Shown here: piece by piece, positions 1-64,000 of the stretch
Position numbering within the stretch: position 1 is the first letter of the stretch
Layout: each line of letters starts with the position of its first letter
Source: Polaribacter dokdonensis
GTDB taxonomy: Bacteria > Bacteroidota > Bacteroidia > Flavobacteriales > Flavobacteriaceae
NCBI RefSeq assembly: GCF_024362345.1
Contig: NZ_CP101505.1
Location: 2,377,501-2,441,500 of the forward strand
Reading direction: 5' to 3'
DNA length: 64,000 nucleotides
The notes under the pieces: generated by a model
The model's input: only the letters and a program-made list of their open reading frames with translations
What the model was told of the DNA's origin: nothing
The model's database searches: none
Translations under genes and position numbers: made by a program

Positions 1-204
1 GTTAGAAATATTCTGATCTAGGTCTGCTAAACTTTCTGTGTTTAGCTCTTTAATAGCTTCACCATGAATTTCCATTTTAGCTCTTTCAGCCAACTTAAAT
101 TTTTGAAAAAAGCGATAGGTATTCCAAAGAATTAAGGTTACAATTACCAACGATACTAATAGCGTAATTCGTTTAAATAGAAGGGTGTTAGAGAATAACT
201 TCAT
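1..204 (-). CDS. Membrane sensor protein, probable histidine kinase, N-terminal part only (runs off left edge)
   Basis: The reverse strand from 204 to 1 is open for 68 codons, beginning MKLFSNTLLFKRITL. A single hydrophobic segment (about residues 9-26) is followed by a charged, helical stretch (FFQKFKLAERAKMEI). This short cytoplasmic start, one membrane helix and an amphipathic region fits the N-terminus of a flavobacterial sensor histidine kinase, but no HAMP, dimerisation or ATPase domain lies inside the window, so the kinase call is an inference from the family look. A TAnnTTTG box at 211-218 sits just upstream, which supports the ATG at 204 as the start. Confidence 0.5.
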   Translation of the reverse strand, partial: MKLFSNTLLFKRITLLVSLVIVTLILWNTYRFFQKFKLAERAKMEIHGEAIKELNTESLADLDQNISN

Positions 205-210
205 GAAAAA

Positions 211-218
211 CAAAGATA
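211..218 (-). promoter_or_regulatory. -7 promoter box for the left-edge membrane kinase
   Basis: The reverse strand reads TATCTTTG, an exact match to the Bacteroidetes -7 consensus TAnnTTTG. The box ends 6 bases before the ATG at 204, so the transcript would be almost leaderless. The nearest upstream TTG is 24 bases away, slightly beyond the usual 17-23 base spacing, so the -33 element is uncertain. Confidence 0.45.
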
Positions 219-282
219 AGGTTTCTACAATATAACTCCTTTCAAGTTTAGATAGTATCTTTACATCACTAAAATTTATATT

Positions 283-1143
283 ATGCTTTCTATTGATCCA
301 AAAGAAATTACTACTGGTAAATTACATGGTTATTTATTGGGTGCAATTGCACCAAGACCAATTGCTTTTGCAAGTACTGTAGATGCAAATGGTAATCCTA
401 ATTTATCACCTTATAGTTTTTTTAATGTGTTTAGCTCTAACCCACCAACTATAATATTTTCGCCTGCAAGAAGAGTTAGAGATAATACTATAAAACATAC
501 TTTAGAAAATGCAGAAGAAACTAAAGAAGTTGTAATTAATGTGGTGAATTATGATATTGTACAACAGATGTCTTTAAGTAGTACAGAGTATGCAAAAGGA
601 GTTAATGAGTTTGATAAAGCTGGTTTTACCATGTTAAAATCAGACATTGTAAAACCTTTTAGAGTTGCAGAATCTCCAGTACAATTTGAATGTAAAGTAA
701 AAGATATAATTTACACAGGTACAGAAGGTGGTGCAGGTAATTTAATAATATGTGAAGTTGTAAAATTACATGTTTCAGAAGATGTTTTAGCAGAAGATGG
801 CTCTATAGATCAACATAAAATAGACTTAGTTGCTAGAGCAGGAGGTAGCTATTATTCTAGAGCTAGAGATGGCTTTTTCGAAATTCCGAAACCAATTGCA
901 ACTCTAGGTATTGGAGTAGATGCTATACCATCAGAAATAAGAAATAGCACCATATTAACTGGTAATAATTTAGGAATGTTAGGTAATGTAGAGCAATTAC
1001 CAGATGCAGTAACTGTTGATAACTTTAGCAAAGAACATCCAGAATTTATTGGGTTAGAAACTGTAAAAAAACATACATTTGCTCAAGAGTTTTTAAGTAA
1101 AAATGATGTAGAAAGTGCTTGGAAAGTACTTTTATTAAAATAA
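283..1143 (+). CDS. Flavin reductase family protein (FMN-binding split barrel)
   Basis: A 286-residue protein of the flavin reductase-like family, a split-barrel fold that binds FMN and uses NAD(P)H. The family hallmark is near the N-terminus: GAIAPRPIAFAS (residues 20-31), followed by LSPYSFFNVFSSNPP (41-55), the loop that typically contacts the flavin. No signal peptide or membrane segment is present, so it should be cytoplasmic. It may reduce flavin for a partner monooxygenase or act on its own; no partner enzyme is adjacent. The DUF3127 gene starts 5 bases after its stop, so the two are probably cotranscribed. A near-consensus -7 box (TATCTTTA, 256-263) lies upstream. Substrate unknown. 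Confidence 0.85.
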   Translation: MLSIDPKEITTGKLHGYLLGAIAPRPIAFASTVDANGNPNLSPYSFFNVFSSNPPTIIFSPARRVRDNTIKHTLENAEETKEVVINVVNYDIVQQMSLSSTEYAKGVNEFDKAGFTMLKSDIVKPFRVAESPVQFECKVKDIIYTGTEGGAGNLIICEVVKLHVSEDVLAEDGSIDQHKIDLVARAGGSYYSRARDGFFEIPKPIATLGIGVDAIPSEIRNSTILTGNNLGMLGNVEQLPDAVTVDNFSKEHPEFIGLETVKKHTFAQEFLSKNDVESAWKVLLLK

Positions 1144-1148
1144 GTATT

Positions 1149-1517
1149 ATGGAAGTTATTGGAAAAATAAAATTAATTGGAGACGTACAAACATTTGGGT
1201 CTAATGGATTTAGAAAAAGAGAATTAGTTGTTACAACTGATGAGCAATATCCTCAAATGATTATGGTAGAATTTGTACAAGACAAAACAGATTTACTAAA
1301 CAATTATAGTGTAGGTCAAGACGTAAAAGTTTCTATTAACTTAAGAGGTAGAGAGTGGATTAATCCTCAAGGAGAAGCAAAATACTTTAACTCTATTCAA
1401 GGTTGGAGAATCGAAAACTTATCTTCTGCACCACAAGCAGGTAATTTACCTCCAGTAGATCAATTTGAACCAGCAAGCAATGTTTCTAATGATGAACCAG
1501 ATGATTTACCATTCTAG
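1149..1517 (+). CDS. DUF3127 domain protein, OB-fold-like, with SSB-like acidic tail
   Basis: A 122-residue protein of the DUF3127 family, common in Bacteroidetes. The ATG at 1149 is chosen because an in-frame ATG at 1119 lies inside the flavin reductase gene. The beta-rich body (residues 1 to about 95, with the motif SINLRGREWINPQGEAKYF) is followed by a low-complexity acidic linker and ends in DDLPF. This resembles the C-terminal tip of single-stranded DNA-binding protein (DDxPF), which docks repair and replication proteins. A role in binding nucleic acid is therefore plausible but unproven. It is the last gene before a strong terminator. Confidence 0.8.
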   Translation: MEVIGKIKLIGDVQTFGSNGFRKRELVVTTDEQYPQMIMVEFVQDKTDLLNNYSVGQDVKVSINLRGREWINPQGEAKYFNSIQGWRIENLSSAPQAGNLPPVDQFEPASNVSNDEPDDLPF

Positions 1518-1536
1518 GTTTCACAGATTATAAAGC

Positions 1537-1577
1537 AAAAAAAGAGAGAATTCATTTAATGAATTCTCTCTTTTTTT
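1537..1577. terminator. Bidirectional rho-independent terminator
   Basis: A near-perfect hairpin: GAGAGAATTCAT (1544-1555) pairs with ATGAATTCTCTC (1559-1570) around a 3-base loop, flanked by seven A residues on the left and seven T residues on the right. It can end the DUF3127 transcript on the plus strand and the DUF1456 transcript on the minus strand, since both genes converge on it. Confidence 0.85.
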
Positions 1578-1606
1578 ATGTAATATATTTTAATTTTGAT
1601 GAAAAA

Positions 1607-1849
1607 TTAGTTCTCTTTTTTCTTTGGCATTGGCCCTCTTAAATGAATAATTAGTCCGTTTAAAAAATTGCGTAAAAATTGATCTCCACATTCTACATAT
1701 TTAGGATGATCTTCTTTTCTAAAAATTGCACCTAATTCGCCTTTGGTTACCTTAAAATCAACTAAAGCACAAATATCTATAATATCTGTATCTCTAAGTT
1801 TATGAGCAACTCTTAGTTTCTTAAAAATATCATTGTTTGTTAATCCCAT
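1607..1849 (-). CDS. DUF1456 family protein (single-domain YehS-like)
   Basis: An 80-residue protein matching the DUF1456/YehS family: the start MGLTNNDIFKKLRVA and the FRKEDHPKYVECGDQFLRNFLNG region are characteristic. E. coli YehS carries two copies of this unit in about 156 residues; here only one is present, ending in a basic tail (PMPKKKEN), so it is a half-length version. No function is established. A TAnnTTTG box (TACCTTTG, reverse strand, 1854-1861) ends 4 bases before the ATG, which implies a practically leaderless mRNA. It converges with the DUF3127 gene on a shared terminator. Confidence 0.8.
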   Translation of the reverse strand: MGLTNNDIFKKLRVAHKLRDTDIIDICALVDFKVTKGELGAIFRKEDHPKYVECGDQFLRNFLNGLIIHLRGPMPKKKEN

Positions 1850-1853
1850 GCAA

Positions 1854-1861
1854 CAAAGGTA
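1854..1861 (-). promoter_or_regulatory. -7 promoter box for the DUF1456 gene
   Basis: The reverse strand reads TACCTTTG, an exact TAnnTTTG match. Its last base is 5 positions upstream of the A of the start codon at 1849, so transcription should begin at or next to the ATG. No clear -33 TTG at 19 bases was found. Confidence 0.45.
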
Positions 1862-1866
1862 AGGTT

Positions 1867-2493
1867 TTAATGCACCACTTTAAAAATTGCCCAACCATAA
1901 ATGGCATATCTAGCCAATCTAAATAAACCAAAGAATACAACATTTTTAAAAGGGTACTTAATCATACCTGCAGTTAAACATGCAATTGCAAATGGTAAAG
2001 GTAAAAGTGCACCTACTAAAATTAAAACGCCACCCCATTTTTTAATGTTCTGTAAACTCTTAGCCATTTTAACTTCTAAATACAACCTTACTTTTTCTAT
2101 TTTTGAAATATACTTACCAATAAAGTAAGAAATTAAACCACCACAATAAGATAAAACTGCTAAGATGGATAAGTTTATAATTGGGTCATCAGTTTTCTTT
2201 GTCCAAGCTATAAAAATTTCTGGCGGAATTAATCCTAACAAGCATTCTGATAAGAAGAAAGTAACTAAAACAGTACCTCTAGAAAATGTTTCTGTAAAAT
2301 GACGCAAACCATCATTTATATTATAGACATATTTATTGAAAAGAAAAATTAAAAGAATAACTCCTAAAATAGGCAGAATTGCACTTTTTAAATTTTTACC
2401 AACAAACGAATAAAATCCAGTTCTCTCATAATATTTATGAGTTAACTTAAATCTTTTTGTTTTTGATTTTTGTCTTTTTTGTCTTTTTGCCAT
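1867..2493 (-). CDS. VTT/DedA-like small integral membrane protein
   Basis: A 208-residue membrane protein. A strongly basic N-terminus (MAKRQKRQKSKTKRFKLTHK) precedes a hydrophobic helix (about residues 36-53) and then four or five further hydrophobic stretches. The segment SECLLGLIPPEIFIAW and the later GALLPLPFAIACLTAGM with small and proline residues resemble the re-entrant loops of the VTT (SNARE-associated/DedA) family, thought to move lipids across the membrane. Family assignment is by this pattern, not by a diagnostic catalytic motif. It lies 17 bases upstream of the DUF1456 gene on the same strand. A TATTTTTG box lies at 2524-2531. Confidence 0.6.
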   Translation of the reverse strand: MAKRQKRQKSKTKRFKLTHKYYERTGFYSFVGKNLKSAILPILGVILLIFLFNKYVYNINDGLRHFTETFSRGTVLVTFFLSECLLGLIPPEIFIAWTKKTDDPIINLSILAVLSYCGGLISYFIGKYISKIEKVRLYLEVKMAKSLQNIKKWGGVLILVGALLPLPFAIACLTAGMIKYPFKNVVFFGLFRLARYAIYGWAIFKVVH

Positions 2494-2523
2494 TTAATTC
2501 TTTCCTCTCTTCAAAACAGTTTG

Positions 2524-2531
2524 CAAAAATA
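2524..2531 (-). promoter_or_regulatory. -7 promoter box for the VTT-like membrane protein
   Basis: The reverse strand reads TATTTTTG (TAnnTTTG). It lies 31 bases upstream of the ATG at 2493. No TTG lies at the ideal -33 spacing, so only the -7 half is supported. Confidence 0.4.
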
Positions 2532-2617
2532 ATGCAATAATCTCTAAATTTTAAGTTAAAATCAAAATTAAACCATTCCTTTGTAAATAGTAAATTCGTA
2601 ATACTTAGATTTTTAAG

Positions 2618-3250
2618 ATGATTTGGCTTTCAGACAAAATTCAATTTCCTGATTACGCATACACTACCAAAGATGGAATTATAGCTTTGGGTGGAGATTT
2701 ATCCATTGAAAGACTAATTTTTGCTTATAAAAATGGAATCTTTCCTTGGTTTTCAGAAGATGAACCTATTGTTTGGTATTGTCCTCTAAAAAGAATGGTA
2801 TTGTATCCAAAAGATTTAAAAGTGTCTAAATCTATGCAAAAGCTAATAAAGAAGAACGTGTTTACAATTACTGAAAATCAGAATTTTGAAGAGGTGATTT
2901 TCAATTGTAAAACCATCGATAGAAATGATGGTTTAGGTACTTGGATTACCAATGAAATGCAAGAAGCGTATATTAATTTGCATAAAAAAGGAATAGCAAA
3001 ATCTATAGAAGTTTGGCAAAATAACAACTTAGTTGGTGGTTTATATGGCTTAGAAATTAATGGTATTTTTTGTGGAGAAAGTATGTTTTCAAAAGTATCT
3101 AATGCCTCTAAATTTGCCTTTATACATTTAGTGAAAAATAAAATTTATAAGTTGATAGATTGCCAAGTTTATAATCCTCATTTAGCAAGTTTAGGAGCCA
3201 AAGAGATTGATAGAGAGGTTTTTCTGAAAATATTAAAAAGTAAAAACTAA
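2618..3250 (+). CDS. aat: Leucyl/phenylalanyl-tRNA--protein transferase
   Basis: This enzyme transfers Leu or Phe from tRNA onto the N-terminal Lys or Arg of proteins, tagging them for ClpS/ClpAP degradation in the N-degron pathway. The 210-residue sequence has the family signatures: GGDLSIERLIFAYKNGIFPW (residues 25-44), WYCPLKRM (53-60), the GLGTWIT stretch and GGLYGLEINGIFCGESMFS, which forms the acceptor and substrate pocket. Length matches the usual 200-240 residues. It is cytoplasmic and stands alone, divergent from the VTT-like gene. No clps or clpA gene is nearby. Confidence 0.93.
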   Translation: MIWLSDKIQFPDYAYTTKDGIIALGGDLSIERLIFAYKNGIFPWFSEDEPIVWYCPLKRMVLYPKDLKVSKSMQKLIKKNVFTITENQNFEEVIFNCKTIDRNDGLGTWITNEMQEAYINLHKKGIAKSIEVWQNNNLVGGLYGLEINGIFCGESMFSKVSNASKFAFIHLVKNKIYKLIDCQVYNPHLASLGAKEIDREVFLKILKSKN

Positions 3251-3310
3251 TTTTTTTTATTTCAATATTTTATCAAAAATAATTACATTGCAATTCTAAT
3301 CAGCCAACTT

Positions 3311-3655
3311 ATGAATACCTTCCTAAAAATTTTGTTAACAGCTTTAGCTGTTATTTTGTTGTCTAATATTTTACCTGGAGTTGCAATTTCAGGATATTTA
3401 TCTGCCATTATTGTTGCTGTGGTTATTGCATTATTAAACATGTTTGTAAGACCTTTATTGGTGTTTTTTACATTGCCTGCAACATTGGTAACTTTTGGGC
3501 TCTTCTTATTTGTAATTAATGCTATTATTATTCTTTTAGCGGATAAATTAGTAGATGGTTTTTCTGTGTCTGGTTTCTTTGCTGCACTGTTTTTTAGTAT
3601 TCTATTATCAATCTTTAGATCATTCTTATTCTCTTTATTTAAAGAGAAAAAATAG
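3311..3655 (+). CDS. Phage-holin-4-2-type four-helix membrane protein
   Basis: A 114-residue, very hydrophobic protein with four predicted membrane segments (about residues 5-23, 28-46, 50-75 and 88-110), a motif MFVRPLLVFFTLPATLVTFGLF and a short basic C-terminus (KEKK). This matches the family named after phage holin 4-2 in Pfam, which is widespread on bacterial chromosomes and not usually phage-derived. No lysin or phage gene is near, so lysis is unlikely. Function unknown. Its stop codon is only 2 bases from the stop of the convergent oxidoreductase gene. Confidence 0.75.
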   Translation: MNTFLKILLTALAVILLSNILPGVAISGYLSAIIVAVVIALLNMFVRPLLVFFTLPATLVTFGLFLFVINAIIILLADKLVDGFSVSGFFAALFFSILLSIFRSFLFSLFKEKK

Positions 3656-3657
3656 TA

Positions 3658-5286
3658 CTACAATTCATTTAAATATGTATGAATTTGGCTAACAGCCATA
3701 GAACCTTCTCCAACAGCAGAAGCAACTCTTTTTACAGAACCTTTACGTACATCACCAACAGCAAAAATACCTGGAATACTAGCCTCTAAAGATTGTGGTT
3801 CTCGTTTTTTATAAATATCACAATCTGTTAAATTCTCTTTGATTAATAATTCTCCTGTACAAATAAAGCCAAGTTTATCTGTAACAATAATATCATTTAA
3901 CCAAGATGTATTGGGTGCAGCACCTATGAAAGAAAATAAGTTTGATGTCTCTATTTCTGAGGTTTCAGAACCATTTGTCGTAAGTGTAATTTTCTCTAAA
4001 TGATGATCACCTTCTAAATTCGTTACTTCTGTATTTATATGAACATCTATAGTTTTAGAGGCGTTAATTCTTTGTACTAAATAATCACTCATTTTTGCAC
4101 CTAAATCTTCTCCTCTAATAACAATATGTACCTTCTTTGCTGTTTTTGATAAAAACATGGCTGCTTGTCCTGCAGAATTTCCTCCACCTATAATTACCAC
4201 TTCTTGATTTTCGCAGTTAGAAACATCCATACCAGTTGCAGAATAGTAAATGCCACAACCTTCAAATGCTTCTACATTATCTATTGGTAATTTTCTATAG
4301 GCAGCACCAGTTGCAATAAGTAAGGCTTTAGACCTTATGAGCTTACCATTAGTTGCACAAACCGTAAAATGATCTTTGTTATACTCTAAACTTTGTGCTC
4401 TATGAGGAATGGATATATTACAACCAAATTTCTGGGCTTGGATGTAAGCTCTGTTAGCTAATTCACTACCAGAAATTCCTGTTGGAAACCCTAAATAATT
4501 TTCAATTTTAGAACTTTTTCCTGCTTGTCCTCCAGGAGCTTCACTATCTATTGTAACAACACTTAATCCTTCAGATGCAGCATAGACACTCGCTGCCAAA
4601 CCAGAAGGCCCAGCTCCAATTACCAGAACATCAAAAATTTTATCCTCAAAATCCATTAGAACTCCACTATAAGTTGCCAATTGTTCTATAGACGGATTTT
4701 TACAAATTTTAGAATTTCTATTGATTAAAAAAGGTAAATCACTTTCAGATAAATCAAAATATTTTAATAAATCGTTGGCTTCTTTTTTTGTGTCTATATC
4801 TATAAAATTATACCAAATATGGTTTTTTTCTAGAAAATCTCTAATAGCATAGGTTTCTGTAGAATTGCCTGAACCAACAAGCTTTAACCCTCCAGCAATT
4901 TCATTTAAAACAGTTTCTTGTCTTAATAGAAAAGCATCCAATAAAACATCACTTAAATCACTATTCTTTCTAATTGCCTCTTTAAGTTGAGCGGATTTTA
5001 TGCGCAAAATTTTAGTGCCTTTTTTAGCAATTGCATCAAACTGTGCAGCTCTATGTGAAAGCATTCCACTATCTCCTGTAAATTCGTACTTTTTATGAAC
5101 CACAATATCTTTATCATTGTAGGCATCATAAATGCGAATTTTACCTTCTAAAACTACAAAAAAATCGTATTGTTTATCGCCAGAAGTAAATAAGGTACAT
5201 TGTTCTTTACAGGTTTCTTTAGTACCAAATTCTTCTAATTTTTTTATTTGGTTGTAGCTTAATTCTGGAAATCTTGAATCTTTCAT
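3658..5286 (-). CDS. Cyclic-nucleotide-domain / thioredoxin-fold / thioredoxin-reductase-like flavoprotein fusion
   Basis: A 542-residue three-part fusion. Residues 1 to about 120 form a Crp-like cyclic nucleotide-binding domain, residues about 145-210 a glutaredoxin/thioredoxin-like domain without a CxxC, and the rest a FAD/NAD(P)H oxidoreductase with GAGPSGLAASVYA (224-236), PGGQAGKSSKIENYLGFP (251-268) and the NAD(P) motif IIGGGNSAGQAA. Where thioredoxin reductase has CATC, this protein has SATG (about 348-351), so it cannot perform the normal dithiol chemistry. The ATG at 5286 is preferred: an upstream TTG at 5316 would place the -7 box (5292-5299) inside the coding region. Physiological substrate and ligand are unknown. 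It follows the Sua5 gene. Confidence 0.85.
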   Translation of the reverse strand: MKDSRFPELSYNQIKKLEEFGTKETCKEQCTLFTSGDKQYDFFVVLEGKIRIYDAYNDKDIVVHKKYEFTGDSGMLSHRAAQFDAIAKKGTKILRIKSAQLKEAIRKNSDLSDVLLDAFLLRQETVLNEIAGGLKLVGSGNSTETYAIRDFLEKNHIWYNFIDIDTKKEANDLLKYFDLSESDLPFLINRNSKICKNPSIEQLATYSGVLMDFEDKIFDVLVIGAGPSGLAASVYAASEGLSVVTIDSEAPGGQAGKSSKIENYLGFPTGISGSELANRAYIQAQKFGCNISIPHRAQSLEYNKDHFTVCATNGKLIRSKALLIATGAAYRKLPIDNVEAFEGCGIYYSATGMDVSNCENQEVVIIGGGNSAGQAAMFLSKTAKKVHIVIRGEDLGAKMSDYLVQRINASKTIDVHINTEVTNLEGDHHLEKITLTTNGSETSEIETSNLFSFIGAAPNTSWLNDIIVTDKLGFICTGELLIKENLTDCDIYKKREPQSLEASIPGIFAVGDVRKGSVKRVASAVGEGSMAVSQIHTYLNEL

Positions 5287-5291
5287 AATTC

Positions 5292-5299
5292 CAAATATA
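5292..5299 (-). promoter_or_regulatory. -7 promoter box that decides the start of the cNMP/TrxR-like gene
   Basis: The reverse strand reads TATATTTG (TAnnTTTG), ending 6 bases upstream of the ATG at 5286. This predicts a transcript starting within a few bases of the ATG and argues against the upstream in-frame TTG at 5316. Confidence 0.45.
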
Positions 5300-5321
5300 G
5301 AATATTTGAAACTCAATTATG

Positions 5322-6278
5322 TTAAAAGGCAGCACGTTTTAATCTGTCATTCATCGATTTTCCTAAACCAAAATCTGGCAGTTTTTCTACAATAATTACA
5401 TCTAAATTTAAATGATCTAATTGATGCATAGCATCGTACAAATTAGAAGCTGCTTCTTGTAAATCTAGTGAAGTAGATAGCATAATTTCTTCAGCAACCA
5501 TTTTGGTTTTGTAAGATTTAGAAAATGATAAAACCCCTATTCTAGAAGCAGAATTCTTTTTAATTTCACTTTCCATAGCTGTAGTTAAAATAGTTTTAGT
5601 AGTTGGGGCATAATGCTTTTTTAGCATTCCAGGGGCATCTGGGTTTTTCTCTTTTTCATTCATTACAGCAACAGAACCTACAACACTTTCTATTTCTTCT
5701 ATAGCCAAAGCTCCCAATCTATAAATAATAGGTTCACCAGCCTCAAAACCAATTATGGTGGACTCAATTCCGTTTTTACAAGTTCCACCATCTAAAACCA
5801 TTTTAAGTTTATCTTTAAAGTAACGTTCTACGTGTTCTGGTTTGGTTGGACTTATATTATTAAACGGATTTGCACTTGGTGCAGCTAATGGAAATGATAG
5901 TTTCCTTAATAGTTCTAAAGTGGTGCTATGATTTGGAATTCTAACAGCTACAGTATTTTTACCAGCTGTAATTAAATCTGGAATATTTTTACTTTTTTTT
6001 AAGACTAAAGTCATAGAGCCAGGCCAAAATTTCTCTGCAAGCAGTTTTGCTTTTTCAGGAATTTCATCAACAATTTTGCTTAATTGATCTAAACCAGAAA
6101 TATGCACTATTAAAGGATTAAAAAGAGGCCTTTGCTTGGTTTCAAAAATAGACTGAATCGCTTTTTCACTATAAATATTACCAGCTAAACCATACACAGT
6201 TTCTGTAGGAATTGCAACCAATTCTTCATTTTCTAATATAGAAATTGCTTTTTGTATGTCTTTAGAAATAATGCTCAT
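5322..6278 (-). CDS. L-threonylcarbamoyladenylate synthase, Sua5 type
   Basis: This enzyme makes threonylcarbamoyl-AMP from threonine, bicarbonate and ATP, the first step of the t6A37 modification of ANN-decoding tRNAs. The 318-residue protein has PTETVYGLAGN (residues 24-34), the KQRPLFNPLIVH motif and APSAN, all typical of the YrdC core, plus a C-terminal Sua5 extension (from about residue 215), so it is the long Sua5 form rather than short TsaC. ATG at 6278 is chosen over a TTG at 6287 because that TTG is the end of a -7 box (TAATTTTG, 6285-6292). Cytoplasmic. The rluA-family gene lies upstream on the same strand. Confidence 0.92.
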   Translation of the reverse strand: MSIISKDIQKAISILENEELVAIPTETVYGLAGNIYSEKAIQSIFETKQRPLFNPLIVHISGLDQLSKIVDEIPEKAKLLAEKFWPGSMTLVLKKSKNIPDLITAGKNTVAVRIPNHSTTLELLRKLSFPLAAPSANPFNNISPTKPEHVERYFKDKLKMVLDGGTCKNGIESTIIGFEAGEPIIYRLGALAIEEIESVVGSVAVMNEKEKNPDAPGMLKKHYAPTTKTILTTAMESEIKKNSASRIGVLSFSKSYKTKMVAEEIMLSTSLDLQEAASNLYDAMHQLDHLNLDVIIVEKLPDFGLGKSMNDRLKRAAF

Positions 6279-6284
6279 GGGCCA

Positions 6285-6292
6285 CAAAATTA
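6285..6292 (-). promoter_or_regulatory. -7 promoter box for the Sua5-type gene
   Basis: The reverse strand reads TAATTTTG (TAnnTTTG), ending 7 bases before the ATG at 6278. The TTG inside this box could be taken as an alternative start codon at 6287, but promoter placement makes the ATG far more likely. Confidence 0.45.
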
Positions 6293-6314
6293 CATATAAA
6301 ATACTTTTATTACT

Positions 6315-7991
6315 CTAAAAATCAGCATCAACTTTAAATGTCATTTTTTCATTCGTTGTTGGGTGTAAAAATGAAATGTATTCTGCATGCAAATGTAATC
6401 TGTTAGATTTTTCACCATACAAGTCGTCTCCAATAATAGGTGTATTTAATCCGTTTTTATGGGCTGCATGCACTCTAAGTTGATGAGTTCTGCCTGTTAT
6501 TGGGTAAAAATAAACACGAGTTTTATTGTCTTTTTTTGCGATTACTGTCCATCTTGTTTCAGCATTTTTACCATGTATAAAATCTACTAATTGTTTTGGC
6601 CTATCATCTAAATCTACTCTTAATGGCAATTTAATTTTACCACTTTCTTTAGGTAAATGACCATCTAACAAAGCAATATATCTCTTTTTAACTGTTCTAT
6701 TAATAAACTGACTTTGCAGTTTTTTATTAGCTTCTTTGGTTTTTGTGAGTACTAAAATACCAGATGTAGACATATCTAACCTGTGCACAATTAATGGGCC
6801 AGTTGCATTAGGGTATTGTTTTTTAATTCTTGTATAAACAGAATCTGTAATGGTTTTACCTGGCACAGATAAAAATTCTGATGGCTTATTTACAATTATC
6901 AAATCATCGTCTTCAAAAATAATTTCTAATTGTTTTTCAGCTGATAAATTTTCTAACAATACATTAGAATCCATAGTTGTGCCTTTAAGCATATGCCCTA
7001 AAATAGGCTTGCATCTACTTTGACAGGCAGGATAATAATTTTGATGTTTTCTAACAGCTGAATTTGGTGAAATTCCCCACCAAAACTCGGCCATGCAAAT
7101 GGGTTTTAAATGATTAGCAAAAGCATACTGTAGTAATTTAGGAGCAGCACATTCTCCTGAACCTGCAGGAGGTTGCAAATCTGGATCATTAAAAATATCC
7201 AATAAACTTTTTAAGTTTTTATCCTTGTCTAAAAATGCATATTTACTAAAAAGTGTTTGCTGTAAGAAATTTGATTTTTCTTTTCGTTCACTTTTTAAAA
7301 CCTCTATTTGTTTGGTGTAAAAGTTTACTTTTTTCTTTAAATTATGTAGTTTATCATCATAATAAGCTACTAATTCTTTGTAAAAAAACTGCTGATTGTA
7401 ACTTTCTTGTTTTAAAGATTTTTCTAGATTTTGATAGTCTAAAATATTTAAAGATTTTTTAGCTTCTTTCTTTTTTTGCTTTCTTAAAGACCTTGCTTTA
7501 TTTATTTTTTTACGTTGATAGTCTAAATCTTTTACAATTGTATTTTCTAAATCTTCTAGTTTTTTTAAGTATTCTTTATAATCTGGGTTTTTATGAATCT
7601 CGGTTAACTGTGCATTTATTGCGTCAATTTCTAGTTCTCCTTTAATGTAGAAACTACCTTCAGTTCTCATGTTAAAAACTGGAGGAACAAATTTTTCGGG
7701 TAAACTTTTGTCTTGTAATTTACCTGAAAATGATGCTAAATACCCAATTTGATTTTCGGCATTTTGTACTACTAAAACTCCAAACATTTTACCAATGGCA
7801 TTCTCTAGATGATCCTCATTTAGTCCAAAATTGTGCTTAAAATCGGTTTTATATTTTAAATAACCTTGTAATTCTTTAGATGCAATTATTGCTAAAGCAT
7901 GTGGTTGATAATAAAAAGGAAATGTAAATTTCTCTGGTAATTCAATATCAGAAATATCCTTTTTAAAAAAATGAAAATGTTTTGGTATCAT
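6315..7991 (-). CDS. RluA-family pseudouridine synthase with long N-terminal domain
   Basis: A 558-residue protein. The C-terminal third is an RluA-type pseudouridine synthase, with the catalytic aspartate in HRLDMSTSGILVL (residues 403-415), a KPSEFLSVPG substrate loop and GRTHQLRVH. Pseudouridine synthases convert uridine to pseudouridine in rRNA or tRNA. The N-terminal 340 residues are unusual: a globular start, a lysine/glutamate-rich coiled coil (about 125-245), then a conserved-looking block with GSGECAAPKLLQYA, ICMAEFWWG and PACQSRCKPILGHML. This long architecture occurs in Bacteroidetes and some gammaproteobacteria; its RNA target is not known to me. ATG 7991 is preferred over TTG 8006, which lies in a -7 box (8004-8011). 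Confidence 0.88.
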   Translation of the reverse strand: MIPKHFHFFKKDISDIELPEKFTFPFYYQPHALAIIASKELQGYLKYKTDFKHNFGLNEDHLENAIGKMFGVLVVQNAENQIGYLASFSGKLQDKSLPEKFVPPVFNMRTEGSFYIKGELEIDAINAQLTEIHKNPDYKEYLKKLEDLENTIVKDLDYQRKKINKARSLRKQKKKEAKKSLNILDYQNLEKSLKQESYNQQFFYKELVAYYDDKLHNLKKKVNFYTKQIEVLKSERKEKSNFLQQTLFSKYAFLDKDKNLKSLLDIFNDPDLQPPAGSGECAAPKLLQYAFANHLKPICMAEFWWGISPNSAVRKHQNYYPACQSRCKPILGHMLKGTTMDSNVLLENLSAEKQLEIIFEDDDLIIVNKPSEFLSVPGKTITDSVYTRIKKQYPNATGPLIVHRLDMSTSGILVLTKTKEANKKLQSQFINRTVKKRYIALLDGHLPKESGKIKLPLRVDLDDRPKQLVDFIHGKNAETRWTVIAKKDNKTRVYFYPITGRTHQLRVHAAHKNGLNTPIIGDDLYGEKSNRLHLHAEYISFLHPTTNEKMTFKVDADF

Positions 7992-8003
7992 AGTATTCGT
8001 GGG

Positions 8004-8011
8004 CAAAGATA
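8004..8011 (-). promoter_or_regulatory. -7 promoter box for the long RluA-family gene
   Basis: The reverse strand reads TATCTTTG (TAnnTTTG), 12 bases upstream of the ATG at 7991. An in-frame TTG at 8006 is part of this box and is rejected as a start. Confidence 0.45.
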
Positions 8012-8124
8012 CTTAGTTTAGTACTATTTAATTGTTAGATTAAACAGCAAATTATAGAACTCCCAATTTATTCATAGAGTTAAAATTTACTTTTATTGCG
8101 TTAAGCTAAGGTTTGCTATTCTAC

Positions 8125-8132
8125 TAGATTTG
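8125..8132 (+). promoter_or_regulatory. -7 promoter box for the acidic lipoprotein gene
   Basis: TAGATTTG matches TAnnTTTG, 21 bases upstream of the ATG at 8154. A TTG at 8096-8098 is 26 bases away, further than ideal, so the -33 element is uncertain. Confidence 0.4.
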
Positions 8133-8153
8133 TATCAAACAAAATAGAGAATT

Positions 8154-8855
8154 ATGAAAACGATAAAAATGAAATCAATAAAATTATTCGCAACTGTTTT
8201 AACTGTAACAAGTTTTATGATGGTTTCTTGTGATGTAAAAAAAGATAACACTAATAATGAAGAAGTAATTGAGGTTGTAGAAGTAGAGGAAGACAAAATT
8301 GATGTAAATTCTGATATGGATTCTAAAGAATTGGCAGAAGTTGAGGTTAAAACCAGAACTTATAAAATGAGAGAAAAGCAAGAACCAATTGTTTATGATT
8401 TAGATGCAAATGGTATTGCTGGTTTTGATGATTGGAGAGATTATACTGTAGTAAATTATGAACTTGCAGAAATTAGAAAAGCAAAATATATTACTACTGC
8501 TCAACGTGTTAAAAACATGAATTATAGAATAGCCAATTTAGGAAATTCAATTCCTGCTTGGTTAAAGACAGAAGAAGTTATGGAAGATGTAGCTGATGTT
8601 CAGAAAGAATATTTAGAATTGATTGAAGATGCTAATGCTTCTGAAAATGAAATGAAAGAAAATTTAGAAGAGTTAACAGAGAAATTTGATGATTTAAAAG
8701 AAGAATTAGATGAAACTGTTCAGCAATATGTAAAAATTCATGAAAGTGCAATTGAAGAATTCAATGAAGAATTTAAAAAAGGAAAAATTGAAGCTGCAAT
8801 TGAAGAATACAATGAAGAAATTAAAAAGATGGATAAAATTGTAGAAAATAAATAA
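8154..8855 (+). CDS. Acidic coiled-coil lipoprotein, function unknown
   Basis: A 233-residue secreted lipoprotein. The N-terminus has a signal peptide ending in the lipobox MVSC, so Cys26 should be lipidated (Cys21 if translation starts at the second methionine, 8169). The mature part begins with an Asn/Glu/Val-rich, very acidic stretch, then a short folded-looking segment (YDLDANGIAGFDDWRDYT) and a long glutamate/lysine helical region (about residues 135-233) likely to form a coiled coil. The DANG..GFDDW segment faintly recalls calcium-binding EF-hand/dockerin loops, but only one incomplete loop is seen. I do not recognise a family. Single-gene unit followed by a terminator. Confidence 0.75.
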   Translation: MKTIKMKSIKLFATVLTVTSFMMVSCDVKKDNTNNEEVIEVVEVEEDKIDVNSDMDSKELAEVEVKTRTYKMREKQEPIVYDLDANGIAGFDDWRDYTVVNYELAEIRKAKYITTAQRVKNMNYRIANLGNSIPAWLKTEEVMEDVADVQKEYLELIEDANASENEMKENLEELTEKFDDLKEELDETVQQYVKIHESAIEEFNEEFKKGKIEAAIEEYNEEIKKMDKIVENK

Positions 8856-8898
8856 TACAATTCGCTTAGAAAAAGAAATAAAAATTGAGAAAGAGAAG

Positions 8899-8929
8899 AA
8901 AAGAGGTAGATTTTAATCTACCTCTTTTG
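8899..8929. terminator. Bidirectional rho-independent terminator
   Basis: AAAAGAGGTAGAT (8899-8911) pairs with ATCTACCTCTTTT (8916-8928) around a short T/A loop. It separates the convergent acidic lipoprotein gene (plus) and the next lipoprotein gene (minus); A and T runs on both sides allow action in both directions. Confidence 0.8.
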
Positions 8930-9646
8930 TTATTCAATCTTTTTGTATTGAAAACTATTAAACCAAACCGTATTTTTTCTTTCAGAAGGTTTATCTCCCA
9001 TAAAAGAGAGGTTTTCTAAACTACAATGTACTTTAAATTCAATATTGCTGCTTACCTCTGTTTGCAATTCTTTCACCAAAATATTATTAATATACCATTT
9101 TACAAAATACAAGCCTTTATTATCAATTAATTCCATTTTAAAACTAGCATAACTGCTCATTTTTACTTTATATTGACTTGAGTTTGAAGGTTCAAATTGA
9201 GATACACAATATACTAGTGCCTCATTGTTGTTTAATTGAAGTTTTTCTCTTAGTTTTCTTTTGCCTGAACCAATTTCGAAATCAAACTCAAACTCTTTCT
9301 TTTCATTATGGTATAAAAAGGCACCAACACTAACTTGCTCATAGAGTGTAAATTCAGGTATTAAAATTCGCCAAGTATAGCTACCAGTTGTAAATTTTTT
9401 TTTGCTTCTAATTTTTACTCGATCTTTAGAATTTGGTCTTGTAGAAAGTTTTAAATTTTCATCCTCTATTAAATAAGTAGCAGGACTTTTCCAAGAGTTA
9501 TTTATCCAATTATCGCTAAAGGTTTTTTGGTTGTTAAAGTTTTCTATAAAAATCAAATTTTCCGTTTTTAGATTTTTAGTTGAACTACAAGAAATCAAAG
9601 TAAATATGAATATTATAAAGTATATTCTTTTTAATTTATAATTCAT
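8930..9646 (-). CDS. Lipoprotein with jelly-roll (concanavalin A/GH16-like) appearance, no clear catalytic site
   Basis: A 238-residue predicted lipoprotein. ATG 9646 is chosen because it opens a proper signal peptide (MNYKLKRIYFIIFIFTLISC) with lipobox LISC; an upstream ATG at 9727 would overlap polA and add a non-signal extension. The mature chain is beta-rich, with features seen in GH16-like concanavalin A folds (W.N.SW, GSYTWRILIPEF, EFDFEIGSG), but the catalytic ExDxE triad of GH16 enzymes is not clearly present, so it may be a binding protein or a distant relative. It follows polA, starting 53 bases after the polA stop. Low certainty on function. Confidence 0.6.
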   Translation of the reverse strand: MNYKLKRIYFIIFIFTLISCSSTKNLKTENLIFIENFNNQKTFSDNWINNSWKSPATYLIEDENLKLSTRPNSKDRVKIRSKKKFTTGSYTWRILIPEFTLYEQVSVGAFLYHNEKKEFEFDFEIGSGKRKLREKLQLNNNEALVYCVSQFEPSNSSQYKVKMSSYASFKMELIDNKGLYFVKWYINNILVKELQTEVSSNIEFKVHCSLENLSFMGDKPSERKNTVWFNSFQYKKIE

Positions 9647-9698
9647 AACATCGATTGATAAATTGACTCTGTTTGGTAGGCTATTATTTTCAATAATA

Positions 9699-12536
9699 TT
9701 AATGTGCTTGTAGCCAATTTTGTCCAATTCCCATTTCTACATCTAATGGAACAGTCATTTTAAAAGCATTTTCCATTTCATCCTTTATGATTGGTTTAAT
9801 AATTTCTAATTCGTCTTTATGAGCATCAAAAACCAATTCATCATGAACTTGTAATAACATTTTAGATTTAAAACCTTCTTTCAAAAATCGTTTATGAATG
9901 TTAATCATTGCTAGTTTTATAATATCTGCTGCAGAACCTTGTATTGGTGCATTTACAGCATTTCTTTCAGCACCACTTCTAACCATAGCATTTCTAGAAT
10001 TAATATCTTTTAAATACCTACGTCTGTTTAAAACAGTTTCTACATAACCATGTTCTCTTGCAAAATCTACTTGAGCAGACATGTATGCTTTTAATTTAGG
10101 ATAGGTTTCATAGTAGGTGTCAATTAATTCTTTTGCTTCACCTCTGCTTAAATCTGTTTGGTTGCTTAAACCAAATGCAGAAACCCCATAAACAATACCA
10201 AAGTTTACAGTTTTAGCATTACTTCTTTGTTCACGAGTAACATCCTTTATATCAACCCCAAAAACTTTAGCAGCTGTAGAAGCATGAATGTCTTCGCCAT
10301 TTTTAAAAGCATTAATCATGGTTTCTTCCTTACTTAAAGCAGCAATAATTCGTAATTCAATTTGGCTATAATCTGCAGCCAGTAATACATAATTATCATC
10401 TTTAGGCACAAATGCTTTACGCACTTCACGTCCTCTTTCTGTTCTAATAGGTATGTTCTGTAAGTTTGGATTGTTTGAACTCAATCTACCAGTTGCAGCC
10501 ACAGCTTGCATGTATTGTGTATGAATTCTACCTGTTTTTGGGTTGATTTCATTAGGTAAGGCATCTACATATGTGCTTTGCAGTTTTTTGTATTGCCTGT
10601 ATTCTTGAATGTCTCTAATTATTTTATGGTCTTTTGCCAAGAATGATAAGATGTCTTCACCAGTTTTATACTGACCCGTTTTTGTCTTTTTAGGCTTATC
10701 TACCAATTTCATGTTTTCGAACAAAACAATACCTAATTGTTTAGGAGATGCAATATTAAATTCTTCTCCTGCTTGTTCGTAAATGTCTTTTTCTAATCTG
10801 TTGATATCATCAGTTAAAGCTGTAGAAAGTTGTTTTAAAAATTTTGTATCAACATTAATCCCTTCAATTTCCATAGCTGTTAAAACAGAAACTAAAGGCA
10901 ATTCTACGTTATTAAAAAGTTCAGTAACATTGCCACTTTCTAACTCTTTTGTAAAATGTTGTTTTAATTGATAAGTAATATCTGCATCTTCAACAGCATA
11001 TTCTGTTTGGTCTTTAATAGGTACAACTCTCATAGAAAGTTGATTTTTACCTTTTTTACCAATCAATTCTGTTATTGAAACAGGTTGATAGTTTAAATAC
11101 GTCTCAGCCAAAACATCCATATTGTGCCTCATATCTGGATTAATTAGATAATGAGCAATCATGGTATCAAACAGCTTACCTTTGACAGGCATGTTGTAGT
11201 TTGATAATACTTTAATGTCGTATTTTAAATTATGACCAACTTTTTCTATTGTTTCAGCTTCAAAAAATGGCCTGAATTCTTCTAAGATAGTTTTAGTTTC
11301 TTCTTGATTTTCTGGAAATGAAACATAATATCCCTTACCATTTTCGTATGAAAACGCAATTCCTATTAACTCAACTTCTAACGCTTTTAAACCAGTAGTT
11401 TCAGTATCAAAACAAACAGAATTTTGTTGCATTAATTTTTTAATTAATAATTTACGTGATAAAACACTATCTATATGTTGATAAAAATGATTAGTGTTTT
11501 CTATAGTTTTAAACCCAGATAAACTTTCTTCTTGAGTTATGCTCCCAGAACCAGGAGCTGCAAATAAATCGAACTGACCTTCTGCATTTGTGGCTGCTTT
11601 TTTGGGAGTATCTGTATTTTTTGATGAATTATCAGAAGCGTTGGTTGTAGTTTCTGTGGCAAATGTTTTTAAGAAATTGGTTAATAGTTGTCTAAACTCT
11701 AATTCATTAAAAATTTCTTTTACTTTTTCTACATCTGGCTGATCTAAAGTAAAGTCTTTAGCATTAAAAGTAACAGGCACATCTAACATAATTGTAGCTA
11801 ACTTTTTAGAAAGTAGACCAAGTTCGCCATTTGCTTCAACCTTTTCTTTCATTTTACCTTTTAGCTGATCTGTGTTAGCTAATAAGCCTTCCATAGAACC
11901 AAACTGAGCTAAAAATTTCTTTGCGGTTTTTTCTCCAACTCCAGGTAAACCAGGAATGTTATCTGCAGAATCACCCATCATTCCTAAAAAATCTATGACT
12001 TGTAAAGGATCTGTAACTTGGAATTTCTCTAAAACTTCAGGCACTCCCCAAATATCATAACCACCTCCAAAACGTGGTTTGTACATAAAAATATTTTCAG
12101 ATACTAATTGTGCAAAATCTTTATCTGGTGTAACCATAAAGGTTTTATAACCTTCTTTTTCTGCTTGTTTAGAAAGTGTACCAATAACATCATCTGCTTC
12201 AAAACCTTCTTTAACCATAATTGGTATGTGCATGGCTTCTAATATACTACAGATATATGGTATTGCTTGTGTAATTGGTTCTGGAGTAGCATCTCTGTTG
12301 GCTTTGTATTCCTGAAACATCTTCACTCTGTCTGCACTACCACCTTTATCAAAACAAACTGCTAAATGATCTGGTCTTTCACGTTTGATAACATCTAAAA
12401 GTGAGTTCATAAAACCCATAATAGCAGAAGTGTCTAAGCCTTTAGAATTTATTCTTGGGTTTTTAATAAATGCGTAATATCCTCTAAATATTAATGCGTA
12501 AGCATCAACTAGAAATAGTCTTTTTTGATCTGCCAT
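9699..12536 (-). CDS. polA: DNA polymerase I
   Basis: A 945-residue family A polymerase with all three activities. Residues 1 to about 290 form the 5' nuclease (start FLVDAYALIFRGYYAF, with GMMGDSADNIPGLPGVGEKTA). The 3'-5' exonuclease keeps its acidic motifs: FDTETTGL (Exo I), GHNLKYDIKVL (Exo II) and YAVEDADITY (Exo III), so proofreading should be active. The polymerase domain has ADYSQIELR (motif A), RSNAKTVNFGIVYG (motif B) and QVHDELVFD (motif C). A low-complexity Thr/Asn/Ser linker separates the nuclease and exonuclease parts. It processes Okazaki fragments and fills repair gaps. A TATTTTTG box at 12574-12581 suggests its own promoter. Confidence 0.97.
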   Translation of the reverse strand: MADQKRLFLVDAYALIFRGYYAFIKNPRINSKGLDTSAIMGFMNSLLDVIKRERPDHLAVCFDKGGSADRVKMFQEYKANRDATPEPITQAIPYICSILEAMHIPIMVKEGFEADDVIGTLSKQAEKEGYKTFMVTPDKDFAQLVSENIFMYKPRFGGGYDIWGVPEVLEKFQVTDPLQVIDFLGMMGDSADNIPGLPGVGEKTAKKFLAQFGSMEGLLANTDQLKGKMKEKVEANGELGLLSKKLATIMLDVPVTFNAKDFTLDQPDVEKVKEIFNELEFRQLLTNFLKTFATETTTNASDNSSKNTDTPKKAATNAEGQFDLFAAPGSGSITQEESLSGFKTIENTNHFYQHIDSVLSRKLLIKKLMQQNSVCFDTETTGLKALEVELIGIAFSYENGKGYYVSFPENQEETKTILEEFRPFFEAETIEKVGHNLKYDIKVLSNYNMPVKGKLFDTMIAHYLINPDMRHNMDVLAETYLNYQPVSITELIGKKGKNQLSMRVVPIKDQTEYAVEDADITYQLKQHFTKELESGNVTELFNNVELPLVSVLTAMEIEGINVDTKFLKQLSTALTDDINRLEKDIYEQAGEEFNIASPKQLGIVLFENMKLVDKPKKTKTGQYKTGEDILSFLAKDHKIIRDIQEYRQYKKLQSTYVDALPNEINPKTGRIHTQYMQAVAATGRLSSNNPNLQNIPIRTERGREVRKAFVPKDDNYVLLAADYSQIELRIIAALSKEETMINAFKNGEDIHASTAAKVFGVDIKDVTREQRSNAKTVNFGIVYGVSAFGLSNQTDLSRGEAKELIDTYYETYPKLKAYMSAQVDFAREHGYVETVLNRRRYLKDINSRNAMVRSGAERNAVNAPIQGSAADIIKLAMINIHKRFLKEGFKSKMLLQVHDELVFDAHKDELEIIKPIIKDEMENAFKMTVPLDVEMGIGQNWLQAH

Positions 12537-12573
12537 TTTATCTTTCTTTCTTAAAAGATAAAACTACAAAAAA

Positions 12574-12581
12574 CAAAAATA
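12574..12581 (-). promoter_or_regulatory. -7 promoter box for polA
   Basis: The reverse strand reads TATTTTTG (TAnnTTTG), 37 bases upstream of the polA ATG and just after the stop of the preceding hydroxylase gene. No TTG at ideal -33 spacing was found. Confidence 0.4.
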
Positions 12582-12583
12582 AA

Positions 12584-13411
12584 TTACCCTTTATATTCTG
12601 CCGATTTTAGTCCTTTTTGAAAAGGAGCTTTCAGTTGATAAAGTACATCATCTGACTTTTCTGCATCTAAAATATCTACTCCATAAACAATATCATTGGT
12701 GTCTTCGTAAATGAATGTGCCAAAAATTCGATCCCAGAAAGAAAAGATATTTCCAAAGTTGGTATCTGTCCATGGCATTACATGATGATGATGGAATTTA
12801 TGTGTATTTGGAGAAATAAACACATAACTAATAGCTTTATCTAACCAAAGAGGAAGTTGAATATCTGCATGAGAAAAATAGGTAAAAAGTACAGTTAATA
12901 TTCTATAAATTAAATAATAAGCTAAAGGTAAGCCAGCTATTATAATACCTAACAACGCAAAAGTTTCTCTAAAAATAAAATCAATTGGATGATGTCTTGT
13001 GCCAGAGGTAACATCTACATGCCTATCACTATGATGTACTGTGTGAAAACGCCACATAACAGGTATTTTGTGCAACATAAAATGCACTACATATTGAGAC
13101 ATAAAATCTAAAATCATAATGGCTAAAATAATTTCTACCCAAACAGGAAAATCAACTAAATTTAATAAGCCAAAGTTGTTAGTGTCTAGCCAAAGAAAAA
13201 TACCAGCTGTTATTAAACCGAAAATGACATTTATTAAAATTGTAGATCCTAACAAAACAAAGTTAGTTTTTGCATGTTCCCATTTATTGTATTTATGTTT
13301 TTTAAGAGGATAAACACCTTCTAAAATCCAAAATACAGATAGGCAACCTACAATCCATATTAGTTTTTGTACACTGGTTAAGTTTTCGAAAAAAGTAACA
13401 ATTGCATCCAT
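12584..13411 (-). CDS. Sterol desaturase / fatty acid hydroxylase family membrane protein
   Basis: A 275-residue membrane di-iron enzyme. It has the histidine clusters that bind the two irons: HFMLHK, RFHTVHHSDRHVDVTSGTRHHP and HKFHHHHVMPWTDTNFGN, plus the FWDRIFGTF motif that follows the last cluster in this superfamily. Four hydrophobic helices lie between and before them (about residues 17-33, 48-71, 85-105 and 145-175). These enzymes use O2 to hydroxylate or desaturate lipids; bacterial members act on fatty acids, carotenoids or sterols, and the substrate here cannot be read from sequence. It lies upstream of polA on the same strand. Confidence 0.88.
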   Translation of the reverse strand: MDAIVTFFENLTSVQKLIWIVGCLSVFWILEGVYPLKKHKYNKWEHAKTNFVLLGSTILINVIFGLITAGIFLWLDTNNFGLLNLVDFPVWVEIILAIMILDFMSQYVVHFMLHKIPVMWRFHTVHHSDRHVDVTSGTRHHPIDFIFRETFALLGIIIAGLPLAYYLIYRILTVLFTYFSHADIQLPLWLDKAISYVFISPNTHKFHHHHVMPWTDTNFGNIFSFWDRIFGTFIYEDTNDIVYGVDILDAEKSDDVLYQLKAPFQKGLKSAEYKG

Positions 13412-13485
13412 TTAATTGAATATTAATGTTATAAAACTAAGAAAAACTTTAACAAGTTGTTAAAAATCAATCGTTTTTTAACAGT

Positions 13486-13493
13486 TATCTTTG
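13486..13493 (+). promoter_or_regulatory. -7 promoter box for the membrane metallophosphoesterase
   Basis: TATCTTTG matches TAnnTTTG and lies 20 bases upstream of the ATG at 13514. It also shows that an upstream in-frame TTG at 13457 is not the true start, since the box would then be coding. Confidence 0.45.
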
Positions 13494-13513
13494 TTCGTTT
13501 TAAAACAACTTCT

Positions 13514-14737
13514 ATGCCTCGTTGGTTAATACCTTTAATAATCTTAGTAATTGTAATAGTTGCAGTAGAGATATATACTTTTCAAGCTTTTAAAACAATC
13601 TCTAAAAATAAGTGGGTTCGTTTTTCATTTTTAGCAATTAGTGCTGCAGTCTATATCAACTTTTTTATTACAATGTTAACTTATGATAGAGGAAATGGAC
13701 AAACCCCACAGTTTCAAATGGCAATGGGCTTAATGCTAACTTTTGCCATTCCTAAATTGGTTGTTATAATTTTTCTATTTGGAGAGGATATTTATAGATG
13801 GATTGTAAAGTTGATTTCTCTGGTTTCTAGTGGAGAAACAAAATCGATTCCTAGTAGAAGAAAGTTTATTTCTCAGTTGGCTTTAGGTATTGCAGCCATT
13901 CCATTTGTGTCTTTTATATATGGAATTATACAAGGGAAATATAATTACAAAGTAATAAAATATCAATTATCATTTGATGATTTACCAGCTGCTTTTGATG
14001 GTTATACCATTACTCAGATTTCAGATATTCACTCAGGTAGTTTTACGAATAGAGAAAAAATTCAATATGGAGTAGATTTAATCAATGAACAACAATCAGA
14101 TTTGTTATTGTTTACAGGTGATATTGTAAATAATAAAGCAGATGAAATGGATGATTGGATTGATGTTTTTGATAAACTATCTGCAAAAGAAGGTAAATAT
14201 GCAATTTTAGGGAATCATGATTATGGAGATTATATGGATTGGAAAACCCCTCAGGATAAAATTGATAATTTTGAGAAAGTAAAAAACATTCATCAAAAAA
14301 TTGGTTTTGATTTATTGTTAGATGAGCATAGATACATTGAAAAAAATGGAGATAAGATTGCGCTTCTAGGAGTGGAGAATTGGGGTAGAGGATTTAATCA
14401 GGCAGGAGATTTAGAAAAAGCGTCTGCAGGAGTTCAGAAAGACGATTTTAAAATTTTAATGAGTCATGATCCTAGTCACTGGCAAGAAAAAGTTAAGAAA
14501 GATGATTTTAATTATCATTTAACTTTAAGTGGACATACGCATGGTTTGCAAATGGGAATTGAAATTCCTGGGTTTTTAAAATGGAGTCCTTCTCAATACG
14601 TTTACAAACAATGGGCAGGATTGTATGAGGAGTTTGGTAGATTTATAAATGTGAATAGAGGTTTTGGCTATCATGCATTTCCAGGTAGAGTAGGTATTTG
14701 GCCAGAAATTACTGTGATAGAATTGAAAAAAGCCTGA
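13514..14737 (+). CDS. Membrane-anchored calcineurin-like metallophosphoesterase
   Basis: A 407-residue protein. Four hydrophobic helices occupy roughly the first 150 residues (MPRWLIPLIILVIVIVAVEI and following), then a phosphoesterase domain with every metal-binding motif: ITQISDIHSG, LFTGDIVN, ILGNHDYG, MSHDPSHW and LSGHTHGLQMG. This is the YkuE/YaeI-like branch; E. coli YpbG-type and YkuE relatives are linked to the cell envelope, but the natural substrate here is unknown (UDP-lipid or phospholipid-type substrates are possible). It is divergent from the hydroxylase gene. ATG 13514 is supported by the -7 box at 13486-13493. Confidence 0.9.
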   Translation: MPRWLIPLIILVIVIVAVEIYTFQAFKTISKNKWVRFSFLAISAAVYINFFITMLTYDRGNGQTPQFQMAMGLMLTFAIPKLVVIIFLFGEDIYRWIVKLISLVSSGETKSIPSRRKFISQLALGIAAIPFVSFIYGIIQGKYNYKVIKYQLSFDDLPAAFDGYTITQISDIHSGSFTNREKIQYGVDLINEQQSDLLLFTGDIVNNKADEMDDWIDVFDKLSAKEGKYAILGNHDYGDYMDWKTPQDKIDNFEKVKNIHQKIGFDLLLDEHRYIEKNGDKIALLGVENWGRGFNQAGDLEKASAGVQKDDFKILMSHDPSHWQEKVKKDDFNYHLTLSGHTHGLQMGIEIPGFLKWSPSQYVYKQWAGLYEEFGRFINVNRGFGYHAFPGRVGIWPEITVIELKKA

Positions 14738-14763
14738 TTATCAGCTAATTTAATTAGATTTGC

Positions 14764-14771
14764 TATATTTG
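14764..14771 (+). promoter_or_regulatory. -7 promoter box for the thioredoxin-fold gene
   Basis: TATATTTG matches TAnnTTTG, about 52 bases upstream of the ATG at 14824. No TTG at ideal -33 spacing. Confidence 0.4.
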
Positions 14772-14823
14772 TAGCAATAGATACAAAAATTATCTTATTT
14801 TTTTAGTTTAAGAAAATACTGTT

Positions 14824-15117
14824 ATGACAAAATTTGGAGAATTAATTAGTGTTGAAAAACCAGTTTTAATCGATTTTTATCAAGATTGGGATGATGTTCA
14901 AAACACAGTAGATACTTTAAGAGATGTAGCTGCAGCTTTAGGTGATAGAGCTAAGGTAATTAAGATTGATATCAAAAAAAATGAAACTTTAGCAGACGCT
15001 TTAAGAGTTAAAGGTAATCCTACTTTTATGATTTATAAAAATGGAGAAATGAAATGGCGTCAAACAGGTTTTCAAGACGCTAATACCTTAATTGGTTTAG
15101 TTCAGAAATACGTTTAA
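14824..15117 (+). CDS. Thioredoxin-fold protein lacking the active-site cysteines
   Basis: A 97-residue single-domain thioredoxin-like protein. It keeps the fold landmarks: VLIDFYQDW (beta strand before the active site), KIDIKKNETLADALRVKGNPTF with the cis-proline region (NPTF in place of TPTF), and MIYKNGE. The position of CGPC is occupied by DDVQ (after FYQDW), and the whole protein has no cysteine, so it cannot do disulfide exchange. It may act as a chaperone, a binding protein or a redox-independent partner. No signal peptide, so cytoplasmic. It is a single-gene unit between a promoter box and a strong terminator. Confidence 0.85.
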   Translation: MTKFGELISVEKPVLIDFYQDWDDVQNTVDTLRDVAAALGDRAKVIKIDIKKNETLADALRVKGNPTFMIYKNGEMKWRQTGFQDANTLIGLVQKYV

Positions 15118-15135
15118 GAAATAATATTATTTTAT

Positions 15136-15170
15136 AAAAAAAACCGCAAACTTTACGTTTGCGGTTTTTT
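15136..15170. terminator. Bidirectional rho-independent terminator
   Basis: AAACCGCAAAC (15141-15151) pairs with GTTTGCGGTTT (15157-15167) around TTTAC, with A residues before and T residues after. It separates the convergent thioredoxin-like gene and the DUF2723 gene. Confidence 0.88.
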
Positions 15171-15172
15171 GT

Positions 15173-18100
15173 TTATTCTGCATCTTGTGGCATTATATGC
15201 TGAAACAGATTTAGTGTTTTATTAAATTCATCTTGTAGCTCTTTTATGAATTCTTGATCTGTATCATATTGTGATACTTGATCAATTATTCCTCTATAAA
15301 GATACCTGAAGGTAACATCAAATTCTTCGAAAATAATGTCAAAATCTTCAGAAGAAAAAGTGCTAAACCAAACTAATTTTTCTTTAAATAAGCGAATTAA
15401 GTCTTCTGCATTTTTTCTCGCTTTTTTAACTTCTCCTAGTTTGTAATACATTTCTGGATACTCCATAGATAAACTATAATGATCAAAATCTTCTATAGGC
15501 ATTTTTTCTAATGATAAATCTAAAACTTCAATAGCCTTAATTGTATCACCTTCTTCAGCAAGTGCTGCAGATAAACGCATAAGACTATTTCTTAAAGAAA
15601 TAACATTTCTTTTTGTCTGCTCATCTAAATAGATTTTACCATCGTTAATGTTTCTCCAATCCCATTTTTGGATGTTGTTATACATTTTTTCGGTGTCTAT
15701 TCTACCAATATCAAAAAGGGTAAGTTCACGAACCACTTGCCCATTTTCATTGTACACTTTTGTTGGCGTTTTAATTGGCACTAGTTTAAAGGCAACACCA
15801 TCTAATTGTAGATAATCTTTAAGCCAAATATATTCGCTATTTGTATTAGAACCTCCAGTAAAATAAATTGGTCTTTCCCAATTGAAATTATTTAGAATGT
15901 CTAACATTAAAATTGTGTTTTTGGCAATAGCTCTATCTATAGTTATATCTATATAAGGCACAATTTTATCTGCATCTTTTTGAGCTACTATACCATATTT
16001 TAATACGTTTTCTTTATTAACAGGAATACGAATTTTATTGGTTGGTAATATTTTTTCAGGATTACCATCTTCATCTAAATCGTAAAAAGTTCGTTTACTA
16101 TCACTTCTAATCCATTTCATAAAATCTTTTAGATCTAGAACCGAATCTTTTAATTGAGGAAATAATTCTTGAAAGTAGTAGGCAACATCTAATGTCCCAT
16201 ACTTATACTCATCATGTGTTAGTTCTGATGGAATTGGATCTGCATCATAACTTTTCTTCTTCATTTGGTCTATGTACCAATCTGTTTGAAAAAGGCTTGT
16301 ATTGACCAATTTAACATCGGTTCTAATACCTTCTACTTCTTGCATATACCAAAGAGGAAAAGTATCATTATCACCAATGGTGAACATAATTGCATTAGGG
16401 TCTGTACTTTCTAAATAGGCTTGTGCATTTAAATGGGTGGTGTACCTGTTAGATCTATCATGATCATCCCAATTTTGATACGCCATTAATACTGGTACTG
16501 TCAGTAAAGAAGCAGCAGTTACTGCAATTGCTACTTTTTTACGAGTTGCAAAGTTTTTTAAATATTCATACAAGGCTAATACACCAAAACCTACCCAAAT
16601 TGCAAAAATGTAAAAACTACCAACAACAGCATAGTCTCTTTCTCTTGGTTCAAAAGGTCTAGGATTTGTGTAAAATATAATTGCAAAACCTGTGAAAGCA
16701 AAGAATAAAAATAGGGTAAAGAAGTTTCGTTTATCCCATTTAATTTGAAAGAATAAACCTACCAATCCTAATAAAAGAGGTAGAAAAAAATAGGTGTTTC
16801 TTCCTTTATTTAAGAGTACTTGCCAAGGTAACATTTCTTGAGACCCAAGTCTTGCTTCATCAATAAAATCAATTCCACTTAACCAGTTTCCATTAAAAAT
16901 GTCTAATCTACCTTGTGTATCATTTTGACGACCTACAAAGTTCCACATAAAATAGCGTCCATACATATAGCCAAACTGGTAGCTAACCATAAACTTTATG
17001 TTTTCTGCAAAAGTTGGTCTTCTTTGGCTGTTTTGTGGAATGCCTGCAATAGCTTTATATTTTTCTTCTGATGATGGATTAACCATTCTAGGAATAAATC
17101 CTTTATGTTTATCAGAATAATTAGGCAATACATCTTTGTAAACATTTACAATAACATACTTACCATCTTTCTTTTCGTATTTTGGTTTGTCATCTCTAGT
17201 TGGGTTATCTCTGTCTCTTTCATCACTGTATTTATTAGAATAATATGTGTCATAAAAAACATTAGCATCTCCATATTGTTCACGCTCATAATAGGCTAAT
17301 AATTCACGAGCACTGGAAGGATTATTTTCATTAATAGTAGTATTGGCATTCGCTCTTATTGGAAGCATCATCCAAGAAGAAAAACCAATAACAATAAATA
17401 ATAATGATAAAATTAAAGTGTTTGCAGTAAGCTTATTTTTCTTTCTAGTAAATTTTAAACCAAAAAAGAAAAGTGCCACTAAGATAATTGCTGCAATAAT
17501 ACTACCAGAATTATAAGGTAAACCTACAGAATTGATAAAGAATAATTCTGAAGCACTAAAGAATTTTAGTGTAAAAGGGAATATAAATTTAAATACTAAA
17601 ATTAAAACAAAAACCGAAAAAACAGTAGCAATTGCAGAGGTTTTTAAATTGATGTTTTTATAGGTTTTAAAGAAATATAACATAACAATTGCAGGAATAA
17701 CCAACAAGGAAAGTATGTGAACCCCAAAAGATAAACCAACTACAAAACTAATAAGTACAAGCCATTTGTTTCCTCTTGGTGTATGAATTTCACTTTCCCA
17801 TTTTAAACCTAACCAAAATAAAAGGGCCATTAAAAATGATGACATGGCATACACTTCACCTTCTACAGCACTAAACCAGAAACTATCAGAAAATGTGTAA
17901 GTAAGAGACCCAACTAAACTACTACCTAAGACAGCAATTCTTTTACCTTTAGAAATATTACCTGTTTTTGCAGATAGTTTTAGAGCCAAATTACTAATGG
18001 TCCAAAACATAAAAAGAATGGTAAAAGCACTAGCTAAGGCAGACATAAAGTTTACCATTTTTGCAATCTGAGTAACGTCAGTAGTAAACATTGCAAAGAA

Positions 18101-18292
18101 TGCCCCTAACATTTGAAAAAGAGGAGCTCCTGGAGGATGACCTACTTCCAATTTTACAGAGGTGGCTATATATTCTCCAACATCCCAAGCACTTACAGTT
18201 GGTTCTAAAGTTAAACTATAAGTTATTAAGGCAATTGCAAATGTAACCCATCCTAAAATGATGTTCCATTTTTTATAATTTTCTACTGTCAT
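15173..18292 (-). CDS. DUF2723 multi-spanning membrane protein, probable glycosyltransferase (TMEM260/GT117-like)
   Basis: A 1039-residue polytopic membrane protein. The N-terminal half has about 12 hydrophobic helices and the DUF2723 signature near the start: YSLTLEPTVSAWDVGEY, with the acidic residues in the first loop, followed by VGHPPGAPLFQMLG. The C-terminal part (from about residue 600) is a large soluble domain with a GDNDTFPLWYMQ motif and a helical end. The family is classed with GT-C glycosyltransferases and includes TMEM260, a protein O-mannosyltransferase of eukaryotes, so transfer of a sugar from a lipid carrier onto exported protein is a reasonable inference. Substrates in Bacteroidetes are not established from this sequence. 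Monocistronic. Confidence 0.85.
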   Translation of the reverse strand: MTVENYKKWNIILGWVTFAIALITYSLTLEPTVSAWDVGEYIATSVKLEVGHPPGAPLFQMLGAFFAMFTTDVTQIAKMVNFMSALASAFTILFMFWTISNLALKLSAKTGNISKGKRIAVLGSSLVGSLTYTFSDSFWFSAVEGEVYAMSSFLMALLFWLGLKWESEIHTPRGNKWLVLISFVVGLSFGVHILSLLVIPAIVMLYFFKTYKNINLKTSAIATVFSVFVLILVFKFIFPFTLKFFSASELFFINSVGLPYNSGSIIAAIILVALFFFGLKFTRKKNKLTANTLILSLLFIVIGFSSWMMLPIRANANTTINENNPSSARELLAYYEREQYGDANVFYDTYYSNKYSDERDRDNPTRDDKPKYEKKDGKYVIVNVYKDVLPNYSDKHKGFIPRMVNPSSEEKYKAIAGIPQNSQRRPTFAENIKFMVSYQFGYMYGRYFMWNFVGRQNDTQGRLDIFNGNWLSGIDFIDEARLGSQEMLPWQVLLNKGRNTYFFLPLLLGLVGLFFQIKWDKRNFFTLFLFFAFTGFAIIFYTNPRPFEPRERDYAVVGSFYIFAIWVGFGVLALYEYLKNFATRKKVAIAVTAASLLTVPVLMAYQNWDDHDRSNRYTTHLNAQAYLESTDPNAIMFTIGDNDTFPLWYMQEVEGIRTDVKLVNTSLFQTDWYIDQMKKKSYDADPIPSELTHDEYKYGTLDVAYYFQELFPQLKDSVLDLKDFMKWIRSDSKRTFYDLDEDGNPEKILPTNKIRIPVNKENVLKYGIVAQKDADKIVPYIDITIDRAIAKNTILMLDILNNFNWERPIYFTGGSNTNSEYIWLKDYLQLDGVAFKLVPIKTPTKVYNENGQVVRELTLFDIGRIDTEKMYNNIQKWDWRNINDGKIYLDEQTKRNVISLRNSLMRLSAALAEEGDTIKAIEVLDLSLEKMPIEDFDHYSLSMEYPEMYYKLGEVKKARKNAEDLIRLFKEKLVWFSTFSSEDFDIIFEEFDVTFRYLYRGIIDQVSQYDTDQEFIKELQDEFNKTLNLFQHIMPQDAE

Positions 18293-18416
18293 TTTTCAAG
18301 TAATAATATCTTAGCGAATGTACTAATAAATATGAAAAAAAGAAGGTTTTGTGCTATTTTCTAAATGACTAATTCCTCATAAAAGTTTGTTAAAAGTAAA
18401 ATTTTTAAAAAAATGT

Positions 18417-18446
18417 TTGTGAATTTAAAACTTTACTTTAAATTTG
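18417..18446 (+). promoter_or_regulatory. Full -33/-7 promoter of tRNA-Gln
   Basis: TTG (18417-18419), exactly 19 bases, then TAAATTTG (18439-18446). This is an ideal match to the Bacteroidetes sigma-A consensus TTG-N19-TAnnTTTG. The tRNA starts 18 bases after the -7 box, so a leader of about 14 bases is expected before 5' processing. Confidence 0.8.
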
Positions 18447-18463
18447 CACCCTCAATAAAGCAT

Positions 18464-18535
18464 TGGCCTATGGTGTAATTGGTAACACACCGGTTTTTGG
18501 TACCGACATTCAAGGTTCGAGTCCTTGTAGGCCAA
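18464..18535 (+). tRNA. trnQ: tRNA-Gln, anticodon TTG
   Basis: A full cloverleaf can be folded: acceptor stem TGGCCTA/TAGGCCA, D-stem GTGT/ACAC, anticodon stem CGGT/ACCG (27-43 pair is C-A), anticodon loop TTTTGGT with anticodon TTG, and T-arm CAAGG-TTCGAGT-CCTTG. Anticodon TTG reads CAA (and CAG by wobble) glutamine codons. The first acceptor pair is U-A, typical for tRNA-Gln. The CCA end is not encoded, as expected in this phylum. It has its own promoter and terminator. Confidence 0.95.
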
Positions 18536-18536
18536 C

Positions 18537-18578
18537 AAAAGCAACTAATTTTCGAAAGAACTTTAGTTGCTTTTTTTT
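18537..18578. terminator. Rho-independent terminator after tRNA-Gln
   Basis: AAAAGCAACTAA (18537-18548) pairs with TTAGTTGCTTTT (18563-18574) around a 14-base loop, followed by eight T residues. It ends the tRNA transcript and may also end the convergent LacI-type regulator gene. Confidence 0.82.
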
Positions 18579-18585
18579 ATGTTCT

Positions 18586-19611
18586 TTATTTTCGTTTAGA
18601 TGAAGCTCTCACAATAAGTTCTGCCTCTAAAATGTTTTTCTTCAAAGTTTGGTTTAATTGATCTTGATCTTTATACTCCAAAAATGTTTTAGCAGCTATT
18701 CTTCCAATTTCATAACTATGCTGATTTACACTAGTAATTTTAGGACTAACCATGTCAGTAAAGGGTTCATTTCCAAAACCAACTAAAGCAATTTCATCAG
18801 GAATAGAAATATTTTGTTCTTTTATAAGCTCTAATACTCCTAAAGCAGCATAATCTCCAGCAACATAAACAGCATCTGGTCTGTTTTCTAGATTTAATAA
18901 ATCTTGCATTTTTAATTTACCATCTTCTTTGGTTAAATTACTCTCTATAAGCAATTCTTTATCTAGTGGTAAATTATGCTTTTTTAAAGCATCTATATAC
19001 CCTCTAATTCTGTTATTATAAATTCGGGTTCTTTTAAAACCACCAATATGTGCAATTCTTTTACAACCCTGCTCTACTAAATGATCTACAATTATATGAC
19101 TACTATTGTAGTCGTCAATCCCAATATAATCTACATTTAAGTCGTTTTCACCTCTATCAAAAGTTATTAAAGGGATGCCAGCAGCTTTGATTTTTTCATA
19201 ATGAGCTAAATCTACAGTTTCATTTGCCATTGAAGCTATGATGCCATCTACTTGTGTAAAAAGTAAAGCATCTATATTTGCACATTCTTTTTTATAAGAT
19301 TCGTTAGATTGTGTAATTATTATATTATAACCTTCTGTATTTAAGCCTTCTTCTATATTATGAATTACAGATGAAAAGAAATTACTATTCGTTTTTGGCA
19401 CAATAACTCCAATAAGTTTGCTTTTTCCACTTCGTAAAGCACTTGCTAAATGATTGGGCTGATAATTTAAGTTTTCAGCAACTTGTCTTACAGCTTTCTT
19501 AGTTTTATCGCTAATTCTGCTATCATTATGCAATGCTTTAGAAACTGCTGCAGTAGAGATATTTAAGACATTTGCTATATCTTTTATGGTAGTTTTGTTT
19601 TTTTTCGCCAA
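18586..19611 (-). CDS. LacI-family transcriptional regulator of the kdgK-eda genes
   Basis: A 341-residue repressor. The N-terminal helix-turn-helix (TIKDIANVLNISTAAVSKAL, residues 8-27) and hinge region (YQPNHLASALRSGKSKLIGV) are classic LacI family; the rest is a periplasmic-binding-protein-like sensor domain. Translation starts at TTG (19611), because no ATG lies upstream in frame or in the first 60 codons. It is divergent from kdgK-eda, so it probably controls them; KDG or a related uronate intermediate is the likely inducer, inferred from neighbours only. A full promoter at 19641-19670 and a palindrome touching its -7 box suggest autoregulation. Confidence 0.92.
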   Translation of the reverse strand: MAKKNKTTIKDIANVLNISTAAVSKALHNDSRISDKTKKAVRQVAENLNYQPNHLASALRSGKSKLIGVIVPKTNSNFFSSVIHNIEEGLNTEGYNIIITQSNESYKKECANIDALLFTQVDGIIASMANETVDLAHYEKIKAAGIPLITFDRGENDLNVDYIGIDDYNSSHIIVDHLVEQGCKRIAHIGGFKRTRIYNNRIRGYIDALKKHNLPLDKELLIESNLTKEDGKLKMQDLLNLENRPDAVYVAGDYAALGVLELIKEQNISIPDEIALVGFGNEPFTDMVSPKITSVNQHSYEIGRIAAKTFLEYKDQDQLNQTLKKNILEAELIVRASSKRK

Positions 19612-19625
19612 ATTTATATATATTT

Positions 19626-19641
19626 GCTTAATCGTTTAAAC
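19626..19641. promoter_or_regulatory. Imperfect CG-centred operator over the regulator's transcription start
   Basis: GCTTAATCGTTTAAAC is an imperfect palindrome around CG (19633-19634), 5 of 7 positions symmetric. It overlaps the last base of the -7 box of the LacI-type gene and covers its predicted transcription start, where a bound repressor would block it. It resembles the perfect palindrome at 19713-19730. Confidence 0.5.
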
Positions 19642-19670
19642 AAAAGTACGGTTTGAAAGGTTAGAATCAA
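19641..19670 (-). promoter_or_regulatory. Promoter of the LacI-type regulator gene
   Basis: On the reverse strand TTG (19670-19668), a 19-base spacer, then TACTTTTG (19648-19641): an ideal TTG-N19-TAnnTTTG match. It predicts a 5' leader of about 26 bases ahead of the TTG start codon at 19611. Confidence 0.75.
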
Positions 19671-19712
19671 AACAAATAGTAAAATATAGGTTTTGATTTT
19701 ATTTTGAAACAC

Positions 19713-19730
19713 TGGTTAAACGTTTAACCA
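19713..19730. promoter_or_regulatory. Perfect 18-bp LacI-family operator upstream of kdgK
   Basis: TGGTTAAACGTTTAACCA is a perfect palindrome with a central CG, the typical shape of LacI-family binding sites. It lies 21 bases before the kdgK ATG, a position suited to repression of kdgK-eda by the divergently encoded regulator. No exact TAnnTTTG box is seen for kdgK; the nearest candidate is TTATTTTG (19699-19706), one mismatch. Confidence 0.75.
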
Positions 19731-19751
19731 AATTAAATTTTATAATATTTC

Positions 19752-20798
19752 ATGGGAAAAGTAGTAACATTTGGAGAAATCATGTTAAGATTAGCTCCAC
19801 AAGGATTTTTAAGATTTTCACAAGCAAATAACTTTGATGTAGTTTATGGTGGAGGAGAATCTAATGTAGCAGTTTCATTAGCAAACTATGGTGTTGATGT
19901 AGACTTCGTAACACGTTTACCAAAAAATGACATTGGTGAGTGTGCAATGATGGAAATGAGAAAAAGAGGAGTTGGTGTAGATAAGATTGTTTATGGTGGA
20001 GATCGTTTGGGAATTTATTTCTTAGAAACAGGAGCTGTATCTAGAGGTTCTAAAGTAGTTTATGATAGAGCACATTCTGCAATTTCAGAAATTGAATCTG
20101 GAATGATAGATTGGGATAGCGTTTTTGAAGGTGTAGAGTGGTTTCATTGGACAGGTATTACACCTGCAATTTCTCAAGGAGCAGCAGATGTTTGTTTAGA
20201 AGCAGTAAAAGCAGCAAGTGCAAAAGGTGTTACTATTTCTACAGATTTAAACTATAGAGCAAAATTATGGACATATTGTGATGATGCTCATAGAGAAAAA
20301 ATCATGACAGAAATTACTTCTTATTGTGATATTATTTTAGGTAATGAAGAAGATGCAGAAAAGCATTTTGGTATACATCCAGAAGGTTTAGACGTTCATA
20401 AACATGGGCATGATGTAAAAGCAGAAGCTTTCTTATCTGTTTGTAAACAAATGATGGAAAAGTTTCCAAGAGCTAAAAAGGTAATTACTACATTAAGAGG
20501 TTCTATTTCTGCTTCGCACAATACATGGGCTGGAGTTTTATATGATGGTTCTAAAATGTACGAAACTCGTCAATACCAAATTACAGATATCGTAGATAGA
20601 GTTGGTGGAGGAGATTCATTTATGGGAGGTTTAATCTACGGATTATTAAAATACCCAGAAGATGATCAAAATGCATTAGACTTTGCAGTTGCAGCTTCAT
20701 GTTTAAAACATACAATTAAAGGAGATGCTAACCTAGTTACAGTTTCTGAAGTAGAAAAATTAATGGGAGGTGATGCTTCTGGTAGAGTAGCAAGATAA
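19752..20798 (+). CDS. kdgK: 2-dehydro-3-deoxygluconokinase (PfkB family sugar kinase)
   Basis: Phosphorylates 2-keto-3-deoxygluconate (KDG) to KDPG with ATP, in breakdown of uronates such as alginate or pectin. The 348-residue protein has the PfkB features: VVYGGGESNVAVSLANYG (substrate-binding strand near residues 29-46), and the C-terminal VGGGDSFMGG with the catalytic aspartate (Asp288). The next gene is a KDPG aldolase, 12 bases downstream, which fixes the substrate more firmly than sequence alone. Cytoplasmic. Likely repressed by the divergent LacI-type regulator through the palindrome at 19713-19730. Confidence 0.93.
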   Translation: MGKVVTFGEIMLRLAPQGFLRFSQANNFDVVYGGGESNVAVSLANYGVDVDFVTRLPKNDIGECAMMEMRKRGVGVDKIVYGGDRLGIYFLETGAVSRGSKVVYDRAHSAISEIESGMIDWDSVFEGVEWFHWTGITPAISQGAADVCLEAVKAASAKGVTISTDLNYRAKLWTYCDDAHREKIMTEITSYCDIILGNEEDAEKHFGIHPEGLDVHKHGHDVKAEAFLSVCKQMMEKFPRAKKVITTLRGSISASHNTWAGVLYDGSKMYETRQYQITDIVDRVGGGDSFMGGLIYGLLKYPEDDQNALDFAVAASCLKHTIKGDANLVTVSEVEKLMGGDASGRVAR

Positions 20799-20810
20799 AA
20801 CCAAGAAATT

Positions 20811-21479
20811 ATGGCACAATATTCAAGATTAGAAGTAGCTCAAGTAATGAAAGATACAGGTTTAGTGCCTTTATTTTTTAATAGTGATATAGAAGTAAGT
20901 AAGAAGGTTTTAAAAGCTTGTTATGATGGTGGTGCAAGATTATTAGAATTTACAGCACGTGGTGATTTTGCTTTAGAAGTTTTTACAGCATTAACAAAAT
21001 ATGCAATTGCAGAATTACCAGGTATGATTATGGGTGTTGGTTCTGTAACAGATGCAGCAGCAGCTTCTTTATACATGCAAAATGGTGCAAATTTTATTGT
21101 TACTCCAGTTTTAAGAGAAGATATTGCTTTGGTTTGTAACAGAAGAAAAGTACTATGGTCTCCAGGTTGTGGTTCTTTAACAGAAATTGCAAGAGCAGAA
21201 GAATTAGGATGTGAAATCGTAAAGTTATTTCCAGGTGGAATTTACGGTCCAGACTTCGTAAAAGCAATAAAAGGACCTTGTCAATGGACGAGCATTATGC
21301 CAACAGGTGGTGTTTCTCCAACAAGAGAAAATTTAGAAGGATGGTTCAATGCAGGTGTTACTTGTGTTGGAATGGGATCAAAATTAATAGCAAAAGACGC
21401 TAATGGTAATTTTGATTTAGATAAAATTGAAAGTATGACGAAGCAAGCCTTAGATATCATAAAAGATTTAAGGAGCTAG
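20811..21479 (+). CDS. eda: KDPG/KHG aldolase (2-dehydro-3-deoxy-6-phosphogluconate aldolase)
   Basis: Splits KDPG into pyruvate and glyceraldehyde 3-phosphate, the last step of the Entner-Doudoroff and uronate routes. The 222-residue class I aldolase has the LLEFTARGD motif, the GVGSVTD loop (residues about 74-80), and the Schiff-base lysine in EIVKLFPG, followed by IMPTGGVSP that binds phosphate. Length fits the family (about 210-225). It forms an operon with kdgK and is followed by a terminator. No uronate isomerase, dehydratase or alginate lyase gene lies in the window, so upstream steps are encoded elsewhere. Confidence 0.94.
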   Translation: MAQYSRLEVAQVMKDTGLVPLFFNSDIEVSKKVLKACYDGGARLLEFTARGDFALEVFTALTKYAIAELPGMIMGVGSVTDAAAASLYMQNGANFIVTPVLREDIALVCNRRKVLWSPGCGSLTEIARAEELGCEIVKLFPGGIYGPDFVKAIKGPCQWTSIMPTGGVSPTRENLEGWFNAGVTCVGMGSKLIAKDANGNFDLDKIESMTKQALDIIKDLRS

Positions 21480-21505
21480 TCAGTTATTTGATTATTTAAA
21501 ACGCG

Positions 21506-21536
21506 AAAAACTCCAACTTAAAAGTTGGAGTTTTTT
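21506..21536 (+). terminator. Rho-independent terminator after eda
   Basis: AAAAACTCCAACT (21506-21518) pairs with AGTTGGAGTTTTT (21523-21535) around a 4-base loop and runs into T residues. It ends the kdgK-eda operon. Confidence 0.85.
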
Positions 21537-21543
21537 ATTTTTG
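21536..21543 (+). promoter_or_regulatory. -7 promoter box for the DUF421 gene
   Basis: TATTTTTG matches TAnnTTTG and starts in the T-run of the eda terminator, 16 bases upstream of the ATG at 21560. No TTG at ideal -33 spacing. Confidence 0.4.
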
Positions 21544-21559
21544 TGTAAAAAGATATCAA

Positions 21560-22081
21560 ATGAAAGAATGGATTTACACAAATAGCATCAACCTAAAGTT
21601 TATTTTAAGTTCTACAATTGCAGTTTATTTTGCAATAATATTTTTAACTAGAATTTTTGGAAAACGAAGCTTTTCTAAAATGTCTAGTTTCGATTTTGCT
21701 TGTACAATAGCAATTGGTAGTGTTATAGCTTCTACACTTCTAAGCAAATCTGTACCATTGTTTGATGGTTTATTTGGTCTTCTTTGTATCTTTTTATTGC
21801 AAGCAATAACAGCCTTTTTAAGAAGATTTAATATTGTTAATAAAGTAGTAGATAACTCTCCATTATTGCTAATGGATAAAGAAACCATCCTTTGGGATAA
21901 TTTAAAAAAAGCCAAGGTTACAGAAAGCGATTTAAGAGGTAAGTTGAGAGAAGCAAATGTTATAAGATTATCTGAAGTTAAAGCTGTTGTTTTTGAATCT
22001 ACTGGAGATATTTCTGTGCTTCATTCAAGTGGAAAGGAAGAAATTGAAGACTGGTTGTTAGAAGGCGTATCCAAAAAATAA
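21560..22081 (+). CDS. DUF421 (YetF-like) membrane protein
   Basis: A 173-residue protein of the DUF421/YetF family. Three hydrophobic helices occupy residues about 13-32, 44-62 and 68-86, with the family motif RIFGKRSFSKMSSFDFACTI between the first two. The C-terminal part is a small soluble alpha/beta domain (VDNSPLLLMDKETIL, LRGKLREANVIRLSEVKAVVFESTGDISV). YetF-type proteins of Bacillus spores belong to a membrane family related to germination; no specific activity is known for the flavobacterial members. Cytoplasmic membrane. Single gene, with its own promoter box. Confidence 0.85.
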   Translation: MKEWIYTNSINLKFILSSTIAVYFAIIFLTRIFGKRSFSKMSSFDFACTIAIGSVIASTLLSKSVPLFDGLFGLLCIFLLQAITAFLRRFNIVNKVVDNSPLLLMDKETILWDNLKKAKVTESDLRGKLREANVIRLSEVKAVVFESTGDISVLHSSGKEEIEDWLLEGVSKK

Positions 22082-22137
22082 TATCAATTGAGTTATCAAT
22101 AATAGTAAATCAGCAAATTTATTTTTCAATGTACAGT

Positions 22138-22145
22138 TAATTTTG
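22138..22145 (+). promoter_or_regulatory. -7 promoter box for the VOC-family gene
   Basis: TAATTTTG matches TAnnTTTG, 34 bases upstream of the ATG at 22180. No TTG at ideal -33 spacing. Confidence 0.4.
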
Positions 22146-22179
22146 TGTAAACGAGTATTAACAACAAAAAATTTGAAAA

Positions 22180-22578
22180 ATGAAGGTACAAGCTTATTTA
22201 GCATTTGATGGAAAATGTCAGGAAGCATTAAATTTTTATGGAGAGTTATTTAATGCAGATGTTAAGAACAAAGAAACTTATGAAGATAAAAAGATTGATG
22301 TTCCATTAAACTATAGAAAAAAACTACAGCATGCAGAATTAAAAGGTAAAGGTATACACTTAATGGCTTATGATGCAGCACCAGATACACCATTAAATAA
22401 TGGTAACACCATAAGTATAAGTGTAGATTTAACAGATAAAAATGAAGCAGAAGATGTTTTTAATAACCTATCAAAAGAAGGGATAACTCACCACAATTTT
22501 ACAGAAAGAGAATGGGGTTATTTTGGTAGATGTACAGATAAATATGGAATTAGTTGGATGGTAAATTGCAACTGTTAA
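22180..22578 (+). CDS. VOC family protein, PhnB/glyoxalase-like
   Basis: A 132-residue vicinal oxygen chelate protein of the PhnB-like group: the start VQAYLAFDGKCQEALNFYGELF is diagnostic, and the end WGYFGRCTDKYGISWMVN matches the second half of the fold. Residues usable for metal binding (His92-type, Glu, Asp) are not all clear, so enzyme activity is uncertain. Members include glyoxalases, antibiotic-resistance proteins and proteins of unknown role. Cytoplasmic single gene with a terminator. Confidence 0.85.
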   Translation: MKVQAYLAFDGKCQEALNFYGELFNADVKNKETYEDKKIDVPLNYRKKLQHAELKGKGIHLMAYDAAPDTPLNNGNTISISVDLTDKNEAEDVFNNLSKEGITHHNFTEREWGYFGRCTDKYGISWMVNCNC

Positions 22579-22592
22579 AATTAACTATAAAT

Positions 22593-22627
22593 AAAAATGG
22601 ATTGTAGGGAACTGCAATCCATTTTTT
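22593..22627 (+). terminator. Rho-independent terminator after the VOC gene
   Basis: AAAAATGGATTG (22593-22604) pairs with CAATCCATTTTT (22615-22626), possibly extended by two inner pairs, leaving a GGGAAC-centred loop, then T residues. Ends the VOC transcript before the repair cluster. Confidence 0.8.
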
Positions 22628-22648
22628 ATCTTTACTAAAATCTACACT

Positions 22649-23668
22649 TTGAAGTTTATAAAGTTCACAAAAAAAGGTATTTATTGCATTCCAGGTAAAT
22701 TCTATTTAGATCCATGGTTTCCTGTAGATTATGCTATTATTTCTCATGGTCATGCAGATCATGCAAGATGGGGTAACAAGCATTATTTATGTCATAATGA
22801 TTCTAAAGCCATTCTAAAACACAGAATTGGCCAAGACATTTCTATTGAAAGTATGGGTTATAATGAGCCTAAAATGATAAATGGGGTTCAAGTTTCCTTC
22901 CATCCAGCAGGTCATATCATTGGTTCTGCACAAATACGTTTAGAACATAAAGGATATGTAATTGTTTTTTCTGGTGATTATAAAACGCAACCCGATTTTA
23001 TTTCTGTGCCTTTTGAACCTGTAAAATGTAACGAATTTATTACTGAAAGTACTTTTGGGTTGCCTATTTATAAATGGAAAAGCGAATTAGATTTACAAGC
23101 TGAATTACAAAATTGGATATTACAAAATCAACAAAATAATAGAACCAGTGTTTTTATAGGATACAGTTTGGGTAAAGCTCAAAGAATTATGAAATTGGTA
23201 GAAGGTGTAGATGATGTTTTTGTGCACTCAGCAATTAATAATTTAAATAATGCTATCTCAGATTCAGGAATAATAATTCCAGAAACTACCTTAATAAAAC
23301 CAGATTTCGATAAAAAAGACATTCAAAATAAAATTGTAATTCTTCCACCAGCTTTATTGGGTTCTAAAATGCTAAAAAGAATTCCAAATGCAGCCACAGC
23401 TATTTGTTCTGGTTGGATGCATATTCGTGGAAATAGAAGATGGAAAGGAGTTGATGCAGGATTTGCTGTTAGTGATCATGCAGATTGGGATGGTTTACTA
23501 GAAGCAGTTAAAGCCACAGAAGCAGAAAAAGTATATGTTACTCATGGTTCCCAGGCTGTGTTTTCTAAATATTTAAATGAAATTGGTATAGAGGCTCATG
23601 AACTAAAAACAGAATATGGAGAAGATGAATTGGCAAAGCAAGACACTTTAAAAACTGAAACTGCTTAG
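22649..23668 (+). CDS. Ligase-associated DNA exonuclease (metallo-beta-lactamase fold)
   Basis: A 339-residue MBL/beta-CASP-like nuclease of the kind always found beside an ATP-dependent DNA ligase. Metal-binding motifs: SHGHADHARW (residues about 33-42), HPAGHIIGSAQI, VFSGDYK and, near the C-terminus, SDHADW and VYVTHG. Translation begins at TTG (22649); the next methionine is far inside the fold. The related Pseudomonas putida protein is an Mn-dependent DNA nuclease. First gene of the cluster; the ligase starts 2 bases after its stop, so the four genes are probably one operon. A near-consensus -7 box (TATCTTTA, 22627-22634) precedes it. Confidence 0.9.
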   Translation: MKFIKFTKKGIYCIPGKFYLDPWFPVDYAIISHGHADHARWGNKHYLCHNDSKAILKHRIGQDISIESMGYNEPKMINGVQVSFHPAGHIIGSAQIRLEHKGYVIVFSGDYKTQPDFISVPFEPVKCNEFITESTFGLPIYKWKSELDLQAELQNWILQNQQNNRTSVFIGYSLGKAQRIMKLVEGVDDVFVHSAINNLNNAISDSGIIIPETTLIKPDFDKKDIQNKIVILPPALLGSKMLKRIPNAATAICSGWMHIRGNRRWKGVDAGFAVSDHADWDGLLEAVKATEAEKVYVTHGSQAVFSKYLNEIGIEAHELKTEYGEDELAKQDTLKTETA

Positions 23669-23670
23669 CT

Positions 23671-25257
23671 ATGAAAGACTTTTCTAATTTAATAAGTGCT
23701 ATAGAAATCACCAATAAAACCAATGCTAAAATTGAAGCTTTGGTTAGTTATTTTAAAACTGCTCCAGACAAAGATAAATTGTGGCTAATTGCATTGTTTA
23801 CAGGTAAAAGACCAAGTAGACCTGTAAAATCAAATTTAATGAAAGGTTGGGTGATGGAAATTACGCAACTTCCTGAATGGCTTTTTTTAGAAAGCTATTC
23901 TTCTGTGGGAGATTTAGGAGAAACCATTGCTTTGCTTTTACCAAATCCTGAAAATGAAATTGAAAAAGCACTACATGTTTGGATTGATGAACTAATCAAT
24001 CTAAAATCAAAAACAGACGAAGAAAAGAAAGCATATGTTTTAAATGCTTGGAATGGTTTAAAAGCTCAAGAGCGTTTAATTTTTAATAAACTAATTGGTG
24101 GTAGTTTTAGAATTGGAGTTTCTAAAAAAACACTAGTAAATGCATTGGCAAAATTATCAGGTATAGATGCCAACCAATTAATGCACAGTATCATTGGTAA
24201 TTGGACTCCAGACACCATCACTTTTGATGAATTGTTGAGTGGAGAACACATTAATTACGACAATTCTAAACCCTATCCTTTCTGCTTGGCTTACGCTTTA
24301 GAAAAAGATTTAGAAAATTTGGGTGATGAAAATGATTGGCAAGTAGAATACAAATGGGATGGAATTCGTGGACAAATTATTAAAAGAGAAGATGAGGTTT
24401 TTATTTGGTCTAGAGGAGAAGAGTTGGTTACGCAACAATTTCCAGAAATTGTAGAAGCAGTATTACAATTGGAAGGTAGTTTTGTAATTGATGGAGAAAT
24501 TTTAGCCATAAAAGACAGTGCAGTATTGCTTTTTAATGATTTACAAAAACGTTTAAATCGTAAAAATGTAACTAAAAAATTACTAGAAGAAGTACCTGTT
24601 GGTTTATATATTTATGATATTTTAGAAATTGATGGCATAGATTTACGTGAAAAATCTATAGCTGATAGACGCTTAAGATTAGAGGCTTTATTTCAACAAA
24701 ATAAAAGTAATATGCTTAAATTATCTGAGGTTATCAATTTTAAGAATTGGAACGAATTAGATGATTTAAGAAATGCAGCAAGAAGTTTTAATTCAGAAGG
24801 TTTAATGCTAAAAAAGAAATCTTCTATATATCATGTAGGTCGTAAAAAAGGCGATTGGTGGAAATGGAAAGTAGATCCTTTAACAATAGATGCTGTAATG
24901 ATTTACGCGCAAAAAGGTAGTGGAAGAAGAAGCTCTAAATACACAGATTATACATTTGCAGTTCAAAATGATGATAAATTAGTAACTGTAGCCAAAGCAT
25001 ATTCAGGTTTAACAGATAAAGAAATTACCGAAATTTCTAGATGGGTAAATAAAAATGCCATCGAAAAATTTGGGCCTGTTAGAACTGTAAAACCTGAGTT
25101 AGTTTTCGAAATTGCTTTTGAAGGTATTGCCTATAGTAAACGTCATAAAAGTGGAGTTGCACTTCGTTTTCCAAGAATGAAACGTTGGCGAAAAGATAAA
25201 ACTGTAAAAGATATTGATACCATAGAAAGTGTAAAAGCATTAATTGAAGCAAACTAG
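23671..25257 (+). CDS. ATP-dependent DNA ligase of the ligase-associated repair cluster
   Basis: Seals DNA nicks using ATP. The 528-residue protein has an N-terminal DNA-binding domain (about 1-200), a nucleotidyltransferase core with the adenylated lysine in EYKWDGIRG (Lys228), motif III (GLYIYDILEIDG), motif IV (SEGLMLKKKSSIYHVG) and motif V (WWKWK), and a C-terminal OB domain (from about 415). This is the bacterial ATP-ligase branch that travels with an exonuclease, a DEXH helicase and a PdeM phosphoesterase. NAD-dependent LigA, needed for replication, should be elsewhere. The helicase overlaps its 3' end. Confidence 0.94.
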   Translation: MKDFSNLISAIEITNKTNAKIEALVSYFKTAPDKDKLWLIALFTGKRPSRPVKSNLMKGWVMEITQLPEWLFLESYSSVGDLGETIALLLPNPENEIEKALHVWIDELINLKSKTDEEKKAYVLNAWNGLKAQERLIFNKLIGGSFRIGVSKKTLVNALAKLSGIDANQLMHSIIGNWTPDTITFDELLSGEHINYDNSKPYPFCLAYALEKDLENLGDENDWQVEYKWDGIRGQIIKREDEVFIWSRGEELVTQQFPEIVEAVLQLEGSFVIDGEILAIKDSAVLLFNDLQKRLNRKNVTKKLLEEVPVGLYIYDILEIDGIDLREKSIADRRLRLEALFQQNKSNMLKLSEVINFKNWNELDDLRNAARSFNSEGLMLKKKSSIYHVGRKKGDWWKWKVDPLTIDAVMIYAQKGSGRRSSKYTDYTFAVQNDDKLVTVAKAYSGLTDKEITEISRWVNKNAIEKFGPVRTVKPELVFEIAFEGIAYSKRHKSGVALRFPRMKRWRKDKTVKDIDTIESVKALIEAN

Positions 25258-27706
25258 AAAATTGAGCAATTTTAAACAAACCCAAGGTTACCAAATCATT
25301 CAAAATTGGATGGAAGAAAAAGGTCATGAACCTTTTAGTTTTCAATCGCAAACTTGGGAACGTTTTCATAATAATTTTAGTGGAATGGTTGTAGCACCAA
25401 CAGGTTTTGGAAAAACGTTTTCTGTTTTTTTAGGTGTTGTTATCGATTATTTAAATCATCCTAATAAGTATAAAAAAGGATTAAAATTAATATGGATTAG
25501 TCCTTTAAGATCTTTAGCCAAAGACTTGGCAAAAGCCATGAATGATGTTGTAGAAGAAATTGGTTTAGATTGGGCTGTTGAGGTTAGAAATGGAGATACA
25601 CCAACCAAAGATAGAAGACGTCAAGAACGTTTAATGCCAGATGTTTTACTAACAACTCCAGAAACATTACACTTACTTTTTTCTCAGAAAAAAAATTCAA
25701 GATGGTTTAAAAACGTAAACTGTATTGCTGTTGATGAGTGGCATGAATTGTTAGGTTCAAAACGTGGTGTGTTAACAGAACTAGCAATTGCCAGAATTCG
25801 AAATCTATCACCATCATTAAGAATTTGGGGAATCTCAGCAACCATTGGTAATTTAGAAGAAGCCAAAGATGTTTTAATTCCTTATGAGGTTAAAACAACT
25901 ATGATTCGTGCTAAAGAAAAGAAGAGAATCAAAATTACTTCTTTATTGCCAGATCAAGTAGAAGAATTGTCTTGGGCAGGTCATTTAGGCAAACAAATGA
26001 GCTCTAAAATAATTCCTATTATTTATGAAAATACAACCACTTTAATTTTTACAAATACTAGAAATCAAAGTGAGCTTTGGTATCAAATAATTATTGATGA
26101 AGAGCCAGATTTAATTGGTCAAATTGCAATTCATCATGGTTCTATAGATAAAGTACAACGTAATTGGATTGAAGAAGCCATTTCAAAAGGGTTATTAAAA
26201 GCAGTAGTTTGTACTTCTTCTTTAGATTTAGGTGTAGATTTTAAACCAGTAGATTGTGTAATTCAAATTGGTTCTGCTAAAGGAATAGCACGTTTTATGC
26301 AAAGAGCAGGTAGAAGTGGGCATTCGCCTTTTGAAACCTCAAAAATGTATGCAGTTCCTACACATTCATTACAATTAATAGAAGTTGCAGCTGTAAAAGA
26401 AGCCGTAAAACAAAACGAAATAGAAGCTAGGCAACCTTATGTATTAACCTATGATATTTTAGTACAATTTTTAGTAACACTAGCAGTTGGTGAAGGTTTT
26501 AAACCAGAAGAAACTTATGAGTTTATCAAACAAATTCATGCTTTTCATTTTTTGACCAAAGAAGAATTTGATTGGTGTATACATTTTATAACCCAAGGAG
26601 GAAATACCTTAAAAAGTTACGAAGAGTTTCATAAAGTAGTCTTAGATGATGATGGCTTTTACAGAGTAAAAAGTAGGAGAATAGCAATGAATCACAGAAT
26701 GAATATTGGTGTAATTGTTAGCGAAGTTATGTTGTTTGTAAAATTCTTTTCTGGTGGTTATATTGGTATGGTTGAAGAGTATTTTATCTCAAAACTAAAA
26801 AAAGGTGATGCTTTTGTTTTAGGTGGTAAAGTTGTAGAAATTCAACAAATAAAAGACATGACAGTCTTAGTAAAAAGAAGTAAAAAGAAAAAAGCAATAA
26901 CACCAAGTTGGATGGGTGGAAGACTGCCTTTAACTTCTGGATTAACACATTTCTTACGTTTAAAATTAAGTGAAGCTTTAACACCAAACAACAGGGAAAA
27001 AGAATTGAAGTTCTTACACCCATTATTAAAAAGACAAGAAGCAAATTCTCACATACCAAGACATGATGAGTTTTTAATAGAAATGATTGAAACCAAAGAG
27101 GGTTTTCATTTGTTTGCCTATCCTTTTGAGGGTAGATTGGTGCATGAAATCATGGCTTCTTTAATTGCTTATAGAATTAGTCAAATTAAAAAGTTAACGT
27201 TTACAATTGCCATGAACGATTATGGTTTTGAGTTGTTGAGCGATCAAGAAATTCCGTTAACAGAAGATAATATGAATGCTATTTTTTCTAAAGAAAACTT
27301 AATTAAAGATGTTACAGCCAGTATAAATGCAAGTGAAATGGCTTCTCGTAAATTTAGAGATATTGCAGTTGTTGCAGGTTTAGTTATACAAACACAACCA
27401 GGAAATCGTAAAACAAATAAGAGTTTACAATCATCATCTGGTTTAATTTTTAGGGTTTTAAATGATTATGAACCTTCTAATTTATTATTGAAACAGGCTT
27501 ATAATGAGGTTTTTGATTATGAGCTAGAAAAAGTACGTTTACAAGCTGCTTTTCAACGTATTTCTAACAGTAAAATTATTTTAAAAAAAGCACGTAATTT
27601 TACACCTTTGAGCTTTCCTTTAAAAGTAGATAGCTTAAGAGGTACAATGAGTAATGAAGATTTAAGTAAACGTATAGAGCGTATACAAAAGCAGGCTTTA
27701 AAATGA
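25244..27706 (+). CDS. Ligase-associated DNA DEXH-box helicase (Lhr-core type)
   Basis: An 820-residue superfamily 2 helicase, the Lhr-core class. Motifs: VVAPTGFGKTF (Walker A), AVDEWHELLGSKRG (DEWH form of the DEXH box), GISATIGN (motif III), and AGRSGHSPFE (motif VI). ATP-driven 3'-5' unwinding is known for relatives. The start overlaps the ligase end by 14 bases: TTG 25244 gives the longest form and TTG 25262 is an alternative; there is no ATG nearby, so the exact start is uncertain. The downstream pdeM overlaps its stop by 4 bases (ATGA), indicating translational coupling. Confidence 0.92.
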   Translation: MKQTRKLSNFKQTQGYQIIQNWMEEKGHEPFSFQSQTWERFHNNFSGMVVAPTGFGKTFSVFLGVVIDYLNHPNKYKKGLKLIWISPLRSLAKDLAKAMNDVVEEIGLDWAVEVRNGDTPTKDRRRQERLMPDVLLTTPETLHLLFSQKKNSRWFKNVNCIAVDEWHELLGSKRGVLTELAIARIRNLSPSLRIWGISATIGNLEEAKDVLIPYEVKTTMIRAKEKKRIKITSLLPDQVEELSWAGHLGKQMSSKIIPIIYENTTTLIFTNTRNQSELWYQIIIDEEPDLIGQIAIHHGSIDKVQRNWIEEAISKGLLKAVVCTSSLDLGVDFKPVDCVIQIGSAKGIARFMQRAGRSGHSPFETSKMYAVPTHSLQLIEVAAVKEAVKQNEIEARQPYVLTYDILVQFLVTLAVGEGFKPEETYEFIKQIHAFHFLTKEEFDWCIHFITQGGNTLKSYEEFHKVVLDDDGFYRVKSRRIAMNHRMNIGVIVSEVMLFVKFFSGGYIGMVEEYFISKLKKGDAFVLGGKVVEIQQIKDMTVLVKRSKKKKAITPSWMGGRLPLTSGLTHFLRLKLSEALTPNNREKELKFLHPLLKRQEANSHIPRHDEFLIEMIETKEGFHLFAYPFEGRLVHEIMASLIAYRISQIKKLTFTIAMNDYGFELLSDQEIPLTEDNMNAIFSKENLIKDVTASINASEMASRKFRDIAVVAGLVIQTQPGNRKTNKSLQSSSGLIFRVLNDYEPSNLLLKQAYNEVFDYELEKVRLQAAFQRISNSKIILKKARNFTPLSFPLKVDSLRGTMSNEDLSKRIERIQKQALK

Positions 27707-28365
27707 TTCAAAACATTTCGATTATTTCTAAAACAATACCATGTAATGATGAGGTTTTAGAGTTAACCAATCAACGTGTTATTTATTGGAAAACCCAAAA
27801 AAGTTTAATTTTAAGTGATTTGCATATTGGTAAATCTGCACATTTTCAAAAAAGCGGAATTCCAATTCCTAAAAATGTTTTAACCACAGATTTAGAACGC
27901 TTAAAACAGCTTATTGAGCACTTTAATGCAGAAAATTTAATTATTGTTGGTGATTTATTTCATGCAGGATATAATTCTGATTTAGATGAATTTAAAAATT
28001 GGCTAGTACAATTTTCAAATTTAAAAATTCAATTGATAAAAGGGAATCATGACCGATTTTCGAACGCAATTTATGATCAGTTTCAAATTGAAGTTTTTAA
28101 AAAAGATTTATTCTTAAATTGCTTAAAGTTTGTGCACGATTTTGAAGAACCTTCTAATGATTTTTTTACAATTTCTGGGCATACACACCCAGGGGTTTTT
28201 ATAAAAGGTAAAGGTAGACAACGTATAAAATTACCTTGTTTTCAGGTTACAAACAATCAATTAATCTTACCCGCATTTAGTTTGTTTACAGGTTTAAATA
28301 CCAGAAGTGCGCCTAAAAATTGTAAAAATTATTGTTTTACAGATGATGGAATTTTTGAACTATAA
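27703..28365 (+). CDS. pdeM: Ligase-associated metallophosphoesterase PdeM
   Basis: A 220-residue calcineurin-like phosphoesterase. Motifs: LSDLHIGKSAHFQKSGIPIP, VGDLFHAG, IKGNHDRF and ISGHTHPGV supply the two-metal site. It is the fourth member of the DNA repair cluster and starts by ATGA overlap with the helicase stop. In relatives the protein is an Mn-dependent phosphoesterase; the likely job is trimming DNA ends for the adjacent ligase, an inference from cluster membership. Cytoplasmic. Confidence 0.92.
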   Translation: MIQNISIISKTIPCNDEVLELTNQRVIYWKTQKSLILSDLHIGKSAHFQKSGIPIPKNVLTTDLERLKQLIEHFNAENLIIVGDLFHAGYNSDLDEFKNWLVQFSNLKIQLIKGNHDRFSNAIYDQFQIEVFKKDLFLNCLKFVHDFEEPSNDFFTISGHTHPGVFIKGKGRQRIKLPCFQVTNNQLILPAFSLFTGLNTRSAPKNCKNYCFTDDGIFEL

Positions 28366-28377
28366 CTTATTAGAAAT

Positions 28378-28575
28378 ATGTTAGATTTTTTTAAAGAAGA
28401 ACCATCAATATTAAAAATAGTGTACGCAATAACTTTTGTGCTATTTTGGTATTATAGCTATTGTTTTTTTACAGACACACCTTTACTTCATAAATATATT
28501 CCTATAATTATGAACTGTGGAATTCTTCTTTTGATTTTTAGAAAAATCAATTATAATTCAAAACAAAGAAAATAA
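28378..28575 (+). CDS. Small two-helix membrane protein, function unknown
   Basis: A 65-residue protein with two hydrophobic stretches (about residues 13-31, IVYAITFVLFWYYSYCFF, and 40-54, YIPIIMNCGILLLIF) and a basic tail (KINYNSKQRK). It starts 12 bases after pdeM on the same strand, so it may be cotranscribed with the repair cluster, though I know of no such fifth member. Its stop is directly next to the end of thrC on the other strand. No family recognised; it could be a lineage-specific protein. Confidence 0.6.
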   Translation: MLDFFKEEPSILKIVYAITFVLFWYYSYCFFTDTPLLHKYIPIIMNCGILLLIFRKINYNSKQRK

Positions 28576-29859
28576 CTATGCATTCAGATAGTTTTTCAAG
28601 TCTTCGTAAGAACTAATTTTTAATGCTACCTTTTCTTTATCAATCACTTTTTTAATTTGCTGAGGTATTTCAACTTTAACAGGTAACGTACCTTCTACAA
28701 CATCTAAAAATTTAACAGGATGTGCAGTTTCTAAAAACACTCCAATTTCATTTTCTTTTAAACCATACTTTTCTAACCCTAAATAGCCAACAGCTCCATG
28801 AGGATCTGAAACATAACCAGAAATATCATAAATATCCTGCATCTTTTCACGAGTTTCATCATCAGAAAAAGAATAAGAAGAAAACGAATTTTTTAAAGTT
28901 TGTAGATCATTATTAAATAACTCTCTAATTCTAATAAAGTTACTAGGATTACCAACATCCATAGCATTAGAAATAGTTGCTTTAGATGGTTTTGGTTCGT
29001 AAACACCACTTTCTAAAAAGTTAGGTACAGTATCATTAACATTGGTAGAAGCCACAAAATGTTTAACTGGTAAACCCAATTTTTGAGCCATGATTCCTGC
29101 ACAAATATTTCCAAAATTTCCACTTGGTACAGAAAAAACGATGTCTTTCTTTTTTTGATGAAGCTCTTTGTAAGCAAAGAAAAAATAGAACATCTGAGGC
29201 AACCATCTTGCAATATTTATAGAGTTTGCAGAGGTTAGTTTTCTTGCAATTTCATCATCTAAAAAAGCTGTTTTTACCATTTCTTGGCAATCGTCAAAAA
29301 CACCATCAACCTCTAAAGCTGTAATATTTTTACCAAGTGTTGTGAGTTGCTTTTCTTGAATATCGCTCACTTTTCCTGAAGGATATAAAATAACAACGTT
29401 TACACCTTTGGCATCTAAAAAACCATTAGCAACAGCACCTCCTGTATCTCCAGAAGTGGCTACTAAAACTGTTACTTCCTCATCATTATTTGTATTAAAG
29501 TATTCTAAACATTGAGCCATAAATTTGGCACCAACATCTTTAAAAGCCATTGTTGGCCCATGAAAAAGCTCAAGAGAAGCAATATTATTATTGATTTCCA
29601 CAATTGGAAAATCGAACGTTAATGTGTTTTTAATGATGTCTTTTAAAATGTCTTCTGGTATTTCATTACCCACAAATTGTTTAATCACCTTGAATGCAAT
29701 TTCATGATTGGTGTAGTCAGAAATATTTTCGATAAATTCAGAAGATAGAGCTGTAATTTCATCAGGAAAATAAATACCTCTATCTTTTGCTAAGCCTTCT
29801 ATAACTGCTTTTTTAAAACTAGTTTTAGGTGATTTATGATGTAAACTATAATACTGCAT
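28576..29859 (-). CDS. thrC: Threonine synthase
   Basis: Last step of threonine synthesis: O-phosphohomoserine to threonine with PLP. The 427-residue protein has an N-terminal domain (YYSLHHKSPKTSFKKAV), the PLP lysine in GPTMAFKDVGAKFMA, and the phosphate loop VATSGDTGGAVA, followed by SANSINIARWLPQ and VPSGNFGN. This is the shorter class typical of Bacteroidetes and E. coli. It lies 1 base after the thrB stop and ends the thrABC operon. The stop adjoins, without a spacer, the stop of the small membrane protein on the other strand. Confidence 0.96.
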   Translation of the reverse strand: MQYYSLHHKSPKTSFKKAVIEGLAKDRGIYFPDEITALSSEFIENISDYTNHEIAFKVIKQFVGNEIPEDILKDIIKNTLTFDFPIVEINNNIASLELFHGPTMAFKDVGAKFMAQCLEYFNTNNDEEVTVLVATSGDTGGAVANGFLDAKGVNVVILYPSGKVSDIQEKQLTTLGKNITALEVDGVFDDCQEMVKTAFLDDEIARKLTSANSINIARWLPQMFYFFFAYKELHQKKKDIVFSVPSGNFGNICAGIMAQKLGLPVKHFVASTNVNDTVPNFLESGVYEPKPSKATISNAMDVGNPSNFIRIRELFNNDLQTLKNSFSSYSFSDDETREKMQDIYDISGYVSDPHGAVGYLGLEKYGLKENEIGVFLETAHPVKFLDVVEGTLPVKVEIPQQIKKVIDKEKVALKISSYEDLKNYLNA

Positions 29860-29860
29860 A

Positions 29861-30790
29861 TTAGTTCGATTCTAAAATTTTAATTCCTTTATCATTAATT
29901 TTTGAGGTAAATAAAGTATACGCTATTCCTGTGTTTTTATAACTTTCGTTAATTGCTGAGTGTACTTTATTAGCATCTTCATCACCTTTACATAACGCAA
30001 ATATAGTAGGTCCTGAACCTGAAATTCCTGCACCTAAAGCACCTGATTTTATAGCTGCATTTTTAACTTCATCAAAATGTGGAATTAGTTTTTTACGATA
30101 AGGTTCTACAATGATGTCAACCAAAGAATTGCTAATTAATTGATAATCTTCTCTATATAAACCACTAATTAAACCACCAACATTAGCCCATTGAGTAATG
30201 GCATCTTTTAAGTCTATTTTACTAGGTAAAACCGCTCTTGCATCTTTGGTTTTTACTTCAACTTGAGGATGAATAGCTACTAATTTCAATTCTTTTGGTA
30301 CAGGTAATTTTATAATTTCTAAAGGTTCATAACTTCTAATTAAAACAAAACCACCATAAATTGCTGCAGCTACATTATCTGCAATTTGTGAACCACAAGC
30401 TACTTCTTCACCAAACATGGCAAATTTTACCAATTCTAAATTCGAGTAAATATTTCCTAATAATTGATTCGCACCAAAAGCAGCACCTGCAGCACTTGCA
30501 GCAGAACTACCTAATCCACTTCCAGGAGAATAACCTTTAGAAATAGTTAATGCAACTCCAAAATCTGCATTTGCTTCATTCAGCATTTTTTTAACCACAG
30601 CACTTGCAGCATTTTCATCTACATTGTAAGATAAATTTGCGCCAGTTATAGCAGTAATTTTTACTCCTTTTTCTGCTGTTTTTATAAATGTCATTTCATC
30701 ACCAACAGTATCTACAGCAAACCCTAAAGAGTCGAAACCACAAGAAACATTGGCTACAGTTGCAGGAGAAAATAGTTTTAAATAGTTCAT
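29861..30790 (-). CDS. thrB: Homoserine kinase
   Basis: Makes O-phosphohomoserine from homoserine and ATP. The 309-residue GHMP kinase has the family signatures: LFSPATVANVSCGFDSLGFA at the N-terminus and the ATP loop PGSGLGSSAASAAGAAF (about residues 93-109), and near the C-terminus GALGAGISGSGPT. Cytoplasmic. It lies 3 bases after the thrA stop and 1 base before the thrC start, so the three genes are tightly coupled. Confidence 0.95.
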   Translation of the reverse strand: MNYLKLFSPATVANVSCGFDSLGFAVDTVGDEMTFIKTAEKGVKITAITGANLSYNVDENAASAVVKKMLNEANADFGVALTISKGYSPGSGLGSSAASAAGAAFGANQLLGNIYSNLELVKFAMFGEEVACGSQIADNVAAAIYGGFVLIRSYEPLEIIKLPVPKELKLVAIHPQVEVKTKDARAVLPSKIDLKDAITQWANVGGLISGLYREDYQLISNSLVDIIVEPYRKKLIPHFDEVKNAAIKSGALGAGISGSGPTIFALCKGDEDANKVHSAINESYKNTGIAYTLFTSKINDKGIKILESN

Positions 30791-30793
30791 TTT

Positions 30794-33232
30794 TTATTGA
30801 TTTGCTATTCGAATTACATCAGCAAAAATACCTGAAGCAGTAACATCTGCGCCTGCACCTGCACCTTTTATGATTAAAGGATTTTCTGGATATCTGTCTG
30901 TGAAAAATAATACAATATTATCACTTCCTTCTAAATTATAAAAAGGATGTTGAGCAGGAATTTCTTGTAAACCAACATTGGCTTTTCCGTTGATAAATTC
31001 AGCCACATATTTTAAACGTGAATTGTTTTTATGAGCCTTGGTAAATATTGATTGAAAGTGATTTTCATTCTTTTCTAATGATGCATAAAACGCTTCATTA
31101 TTAGAAGTATTTAAACTCTCTTCAGGTAAAAAAGGATTGTTTTTGATATCATCCAATTCTAATTGATAACCACTTTCGCGTGCTAAAATTAAAATTTTTC
31201 TGGCCACATCAATCCCACTTAAATCAATTTTTGGATCTGGTTCTGTATAACCTTCTTTTTGTGCTTGTTGTACAATATTTTTAAAAGTAGAATTTGCATT
31301 AAAATTATTAAATACAAAATTTAAACTACCAGATAAAACAGCCTGAATTTTATGAATTCTATCTCCTGAATTCACTAAGTTTTTTAAAGTATCTATTATT
31401 GGTAAACCTGCACCAACATTAGTTTCAAACAAAAAGGATGCATTATATTTTTTAGATAGATTTTTTAGATTTTTATAGTTGTTGTATTCAGAAGCACAAG
31501 CAATTTTATTACAAGTTACGACAGAAATACTATCTCTTAAATAGTTTGCATAGACTTCAGATACACTTTTATTTGCTGTATTATCTATAAATACGCTATT
31601 TCTTAAGTTCAGTTTTTTAACATGATCATGAAAAGATGCTAAAGAAGTTTCTTGCCCATTAGCTAATAAATCTTTCCAGTTTTTTAGGTTGATTCCAGAT
31701 TTATCAAAGTACATTTTTCTAGAGTTTGAAATACCAATAACTCTAATGTTTAACTTTAAGTTTTCTTTTAAGAACTTTTTTTGTTGATGAATTTGAGCTA
31801 AAACACGTTCACCTACATTTCCAACTCCTGTTACAAATAGATTAAGTTGTTTTGTGCGTTCTTCAAAAAACTCTTCATGCAAAGCGTTTAATGCTTTTTT
31901 TGCATCAAAACTATTTATTACAGCAGAAATGTTTTTTTCTGATGAGCCTTGAGCAATTGCTCTAACATTTACATTATTTCTACCTAAAGTGCTAAACATT
32001 TGACCACTTAAACCTTGATAGTTTTTCATGCTTTCTCCAACAACTGCAATAATTGCTAAATCGCTTTCTACACTAATAGGTTTTATTTTTTTTCTGTCTA
32101 TTTCAATACTAAAATTTGCTTCTAATATCTCTTTTGCTTTTTGAGCATCAGCATCATAAATACCAACACAAATTGAGTGTTCTGAAGAGGCTTGTGTAAT
32201 AAAAACTACGTTTATTTGGGCTAATGATAAAGCTTCAAATAATCGTTTAGAAAAACCAGGAATACCAATCATTCCTCCACCTTCTAATGTAATTAGGGTA
32301 ATTTCATCTATATGAGAAATTCCTTTTACATCACTTTTACTTTGTGGATTTTTACAAATTAATGTTCCTTCATTTTCTGGCGAAAATGTATTCTTTATTT
32401 TAATAGGAATATCTTTTCTTAAAGCAGGTTGAATTGTTGGTGGGTACAAAACTTTTGCTCCAAAATGAGAAAGTTCCATAGCTTCTTCATAAGAAATTTC
32501 TGGAATTGGATGTGCTTGTTTTACCACACTTGGATTGGCTGTAAACATTCCAGAAACATCTGTCCATATTTGTAATTCAGATGCATTTAATGCAGCAGCA
32601 TAAATAGCAGCAGAAAAATCAGAGCCTCCTCTTCCTAAAGTTGTTATTTCGTTCTCAGTATTCGAAGAAATAAAGCCTCCTAGAACAGTAACTTGATGTT
32701 TATTACTCTTGAAATAAGTGTGAATTAAATCATCTGTTTTATCAAAATTAACCTGAGCATTTAGATAAATATCGTTGGTAAGAATTAACTCTCTACTGTC
32801 TTTATGAGTTGCGTTTAAAATTTCTTTAGCTGCATTTGCAATGATATAAGATGATAGTCTTTCTCCAAAACTAGATACCTTTGCCAAAGTTTTATCAGAC
32901 AATTCCTGTAAAAGAAAAACACCTTCATAAATCGCATTTAATTTGGTAAATAGATTTACAACAGTTTCAGTAACTTCTTTTGAATTACTTTGAATTAAGT
33001 CGTCTATAACCTTAAAATGTAAGCTTTTTATTCCTTCTAAAATTTCCTTTGCTTCCTTTATGTTTTCTAAAGCCTTATTTGCACCTGCTAATAAATTATT
33101 GGTTGTTTTGCCAAATGCAGAAACTACAACTGCTACTTTATCTTGTTTAGAAGTATTTGCTACAATGCTTAATACTTGTTTTATGTTTTCTGAATTTGCT
33201 ACAGATGAGCCTCCAAATTTTAATACTTTCAT
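30794..33232 (-). CDS. thrA: Bifunctional aspartate kinase / homoserine dehydrogenase I
   Basis: The 812-residue fusion does the first and third steps of threonine synthesis. The aspartate kinase part starts VLKFGGSSVANSENIKQV (residues 2-19) and has GGSDFSAAIYA; ACT regulatory domains lie at about 310-450, where threonine binds to give feedback control. The homoserine dehydrogenase part begins near 460 with the NAD(P) motif VTGVGNVGERVL and has GSGLNFVF-like and FLFETNVGAGLPII segments. It is preceded by a threonine-rich leader peptide (33329-33433) and a hairpin, so transcription attenuation by threonine supply is likely. Intact and full length. Confidence 0.96.
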   Translation of the reverse strand: MKVLKFGGSSVANSENIKQVLSIVANTSKQDKVAVVVSAFGKTTNNLLAGANKALENIKEAKEILEGIKSLHFKVIDDLIQSNSKEVTETVVNLFTKLNAIYEGVFLLQELSDKTLAKVSSFGERLSSYIIANAAKEILNATHKDSRELILTNDIYLNAQVNFDKTDDLIHTYFKSNKHQVTVLGGFISSNTENEITTLGRGGSDFSAAIYAAALNASELQIWTDVSGMFTANPSVVKQAHPIPEISYEEAMELSHFGAKVLYPPTIQPALRKDIPIKIKNTFSPENEGTLICKNPQSKSDVKGISHIDEITLITLEGGGMIGIPGFSKRLFEALSLAQINVVFITQASSEHSICVGIYDADAQKAKEILEANFSIEIDRKKIKPISVESDLAIIAVVGESMKNYQGLSGQMFSTLGRNNVNVRAIAQGSSEKNISAVINSFDAKKALNALHEEFFEERTKQLNLFVTGVGNVGERVLAQIHQQKKFLKENLKLNIRVIGISNSRKMYFDKSGINLKNWKDLLANGQETSLASFHDHVKKLNLRNSVFIDNTANKSVSEVYANYLRDSISVVTCNKIACASEYNNYKNLKNLSKKYNASFLFETNVGAGLPIIDTLKNLVNSGDRIHKIQAVLSGSLNFVFNNFNANSTFKNIVQQAQKEGYTEPDPKIDLSGIDVARKILILARESGYQLELDDIKNNPFLPEESLNTSNNEAFYASLEKNENHFQSIFTKAHKNNSRLKYVAEFINGKANVGLQEIPAQHPFYNLEGSDNIVLFFTDRYPENPLIIKGAGAGADVTASGIFADVIRIANQ

Positions 33233-33328
33233 TTTGTAATTTTAAGTATTTACTTTTATAATATCTTTTAACTGAATTGCTTTTTGCAATACATGGTAAC
33301 CTGAAATAATATGAATAGAAATAAACCC

Positions 33329-33433
33329 CTAAAGGGTTGTAGTAGTTGTTGTAGAACGAGTTAAACCACTAAAAGTAGTTGCTACTAAAGTAGTAGTTAG
33401 AAGTTTTTGTGTATGTTTTTTAGATAAAATCAC
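33329..33433 (-). CDS. Threonine-rich leader peptide of the thr operon
   Basis: A 34-codon open frame on the reverse strand beginning GTG and ending TAG. It encodes 13 threonines, with a run of three (residues 13-15), a pair (19-20) and six in a row (28-33) just before a final Leu and the stop. The start lies 5 bases after the -7 box, so the mRNA would be nearly leaderless. The stop codon lies in the loop of the downstream hairpin. This is the expected form of a ribosome-sensing leader peptide ahead of thrA. There is no isoleucine run, unlike the E. coli thr leader, so only threonine would be sensed. Too short for ordinary gene calling. Confidence 0.72.
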   Translation of the reverse strand: MILSKKHTQKLLTTTLVATTFSGLTRSTTTTTTL

Positions 33434-33437
33434 ATCA

Positions 33438-33445
33438 CAAAAATA
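33438..33445 (-). promoter_or_regulatory. -7 promoter box of the thr operon
   Basis: The reverse strand reads TATTTTTG (TAnnTTTG), ending 5 bases before the GTG of the leader peptide. The nearest upstream TTG (33461-33463) is 15 bases away, a little short of the ideal 19. Confidence 0.5.
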
Positions 33446-33549
33446 GAAGTATTATTTATTCAAGGGTAATAGATTATCAATTATTTTCTAAAATTAGGCA
33501 ATAAATGAATTGTTGATAAAATACAATATAAAATAAAATGAAAAATGTA

Positions 33550-35112
33550 TTATTTATGTGTAAAATTTGCTTTTTCTTTAATAACTAAAGAAATAGGTTT
33601 GTTTTGTATTTTACTTTCTAACCAAGAAAGGATGTCTAAGTACAAGAATGCTCTTTTTTCATAAGGATGATCTTCATACACTTTAAGTTTAGCATGAATT
33701 TTCTTGAATTCATTTTTTATTTCATGAGGAAAAACATCACTCAAGTCTCTAATAGAAGTTAAAAATACTTTTTGAACTTCTTGTAAATTTTCCATTTTTA
33801 AAAGAAACTTATAGGTATCTACAAATTGTCTTTCTAAATCATAATCTAAACCACATTCATAATGTGCAATTAGGTTTAAAACCCTTGCAAAACATTGTAA
33901 ATCTTCAGCTGAACTTAAATTTTTAGATTTGATTATTTTTTGCAAATAAGCAATACAAAGCTCATTTTTACCCATTCCAAAATACAAGCATGCAATTTTA
34001 TAATAAAGCATTACAATGTAATGACTGTCTAATCTATTTTGATATTCTTCTAGTTTTTTATTGATAATTTCTACCAAATATTCACCTTCGGAAAAAGTAG
34101 CTTCTAAAAAGTGTAAGTGTAATTTATTAGCATATAAATACTGAAATATTAAGAGGTCTGTATTCATATTAGAAGGTATAACCTTCATATCTACATCTTC
34201 CTCAAAAGCTTTAAGTTCACTCTTAAAAGTAGATGCTTTTTTTACGAAGAAAGAAGCCTCTAATAAGTAATTAATACCTTTTAAATAAAAAACAGGATGT
34301 TGAGTTATGTACTTTTTGTCTGCCTTAAATAAAGAAACCCACTGACTTGCATATTTGTAGCTATGTAAAAAATCTTGTGTTAAGAAACTAAACCACAAAT
34401 GACTTTTATAGAGCCATAATTTTTCTCTAAAACCAAAAGTTTCAAAGTTGTACTTAGGTAATTTGCTATAAAAATATTGATTGATGAATTCTAGTTCTTC
34501 GTTATTTTTAACATAACCATTTTGTAGCAAGTGGCTGTATAATTGTAATGATAAATTAGATAGCTTACTAGCTACAACATTCTGTTGGCTCAACGTTTTT
34601 GCTTGCACAGAAAGCTGATCTGCTCTATTGCTTAAACTTCTAGTTATATATTGTGTTTCTATTACTTTTTCTAGTTCAACAATTTCGTAAGCAATATTTT
34701 TTTCTTCATTATCTAGAGCTAAGTTTTTAGCTTTATCTAACAGCTTTAAACTTTGTTTGTACAATCCTTTTTGATATAAAACTGTTGCAAAATCTAGCTG
34801 CTCTCGAATTTGAATTCTAATATTTTTATGAGCAGGATTTAAGCGTAAACTGATTAAAATTTGTTTGTACAAATGAGCTTTTAAGTTCGATAATTGTTGC
34901 TTAGAAACAATACCGCTTTTTATGATTTCCTTTTCATCATAGGCTTTTAATTTTTCTAAAAACTTAAAAAGAGAGAAAAATTTGGCATCAACATTTCCAC
35001 CTAATCTACCCACATACAAGTTAAATTGTCTTTTCTCAGATTTGGTTAAAGACTTAATTAAAACGAAAAGAGCATCATTTTGTTGGCTGACTGATGTAAG
35101 CTTTTTAATCAT
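33550..35112 (-). CDS. Helical-repeat (TPR-like) protein, function unknown
   Basis: A 520-residue soluble protein, almost all alpha-helical by composition, with repeated A/L/Y spacing reminiscent of degenerate TPR or HEAT-like helices (LYQKGLYKQSLKLLDKAKNL at about 114-133 is the best TPR-like unit; IACLYFGMGKNELCIAYLQK about 370-389 is another). No signal peptide and no catalytic motif. Such proteins of about 500 residues are common in Flavobacteriaceae without known role, so an adaptor function is a guess. It is divergent from leuA, lies upstream of the thr leader on the same strand, and looks like its own unit. Confidence 0.75.
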   Translation of the reverse strand: MIKKLTSVSQQNDALFVLIKSLTKSEKRQFNLYVGRLGGNVDAKFFSLFKFLEKLKAYDEKEIIKSGIVSKQQLSNLKAHLYKQILISLRLNPAHKNIRIQIREQLDFATVLYQKGLYKQSLKLLDKAKNLALDNEEKNIAYEIVELEKVIETQYITRSLSNRADQLSVQAKTLSQQNVVASKLSNLSLQLYSHLLQNGYVKNNEELEFINQYFYSKLPKYNFETFGFREKLWLYKSHLWFSFLTQDFLHSYKYASQWVSLFKADKKYITQHPVFYLKGINYLLEASFFVKKASTFKSELKAFEEDVDMKVIPSNMNTDLLIFQYLYANKLHLHFLEATFSEGEYLVEIINKKLEEYQNRLDSHYIVMLYYKIACLYFGMGKNELCIAYLQKIIKSKNLSSAEDLQCFARVLNLIAHYECGLDYDLERQFVDTYKFLLKMENLQEVQKVFLTSIRDLSDVFPHEIKNEFKKIHAKLKVYEDHPYEKRAFLYLDILSWLESKIQNKPISLVIKEKANFTHK

Positions 35113-35205
35113 AAAAAATTGATAATTAAATACTTATGTTTTTATATAGGATATTAGAAATCGTACAAAGTGGTAAAAGTAACTAAATATTTTAATCTCA
35201 TTAAA

Positions 35206-35213
35206 TACTTTTG
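35206..35213 (+). promoter_or_regulatory. -7 promoter box for leuAB
   Basis: TACTTTTG matches TAnnTTTG, 28 bases upstream of the leuA ATG. The region at -33 is A/T-rich without TTG. Confidence 0.45.
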
Positions 35214-35241
35214 ATTAAATATAAAGTCAATTTTTTTAATT

Positions 35242-36417
35242 ATGCAAAACAATCAAGTTCAAATATTTGATACAACTTTAAGAGATGGAGAGCAAGTTCC
35301 TGGTTGTAAGTTAGACACTACCCAAAAGTTAGTTATTGCAGAAAGGTTAGACTTGTTAGGAGTAAATGTTATAGAAGCAGGTTTTCCTGTTTCAAGCCCT
35401 GGAGATTTTAAATCGGTTTCAGAAATTGCAAAAATTGTAAAAAATGCTACAGTTTGTGGTTTAACAAGAGCTGTAGAAAATGATATAAAAGTAGCTGCAG
35501 AAGCTTTAAAATTTGCAAAATACCCAAGAATTCATACAGGTATTGGTACTAGTGATTCACATATCAAATATAAATTCAACTCAACAAGAGATAAAGTTAT
35601 AGAGAGAGCTATTAAAGCAGTTGCTTACTCTAAAACTTTTGTTGAAGATGTAGAGTTTTATGCAGAAGATGCAGGTAGAACAGACAATGAGTTCCTAGCA
35701 AAAGTGTGTGAAGAAGTTATAAAAGCAGGAGCTACAGTTTTAAATATACCAGATACAACTGGGTATTGTTTGCCAGAAGAATATGGTGCAAAAATGAAAT
35801 ACCTTAGAGAAAATGTAAAAGGAATAGAAAATGTTACACTTTCTTGTCATTGTCATAATGATTTAGGTTTGGCAACAGCAAATTCAATTGCTGGTGTAAT
35901 AAATGGAGCTCGTCAAATTGAGTGTACAATTAATGGAATAGGAGAAAGAGCTGGTAATACAGCTTTAGAAGAAGTGGTTATGATTTTAAATCAACACCCA
36001 TATTTAAATTTAGAAACCAGTATTAATACAAAACTATTGTATGATACAAGTATTATGGTTCGTGAAAAAATGGGAATGCCAGTACAACCTAACAAAGCAA
36101 TAGTGGGCGCAAATGCATTTGCTCATAGTTCAGGTATACATCAAGATGGAGTAATTAAAAATAGGGAAACTTACGAAATTATGGATCCTGAAGATGTAGG
36201 TGTTACAGAAAGCGCTATTGTTTTAACAGCAAGAAGTGGTAGAGCAGCCTTAGCTTACAGAGCTAAAAAAGTAGGTTATGAGCTAACAAAAATACAGTTA
36301 GATGAAGCTTACAAAGCCTTTTTAGAAATGGCAGATCAGCAAAAAGAAATAAAAGATGAAGACATACATGTCATCATGAAAAAAGTTAGTAATTTAGAGA
36401 AGTCAGCTATTGCATAA
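35242..36417 (+). CDS. leuA: 2-isopropylmalate synthase, short form without regulatory domain
   Basis: First committed step of leucine synthesis: acetyl-CoA plus 2-oxoisovalerate to 2-isopropylmalate. The 391-residue TIM-barrel enzyme has [14 protein letters not shown] (residues 9-22), GFPVSSPGD, and the metal-binding [16 protein letters not shown] (His-x-His), then [13 protein letters not shown]. It stops at about the length of the catalytic plus linker parts; the C-terminal leucine-binding regulatory domain found in about 510-residue enzymes is missing. Homocitrate or citramalate synthase is an alternative, but leuB 12 bases downstream supports LeuA. Cytoplasmic. Confidence 0.9.
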
Positions 36418-36429
36418 AATACTAGTGAT

Positions 36430-37551
36430 ATGAAATTTAATATAGCAGTAATTCCAGGAGATGGTGTAGGGCCAGAAGTTGTAGAACAAGCCAAAAAAGC
36501 TTTAGATGCAGTTGCTGAAGCTTACAACCATATTTTTATTTATAAAGAAGCACAATTAGGTGCAAATGCAATAGATGCTACAGGTGGTCCACTGCCAAAA
36601 GAAACTATTGAAATTTGTAAAAGTGCAGATGCTATATTATTTGGTGCAGTTGGAGATCCTAAATATGATAATGATCCATCAGCAAAAATTCGTCCAGAAC
36701 AAGGCTTGTTAAATTTAAGAAGAGAACTAGACCTATATTGTAATGTTAGGCCTGTAAAAGCTTACGATAATTTAATTTCTAACTCTCCTTTAAAAAGAGA
36801 AGTAATTAAAAATTCTGATTTTGTAATTTACAGAGAATTAACAGGTGGAATTTATTTTGGCGAAAAAACGCTTAGTGAAGACAAACAAACTGCACATGAT
36901 GTTTCTTCTTATACAGTAAAAGAAATTTCAAGAGTAACACATTTAGCATTTCAAGCAGCGCAAAAACGTAAGAAAAAACTAACCTTGGTAGATAAAGCCA
37001 ATGTTTTAGAAACTTCGCGTTTATGGAGAAAAACCGTTTCAGAAATAGCTAAAGAGTATAAAGATGTAGAATTAGAATATCTTTTTGTAGACAATGCAGC
37101 TATGAAAATGATTTTAAACCCAACACATTTTGATGTTATCTTAACAGAAAACCTTTTTGGAGATATGATTTCAGATGTTGCAAGTTCACTTTGTGGCTCA
37201 ATTGGTTTGTTGGCATCATCGTCAATTGGTGCAGAAAATGGCTTGTTTGAACCAATTCACGGTTCTTATTCTCAAGCAAAGGGCAAAGACATTGCAAATC
37301 CTTTAGCATCAATTTTATCAGCAGCTATGTTATTACAATATTTAGGCTTGCATGAAGAAGCAGATGCTATAGAAAGAGCAGTAGATAAATCTTTGGCTTT
37401 AGGTATCACTACTCAAGATATCAAAAGAAAAATGCAAAAATCTACAACCACTTCTAAAGTTGGTGATTTTGTTGCAGATTATATTACCAATCAAGATGAT
37501 AGTAATATGAACTTCAGAAACATTCACATGGGTCAAAGTACTATTATTTAG
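36430..37551 (+). CDS. leuB: 3-isopropylmalate dehydrogenase
   Basis: NAD-dependent oxidation and decarboxylation of 3-isopropylmalate. The 373-residue protein has IPGDGVGPEV (residues 8-17), LLNLRRELDLYCNVRPVK (substrate arginines), RELTGGIYFGEK (tyrosine loop) and LTENLFGDMISD (metal-binding aspartates), then the NAD site GLFEPIHGSYSQAKGKDIANP. Usually found with leuCD, which are absent here. A palindromic element follows its stop; no clear T-run terminator is present. Confidence 0.95.
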   Translation: MKFNIAVIPGDGVGPEVVEQAKKALDAVAEAYNHIFIYKEAQLGANAIDATGGPLPKETIEICKSADAILFGAVGDPKYDNDPSAKIRPEQGLLNLRRELDLYCNVRPVKAYDNLISNSPLKREVIKNSDFVIYRELTGGIYFGEKTLSEDKQTAHDVSSYTVKEISRVTHLAFQAAQKRKKKLTLVDKANVLETSRLWRKTVSEIAKEYKDVELEYLFVDNAAMKMILNPTHFDVILTENLFGDMISDVASSLCGSIGLLASSSIGAENGLFEPIHGSYSQAKGKDIANPLASILSAAMLLQYLGLHEEADAIERAVDKSLALGITTQDIKRKMQKSTTTSKVGDFVADYITNQDDSNMNFRNIHMGQSTII

Positions 37552-37650
37552 AAGCTATTTCCAGCTTTCAGCACTCGCTTTTTTTTGATTCTGAAATAAA
37601 TTCAGTATCAAAAAAAGAGCTCAAACAAATGCCTCAATCTGGGCTAAACT
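37551..37650. repeat. REP-like palindromic intergenic element
   Basis: A long imperfect hairpin: CTCGC-TTTTTTTT-GAT-CTGAA (37574-37595) pairs with TTCAG-ATC-AAAAAAA-GAGC (37601-37620) around a 5-base loop, bracketed by CCAG (37561-37564) and CTGG (37639-37642) and ending in GGGCTAAAC. There is no T-run after the right arm, so it is not a normal terminator. The layout (CTCGCTTTTT, variable stem, AAAAAGAGCTC, GGGCTA) resembles interspersed palindromes I associate with Flavobacteriaceae genomes, an identification from recall that needs a genome search. Confidence 0.5.
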
Positions 37651-37876
37651 TATTTGTGAGCCAAATTTAGTTTTTAAAATATCAAATTCACTTTAAAATA
37701 AAGATTTCTTTGTAAATATTACAACTACTGAATATCATATTAAAATGTATTTAAAGTGTTGATTTACAGTCATAAAGATATTTATTATTTACCCTGAATT
37801 TAAACGAAGTCATTATAATATTAATAACAAAATAACTGAATAATAATATTTTTGTTAATAAAGAAACAATTCGTAA
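37552..37876 (+). other. 325-base gap between leuB and ilvD: REP-like element, then ilvD promoter region
   Basis: The first 100 bases or so hold a strong palindromic element (see separate entry). The rest is A/T-rich (about 37660-37846) and ends in the ilvD -7 box. I looked for an Ile/Val/Leu-rich leader peptide as in many ilv operons: the only ATG frames are 5-14 codons without such runs, so none is supported. No riboswitch-like pattern was seen. Confidence 0.6.
37847..37854 (+). promoter_or_regulatory. -7 promoter box for the ilv operon
   Basis: TATTTTTG matches TAnnTTTG, 22 bases upstream of the ilvD ATG. No TTG at the -33 spacing. Confidence 0.42.
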
Positions 37877-39553
37877 ATGGAATTAAATAAACACAGCAAA
37901 AGATTAACGCAAGACGAATCTCAACCAGCTTCACAAGCCATGTTGTATGCAGTTGGTTTATCAGAAGAAGATATGAGCAAAGCTCAAGTGGGTATTGCAA
38001 GTACAGGTTATGATGGTAATCCTTGTAATATGCATTTAAACAACTTAGCTGCAGAAGTTAAGGTAGAGAGTAAAATTGCAGGTTTGGTTGGTTTAGGTTT
38101 TAATACAATTGGAGTTTCAGATGGTATTTCTATGGGAACTTCAGGTATGAATTATTCTTTAGCATCAAGAGATATTATTGCAGATTCTATAGAAACTGTG
38201 ATGAACGCTCAGAGTTATGATGCGTTGGTTTCTGTTGTAGGTTGTGATAAAAATATGCCAGGTGCAGTTATTGCAATGTTACGTTTAAACAGACCATCAA
38301 TTATGATGTATGGAGGTACAATTGCCTCTGGTAATTATAAAGGTAAAAAATTAAACATTGTTTCTGCTTTTGAAGCTTTAGGTCAAAAAGTTGCTGGCGA
38401 AATTGATGAGAATGAATACAAGGAAATTATAAAAAGAGCAATTCCAGGAGCAGGTGCTTGTGGAGGTATGTATACAGCAAATACAATGGCTTCTGCAATA
38501 GAATGTATGGGTTTTGCTTTGCCTTATAATTCGTCTATTCCTGCAGAAAATCCAAATAAATTATCTGAAGCAGAAAGAACTGCCTTAGCAATCAAAAACT
38601 TATTAGAGTTAGATTTAAAACCATTAGATATCATTTCTAAAAAATCATTAGAAAACGCTGTGGCTTTGGTAAATGCTTTAGGAGGTTCTACAAATGCTGT
38701 TTTACACTTTTTAGCAATTGCACATGCAGCAGAAATAGATTTTACTTTAGAAGATTTTCAAACAGTTTCAGACAGAACTCCTTTAATTGCAGATTTAAAA
38801 CCATCAGGTAAATACTTAATGGAAGATGTTCATGGAGTTGGAGGTACACCTGCAATTATGAAGTATTTATTAGATAATGGCTATTTACATGGAGATTGTT
38901 TAACTGTTACAGGTAAAACGTTGGCAGAAAATTTAGCTGATGTAAAAGCAATGGAGTTTGAAGATCAAGATGTTATTTATCCAAAAGATAAAGCCTTAAA
39001 AACATCAGGAAATATTCAAATTATTTACGGAAATCTAGCTACTGAAGGTGCTGTTGCTAAAATTTCTGGAAACGAAGGTTTATTATTTGAAGGTAAAGCT
39101 GTGGTTTACGATGGTGAACAAGCAGCAAATACTGGTATTTCAAATGGAGAAGTAGAAAAAGGAGATGTTGTTGTCATTAGATATGTGGGTCCTAAAGGTG
39201 GTCCAGGAATGCCAGAAATGTTGAAGCCAACATCATTAATTATGGGTGCAGGTTTAGGTAAATCTGTAGCATTAATAACAGATGGTCGTTTTTCAGGAGG
39301 TACTCATGGTTTTGTTGTTGGGCATATTACTCCAGAAGCACAATCTGGAGGAGCAATAGGTTTGTTAGAAACTGGCGATAAAATTAAAATAAGTGCAGAA
39401 GATAACTCTATTAATGTACTTATTTCTGATGAAGAATTAGCAAAAAGAAAAGCAAATTGGGTAGCACCTGCACTAAAACATAAAAAGGGAATTTTATACA
39501 AATATGCGAAATCTGTAGCCTCTGCATCTAAAGGATGTGTTACTGATTTATAA
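37877..39553 (+). CDS. ilvD: Dihydroxy-acid dehydratase
   Basis: Third step of isoleucine/valine synthesis: dehydrates 2,3-dihydroxy acids with an iron-sulfur cluster and Mg. The 558-residue protein has the cluster cysteines in [12 protein letters not shown] (about residues 42-53), [11 protein letters not shown] (about 121-131) and [16 protein letters not shown] (about 193-208), and [14 protein letters not shown] near the C-terminus. Length is normal. First gene of ilvDBNC; a 98-base purine-rich spacer separates it from ilvB. Confidence 0.96.
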
Positions 39554-39651
39554 AGAAAATATAGATAAAAGAATAAAGAGAAAAGAAAAGAGAAAGATTA
39601 GAAAATCTTCATACTTGCGTCTTTTTTCTCTATTCTAAAAAGAGAAAAGAT
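39554..39651 (+). repeat. Purine-rich spacer repeat between ilvD and ilvB (copy 1)
   Basis: The left part is almost all A/G (GAATAAAGA at 39571-39579, then AGAAAAGAAAAGAGAAAGA) and the right part has TCTTTTTTCTCTATTCT (39620-39636), which pairs with the left part as a long imperfect hairpin. GAATAAAGA recurs in the next two ilv spacers, so the three appear related. Confidence 0.45.
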
Positions 39652-41385
39652 ATGGAAACACAAACCATAAAATCACAAGGTAAAACTAATAAAGCTACAG
39701 AACGTATTTCTGGTAGTGAGGCTATTGTTAGATGCTTAATCGAAGAAGGTGTTGATATTTTGTACGGATATCCAGGAGGTGCAATTATGCCTGTCTATGA
39801 TGAGTTGTATAAATATCAAGGAAAAATACATCATGTTTTAACACGTCATGAGCAAGGAGCAACGCATTCTGCACAAGGTTATGCACGTATTTCTGGAAAA
39901 GTTGGTGTGGCTATAGCTACATCTGGTCCTGGAGCTACAAATTTAATTACAGGTATTGCAGATGCTCAGATAGATTCTACACCTATGGTTTGTATTACAG
40001 GTCAAGTAGCTTCTCATTTATTAGGTAGTGATGCTTTTCAAGAAACAGACATTGTAGGTATTTCTACGCCAGTAACAAAATGGAATTGCCAAATTACAAA
40101 GGCTGAAGACATTCCAATAGTTATGGCAAAAGCATTTTACATTGCTAAAAGTGGAAGACCAGGACCTGTTTTGGTAGATATTACAAAAGACGCACAGTTT
40201 GAGGAGTTTGATTTTGCCTATGAGAAATGTACGCATGTTAGAAGTTATAATCCTGTGCCTACAACAGATATTATAAAAGTTAAAGAAGCTGCAGACCTTA
40301 TAAATGCAGCGAAAAAACCATTAATTGTTTGGGGTCAAGGAGTAATTTTAGGAAAAGCTGAAGAAGAGTTTAAAGCAGTTGTAGAAAAATCAGGTATACC
40401 TGCTGCTTGGACTATTTTAGGTGCTTCTGCAATACCAACTTCTCACCCTTTAAATGTAGGTATGGTTGGTATGCATGGAAATTATGCTCCAAATGTTTTA
40501 ACCAATGAGTGTGATCTTTTAATTGCAATAGGAATGCGTTTTGATGATAGAGTTACAGGTAGCTTATCTACATACGCAAAACAAGCAAAAGTAATTCACT
40601 TTGAAATAGATCCTGCAGAGATTGATAAAAATGTAAAATCTGATGTTGCAGTTTTAGGTGATGCAAAAAAGAGTTTAGAAGAATTATTACCATTTTTAGA
40701 AGAAAAAAGTCATACAGATTGGCATCAGAAGTTTAAAGACTTATATCAAATAGAATACGACAAAGTAATTAAGAACGATTTATATCCTACAAAAGAAGGC
40801 CTAACTATGGCTGAAGTTTTAAAGGAAATAAATATTAAAAGTGAAGGTAAAGCTGCAATTGTTACAGATGTTGGTCAACATCAAATGATTGCATGTAGAT
40901 ATGCAGATTTTAATGTCTCTAAAAGTAACATTACTTCTGGAGGTTTAGGAACCATGGGCTTTGGTTTGCCAGCAGCAATTGGTGCAAAAATGGCAGCTCC
41001 AGATCGTGAAGTGGTTTCTATTTCTGGAGATGGAGGATACCAAATGACAATTCAAGAATTAGGTACCATTTTTCAGCAAAAAGCAGCTGTAAAGGTAGTG
41101 GTTTTGAACAACGATTTTTTAGGTATGGTTCGTCAATGGCAACAATTGTTTTTCGATAAAAGATATGCATCAACAGAAATGGTAAATCCGAATTTTGTTG
41201 CAATTGCTGAGGGATATTACATTAAAGCAAGAAAGGTTACAAAACGTGAAGAATTAGCTGAAGCAGTTGCAGAAATGATGCAAAGTAAAGAAGCTTATTT
41301 CTTAGAGGTTTGTGTAGAAAAAGAAGATAATGTTTTTCCAATGATACCAACAGGAGCAAGTGTTTCTGATATAAGGTTGGAGTAA
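39652..41385 (+). CDS. ilvB: Acetolactate synthase large subunit
   Basis: Condenses two pyruvates, or pyruvate with 2-oxobutyrate, using thiamine diphosphate and FAD. The 577-residue catalytic subunit has the catalytic glutamate region in RHEQGATHSAQGYAR (about 64-78), SGPGATNLITGIADA, the FAD region, and the ThDP motif GDGGYQMTIQELGT with NN (about 462-491). The first 17 residues are a variable leader. Cytoplasmic, paired with ilvN 89 bases downstream. Confidence 0.95.
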   Translation: METQTIKSQGKTNKATERISGSEAIVRCLIEEGVDILYGYPGGAIMPVYDELYKYQGKIHHVLTRHEQGATHSAQGYARISGKVGVAIATSGPGATNLITGIADAQIDSTPMVCITGQVASHLLGSDAFQETDIVGISTPVTKWNCQITKAEDIPIVMAKAFYIAKSGRPGPVLVDITKDAQFEEFDFAYEKCTHVRSYNPVPTTDIIKVKEAADLINAAKKPLIVWGQGVILGKAEEEFKAVVEKSGIPAAWTILGASAIPTSHPLNVGMVGMHGNYAPNVLTNECDLLIAIGMRFDDRVTGSLSTYAKQAKVIHFEIDPAEIDKNVKSDVAVLGDAKKSLEELLPFLEEKSHTDWHQKFKDLYQIEYDKVIKNDLYPTKEGLTMAEVLKEINIKSEGKAAIVTDVGQHQMIACRYADFNVSKSNITSGGLGTMGFGLPAAIGAKMAAPDREVVSISGDGGYQMTIQELGTIFQQKAAVKVVVLNNDFLGMVRQWQQLFFDKRYASTEMVNPNFVAIAEGYYIKARKVTKREELAEAVAEMMQSKEAYFLEVCVEKEDNVFPMIPTGASVSDIRLE

Positions 41386-41474
41386 AATAAGAGTATAGAA
41401 TAAAGAACACAGAGTAGAGAAGAAAGAGAAAAGTTTGTTAACTATTATTTACACCTTTCTAATATCTTAAAAAT
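41386..41474 (+). repeat. Purine-rich spacer repeat between ilvB and ilvN (copy 2)
   Basis: Contains TATAGAATAAAGAACA with GAATAAAGA at 41398-41406, then a purine run up to about 41430. It lacks a clear pyrimidine right arm, so it looks like a partial or decayed copy of the spacers on either side. Confidence 0.4.
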
Positions 41475-42008
41475 ATGAGTACAGAAGATAAACAGTTATA
41501 TACAGTATCTATTTACACAGAAAACAATATTGGATTGTTGAATAGAATTTCTGCAATTTTTCAGAGAAGACACATCAATATAGAAAGTTTAAATACATCT
41601 CCATCAGAAATAGAAGGCGTTTCTAAATTTACCATTGTTGTAAATATTGATGAGGTAAATATTAAGAAAATTATAGGTCAAATAGAGAAACAAGTAGAAG
41701 TAATTAAGGCTTATTATCACAATTTAGATCAGATTATTTATCAAATTTCTGGATTGTTTAAAATTAAGTCTGAATTACTGTTTGAAGAGCCTCAAATACA
41801 GAATATCATCAAAGAGAGTAATGCTAGAATTGTAACTGTAAATAAAGCTTTTTTTATCCTAGAAAAATCAGGTAGAAAAGAAGAGATTGTACAAATGTAC
41901 AATCAACTAAGTAAATTCGGAATTATGCAATACACGCGTTCAGGATTAATTGCAGTTACCAAAGAAGAGATGAAAATATCATCATTATTAGAATCATACA
42001 ACAACTAA
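41475..42008 (+). CDS. ilvN: Acetolactate synthase regulatory subunit
   Basis: The 177-residue small subunit that activates IlvB and gives valine feedback inhibition. An ACT domain opens the protein (YTVSIYTENNIGLLNRISAIF, residues about 9-29, then RRHINIESLNTSPSE with the valine-site residues), followed by a second ACT-like C-terminal half. Length is normal for the longer ilvH-like form. Cytoplasmic complex with IlvB. Confidence 0.94.
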   Translation: MSTEDKQLYTVSIYTENNIGLLNRISAIFQRRHINIESLNTSPSEIEGVSKFTIVVNIDEVNIKKIIGQIEKQVEVIKAYYHNLDQIIYQISGLFKIKSELLFEEPQIQNIIKESNARIVTVNKAFFILEKSGRKEEIVQMYNQLSKFGIMQYTRSGLIAVTKEEMKISSLLESYNN

Positions 42009-42116
42009 AAATAAATACTAGAATACAGAAAATTGAAAAATGGAATAAAGAAAAATTTTTAAGTCTTTGTTCTTTTCTCTTGATTCTATCTCTGGTTAAA
42101 AATTAAAAACAAGAAA
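42009..42116 (+). repeat. Purine-rich spacer repeat between ilvN and ilvC (copy 3)
   Basis: A left purine arm with GGAATAAAGAAAAA (GAATAAAGA at 42043-42051) and a right pyrimidine arm TCTTTGTTCTTTTCTCTTG (about 42063-42081) followed by ATTCTATCTCT. The arms can pair imperfectly, as in the ilvD-ilvB spacer. Confidence 0.42.
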
Positions 42117-43589
42117 ATGTCAAATTATTTTAACACATTAACATTAAGACAAAAATTAGAGCAATTAGGTCAATGTCGTTTTATGGACGCTTCAGAATTT
42201 GAAGAAGGTGTAACTGCTTTAAAAGGAAAAAAGATTGTTATTGTGGGCTGTGGAGCACAAGGTTTAAATCAAGGTTTAAACATGAGAGAATCTGGTTTAG
42301 ATATCGCTTATACCTTAAGACAAGCAGCAATTGATCAGAAAAGAGAATCGTACACAAATGCCATTTCTAACAATTTTGAAGTTGGTACATATGAAGAGTT
42401 GTTGCCAACTGCAGATTTAGTAATTAACTTAACTCCAGATAAGCAACACACAAATGTTGTAAAAGCAGTAATGCCTTTAATGAAAAAAGGAGCAACTTTA
42501 TCTTATTCTCATGGTTTTAATGTTGTTGAAGAAGGCATGCAAATTCGTGAGGATTTAACAGTAATTATGGTCGCACCAAAATCTCCAGGTTCTGAAGTTA
42601 GAGAAGAATATAAAAGAGGCTTTGGAGTGCCAACATTAATTGCTGTGCATCCAGAGAATGATCCTGAACAAAAAGGTTGGGCTCAAGCAAAGGCGTATGC
42701 AGTTGCAACAGGTGGTCATAAAGCAGGAGTTTTAGAATCTTCTTTTGTGGCAGAAGTAAAGTCAGATTTAATGGGTGAGCAAACCATTTTATGTGGATTG
42801 TTACAGACAGGTGCAATTTTATCTTTTGATAAAATGGTAGAAGAAGGTATAGATGCAGGTTATGCAGCCAAGTTAATTCAATATGGTTGGGAAACTGTAA
42901 CTGAAGCTTTAAAACATGGTGGAATCACAAATATGATGGATCGTTTATCCAATCCAGCAAAAGTTGAAGCCTTTAGATTATCAGAAGAATTAAAAGACAT
43001 TATGCGTCCATTATTTCAAAAACATATGGATGATATTATGACTGGTCATTTCTCTAAAACAATGATGGAAGATTGGGCTAATGATGATGTAAACTTATTA
43101 AAATGGAGAGCAGCTACAGGTGAGACTGCCTTTGAAAAACAGCAAATTACAGATCAAGAAATTTCAGAACAAGAATATTTTGATCATGGAACTTTATTAG
43201 TTGCCTTTGTAAGATCAGGTGTAGAATTGGCTTTTGAAGCAATGACAGAATCAGGCATTATAGATGCATCAGCATATTATGAGTCTTTGCATGAAACTCC
43301 ATTAATTGCAAATACAATTGCAAGAATGAAGTTGGCAGAAATGAATCGTGTAATTTCTGATACTGCAGAGTATGGTTGTTACTTATTTGATCATGCATGT
43401 AAACCGTTATTAACAGATTTCATGAAAACTGTATCTACAAATGTTATTGGTAAATCTTTTAGTGATGAAAATGGAGTAGATAATCAAGAGCTAATTAAAA
43501 TCAATAAAATTATAAGAAATCATCCTGTAGAGATTGTTGGAGAGCAATTAAGAGCTTCTATGACAGCTATGAAGGTGATTAAATCATAA
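42117..43589 (+). CDS. ilvC: Ketol-acid reductoisomerase, long (class II) form
   Basis: Second step of valine/isoleucine synthesis: NADPH-dependent isomerisation and reduction of acetolactate. The 490-residue size marks class II, as in E. coli (491) rather than the 330-residue class I. The Rossmann motif [17 protein letters not shown] (about residues 45-61) is followed by [20 protein letters not shown] and [11 protein letters not shown] with metal-binding acids. It closes the ilvDBNC operon; a terminator follows. Confidence 0.96.
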
Positions 43590-43611
43590 ATTTCAATTGT
43601 TTATTTTTTTT

Positions 43612-43643
43612 AAATCTGCTAATGAAAATTAGCAGATTTTTTT
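43612..43643 (+). terminator. Rho-independent terminator after ilvC
   Basis: AAATCTGCTAAT (43612-43623) pairs perfectly with ATTAGCAGATTT (43628-43639) around a GAAA tetraloop, followed by T residues. Ends the ilv operon. Confidence 0.9.
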
Positions 43644-43709
43644 GTTCTAATACAATTTTCTCCGAAATCATTTTCGTATTTATTTAGTAAGATTCAAAGC
43701 TAGGAGTCT

Positions 43710-43717
43710 TATTTTTG
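43710..43717 (+). promoter_or_regulatory. -7 promoter box for the gapN-like gene
   Basis: TATTTTTG matches TAnnTTTG, 56 bases upstream of the ATG at 43774. No TTG at ideal -33 spacing. Confidence 0.4.
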
Positions 43718-43773
43718 CTAACTTGAATACCAATATTTCTGGCTGCTGAAAACAGCTATAAAATAGGATAATT

Positions 43774-45366
43774 ATGACACAGAATTTTAAAAATATACCA
43801 GAAGAATTTAAAATTGATGCACTCCTACATCAAAAAACATATTTGGTAAATGGAGAGCTAAAAGAATGGAAAGGTGAATTTACTGATGTATATTCTACAA
43901 TTTCATCTACAGAAGAATATAAACCTACACTATTAGGTGCAATTCCTAACTTAACAGAGAATGAGGCTATAGAAGCTTTAAATTCAGCTTACAGAGCCTA
44001 TAATAAAGGGCAAGGTATGTGGCCTACAATGCGTGTTGCTGATAGAATTTCTTGCATGGAAGAATTTGCAGAGCAAATGAAAACTAAGCGTAAGGAAGTT
44101 GTAAAGCTTTTAATGTGGGAAATAGGAAAATCTCTCACAGATTCTGAAAAAGAGTTTGATAGAACAGTAGAATATGTTTATGATACTATAGAAGATTATA
44201 AGCAAATGGATAGAGATTCTGCTAAGTTCGAAAAACATAGTGGAGTTCATGCACATATTAGAAGAGGTCCATTAGGTGTTGTTTTGTGTTTGGGGCCTTA
44301 TAACTATCCCTTAAATGAAACCTTTGCATTGTTAATTCCAGCATTAATTATGGGGAATACAACTGTATTTAAACCAGCAAAACATGGGGTTCTATTGTTG
44401 TCACCAATAATGGAAGCATTTCAGAATAGCTTTCCAGAAGGAGTTGTAAATATTATTTATGGTAGAGGTCGTGTTTTAGCAACACCAATCATGAAAACTG
44501 GTAAGGTTGATATATTAGCCTTAATAGGTAATAGTAAGTCAGCAAATGCAATTCAAGAGAATCATCCTTATAAAAATAGATTGCGTTTAGTTTTAGGTTT
44601 AGAGGCTAAAAATCCTGGAATTGTTTTGCCAGATGCAGATTTAGATTTAGCTATTGATGAATGTTTAACAGGTTCAATTTCCTTTAATGGGCAAAGATGT
44701 ACTGCTCTTAAAATACTTTTTGTGCATGAACATATTGTAGATAAATTTAATAAGCGATTTGCAGAAAAAGTAGATGCCTTAAAATTTGGTAATCCTTGGG
44801 AAAAGGATGTAAAATTAACACCTTTGCCAGAACCAGGTAAGCCAGATTATATACAAGAATTAATAGATGATGCTAAAGAAAAAGGAGCAAAAATATTGAA
44901 TGAAAAAGGAGGAGAAAGAACAGAAAATTACATTTTTCCTTCAGTATTGTATCCTGTCTCAAAAGATATGAGAGTATATGAAGAGGAGCAATTTGGTCCA
45001 GTAATTCCTATTGTTTCTTTTAAGAATATTCAAGAACCACTAGATGCTATGGCTGATTCCAACTATGGTCAGCAAGTAAGTGTTTTTGGCAGTGATGTTA
45101 AAACTTTAGCACCTTTAATAGACACTTTAGTTAATTTGGTTTGTAGGGTAAATTTAAATAGTGCAGCACAGAGAGGTCCAGATGTATATCCATTTACAGG
45201 TAGAAAAGATTCTGCAGTTAGTACATTAAGTGTACATGATGCATTAAGATCATTTTCAATAAGAACTTTTGTAGCTTCTAAAGACACAGAGTATAATAAC
45301 AACATTTTACAAGAGTTACTAGATAAGAAAACATCCAATTTTATTAATACTGACTATATATTGTAG
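43774..45366 (+). CDS. gapN: NADP-dependent non-phosphorylating glyceraldehyde-3-phosphate dehydrogenase (GapN-like)
   Basis: A 530-residue aldehyde dehydrogenase superfamily member. It has the general-base glutamate in [11 protein letters not shown], the catalytic cysteine in [21 protein letters not shown] and the FKPAKHGV cofactor site, with RCT and arginine-rich motifs typical of GapN. GapN oxidises glyceraldehyde 3-phosphate directly to 3-phosphoglycerate making NADPH and no ATP. The precise substrate is inferred; other aldehydes are possible. Single gene with its own promoter box and a strong terminator. It supplies NADPH that the neighbouring biosynthetic genes need. Confidence 0.82.
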
Positions 45367-45369
45367 TAC

Positions 45370-45404
45370 AAAAAAATCCCAAATCAACGATTTGGGATTT
45401 TTTT
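45370..45404. terminator. Bidirectional rho-independent terminator
   Basis: AAAAAATCCCAAATC (45371-45385) pairs with GATTTGGGATTTTTT (45389-45403) around AAC. It serves the gapN-like gene on plus and the SPOR gene on minus. Confidence 0.9.
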
Positions 45405-45420
45405 ATTTTAGAGAATTCTT

Positions 45421-45789
45421 TTATTTACCTAAAGGGATAGCTATTAAACCAGAGAATTTTTCAGAAAAACTCATCATAGCTTTATCAGCTTCAAGTTTGG
45501 TTTTATAATTACCAACCAATACTTTCCAATAGGGTTGGTTATAGTCTAATTTAGTATAAACTCCAGGAAAAAGCACTTTAAATTTACTTTGCGTGCTTCT
45601 AGCTTTTGTTTCATTTCCATAATACAATTGTATGCGATATCCATACCCATATTTTTTATTAAAGGCTCTTTTTTTAGCTATTAATTTACGAACACTATTA
45701 CTTGTATTTGTGCTATTTTGAGCATTTATCCTAGTAATTCCTAATAGGCAAAAAGCAATAAAAAGTAATAAAATTGTACTATTTTTCAT
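45421..45789 (-). CDS. Secreted SPOR-domain protein
   Basis: A 122-residue exported protein. Signal peptide at residues 1-23 (MKNSTILLLFIAFCLLGITR..NA), then a SPOR domain (about 50-122) with GYRIQLYYGNETKARSTQ and VLVGNYKTKLEADKAM. SPOR domains bind glycan strands of peptidoglycan lacking stem peptides, placing proteins at septa. No catalytic domain is attached, so a binding role in the envelope is likely. It is divergent from the alternative complex III operon. Confidence 0.85.
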   Translation of the reverse strand: MKNSTILLLFIAFCLLGITRINAQNSTNTSNSVRKLIAKKRAFNKKYGYGYRIQLYYGNETKARSTQSKFKVLFPGVYTKLDYNQPYWKVLVGNYKTKLEADKAMMSFSEKFSGLIAIPLGK

Positions 45790-45803
45790 AAAAGAAATTT
45801 TTA

Positions 45804-45811
45804 CAAAAATA
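45804..45811 (-). promoter_or_regulatory. -7 promoter box for the SPOR gene
   Basis: The reverse strand reads TATTTTTG (TAnnTTTG), 15 bases upstream of the ATG at 45789. No TTG at ideal -33 spacing. Confidence 0.4.
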
Positions 45812-45911
45812 ACGACAAGTTTTAGATTATATTGAAAAAACTCTTTATTTAGAATTGTTATAAATTAATATTTACCATCCTTTTCCTTTTTTTAAATTTA
45901 GCAATATGTAG

Positions 45912-45919
45912 TACTTTTG
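45912..45919 (+). promoter_or_regulatory. -7 promoter box for the act-cox operon
   Basis: TACTTTTG matches TAnnTTTG, 61 bases upstream of the actA ATG at 45981, with a T-rich tract where -33 would be. It is the best promoter candidate for the whole respiratory operon. Confidence 0.5.
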
Positions 45920-45980
45920 TACAACTGTTCAAAAAGTGGTTTTTGGGCTATTTATACAGATATTAAAATAGTTTGTAAAT

Positions 45981-47285
45981 ATGAAAAGTGTAGCGTTACA
46001 CAGTAAAATAATCAAAGTACTTCTTAAGAGTTTTACAATCATTCTGCTTTTTTCAATTAGCTTATCTTCTTATTCTCAAGAAGTTGATGCTGCTCGTCAA
46101 GCAGAAGGTAGAAAGCTTTTTAAATCCCTTTGTGCTTCTTGTCATAAATTAGATAGAAAGCTTGTTGGGCCTGCTTTAGGTGGTGTTGAAGAACGTAGAG
46201 AAAATGAATGGTTATTGGCTTGGATTAAAAATAATGCAGAGCTAAGAGCCTCAGGTGATAGACAAGCTATTGCTATTTATGAGGAATACAATGGGTCTCC
46301 AATGACCGCTTTTCCTCAATTAAGTGATGATCAAATAAACAATATTCTATATTACACAACAGTAGGTGATCCTGTAAAAGCAGATGTTGCTGGTACAGCT
46401 GTTGTAGATGCAACTGCTGGTGGTTCTGGTAGTGCACCTGAATGGATTATTTACTTATTAGCTGGTGCAATAATTGTTGCTTTCTTAATGATTGCAAGTT
46501 TGTTGAAGCAGGTAAATGAGTTAAAAGGTAATAAGTCAGAGAATAAGTCAAATCTTAAAAGAGATTTACAAGAGCTTTGGGAAGGTATTAAAGGTAATAC
46601 ATTTTTGCATGTTTTAACTACAATTTTTGTATTGTTAATGGGTGCTTACATTGTGTTTGGCACATTGTTTAAAGTTGGAGTTAATGAAGGTTATATGCCT
46701 CTACAACCAATTGCTTTTTCTCATAAAATTCACTCAGGAGAAAATAAAATTGAATGTCAATATTGTCATTCTTCTGCAAAACATAGTAAGCATTCAGGAA
46801 TTCCTTCTGTAAATGTTTGTATGAATTGTCATAAAAACATTGCTGAAGTGGCTGAAGGTACAGTTGTTGAATGGGATGGAATGACGTATGGTAAAGCTGA
46901 GCTTGATAAAGAAATTGCAAAAGTTTACGATGCTGCTGGTTGGGATCCTGATGAGTTAGAGTATACAGGTAATACAAAACCTATTAAGTGGATTAGAATT
47001 CATAACCTACCAGATTTTGCGTACTTTAATCATTCACAACACGTAACAGTAGGTGGTATCGAATGTCAAAAATGTCATGGTCCAGTTGAGACTTATGATG
47101 AAATGCGTCAATTTTCACCTTTAACAATGGGTTGGTGTATTAATTGTCATAGAGAAACTAATGTAGATTTAAAAGGTTCAGAATACTATGATAATATCCA
47201 CAAAGAATTAGCAAAGAAGTATAATGTAGATAAAGTTACTATTGCTCAGTTAGGTGGATTGGAATGTGGTAAGTGCCACTATTAA
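45981..47285 (+). CDS. actA: Alternative complex III subunit A, multiheme cytochrome c with N-terminal monoheme domain
   Basis: A 434-residue electron-transfer subunit. After a signal sequence (to about residue 33) comes one cytochrome c domain (CASCH, residues 51-55), two membrane helices (about 154-175 and 207-229), then a pentaheme part with CxxCH motifs at CQYCH (259), CMNCH (280), CQKCH, CINCH and, at the very C-terminus, CGKCH: six hemes in all. Electrons from menaquinol reach these hemes on the periplasmic side. First gene of an operon encoding the quinol:cytochrome c/oxidase module. The fused monoheme domain may pass electrons on. Confidence 0.92.
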   Translation: MKSVALHSKIIKVLLKSFTIILLFSISLSSYSQEVDAARQAEGRKLFKSLCASCHKLDRKLVGPALGGVEERRENEWLLAWIKNNAELRASGDRQAIAIYEEYNGSPMTAFPQLSDDQINNILYYTTVGDPVKADVAGTAVVDATAGGSGSAPEWIIYLLAGAIIVAFLMIASLLKQVNELKGNKSENKSNLKRDLQELWEGIKGNTFLHVLTTIFVLLMGAYIVFGTLFKVGVNEGYMPLQPIAFSHKIHSGENKIECQYCHSSAKHSKHSGIPSVNVCMNCHKNIAEVAEGTVVEWDGMTYGKAELDKEIAKVYDAAGWDPDELEYTGNTKPIKWIRIHNLPDFAYFNHSQHVTVGGIECQKCHGPVETYDEMRQFSPLTMGWCINCHRETNVDLKGSEYYDNIHKELAKKYNVDKVTIAQLGGLECGKCHY

Positions 47286-47357
47286 TTAAAAAAGAAGAAT
47301 AGTTTTTGTTGCTAGAAATTTCTTTCAACAAAATCTAAAACTAATAACTAAAAGTAA

Positions 47358-50300
47358 ATGGCTTCAAACAAAAAATACTGGAAAAGTGTTGAGGAACTAA
47401 AAGGTAGTTCTATTGTTGAAACGTTAAGTAAAAATGAGTTTGTAGATGAGATTGCTACAGATCAGTTTTTAGGTGATAAAGAAACATTAGAAAATAGTTC
47501 TACTTCACGTAGAGATTTTTTAAAGTACGTTGGTTTTACAACAGCTGCAGCTTCTTTAGCAGCTTGTGAAGGTCCTGTTAGAAAGTCTATTCCTTATGTA
47601 GTTAAACCAAATGATATTATTGCAGGAGTTGCAGATTGGTATGCAACTTCTATGGCAGATGGTTATGACTTTGCAAATGTTTTAGTAAAAACAAGAGAGG
47701 GTCGTCCAATTCAAATCATGCCAAATAAAGATGCGAATGGTACAACCACTGCAAGAGTGCAGGCTGCAATTTTATCTTTATATGATGAGAAATTAAGATT
47801 AAAAGAACCAACGAAAGCTGGTGAAGAAATTTCTTGGTCAGATGCAGATAAAGAAATTGGTTTAAAATTATTAAGCTTACAAAATCAAAATAAACCAGTT
47901 GTATTATTAACTGGTACTATGGCTAGTCCATCAACTGATAAAATTATTTCAGAATTTACAACAGCATATCCTAACATTAAACATGTAGTTTATGATGCAG
48001 TGTCAGAAGCAGGTGCAACTGAAGCAATGTTAGCTATGTATGGTAAAAGAGCTTTACCAAACTATCATTTAGAAAAGGCAAAAACAATAGTTTCTATTGG
48101 AGCTGACTTTTTGAGTGATTTTCATGGTGGTTTTGAAAAAGGATATGTAAATGGTAGAAAACCAGAATCTGGTCAAATGTCTTACCATGTACAGTTTGAA
48201 AGTAATATGTCTTTAACTGGTGCTAATGCTGATAAGAGAGTTGTTTTAAAGCCTTCAGATCAAGTATTTGCATTATTAAATCTTTATAACGAGGTAACTG
48301 GTAATAGAGTTTCTTCTAAAGCAACTCCTGTAGATGCTGAGATAAAGAAAATGGCATTAGAATTAAGAATGAATGGTTCTAGGTCTGTTGTAATGACTGG
48401 CTTAAATGATAAAAATGCACAATTAATTGCATTCGCTATAAACGAAGCATTAAGTAGTGAGATTTTTGACACAAACAATACCCTAAATATTCGTCAAGGA
48501 AATGATGCAGAGGTAGCCCAGCTAATTTCTGACATGAAGTCAGGCAAAGTAGCAGGTTTATTAACGCACAATGTAGATCCTATATACTCGTTAGCGAATT
48601 CAACTGATTTTATAGAAGGATTTTCTAAATTAGAATTATCAGTGGCATTATCTACAGAAAATAGTGCAACAGTAGATGCTTCTAATTATGCATTACCAAC
48701 ACCTCATTTCTTAGAATCTTGGGGAGATACACAATTTGATAGTGTGACTTATGGTTTAATGCAACCTACTATTCAACCTTTATTTAATACACGTCAGTTG
48801 CAAGATACATTGTTAATGTGGTCTGGTAACTCAACAAAATATTATGATTATTTAAAAACTTTTGCTGCTGATTCTGTTTTGAATGGAAGTTCTTGGAATA
48901 CAGCTTTACACAATGGTTTCTTTAATAGAGCCTCAGTTGTAGAAGAAGTAGAATTTGTAAGTACAGTATCTTTAGCTAGTGCAGCTTCAGCTTTGTCTTC
49001 TTCTGCAAATAAAGCAAGTGGTTTTGAATTAAATTTATATACTAAAACTGGTTTGGGTGATGGTAAACAAGCCAATAATCCTTGGTTACAAGAATTCCCT
49101 GATCCAATTACAAGAGCTTCTTGGGATAACTATTTAACCATGTCTATTGCTGATGCAAAAGAGTTAGGTTTTTCAAATCCAGTTAAAGACAATGGAGCAA
49201 TTAATGGTGACTATGCTAAAATTTCCGTAAACGGAAAAGAAGCTGTAGTTCCTGTTATGATTCAACCAGGTCAAGCTAAAGGTTCTTTAGGTTTAGCTTT
49301 AGGTTTTGGTAAAACATTTGGTTTAAAAGAAGAAATGCAAGTTGGTGTTAACGCATATCCTTTTTATGCAAACAGCAACAATATCCAATATGGGGTTACA
49401 ATAGAAAAAGTAGGTGGTTATCACGAGTTTGCTTGTACGCAAGTTCAGAAAACTATTGCAGGTCGTCATGACATTTTAAAAGTAGCTTCCTTAAAAGAGT
49501 ATAAAAACGTAGATCCTAAAGATCATCATCATGGATGGAATAAGCCAGCTTATGTGTCTTATGATCATCAAGAGGTTGAAGCAAACACCATAGATTTATG
49601 GGATGAGCACAACAGAGATTTAGGACATCATTTTAACTTATCTATTGATTTAACTTCTTGTACAGGTTGTGGGGCATGTGTTGTAGCGTGTCATGCAGAA
49701 AACAATGTGCCAGTTGTAGGAAAAAGAGAGGTAAGAGTGGGTAGAGATATGCATTGGTTGCGTATTGATAGATATTATTCTTCAACAGTAGAAACTAGAG
49801 AAGATGCTAAAGAATTAGGGTTAAGTAGAGGGGAAATGTATGAAGCTTTAGAAACTGAAGCTGAAAATCCTGAAGTTACTTTTCAACCAATGATGTGTCA
49901 GCATTGTAACCATGCTCCTTGTGAAACTGTTTGTCCTGTTGCTGCAACAACTCATGGTCGTCAAGGACAAAATCAAATGACTTACAATAGATGTGTTGGT
50001 ACTAGATATTGTGCAAATAACTGTCCATATAGAGTTCGTAGATTCAACTGGTTTGAATATGCAAACAATAATCAGTTTGACTTTAACATGAACAACGAAT
50101 ATGGTAAGATGGTATTAAACCCAGATGTTGTAGTACGTGGTAGAGGAGTTATGGAGAAATGTTCTATGTGTATTCAAATGACACAAGCAACAATTCTTAA
50201 AGCGAAAAAAGAAGGTAGAGCAGTAAATACAGATGAGTTTGAAACAGCATGTTCATCTGCTTGTACAACTGGTTCATTAGTTTTTGGTGATGTAAATAAT

Positions 50301-50420
50301 AAAGAAGACAAAGTAGCTGCTTTAGCAAAAGACAAAAGAGCTTACAATGTTTTAGATTACTTACAAACAAAACCGAATGTAATCTATCAAGTGAAAATAA
50401 AAAATACAAACGAAGCGTAA
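47358..50420 (+). CDS. actB: Alternative complex III subunit B, iron-sulfur protein with cofactor-free molybdopterin-like domain
   Basis: A 1020-residue fusion. A Tat-like motif SRRDFLKYVGFTTAAA sits around residue 50 with a cysteine (LAAC) that may anchor it. The middle (to about 700) is a molybdopterin oxidoreductase-like fold, which in this complex carries no molybdenum cofactor. The C-terminal part has four ferredoxin-type cysteine groups: CTGCGACVVACHAENNVP, CQHCNHAPCETVCP, CVGTRYCANNCPYR and CSMCIQM/CSSAC, for 3-4 Fe-S clusters. It wires quinol oxidation to ActA. Large, complete, in operon position. Confidence 0.94.
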   Translation: MASNKKYWKSVEELKGSSIVETLSKNEFVDEIATDQFLGDKETLENSSTSRRDFLKYVGFTTAAASLAACEGPVRKSIPYVVKPNDIIAGVADWYATSMADGYDFANVLVKTREGRPIQIMPNKDANGTTTARVQAAILSLYDEKLRLKEPTKAGEEISWSDADKEIGLKLLSLQNQNKPVVLLTGTMASPSTDKIISEFTTAYPNIKHVVYDAVSEAGATEAMLAMYGKRALPNYHLEKAKTIVSIGADFLSDFHGGFEKGYVNGRKPESGQMSYHVQFESNMSLTGANADKRVVLKPSDQVFALLNLYNEVTGNRVSSKATPVDAEIKKMALELRMNGSRSVVMTGLNDKNAQLIAFAINEALSSEIFDTNNTLNIRQGNDAEVAQLISDMKSGKVAGLLTHNVDPIYSLANSTDFIEGFSKLELSVALSTENSATVDASNYALPTPHFLESWGDTQFDSVTYGLMQPTIQPLFNTRQLQDTLLMWSGNSTKYYDYLKTFAADSVLNGSSWNTALHNGFFNRASVVEEVEFVSTVSLASAASALSSSANKASGFELNLYTKTGLGDGKQANNPWLQEFPDPITRASWDNYLTMSIADAKELGFSNPVKDNGAINGDYAKISVNGKEAVVPVMIQPGQAKGSLGLALGFGKTFGLKEEMQVGVNAYPFYANSNNIQYGVTIEKVGGYHEFACTQVQKTIAGRHDILKVASLKEYKNVDPKDHHHGWNKPAYVSYDHQEVEANTIDLWDEHNRDLGHHFNLSIDLTSCTGCGACVVACHAENNVPVVGKREVRVGRDMHWLRIDRYYSSTVETREDAKELGLSRGEMYEALETEAENPEVTFQPMMCQHCNHAPCETVCPVAATTHGRQGQNQMTYNRCVGTRYCANNCPYRVRRFNWFEYANNNQFDFNMNNEYGKMVLNPDVVVRGRGVMEKCSMCIQMTQATILKAKKEGRAVNTDEFETACSSACTTGSLVFGDVNNKEDKVAALAKDKRAYNVLDYLQTKPNVIYQVKIKNTNEA

Positions 50421-50440
50421 TTAAATTTAAGATATAGAAT

Positions 50441-51904
50441 ATGTCTCATTACGAAGCACCTATTAGGGAACCTTTAGTATTAGGTGATAAAAGTTATCAC
50501 GATATTACCGAAGACATTGCTAAACCTATAGAAGGTAAAGCAAATAAGAATTGGTATATAGCATTTTATATTTCTTTAGCAGCAATGCTTTGGGGATTTG
50601 GATGTATTTTCTATACAGTAGGAACTGGTATTGGAGTTTGGGGATTAAGCAAGAACATTGGTTGGGCTTGGGATATCACAAACTTTGTATGGTGGGTAGG
50701 TATTGGTCACGCAGGAACGTTAATTTCTGCAGTACTATTATTATTCCGTCAAAAATGGAGAATGGCCATAAACCGTTCTGCAGAAGCAATGACAATTTTT
50801 GCCGTTTTTCAAGCAGGATTGTTTCCAATTATTCACATGGGTAGACCATGGAATGCATACTGGGTTTTACCATTACCAAACCAATTTGGTTCATTATGGG
50901 TAAACTTTAACTCACCATTATTGTGGGATGTATTTGCAATTTCTACGTACTTATCTGTATCATTAGTTTTCTGGTGGACAGGTTTATTACCAGATTTTGC
51001 AATGATTAGAGATAGAGCTGTTAAACCTTTCCAAAAGAAAATTTATGCATTATTAAGTTTTGGTTGGTCTGGTAGAGCTAAAGATTGGCAACGTTTTGAA
51101 GAAGTATCTTTAGTATTAGCTGGTTTAGCTACTCCTTTGGTATTATCTGTACATACAATTGTATCTATGGACTTTGCTACATCTATTAATCCAGGTTGGC
51201 ACTCAACCATATTTCCACCTTATTTCGTTGCAGGAGCCATCTTTTCAGGATTTGCAATGGTACAAACCTTACTAGGTATAATGAGAAAGGTTACAAATAT
51301 GGAGGAGTATATTACACGTTTACACGTGGAGTATATGAACATTGTAATTATCTTAACAGGTGGTATAGTTGCTGTAGCATATGCAACTGAGTTTTTCATA
51401 GCATGGTATACAGGTTCTCCTTATGAGAATTATACATATCTATCTGTGGGAGCAGCAACAGGGCCTTATGCTTGGGCATTTTACTCATTATTATTCTTTA
51501 ACATTTTAACTCCTCAGTTATTATGGTTTAAGAAAATTAGAAGAAGCTTTATATGGTCTTTCATTATTTCAATATTTATAAATATTGGTATGTGGTTTGA
51601 GCGTTTTGATATTATTGCAATTGTATTAAGTAAGGGGCATTTACCTTCAACTTGGTGGAGATTCGAACCAACTTTTGTTGATGTAGGTATCTTTATTGGA
51701 ACTATTGGATTTTTCTTTGTGTTATTCCTATTATATGCTAGAACTTTCCCAGTAATTGCACAAGCTGAAGTAAAAACAATATTAAAATCTTCTGGAGAGT
51801 TTTACAAGAAGAGAAGAGCACAAGGTATTCCTACTAAACCAACTGTTGTAATAGTTGATAAAGAAATTAAGGAAGTTAACCCTGATAAAAACAAAGAAGA
51901 ATAA
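50441..51904 (+). CDS. actC: Alternative complex III subunit C, NrfD-like quinol-binding membrane subunit
   Basis: A 487-residue protein with about ten membrane helices of the NrfD/PsrC family, starting YEAPIREPLVLGDKSYHDIT. It has VWWVGIGHAGTLISAVLLLFRQ and MDFATSINPGWHSTIFPPYFVAGAI, regions that form the quinone site in relatives. It is thought to oxidise menaquinol and may couple this to proton transfer. It lies 20 bases after actB and 2 before actD. Confidence 0.95.
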   Translation: MSHYEAPIREPLVLGDKSYHDITEDIAKPIEGKANKNWYIAFYISLAAMLWGFGCIFYTVGTGIGVWGLSKNIGWAWDITNFVWWVGIGHAGTLISAVLLLFRQKWRMAINRSAEAMTIFAVFQAGLFPIIHMGRPWNAYWVLPLPNQFGSLWVNFNSPLLWDVFAISTYLSVSLVFWWTGLLPDFAMIRDRAVKPFQKKIYALLSFGWSGRAKDWQRFEEVSLVLAGLATPLVLSVHTIVSMDFATSINPGWHSTIFPPYFVAGAIFSGFAMVQTLLGIMRKVTNMEEYITRLHVEYMNIVIILTGGIVAVAYATEFFIAWYTGSPYENYTYLSVGAATGPYAWAFYSLLFFNILTPQLLWFKKIRRSFIWSFIISIFINIGMWFERFDIIAIVLSKGHLPSTWWRFEPTFVDVGIFIGTIGFFFVLFLLYARTFPVIAQAEVKTILKSSGEFYKKRRAQGIPTKPTVVIVDKEIKEVNPDKNKEE

Positions 51905-51906
51905 TT

Positions 51907-52434
51907 ATGGAATCATCAAAAGTTATTCACGCATTTTACAATGATGATGAAGTGTTGTTAGACGCTGTAAAAGCAGTTAAGTCAGAACACCATCATATAG
52001 AAGAAGTATTTTGTCCATTTCCAGTTCATGGTTTAGACAAAGCAATGGGATTAGCTCCAACAAAGTTGGCAATTACTGCTTTCTTTTATGGAATTACAGG
52101 TTTGGCATTCGCAATTTGGATGACAAATTATATGATGATAGAAGATTGGCCACAAGATATTGGTGGTAAACCAAGTTTCTCTTGGGTAGAGAATATGCCT
52201 GCCTTTGTTCCAATCATGTTTGAATTAACAGTATTTTTTGCTGCTCACTTAATGGTTATTACTTTTTATATGAGAAGTAGAATTTGGCCATTCAAGAAGG
52301 CTGAAAATCCAGATCCTAGAACTACAGATGATCATTTTTTAATGGAGATTCCAGTTCACAATAATGTAGATGAATTAACTGCTTTATTAACAAAAACTGG
52401 AGCTGTAGAAATTAATATAGTAGATAAGCACTAA
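51907..52434 (+). CDS. actD: Alternative complex III subunit D (DUF3341)
   Basis: A 175-residue DUF3341 protein. An N-terminal cytoplasmic-side domain (SSKVIHAFYNDDEVLLDAVKAV; then VFCPFPVHGLDKAMG) leads to two membrane helices (about 56-80 and 100-120) and a tail with DDHFLMEIP. In ACIII it is a structural subunit without a cofactor. Two bases separate it from actC. Confidence 0.94.
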   Translation: MESSKVIHAFYNDDEVLLDAVKAVKSEHHHIEEVFCPFPVHGLDKAMGLAPTKLAITAFFYGITGLAFAIWMTNYMMIEDWPQDIGGKPSFSWVENMPAFVPIMFELTVFFAAHLMVITFYMRSRIWPFKKAENPDPRTTDDHFLMEIPVHNNVDELTALLTKTGAVEINIVDKH

Positions 52435-52444
52435 TAAAGATATA

Positions 52445-52993
52445 ATGAAGAGTTTAAAATTATTTATTGCTTTAGTTGTATTTGCAGGTATTATTTCTTG
52501 CAATGACAAAAGAAAACCTCAGTTGGAGTACATGCCAGATATGTATGTCTCTATACCTTATGATACAGATGATGCAGATGGTTTAAATGGTGAGCCTGTA
52601 AATAGTAAACCAGTTGCTGGAACTATTCCTAGAGGTGGTCATCCTGCATATGATATTCCTGATACTGCAGAAGGATACGAAAAGGCAAAAACTGAATTAA
52701 AAAATCCATTAGAAGCTTCTGAAGCAAATTTAGAAAAGGGTAAGGAATTGTATAATATTTATTGTATTTCTTGTCATGGTAAAAAAGGAGATGGTAATGG
52801 ATATTTATCACAAGCTGAAAAGTTTGAAGGTATACCAAGTTACAAGGATAGAGAAATTACTGCAGGTTCTATTTATCATGTTATCATACATGGTAAGAAC
52901 TTAATGGGGTCTCACTCTGGACAATTAACTTATAATGAACGTTGGCAGATAATTCATTACGTAGAGCAATTACGTGCTGATTTATTAAAATAA
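52445..52993 (+). CDS. actE: Alternative complex III subunit E, monoheme cytochrome c lipoprotein
   Basis: A 182-residue outer-face lipoprotein. Signal peptide ends in the lipobox GIISC (Cys19), and a class I cytochrome c domain follows with CISCHGKKGDGNG (heme site about residue 105) and a later methionine (LMGSHSG) as axial ligand. It accepts electrons from ActA and may pass them to cytochrome oxidase. 10 bases after actD. Confidence 0.94.
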   Translation: MKSLKLFIALVVFAGIISCNDKRKPQLEYMPDMYVSIPYDTDDADGLNGEPVNSKPVAGTIPRGGHPAYDIPDTAEGYEKAKTELKNPLEASEANLEKGKELYNIYCISCHGKKGDGNGYLSQAEKFEGIPSYKDREITAGSIYHVIIHGKNLMGSHSGQLTYNERWQIIHYVEQLRADLLK

Positions 52994-53019
52994 TTACAAA
53001 AAGAAAGAATACGAAAGAT

Positions 53020-54510
53020 ATGTATCAATTCTCAGGTAAATTAAAAACACTCTCTATTATACTAACAGTTGTTGGTTTATTAGGTATTGGATGGAGTTTC
53101 TTTACAGCACCAAGTACAATTGAAGATGCAAAAGAAATTATAGCACAACAATCATCACATGATGATGGTCATGGAGAAGCACATGTAGAAGATCACTCAA
53201 ATGATCACAATGCAAGTGGAGCTCATGGTAATGATCATAAAAATGAATTAACAGACAATGATCATAATAGTACTTCTGGAAGTCATGCAGGAGAGGCTCA
53301 TATAGATAAAGAGATGAGTGCTCATGGTGCTCATAATGATGATACTCATGCAGAACATGTTTTACATCAATTGCAAAATAAGCCTTGGTCAGCCTTATAT
53401 GTTTCTTTATTTTTCTTTTTAGGAATTTCTCTATTAGTTTTAGCATTTTATGCTGCACAGAGAGTTGCACAATCAGGTTGGTCAGTTGTGCTTTTTAGAG
53501 TAATGGAAGCTATAACAGCGAACTTAGTGCCAACTTCTATTATTATGTTAGTTGTAATTTTAGCAGCATCTGTTTTACATATGAATCATATGTTTCCATG
53601 GATGGCAGAAGGTACTTTCGATCCTACAAGTCCAAACTATGATGCAATCGTTGATGGTAAATCTTGGTGGATGAATGTTCCTGGTTGGACAATCAGAAGT
53701 ATTGCTTATTTAGTGATTTGGAATGTTTTCAGATATTTGATGAGAAAAAATTCTATTGCTGAAGATTCTGCTGATGACAATAACAAAACATATAAGAAAA
53801 ACTATAATACATCAGTTATCTTCTTATTCTTATTCATGATTACTGAATCTATGATGTCTTGGGATTGGATTATGGGATTAGATCCTCATTGGTTTTCAAC
53901 TTTATTTGGTTGGTATGTATTAGCAAGTTTATTAGTTAGTGCTTTAACAGTAGTGGCTTTTGTAACTATATATTTAAGATCTAAGAATGCTATTCCTGGT
54001 ATTAATGATAGTCATATACATGATTTAGCTAAATTTATGTTTGGTTTCTCTGTATTCTGGACATATTTATGGTTTGCTCAGTTTATGCTTATTTGGTATG
54101 CAGATATCCCAGAGGAAACTACTTACTTTGTAGCAAGATTTAATGAGTATAAATTACCATTTTTAGCAATGGTTGTAATGAACTTCGTATTCCCAGTATT
54201 ATTATTAATTAATAGTGATTACAAAAGTATTCCTTGGTTTGTAGTTATTGGAGGTATCGTAATTTTAGGAGGTCATTATATAGATATTTTTGTAATGGTT
54301 ATGCCAGCTACAGTTGGTCCTTTCTGGTCATTTGGAATTGCAGAATTTAGTGCACTTTTATTCTTTTTAGGAATATTTATATTCACTGTATTTAGTGCAT
54401 TTGCAAAAGCGAATCCAGTTCCAAAAAGAAATCCATTCTTAGAAGAGAGTGAGCATTTTCACTATTATAATATTGAACATAGAGGAGAAGGCTCTGGAGA
54501 TCATCATTAA
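53020..54510 (+). CDS. actF: Alternative complex III subunit F, NrfD-like, with His-rich loop
   Basis: A 496-residue second NrfD-like subunit with about ten helices. After the first helix (about residues 9-29) a loop of about 70 residues (47-116) contains 15 histidines with many Asp, Gly, Ala and Asn, then the membrane core continues (SALYVSLFFFLGISLLVLAF). The body has FLFLFMITESMMSWDWIMGLDPHWFSTLFGWYV-type signatures of ActF. Homologues have a loop here, but this histidine density is striking and could bind metal ions. Ends in GEGSGDHH. Directly follows actE. Confidence 0.94.
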   Translation: MYQFSGKLKTLSIILTVVGLLGIGWSFFTAPSTIEDAKEIIAQQSSHDDGHGEAHVEDHSNDHNASGAHGNDHKNELTDNDHNSTSGSHAGEAHIDKEMSAHGAHNDDTHAEHVLHQLQNKPWSALYVSLFFFLGISLLVLAFYAAQRVAQSGWSVVLFRVMEAITANLVPTSIIMLVVILAASVLHMNHMFPWMAEGTFDPTSPNYDAIVDGKSWWMNVPGWTIRSIAYLVIWNVFRYLMRKNSIAEDSADDNNKTYKKNYNTSVIFLFLFMITESMMSWDWIMGLDPHWFSTLFGWYVLASLLVSALTVVAFVTIYLRSKNAIPGINDSHIHDLAKFMFGFSVFWTYLWFAQFMLIWYADIPEETTYFVARFNEYKLPFLAMVVMNFVFPVLLLINSDYKSIPWFVVIGGIVILGGHYIDIFVMVMPATVGPFWSFGIAEFSALLFFLGIFIFTVFSAFAKANPVPKRNPFLEESEHFHYYNIEHRGEGSGDHH

Positions 54511-54545
54511 TAAATTAAGAATTAAATAAATAAGAAAAGATATAT

Positions 54546-55550
54546 ATGCTAGCTCTATTTTATATTTTTATAGGTGTTGCAGTAGGTGTAAGTGTTTGGC
54601 AAATAACAAGAATTCTAGATTTTAGAGGTGTTATTGCTAACGATGAAGACAATGCAAAGCAAGGTAAGTACGCACTGTATTTTATGGTGTTCTTTTATGC
54701 AATGATGATTTATTGTTTAATAGCAATGAATGTTATAATGCTTCCAGAATCAGCTTCAATAGAAGGAGAACACGATGATAGACTATTTAACATTACATTC
54801 TGGTTAATTGGTATTGTACAATTCATAATGCAATTTTTAATTTTCTTCTTTACATTTAAGTACAGAGGTAACAAAAATAACAAAGCTAAGTTTTACGCTG
54901 ATAGTCACAAGTTAGAAATGATTTGGACAATTATACCAGCAGTAGTTTTAGTTGTTTTAATTGGATATGGTTTATGGCAGTGGAATAACGTTATGGATAT
55001 TGATGACGATGAGGCTGTTGTAATTGAAGTTTATGCTTATCAATGGGGATGGCATGCAAGATATGCAGGAGAAGATAATACTTTAGGTACTGGTAATGTA
55101 AATTACATTAAGGGTATTAATACTATTGGTGTGGATATGTCTGATGTTAACTCTCAAGATGATCAACAAGTAACAGAATTATATTTACCAAAAGGTAAAA
55201 AGGTACATTTTAAGTTCCGTTCGCAAGATGTATTACACTCTGCTTATATGCCTCACTTTAGAGCTCAAATGAACTGTGTTCCAGGTATGGTTACTGAGTT
55301 TGGGTTTACACCAAAATATACTACTGAAGAAATGCGTATGCAATCTGAAGTAAGAGAGAAAACAAAAGGGATTAATAAAATTAGAGCTGCTAAGGGAGAA
55401 GACCTTTACGAATTTGATTACGTTTTATTATGTAATAAGATTTGTGGAACATCTCACTACAGTATGCAAATGAAAATTACGGTTGTAGAGCAAGATGAAT
55501 ATGAAGCTTGGATTTCAGAACAACCAACGTTAGCAACAGTTATTAAATAA
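54546..55550 (+). CDS. coxB: Cytochrome c oxidase subunit II
   Basis: A 334-residue subunit II of a heme-copper oxidase. Three N-terminal hydrophobic segments (about 1-18, 42-64, 82-108), then helix about 125-145, then a cupredoxin domain with CuA ligands in CNKICGTSHYSM (two Cys, His, Met) and DVLHSAYMPHFRAQMNC ahead of it. No cytochrome c domain is fused, so this is aa3 type rather than caa3. It accepts electrons from the complex III cytochromes encoded just upstream, with which it likely forms a supercomplex as known in Flavobacterium johnsoniae. Confidence 0.93.
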   Translation: MLALFYIFIGVAVGVSVWQITRILDFRGVIANDEDNAKQGKYALYFMVFFYAMMIYCLIAMNVIMLPESASIEGEHDDRLFNITFWLIGIVQFIMQFLIFFFTFKYRGNKNNKAKFYADSHKLEMIWTIIPAVVLVVLIGYGLWQWNNVMDIDDDEAVVIEVYAYQWGWHARYAGEDNTLGTGNVNYIKGINTIGVDMSDVNSQDDQQVTELYLPKGKKVHFKFRSQDVLHSAYMPHFRAQMNCVPGMVTEFGFTPKYTTEEMRMQSEVREKTKGINKIRAAKGEDLYEFDYVLLCNKICGTSHYSMQMKITVVEQDEYEAWISEQPTLATVIK

Positions 55551-55582
55551 TTAATAAAAAAGACACTACAAATTATATTATT

Positions 55583-57364
55583 ATGTCAGATCACCATCAT
55601 AAAGAAACATTTGTAACAAAATATATTTTTAGTCAAGATCATAAAATGATTTCTAAACAATTCTTGGTTACAGGAATGTTTATGGGAATTATTGCAGTGT
55701 TAATGTCGATGTTATTTCGTTTACAATTAGCATGGCCAGATACATCATTTTCTATTGTTGAAGCTTTCTTAGGAAGACATCAAACAGATGGAATAATGAG
55801 CCCAGATATTTATTTAGCATTAGTTACAATTCACGGTACAATTATGGTATTCTTTGTACTTACTGCTGGATTAAGTGGTACTTTTTCAAACTTATTGATT
55901 CCATTACAAATTGGAGCTAGAGATATGGCATCAGGATTTTTAAATATGATTTCATATTGGCTATTTTTTCTATCTAGTGTTATAATGGTAATTTCACTAT
56001 TTGTAGAAGCTGGACCAGCTTCTGCAGGTTGGACAATTTATCCTCCACTAAGTGCTTTACCTCAGGCAATTCCAGGTTCTGGTGCTGGTATGACATTATG
56101 GTTAGTATCTATGTCAATCTTTATTGCATCATCTTTAATTGGTGCACTAAACTATATTGTTACAGTACTTAACTTAAGAACAAAAGGAATGAAAATGACA
56201 AGATTGCCTCTAACAATTTGGGCTTTCTTTATTACAGCAATTATTGGTGTTGTTTCTTTCCCAGTTTTATTATCGGCGGCTTTATTATTAGTTTTTGATA
56301 GAAGTTTTGGAACATCGTTCTATTTATCAGATATATTTATTTCTGGTGAAGTTTTACATTATCAAGGAGGTTCTCCAGTATTGTTTGAACACTTATTTTG
56401 GTTCTTAGGTCACCCAGAGGTATATATTGTATTACTACCAGCTTTAGGTATTACTTCAGAAATTATTTCTACGAACTCAAGAAAACCAATTTTTGGATAT
56501 AGAGCAATGGTTATGTCAATCATGGCAATTGCATTCTTATCAACAATTGTTTGGGGTCACCACATGTTTATTTCAGGAATGAATCCTTTCTTAGGTTCTG
56601 TATTTACATTTACAACTTTATTAATTGCAATTCCATCTGCTGTAAAAGCATTTAATTATGTAACCACACTTTGGAAAGGTAATTTACAGTTAAACCCAGC
56701 CATGTTATTTTCTATTGGTTTAGTATCAACATTTGTAACAGGTGGTTTAACAGGATTAGTTTTAGGTGATTCTGCCTTGGATATTAATATTCACGATACT
56801 TACTTTGTTGTAGCTCACTTCCACTTAGTAATGGGTGTATCTGCCATATTTGGTATGTATGCAGGTATCTATCATTGGTTCCCGAAAATGTATGGAAGAA
56901 TGATGAATAAAACTATGGGTTATTGGCACTTCTGGATTACAATTATTTGTTCTTATGGAGTTTTCTGGCCAATGCACTTTATTGGTTTAGCTGGTTTACC
57001 AAGAAGATATTATTCAAACACAGCATTTCCAATGTTTAACGACTTAGCAGATATTAATGTTGTTATTACAATATTTGCATTAGTTGGTGGAGCTGCTCAA
57101 ATTATATTTTTAGCAAATTATTTTATCTCAATTTATAGAGGAGAAAAAGCAACTCAAAATCCTTGGAAGTCTAATACTTTAGAATGGACAACTCCTGTTG
57201 AGCATATTCATGGTAACTGGCCAGGTAAATTGCCAGAAGTTCATAGATGGGCTTATGACTACAGTAAAAGAGTAGATGCTAGTGATGATGATAGTGATTA
57301 TTTACATGGTCAAGATTACGTGCCACAAACTACTCCATTATTAGAAGGCGAAGAGCCATCATAG
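55583..57364 (+). CDS. coxA: Cytochrome c oxidase subunit I
   Basis: A 593-residue catalytic subunit that reduces O2 and pumps protons. Twelve helices; the heme a ligand is in TIHGTIMVFF, the CuB/His-Tyr region is WFLGHPEVYIVLLPALGI, the other CuB histidines are in VWGHHMF, and the heme a3/a ligands are in VVAHFHLVMGVSA. It ends in a soluble tail. Subunits III and IV are not in this window. Last gene of the act-cox operon, followed by a strong terminator. Confidence 0.96.
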   Translation: MSDHHHKETFVTKYIFSQDHKMISKQFLVTGMFMGIIAVLMSMLFRLQLAWPDTSFSIVEAFLGRHQTDGIMSPDIYLALVTIHGTIMVFFVLTAGLSGTFSNLLIPLQIGARDMASGFLNMISYWLFFLSSVIMVISLFVEAGPASAGWTIYPPLSALPQAIPGSGAGMTLWLVSMSIFIASSLIGALNYIVTVLNLRTKGMKMTRLPLTIWAFFITAIIGVVSFPVLLSAALLLVFDRSFGTSFYLSDIFISGEVLHYQGGSPVLFEHLFWFLGHPEVYIVLLPALGITSEIISTNSRKPIFGYRAMVMSIMAIAFLSTIVWGHHMFISGMNPFLGSVFTFTTLLIAIPSAVKAFNYVTTLWKGNLQLNPAMLFSIGLVSTFVTGGLTGLVLGDSALDINIHDTYFVVAHFHLVMGVSAIFGMYAGIYHWFPKMYGRMMNKTMGYWHFWITIICSYGVFWPMHFIGLAGLPRRYYSNTAFPMFNDLADINVVITIFALVGGAAQIIFLANYFISIYRGEKATQNPWKSNTLEWTTPVEHIHGNWPGKLPEVHRWAYDYSKRVDASDDDSDYLHGQDYVPQTTPLLEGEEPS

Positions 57365-57378
57365 CATAAATTATTATT

Positions 57379-57413
57379 AAAAAAAGCCTTTCCAATTTTG
57401 GAAAGGCTTTTTT
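57379..57413 (+). terminator. Rho-independent terminator after coxA
   Basis: AAGCCTTTCCA (57384-57394) pairs with TGGAAAGGCTT (57399-57409), with flanking A and T runs. It ends the act-cox operon and lies upstream of the ruvB promoter. Confidence 0.9.
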
Positions 57414-57454
57414 GCTTTGTAACAAAACTTACAAATAGGTTTTTTAAATTGCAT

Positions 57455-57462
57455 TATCTTTG
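57455..57462 (+). promoter_or_regulatory. -7 promoter box that fixes the ruvB start
   Basis: TATCTTTG matches TAnnTTTG and ends 4 bases before the ATG at 57467, so ruvB mRNA is probably leaderless. A longer reading frame from 57398 would include the coxA terminator and is rejected. Confidence 0.5.
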
Positions 57463-57466
57463 TTTT

Positions 57467-58489
57467 ATGAACGAAAACTTGAATCCTGAAAACTCTCATT
57501 ATTCTAACGAAGAATTAGATGTAGAAAAAAAATTACGTCCACTTTCTTTTGATGACTTTACAGGACAAGATCAAGCATTAGAAAACTTAAAAATCTTTGT
57601 TGAAGCTGCAAATCAAAGAGGTGAAGCATTAGATCACGCTTTATTTCATGGGCCTCCAGGATTAGGAAAAACAACGTTGGCACATATTTTGGCTAATGAA
57701 TTGCAAGTAGGTATCAAAGTTACTTCTGGGCCTGTTTTAGATAAGCCAGGAGATCTTGCAGGTTTGTTAACTAATCTAGATGAAAGAGATGTTTTATTTA
57801 TCGATGAAATTCATAGATTAAGTCCTATTGTAGAAGAGTATCTATACTCTGCTATGGAAGATTATAAGATTGACATTATGATCGAATCTGGACCTAATGC
57901 AAGAACAGTTCAAATTAACTTAGAACCATTTACTTTAATTGGTGCTACAACTCGCTCAGGATTACTTACAGCACCAATGAGAGCACGTTTTGGAATTAGT
58001 AGTAGATTACATTATTATTCAACTGAATTATTAACTACAATTATTCAGAGAAGTGCTTCTATTTTACAAGTTCCAATCTCTATGGAGGCTGCAGTAGAAA
58101 TTGCTGGTAGAAGTAGGGGAACACCAAGAATTGCTAATGCATTATTAAGAAGAGTTAGAGATTTTGCTCAGATTAAAGGTGATGGCAATATTACCATACA
58201 AATTGCGAAGTATGCTTTGAAAGCTTTGAATGTCGATGCTCATGGTTTAGATGAAATGGATAACAAAATTTTAGCTACAATTATAGATAAGTTTAAAGGT
58301 GGTCCTGTAGGAATTAGTACAATTGCAACTGCAGTTTCTGAGAATACAGAAACAATAGAAGAAGTTTACGAGCCATTTTTAATTCAACAAGGTTTTATCA
58401 TGAGAACTCCTAGAGGAAGAGAGGTAACAGAGTTAGCTTACAAACATTTGGGAAGAACCAAAGGCAGAAATCAAGGAGAATTGTTTTAA
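57467..58489 (+). CDS. ruvB: Holliday junction branch migration ATPase RuvB
   Basis: With RuvA it drives Holliday junction migration in recombination and repair. The 340-residue AAA+ protein begins [11 protein letters not shown] and has [14 protein letters not shown] (Walker A), [12 protein letters not shown] (Walker B), [19 protein letters not shown] (sensor 1/arginine finger) and the C-terminal winged helix ([18 protein letters not shown]). Length is normal. Cytoplasmic. The SulP gene follows 26 bases later and may be cotranscribed. Confidence 0.97.
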
Positions 58490-58515
58490 ATAATTATTAG
58501 TAGTTAGTTGCTATA

Positions 58516-60243
58516 ATGAATATAAAGAAAATAATACCAATTTTAGAATGGTTACCCAACTACAATACATCCTTGTTTAAAGGAGATTTGGTTGCAGGAA
58601 TAACTGTAGGTATTATACTTATTCCTCAAGGAATTGCTTACGCATTAATTGCAGGTTTACCTCCAATTTACGGTTTGTATTGTGCATTAGTTCCACAGGT
58701 AATGTATGCAGTTTTTGGTTCATCTAGACAAGTAGCAATTGGGCCAGTAGCAATGGACTCTCTAATTGTAGCAACAGGAGTTTCAACCTTGGCTCTAGCA
58801 GGTTCAGAAAGTTATATCTCTATAGCAATTTTGCTTGCTTTAATGGTAGGTACAATTCAATTTATATTGGGTATTTTTAGCTTAGGCTTTATAGTAAATT
58901 TCTTATCTAAACCTGTAATAACTGGCTTTACATCTGCAGTAGCTTTAATAATTGGTTTAAATCAATTTAGAAATTTATTTGGAGTTGATTTTTTTCAAAG
59001 TGATCAAATTCAATATATCATTATAGACATTTGGGAGCAATTTTCAACATATAATGCTCATACTACAATTATTGGTTTGTTATCTGTAATAACAATCATA
59101 ATCTTTAGAAAGATTAATAAGAAAATACCAAATGCATTAATTGTAGTTATTCTTGGAATTCTAACTATGAAGTTTTTTGGATCATCTTTTAACGATGTTT
59201 CTATTGTAAAAGAAATTCCTTCTGGTTTGCCATTTTTTGGAGTTCCTGAGTTTGAAATAGATCAAATTAAAGAACTTTTACCAATTGCATTAACCTTGGT
59301 AATGGTTGGTTTTTTAGAAACTATTTCTATTGGTAAATCATTAGAAGCAAAGCAAGATGAATATAGAATTAGACCTAATCAAGAATTAATTGCATTAGGT
59401 TTAAGTAATATTGCTGGTTCATTTTTTAAAGCATACCCTTCAACATCAAGTTTTTCAAGATCTGCTATCAACCAAGAAAGTGGAGCAAAAACAGGAATGG
59501 CTGCTTTGATTTCAGTAGTCATGGTTGTTATAACCTTATTGTTTTTAACGCCATTATTTTACTTTTTACCAAAAACTGTATTAGCTGCAATTATTATTGT
59601 TGCTGTATTTAATTTAATCAACTTTAAAGAAGCTTCCTATTTATGGCAAGCCAATAAATTAGATTTTTGGTTAATGATGTCTACCTTTTTAGCAACGTTA
59701 TTATTAGGTATAGAATATGGAATTGTTGTAGGAGTAGGCCTATCTTTAATCATTCTTATATATAGAACTTCTAAACCATATGTAACTGAATTAGGGAAAG
59801 TACCAAATTCTAATTTTTACAGAAATAAAAATAGATTTGAAGAAGTAATTATAGAAGACGATATTTTAATTTTCAGGTTTGATGCGCAATTATTTTACGC
59901 AAATGCAAGTTATTTTAGAGACAATTTAGATGAAATGGCTGCAAAGAAGGGTAGTGCTTTAAAGTTGATTGTTTTAGATGCAGAGAGCATAAATAGAGTA
60001 GATAGTACAGGTGTAGAGATGCTGAAAGAGCGTATTCGCTTTTATCAGAAGAAAGATGTAAAATTTTACTTTGCAGGCGTAAAAGGCCCTGTAAGAGATG
60101 ATTTATTTAAATGTGGAATTCTAGATATTATTGATATCAACCACTTTTTTATGAGAGCCAATCAGGCTGTAAAATTTTACAAAACTGGTGATCGTAAACA
60201 TCAAGAAAAATTTGCCAAATACATACATCAATCATATAAATAA
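58516..60243 (+). CDS. SulP-family inorganic anion transporter with STAS domain
   Basis: A 575-residue membrane protein: about 12 hydrophobic helices, the SulP signature GITVGIILIPQGIAYALIAGLPPIYGLY (split across residues about 30-56), FKAYPSTSSFSRSAIN, and a C-terminal STAS domain (about 440-550) with LKLIVLDAESINRVDSTGVEML. Relatives carry sulfate, bicarbonate or other anions. The next gene is a persulfide dioxygenase that makes sulfite, so sulfur anions are a plausible cargo, an inference from context only. Confidence 0.92.
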   Translation: MNIKKIIPILEWLPNYNTSLFKGDLVAGITVGIILIPQGIAYALIAGLPPIYGLYCALVPQVMYAVFGSSRQVAIGPVAMDSLIVATGVSTLALAGSESYISIAILLALMVGTIQFILGIFSLGFIVNFLSKPVITGFTSAVALIIGLNQFRNLFGVDFFQSDQIQYIIIDIWEQFSTYNAHTTIIGLLSVITIIIFRKINKKIPNALIVVILGILTMKFFGSSFNDVSIVKEIPSGLPFFGVPEFEIDQIKELLPIALTLVMVGFLETISIGKSLEAKQDEYRIRPNQELIALGLSNIAGSFFKAYPSTSSFSRSAINQESGAKTGMAALISVVMVVITLLFLTPLFYFLPKTVLAAIIIVAVFNLINFKEASYLWQANKLDFWLMMSTFLATLLLGIEYGIVVGVGLSLIILIYRTSKPYVTELGKVPNSNFYRNKNRFEEVIIEDDILIFRFDAQLFYANASYFRDNLDEMAAKKGSALKLIVLDAESINRVDSTGVEMLKERIRFYQKKDVKFYFAGVKGPVRDDLFKCGILDIIDINHFFMRANQAVKFYKTGDRKHQEKFAKYIHQSYK

Positions 60244-60304
60244 AAAGAGTAGAATGATGCAATTTATAATCATTCAAATAGTAATAACTAAATAATCGTA
60301 AAAG

Positions 60305-61711
60305 ATGAAAATAGAACAAATTTATACAGGATGCCTTGCACAAGGTGCATATTATATAGAAAGTAAAGGTGAAGTAGCAATTATAGATCCTCTTAGAGAA
60401 GTTCAGAATTATATAGACAAAGCAAATTCAGATAACGCAAAAATTAAATATATTTTCGAAACTCATTTCCATGCAGATTTTGTTAGTGGTCATGTAACTT
60501 TAGCTGAAAAAACAGGTGCAAAAATAGTTTATGGGCCAACAGCAAAAACTAATTTCGATGCTCTAATTGCAGAAGATAATCAGGTTTTTCAATTGGGTGA
60601 TATTACAATTACAGCTTTACATACGCCAGGTCATACAATGGAAAGTACTTGTTATTTACTAAAAGATAAAGAAGGTAAAGATCATGCAATTTTTAGTGGT
60701 GATACACTTTTTTTAGGTGATGTTGGTAGACCAGATTTAGCTCAGAAAGGAGATATTACAGAAGCAGATTTAGCAGGTTTTTTATATGATAGTTTAAGAA
60801 ATAAAGTAATGACTTTGGCAGATGATGTAATTGTATATCCTGCACATGGAGCAGGTTCTGCTTGTGGTAAAAACTTAAGTAAAGAGACTGTAGGTACAAT
60901 TGGTAATCAAAAAGAAACCAATTATGCATTAAGAGCAGATATGAGTAAAGAGGAATTCATTAAAGAAGTAACAGATGGTTTACTGCCTCCACCAGCTTAT
61001 TTTCCTTTAAATGTAAAATTAAATAAAGAAGGTTATAAAGATATAGATGATGTTATTAAAACATCTACAAAGCCATTATCTGCCAAAGAATTTGAATTTA
61101 TTGCAAATGAAACAGGAGCAATTATTTTAGATGTACGTCATCAAACAGAATTTATAAAAGGATTTATACCTCAATCTATTTTTATAGGTATTGCAGGCGG
61201 TTTTGCACCTTGGGTTGGTGCTTTAATCAAAGATATTAATCAACCAATTTTATTAGTTTCTCCAGAAGGAAAAGAAGAGGAAGTAATTACAAGATTATCT
61301 AGAGTTGGGTTTGATAATGTACTTGGTTATTTAGAGGGTAGTTTCGAAACTTGGCAAAAATCGGGTAAAGAAATTGATACTCTAGAATCGATTTCAGCAG
61401 AAACTTTGGCAAATAAGATAGAAAATAATCAACCTGTTTTTGATGTAAGAAAACCAGGTGAATATGCAAGTGAGCACATAGAAGTAGCAGAAAGCACACC
61501 TTTAGATTTTTTAAATGATCATATTTCTGAGTTTCCTAAAAAAGAAAAGTTTTATATACATTGTGCAGGTGGTTACAGATCTGTAATTGCAGCTTCTATC
61601 TTAAAAGCAAGAGGATTTCATAATGTTGTGGATGTTGCAGGTGGTTATGGAGCCATTAAAAAGACAGAAATTCAAAGAACAGCAGCTGTTTGCCCATCAA
61701 CATTAAAATAA
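60305..61711 (+). CDS. CstB-like persulfide dioxygenase fused to two rhodanese domains
   Basis: A 468-residue three-domain enzyme. Residues 1 to about 240 form an ETHE1-like metallo-beta-lactamase with THFHADFVSGH, HTPGHTMEST and FSGDTLFLGDVGRPDLA, the non-heme iron site that oxidises glutathione- or other persulfides to sulfite. The middle rhodanese-like domain (about 265-355) has lost the cysteine (LVSPEGKEE in the loop). The C-terminal rhodanese (about 370-465) keeps it in IHCAGGYRS. The same order is known from Staphylococcus aureus CstB. It likely detoxifies sulfide/persulfide in the cytoplasm. A rhodanese lipoprotein follows after 1 base. Confidence 0.9.
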   Translation: MKIEQIYTGCLAQGAYYIESKGEVAIIDPLREVQNYIDKANSDNAKIKYIFETHFHADFVSGHVTLAEKTGAKIVYGPTAKTNFDALIAEDNQVFQLGDITITALHTPGHTMESTCYLLKDKEGKDHAIFSGDTLFLGDVGRPDLAQKGDITEADLAGFLYDSLRNKVMTLADDVIVYPAHGAGSACGKNLSKETVGTIGNQKETNYALRADMSKEEFIKEVTDGLLPPPAYFPLNVKLNKEGYKDIDDVIKTSTKPLSAKEFEFIANETGAIILDVRHQTEFIKGFIPQSIFIGIAGGFAPWVGALIKDINQPILLVSPEGKEEEVITRLSRVGFDNVLGYLEGSFETWQKSGKEIDTLESISAETLANKIENNQPVFDVRKPGEYASEHIEVAESTPLDFLNDHISEFPKKEKFYIHCAGGYRSVIAASILKARGFHNVVDVAGGYGAIKKTEIQRTAAVCPSTLK

Positions 61712-61712
61712 G

Positions 61713-62081
61713 ATGAAAACTATCGTTAGTTTTTTATTAATGAGTTTCTTCTTTCTGAATTGCAACACTCAAGAAGAATTGTCTTCTATTTCTACAAACG
61801 AATTGAAAACATTATTACAGAATGACACAATTCAATTATTAGATATCAGAACTCCAGAAGAAGTAAAATTAGGGTCTATAGATAAAGCTAAGTTTGCTAA
61901 TTTTTTTGATGATGATTTTGTGCAGCAAGTGTCAACTAAATTTGATATTGAGAAACCTATTTTCATTTATTGCAGATCAGGAAATAGAAGTGTAAAAGCC
62001 TCAAAATTACTAAAACCTAAAGGTTATGTTGTCATAAACGTTTTAGGTGGTTATAATAAATGGAGGGCAGAGAATAAATAG
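61713..62081 (+). CDS. Rhodanese-domain lipoprotein
   Basis: A 122-residue lipoprotein: signal sequence with lipobox FLNC (Cys17), then a compact rhodanese domain (about 30-118) with LLDIRTPEEVKLGSI and the active-site loop IYCRSGNRS, which keeps the catalytic cysteine and the basic residues for thiosulfate or persulfide. It starts 1 base after the persulfide dioxygenase stop, so they form one operon: the lipoprotein may handle sulfane sulfur outside the inner membrane while CstB-like handles it inside. Confidence 0.9.
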   Translation: MKTIVSFLLMSFFFLNCNTQEELSSISTNELKTLLQNDTIQLLDIRTPEEVKLGSIDKAKFANFFDDDFVQQVSTKFDIEKPIFIYCRSGNRSVKASKLLKPKGYVVINVLGGYNKWRAENK

Positions 62082-62146
62082 TTTTGTTTTACTGTTTGAT
62101 TTATAGATGGTTATAAGTTTGTGGCCAAGTTGATAAAATAATAATG

Positions 62147-62190
62147 GAGAATAATTACAGTATATCAGGCTGTATTTATTCTCTTTTTTT
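62147..62190 (+). terminator. Rho-independent terminator after the sulfur operon
   Basis: GAGAATAATTACAG (62147-62160) pairs with CTGTATTTATTCTC (62170-62183), one mismatch, followed by a run of T residues (62184-62190). Confidence 0.85.
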
Positions 62191-62202
62191 TATTTTAGAA
62201 AA

Positions 62203-64000
62203 ATGAAAAGAATACTCCTTCTGTTAGTTTTCATAACTAGTGTTAGTTATGGACAAGAAAAAATTCCCTTTATTGATTACGAACAAATTAAAGAAGAAAT
62301 TGCTAAAGCAGCTTCTGAGGGAGACTATGAAAAAACCTTAGAGCATATCAATAAAATAAGTGAAAATGACTCCATTTATTATACGCTTTTAACTTCAAAA
62401 TCTTATTACTTATTACAACTAAAAAAGCACAAAGAAGCATTAGAAGTTGTGAATAAAGGTATAAACGATATACACAATCATTCAAAAGTGTTTTTTTATG
62501 TAAATAAAGGTGTTGCACTTACTAATTTAGAAAAATATGATGAAGCCATTAAAGCATATGATGAAGGCTTAAAGATGTATCCAAATAATTTTCTTTTAAA
62601 CTTCAATAAAGGTGTTGTTTTAGAAACGCAAGGAAAGTTGAATGATGCTATAGAAGCGTATAAAAAAAGTATTATTATTAATCCATTAAACAGAAAACCA
62701 CACCTACAAATTGGTAATATATATTATAAGCAAGAAAGATTAACACAGGCTTTAATGTCTTTTAATATGTATTTATTGCTTCAGCCAGATGCTAATGGTG
62801 CTTTTGGGGTTCTAAAATCTTTAAATAATATCGTTGTTTCTGAAAACTCAAATGTTAGAGATGAAGAATTGGAGTTAAATGATGCAGATGATTCATATGA
62901 TGAAATAGATTTAGTGCTTTCTAGTAAAATAGCTATGAATGAAAAGTATGAAACTGGTAATCCTATAAATATAGCTTTAACCAAACAAAATCATGCTTTA
63001 TTTCAAAAACTAAAAGAATTTGAAGGTGAGGATAATTTTTGGACAGAGAAGTATCTTCCAATCTATAATTGGGTTTCTGAAAACGATTATTTTAATGATT
63101 TTATTTACACTTTGGTATATTCTATAGAAAATGAGGAGTACAAAAAGATTGTTGAAAAAAACATTAAAAACATAAAGGCATTTTTGCCAGCATTTCAAAC
63201 CAAATGGATTGAAATCGTATCTCAAAACAACATCAACTTTAATGGTAAAAACCAAGAGGTATTTTATGAATATAGTAACAATACTGTAAATGCTATTGGG
63301 CAAAAAATAAATGGAATTTCAGTAGGTGATTGGGAGTTTTTTAATGAATCAGGTAAAAAAATTGCAAAAGGTCAATTTAATCAAGAAGAGAAAAAAACAG
63401 GAGATTGGGTTTGGTATAATTATAAGAATAATATTAAGGAAACAGCTTCTTATGTCAATGGTAATCTAGAAGGAAAAAACTTTATGTATTATGAAAATGG
63501 TAAGAAATACATAAATGCTAATTTTAAGAATAATGCTTTAGAAGGTGAATACGAATATTTTAATGATAAAGGAGCTTTATTACAAAGAAAATATTTTAAA
63601 AATGGAGAATTAGAAGGCGTTTATCGAGCTTATTTTCCTGTTGGAGAAGATATTTTAGAATTTATAGTGCCTTATAAAAAAGGCTTGATTGAAGGCGAAG
63701 TAAAAGAGTTTTATGCCAATAAAGATATATATGAAGTTTCGAATTACACAAATGGTAAACTAGAAGGTATAGTTAAAAGATATTACTATAATAATAAAAT
63801 CTCATCAGAAATATCTTATGTAAATGGCGATTTAAGTGGACCTTATAAAGCCTATTATACAAATGGTCAAATAAGTGAAATTGGGCAAAGTTTAGAGGGT
63901 TTTTATGATGGAGATTGGAAAACTTATTACTTTGATGGTCAATTACAAAGTGAATTTAAATATAAAAAAGGCGATTTAAATGATATTTATAACTTTTATG
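62203..64000 (+). CDS. Secreted TPR plus MORN-like (YwqK-type) repeat protein, 3' end outside window
   Basis: An open frame from ATG 62203 to the window edge (599 full codons, no stop). Signal peptide MKRILLLLVFITSVSYGQ, then TPR units in the first 220 residues (GVALTNLEKYDEAIKAYDEG; GVVLETQGKLNDAIEAYKKS; HLQIGNIYYKQERLTQALMS), a linker, and from about residue 360 many degenerate MORN_2/YwqK repeats of about 24 residues, each like G.W..Y..NG or NGKLEGIVKRYY. The family is often labelled a toxin-antitoxin antitoxin, but that name has weak basis here. Exported repeat scaffold; function unknown. It lies beyond the sulfur operon terminator. Confidence 0.8.
   Translation, partial: MKRILLLLVFITSVSYGQEKIPFIDYEQIKEEIAKAASEGDYEKTLEHINKISENDSIYYTLLTSKSYYLLQLKKHKEALEVVNKGINDIHNHSKVFFYVNKGVALTNLEKYDEAIKAYDEGLKMYPNNFLLNFNKGVVLETQGKLNDAIEAYKKSIIINPLNRKPHLQIGNIYYKQERLTQALMSFNMYLLLQPDANGAFGVLKSLNNIVVSENSNVRDEELELNDADDSYDEIDLVLSSKIAMNEKYETGNPINIALTKQNHALFQKLKEFEGEDNFWTEKYLPIYNWVSENDYFNDFIYTLVYSIENEEYKKIVEKNIKNIKAFLPAFQTKWIEIVSQNNINFNGKNQEVFYEYSNNTVNAIGQKINGISVGDWEFFNESGKKIAKGQFNQEEKKTGDWVWYNYKNNIKETASYVNGNLEGKNFMYYENGKKYINANFKNNALEGEYEYFNDKGALLQRKYFKNGELEGVYRAYFPVGEDILEFIVPYKKGLIEGEVKEFYANKDIYEVSNYTNGKLEGIVKRYYYNNKISSEISYVNGDLSGPYKAYYTNGQISEIGQSLEGFYDGDWKTYYFDGQLQSEFKYKKGDLNDIYNFY

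Follow-up and report, generated by a model that had tools for sequence, protein, structure and literature searches.

Introduction

In E. coli and other gamma-proteobacteria, the thrABC operon encodes a bifunctional aspartate kinase/homoserine dehydrogenase (AK-HSDH) and is preceded by thrL, a Thr/Ile-rich leader peptide; the E. coli leader reads both threonine and isoleucine. Within the phylum Bacteroidota, an attenuator leader peptide has been described for tryptophan, the Bacteroid-trp leader (RF01692, PMC2864571). A study of Flavobacterium psychrophilum reported strong signs that operons for amino-acid biosynthesis are attenuated through leader peptides and named pheA and hisG among structured 5′ elements, while the word “threonine” is absent from its main text, supplements aside (PMC9723704). 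According to the same source, the sigma-A box TAnnTTTG of this species sits at −12 to −5, and leaderless mRNAs are rare, amounting to 5.5% of mapped mRNAs. In B. thetaiotaomicron, ∼3.7% of 5′ UTRs are reported to be shorter than 10 nt.

Leaders without a terminator and leaders that begin at the start codon are known in actinobacteria (PMC1262725, PMC8079986). Mycobacterial Cys leader ORFs were described as carrying a run of end-product codons near the stop codon and no terminator hairpin, and Rho was suggested by the authors for these cases (Seliverstov 2005, PMC1262725). In Streptomyces (PMC8079986) and Sinorhizobium (PMC7298713), leader peptide mRNAs are reported that start at the start codon, and Sinorhizobium trpL RNA begins at its ATG. 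Some leaderless leaders in these two reports, leuL1 and a thrL located ahead of thrS, also lack a typical U-tract terminator. In the open-licence literature on leader peptides, attenuation and thrL, to the extent that its text was accessible, we found no description of a Thr leader in Bacteroidetes or Flavobacteria.

Here we describe a leader peptide ahead of thrABC in Polaribacter dokdonensis and its relatives. Judged from sequence comparison, it is unusual in two ways: its GTG start is predicted to be leaderless, and a conserved terminator is missing.

Materials and Methods

The 64,000-nucleotide stretch of P. dokdonensis DNA that was analysed is referred to as the window. For comparison, thrA upstream regions were collected from 80 named loci and from the family, the latter being the best-scoring 30 of 386 family genomes with a match, so that family members with a distant ThrA are under-sampled. 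Further regions came from 29 loci of the window's own genus, 29 loci of the genus of G127 (Flavobacterium-like) and 40 additional own-genus stretches. Together with the window, 209 regions were located. Removal of 28 duplicates and of L045, a 94-base piece from the end of a contig, left 180 distinct upstream regions. Two candidate hairpins were present in 2 of the 180 rows, and the one preceded by more Thr and Ile codons was chosen. Groups were set by hand from the names of the relatives and the look of the leader, giving 70 Polaribacter-type, 25 Tenacibaculum-type and 47 Flavobacterium-type sequences and 37 others.

Results

The window carries thrA, encoding bifunctional aspartate kinase/homoserine dehydrogenase I (30794–33232, minus strand; NCBIfam NF006959, 1050.8 bits, cut-off 726), followed on the same strand by thrB, encoding homoserine kinase (29861–30790; NF002288, 378.2 bits, cut-off 194), and thrC, encoding threonine synthase (28576–29859; TIGR00260, 297.7 bits, cut-off 167.1). 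The thrA-thrB and thrB-thrC gaps are 3 bases and 1 base, respectively. A first-pass annotation had pointed to a GTG-started, 34-codon frame upstream of thrA with 13 Thr codons, six of them consecutive, and this frame can be read directly at 33433–33329 on the minus strand. It ends with a UAG stop codon 96 bases ahead of thrA, is predicted to be leaderless, and encodes the 34-residue peptide MILSKKHTQKLLTTTLVATTFSGLTRSTTTTTTL. The six consecutive Thr codons (33352–33335) precede the final Leu, and the last of them, ACC, forms part of the left arm of a hairpin (hairpin B, below). The richest 12-codon stretch of the window's leader contains 7 Thr, a count that was reached in none of 2000 dinucleotide shuffles of the 350-base upstream region; the shuffle maximum was 6, in 10 of 2000. 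The TAnnTTTG box that had been noted just ahead of the GTG is likewise present, as the −7 promoter box TATTTTTG at 33445–33438 (minus strand), with four bases (33437–33434) between box and start codon.

The upstream neighbour of the leader (33550–35112) encodes a 520-aa protein with a weak match to the BT_2802 family (96.9 bits, cut-off 550). The genes adjoining 35112–35242 and 37551–37877 are presumably leuA-like and ilvD-like, and by eye no obvious leader peptide is seen ahead of either of them in the window.

The nineteen nearest named ThrA relatives are all from Polaribacter and are 76–81% identical. A frame rich in Thr and Ile that runs into the same small hairpin (ACCC..GGG, with its ACC in frame with the ORF) was found in 179 of the 180 distinct thrA upstream regions, bearing out across the family the proposal that a thr leader peptide precedes thrABC. 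The sole miss, L102, has neither hairpin nor leader. None of the 179 frames has fewer than four Thr and Ile residues in its last 11 codons (hairpin ACC included), and the two codons preceding the ACC specify Thr or Ile in 91% and 95% of cases. The best Thr count in 12 codons is 2–9 (median 6) in the sense direction, compared with 1–4 in antisense and mostly 2–4 in dinucleotide shuffles. ACA, ACT, ACC and ACG are all used and freely exchanged in the 179 runs, which argues that amino acids, and not bases, are conserved there. Leader lengths vary by whole codons, and in the N-terminal part of the frame the share of synonymous differences is 0.38 vs. 0.23 expected, as counted over pairs that are not independent. 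After the ACC the frame continues as L-stop (100 sequences), P-stop (34), PLG-stop (18), PFGV-stop (13) or other short tails (14), so that translation would mostly terminate in or just behind hairpin B. An alignment of relatives, as the first-pass annotation had recommended, showed the Thr codons to be conserved and revealed a covarying stem, that of a hairpin in mid leader (hairpin A, below).

A second AK-HSDH of the genus, ∼39% identical to ThrA, served as a paralogue control. None of its 19 upstream stretches contains the hairpin or more than 4 Thr in 12 codons; 7 of these stretches are part of a longer open frame, which leaves 12 genuine upstream regions, and the combination of hairpin and Thr/Ile-rich leader was found in 0 of the 12. 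In the seven cases, all from the window's own genus (L221–L224, L237–L239), the open frame of the paralogue (e.g. G000:C1:1531403–1533808) extends ∼330 codons further upstream. A model consisting of hairpin B plus the linker that follows it had a single match in the genome of the window when E values up to 5 were admitted, and this match is at thrA. Across 30 genomes (the window's own and relatives), the model gave 16 matches with E values no worse than ∼0.001. Their coordinates place all of them at thrA, and they come from 16 of the 18 genomes of the genus, with a single match per genome. The next-best match had E = 0.05, and in 12 genomes from other families of the order no match was found below E 0.06. 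Both genus genomes without a match are incomplete, with thrA at a contig end in G408 and no close thrA match in G403. The idea that hairpin B plus linker is a general amino-acid-leader module was discarded, as all 16 good matches sit at thrA. By these comparisons the leader peptide is conserved and not a product of chance; it is well supported, represents a familiar type, and very probably responds to threonine through ribosome stalling.

At least one Ile codon is present in the last 12 codons of 147 of the 179 runs, and these codons (ACC included) contain a mean of 5.9 Thr and 2.0 Ile. The run in the window has Thr only and 0 Ile, and its sisters L123–L125 carry one Ile there. Thr alone, which the first-pass annotation had taken to be the signal, therefore describes the window's run but does not extend to the family, in which the leader probably senses Thr and Ile, as far as codon content can tell. 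Because Ile is so widespread in the runs and the E. coli leader likewise reads both amino acids, the ancestral signal is likely to have been Thr plus Ile.

The position of the box suggests where transcription begins. With the box at −12 to −5, as in F. psychrophilum, the predicted +1 is 33433, on the start codon itself. In the Polaribacter-type group the start codon (GTG in 63 and ATG in 7 of 70) lies exactly 4 nt after a box with at most one mismatch in 69 of 70 sequences, and at 26 nt in the remaining one; if a perfect box is required at that position, the count falls to 64 of 70. Box-to-start distances are 5 bases in 22 of 25 Tenacibaculum-type sequences, 9–11 in 46 of 47 Flavobacterium-type sequences, and 2–32 in 36 of the 37 others, one of which has no box. 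Among the window's 47 predicted genes, 17 such distances were obtained, ranging from 5 to 56 with a single case of 5. A −33 element is not clear, as TTG occurs in the expected stretch in 66 of 171 sequences. An internal ATG as the true leader start was ruled out, since several sequences, including the window, L002 and L039, do not have one. From this geometry, the thr leader peptide of the Polaribacter-type group is predicted to be leaderless, with its start codon on +1. In trp leaders of the genus the box-to-start distance is 6–8 in 11 of 12, suggesting that nearly leaderless leader peptides may be usual in the genus, although his and phe leaders differ in that such near-leaderless spacing was not seen in them.

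Folding z-scores of the 179 leaders place hairpins at the same positions in all four groups. The profile shows hairpin A in mid leader, a modest dip at hairpin B and a third hairpin (C) ∼45 bases after the start of B, with an unstructured linker between B and C; hairpins A and C are on the whole weaker in the other-genera group. In the window, hairpin A (33396–33382, minus strand; CUACUA-CUU-UAGUAG) has Thr codons in its left arm and is indicated by z-profile, fold and covariation. Among 46 distinct Polaribacter-type rows, all 7 of its pairs show two-sided changes, with a covariation score of 0.253 vs. 0.021–0.084 for slid versions; 0 of 500 shuffles were as good, in a test that relatedness can inflate. 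In the window's own hairpin A the best register is shifted, and 5 of the 7 counted pairs form. An in-house scan for covariation over the entire alignment, with a null model based on a tree, covered 62 Polaribacter-type, 47 Flavobacterium-type and 25 Tenacibaculum-type rows; it was underpowered and gave no significant helix in these three groups. The best pairs had expected counts of 0.2, 2.8 and 1.3, respectively, and none lay in a clean helix.

Hairpin B (33338–33324, minus strand; AACCC-UUUA-GGGGUU) overlaps the stop codon, with its loop and first right-arm base containing the UAG, and is followed by the tail UAUUUCUAUU. The first-pass description of a hairpin directly after the frame, with the stop codon in it and a U-rich tail behind it, thus fits the window. 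The linker (33323–33303, minus strand) contains CATAT at 33313–33309 and has folding z-scores above 0 in the Polaribacter-type group. CATAT is found in 147 of 179 linkers; the base shares are 0.198 for C and 0.044 for G across the 179, and 0.136 and 0 in the window.

Hairpin C (33290–33276, minus strand; AUUGC-AAAAA-GCAAU) has no U-tract after it and is supported by z-profile, fold and stem counts. A perfect stem of at least 7 pairs is present in 84% of 70 Polaribacter-type, 100% of 25 Tenacibaculum-type, 94% of 47 Flavobacterium-type and 41% of 37 other sequences, vs. 21, 30, 56 and 20% in shuffled sequences; the window's own hairpin C is weak, with 5 pairs. In the Polaribacter-type group the median distance from its end to the thrA start is 40 nt. 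Two roles for this element were rejected. As an intrinsic terminator it is disfavoured by the scan, in which only 5 terminator-like sites (≤−5) start at +40 to +49, the position of C. As a DNA operator it is disfavoured by a loop length of 3–11 in the Polaribacter-type group, which fits RNA better.

The distance between leader and gene is not constant. Hairpin B lies 160–204 bases before thrA in 24 of the 179 sequences (L049, L051, L055 and L059 among them), and 22 of these 24 are Flavobacterium-type; in most others the distance is ∼80–130 bases. The longer sequences have an insert between leader and gene.

When the left arm of hairpin B was blocked in silico, its right arm paired with the linker with a mean probability of 0.21 in the Polaribacter-type, 0.31 in the Tenacibaculum-type, 0.48 in the Flavobacterium-type and 0.30 in the other sequences. 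The linker offers a CC partner for this pairing in 45 of 47 Flavobacterium-type and 17 of 70 Polaribacter-type sequences, but not in the window. In these folding models, the pairing of the right arm with the linker would resemble an antiterminator-like move. The antiterminator that had been proposed earlier, a GGTT in the peptide gene that pairs with the left arm of the hairpin, was not recovered in the fold predicted for the window, where AACTACT in the Thr run is the partner of AGTGGTT and the hairpin forms alongside this pairing. AGGTTAT in Polaribacter linkers was also considered as a partner for AACC and ruled out, as it becomes AGGTCA in rows that keep AACC (L005, L007).

In a scan for terminator-like sites, the window's hairpin B appeared once, vs. 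a mean of 0.1 in shuffles; its folding energy is only −6.0 kcal/mol. Across the thr leaders, a stem with a U-rich tail was found in 42 of 179 at −6 kcal/mol or below, in 12 at −8 or below and in 2 at −10 or below; a conserved intrinsic terminator downstream of the thr leader was not found in these sequences. The genus also has his leaders (runs of H), phe leaders (FYFYFYFF) and trp leaders (WWW), the his and phe leaders occurring in other families of the order as well. By the same criteria, a strong intrinsic terminator is present in 10 of 10 his loci, in 9 of 10 phe loci, and in 12 of 12 trp leaders. The trp leaders, unlike the other two sets, were selected in a way that favours terminators: they are the best-scoring 12 of 31 matches to a model that ends, on its 3′ side, with the left arm of the terminator. 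The phe locus without a terminator (L282) is also without a Phe-rich leader. Since trp, his and phe keep strong terminators and thr does not, thr stands out as the exception in genomes that otherwise rely on classical attenuators. The first-pass annotation had taken the hairpin to be a terminator. The hairpin is indeed conserved, but its U-rich tail and stability are not kept, and on the evidence of these sequences hairpin B is not convincingly a terminator.

The window's genome itself contains a his leader, MTFIQNHHHHFYNCSQAI (L275, G000:C1 near 485993), a phe leader identified by eye (L288, G000:C1 near 1506793) and a trp leader, MINKQNISWWWNSLNK (L112, G000:C1:2831687–2831800), each with a strong intrinsic terminator. 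The trp leader is the only RF01692 match in this genome at E up to 0.001 and sits ahead of an anthranilate-synthase-like gene; RF01692 was not found at thrA. An Rfam search at the thr locus gave no match at the gathering score or at E up to 10, the threonine-leader family Thr_leader included.

Fifteen ThrA orthologues from other families of the class were also inspected. A type-B hairpin is present at L247, L249, L255 and L256. The Thr/Ile runs of L253 and L254 were not matched in 200 shuffles, while the Thr/Ile excess of L247, L249, L250, L255 and L256 is not significant alone (18–75 of 200 shuffles equal it), and the remaining eight have no leader by this measure. At L254, a Thr/Ile leader and, behind it, a strong hairpin with a T run are seen by eye ahead of thrA; this arrangement may represent an ancestral form, that of a classical attenuator. 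At L250, where 18 of 200 shuffles reach the Thr/Ile excess, a possible leader, MTTIMSIMGDVQSWR, contains Thr, Ile and Met codons, and a strong hairpin with a T-rich tail is seen by eye before thrA; this leader is perhaps an aspartate-family sensor.

Discussion

Comparison of thrA upstream regions reveals a conserved peptide, recurrent hairpins and a characteristic spacing of box and start codon, and shows that no intrinsic terminator is conserved. For this last reason, the signal that stops transcription is probably not intrinsic, and we consider it probable, with reservations, that the thrABC operon is controlled by ribosome-mediated attenuation through its leader peptide with a non-intrinsic stop. 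We infer that the leader is translated and that it would sense charged tRNA-Thr, and in most relatives also charged tRNA-Ile, by ribosome stalling. Transcription would start on or beside the start codon, and a ribosome would load on the leaderless or nearly leaderless mRNA and trail RNA polymerase at a short distance, with hairpin A as a possible pause site for the polymerase. When Thr is sufficient, the ribosome would reach the stop codon in or just behind hairpin B and leave, and transcription would mostly end before thrA. When Thr is scarce, the ribosome would stall in the run, hide the left arm of B and alter the downstream RNA, allowing polymerase to enter thrABC. A ribosome that finishes the peptide would hide the right arm of B, and the placement of the stop codon in this hairpin has the same geometry as in segments 1 and 2 of trpL.

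The likeliest candidate for the stop is Rho, acting on the unstructured linker. Rho is a candidate because C exceeds G in the linker and the genome has a Rho gene; we propose it tentatively, with the balance of judgement against it. Over the whole stop-to-ATG stretch the window is barely skewed, with C at 0.110 vs. G at 0.088 against a window background of 0.113/0.103. Rho would also need an extra step to give control the right sign, since a stalled ribosome would not cover the linker, and the pairing between the right arm of B and the linker that could supply it has only modest modelled probabilities and a CC partner in a minority of Polaribacter-type linkers. In its full form, our proposal is that in Flavobacteriaceae the thr leader works as a ribosome sensor without a terminator, its Polaribacter version being leaderless, and that hairpin B and the conserved CATAT linker relay the stalling of the ribosome to Rho or another factor. 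On this full form our judgement is close to evenly balanced and leans slightly against. To our knowledge, such a decision step has not been described for thr operons.

Other explanations differ in how well they account for these observations. The ORF is short and has a GTG start, as a chance reading frame in an AT-rich leader might, but its conservation in 179 of 180 upstream regions, the synonymous exchange of Thr codons and the negative paralogue control make this extremely improbable. A classical attenuator would have hairpin B as a weak intrinsic terminator and the upstream pairing with the Thr run as antiterminator. The window taken by itself is consistent with such a device, as its hairpin B has a U-rich tail and is the single terminator-like site found, and so is the distant orthologue L254 with the Thr/Ile leader, strong hairpin and T run seen there by eye. 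Across relatives, however, neither tail nor stability is conserved, whereas the his, phe and trp leaders show what real terminators of these genomes are like. Moreover, the stop codon lies within the hairpin in 134 of 179 sequences (those with L-stop and P-stop tails), so that a finishing ribosome would itself cover hairpin B. We therefore regard a classical attenuator as unlikely.

It is also conceivable that the leader controls translation or stability of the thrA mRNA, and not transcription. Structured RNA without a conserved terminator would suit this arrangement, as would the short distance between hairpin C and the thrA start in the Polaribacter-type group, and in the window the predicted openness of the thrA start is 0.66 with a stalled ribosome vs. 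0.47 with a ribosome at the stop codon. This difference is not general: the test covered 148 of 179 sequences, those in which hairpin B and thrA are no more than 130 bases apart, and the mean difference ranged from −0.015 to 0.013 over the four groups. On this ground we rejected control through the thrA start, though the window itself changes, and translational control is unlikely on average because openness is the same in both states; as a whole, control of translation or stability appears distinctly unlikely. Attenuation with a non-intrinsic stop is the explanation that we prefer.

All four leaders (trp, his, phe and thr) are expected to read charged tRNA, and a single genome allows direct comparison of three that have classical terminators with one that does not. 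Identifying what ends transcription at thr, or what else happens there, would show how translation and expression are coupled in Bacteroidota. With its constant start geometry, this leader would also be a clean test case for leaderless GUG translation in a setting where leaderless mRNAs are reported to be rare.

With E. coli and gamma-proteobacterial thrL, the leader shares a Thr/Ile-rich peptide ahead of an AK-HSDH thrABC operon. It differs from thrL in having no conserved intrinsic terminator and, in the Polaribacter-type group, a start codon at the predicted +1. The Bacteroid-trp leader RF01692, to go by its published outline (PMC2864571), is an attenuator leader peptide of the same phylum, and it is also present in the window's genome; trp leaders are likewise nearly leaderless, but they have a strong terminator, sense Trp and differ in structure. 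Mycobacterial Cys leader ORFs, in the account cited above (PMC1262725), similarly combine a run of end-product codons near the stop with the lack of a terminator hairpin, whereas the thr leader belongs to another phylum, reads another amino acid, and has conserved hairpins and a conserved linker motif. Finally, relative to the leaderless leaders reported for Streptomyces (PMC8079986) and Sinorhizobium (PMC7298713), the start described here is deduced from sequence, occurs in Bacteroidota, uses mostly GTG, and stands ahead of thrABC.
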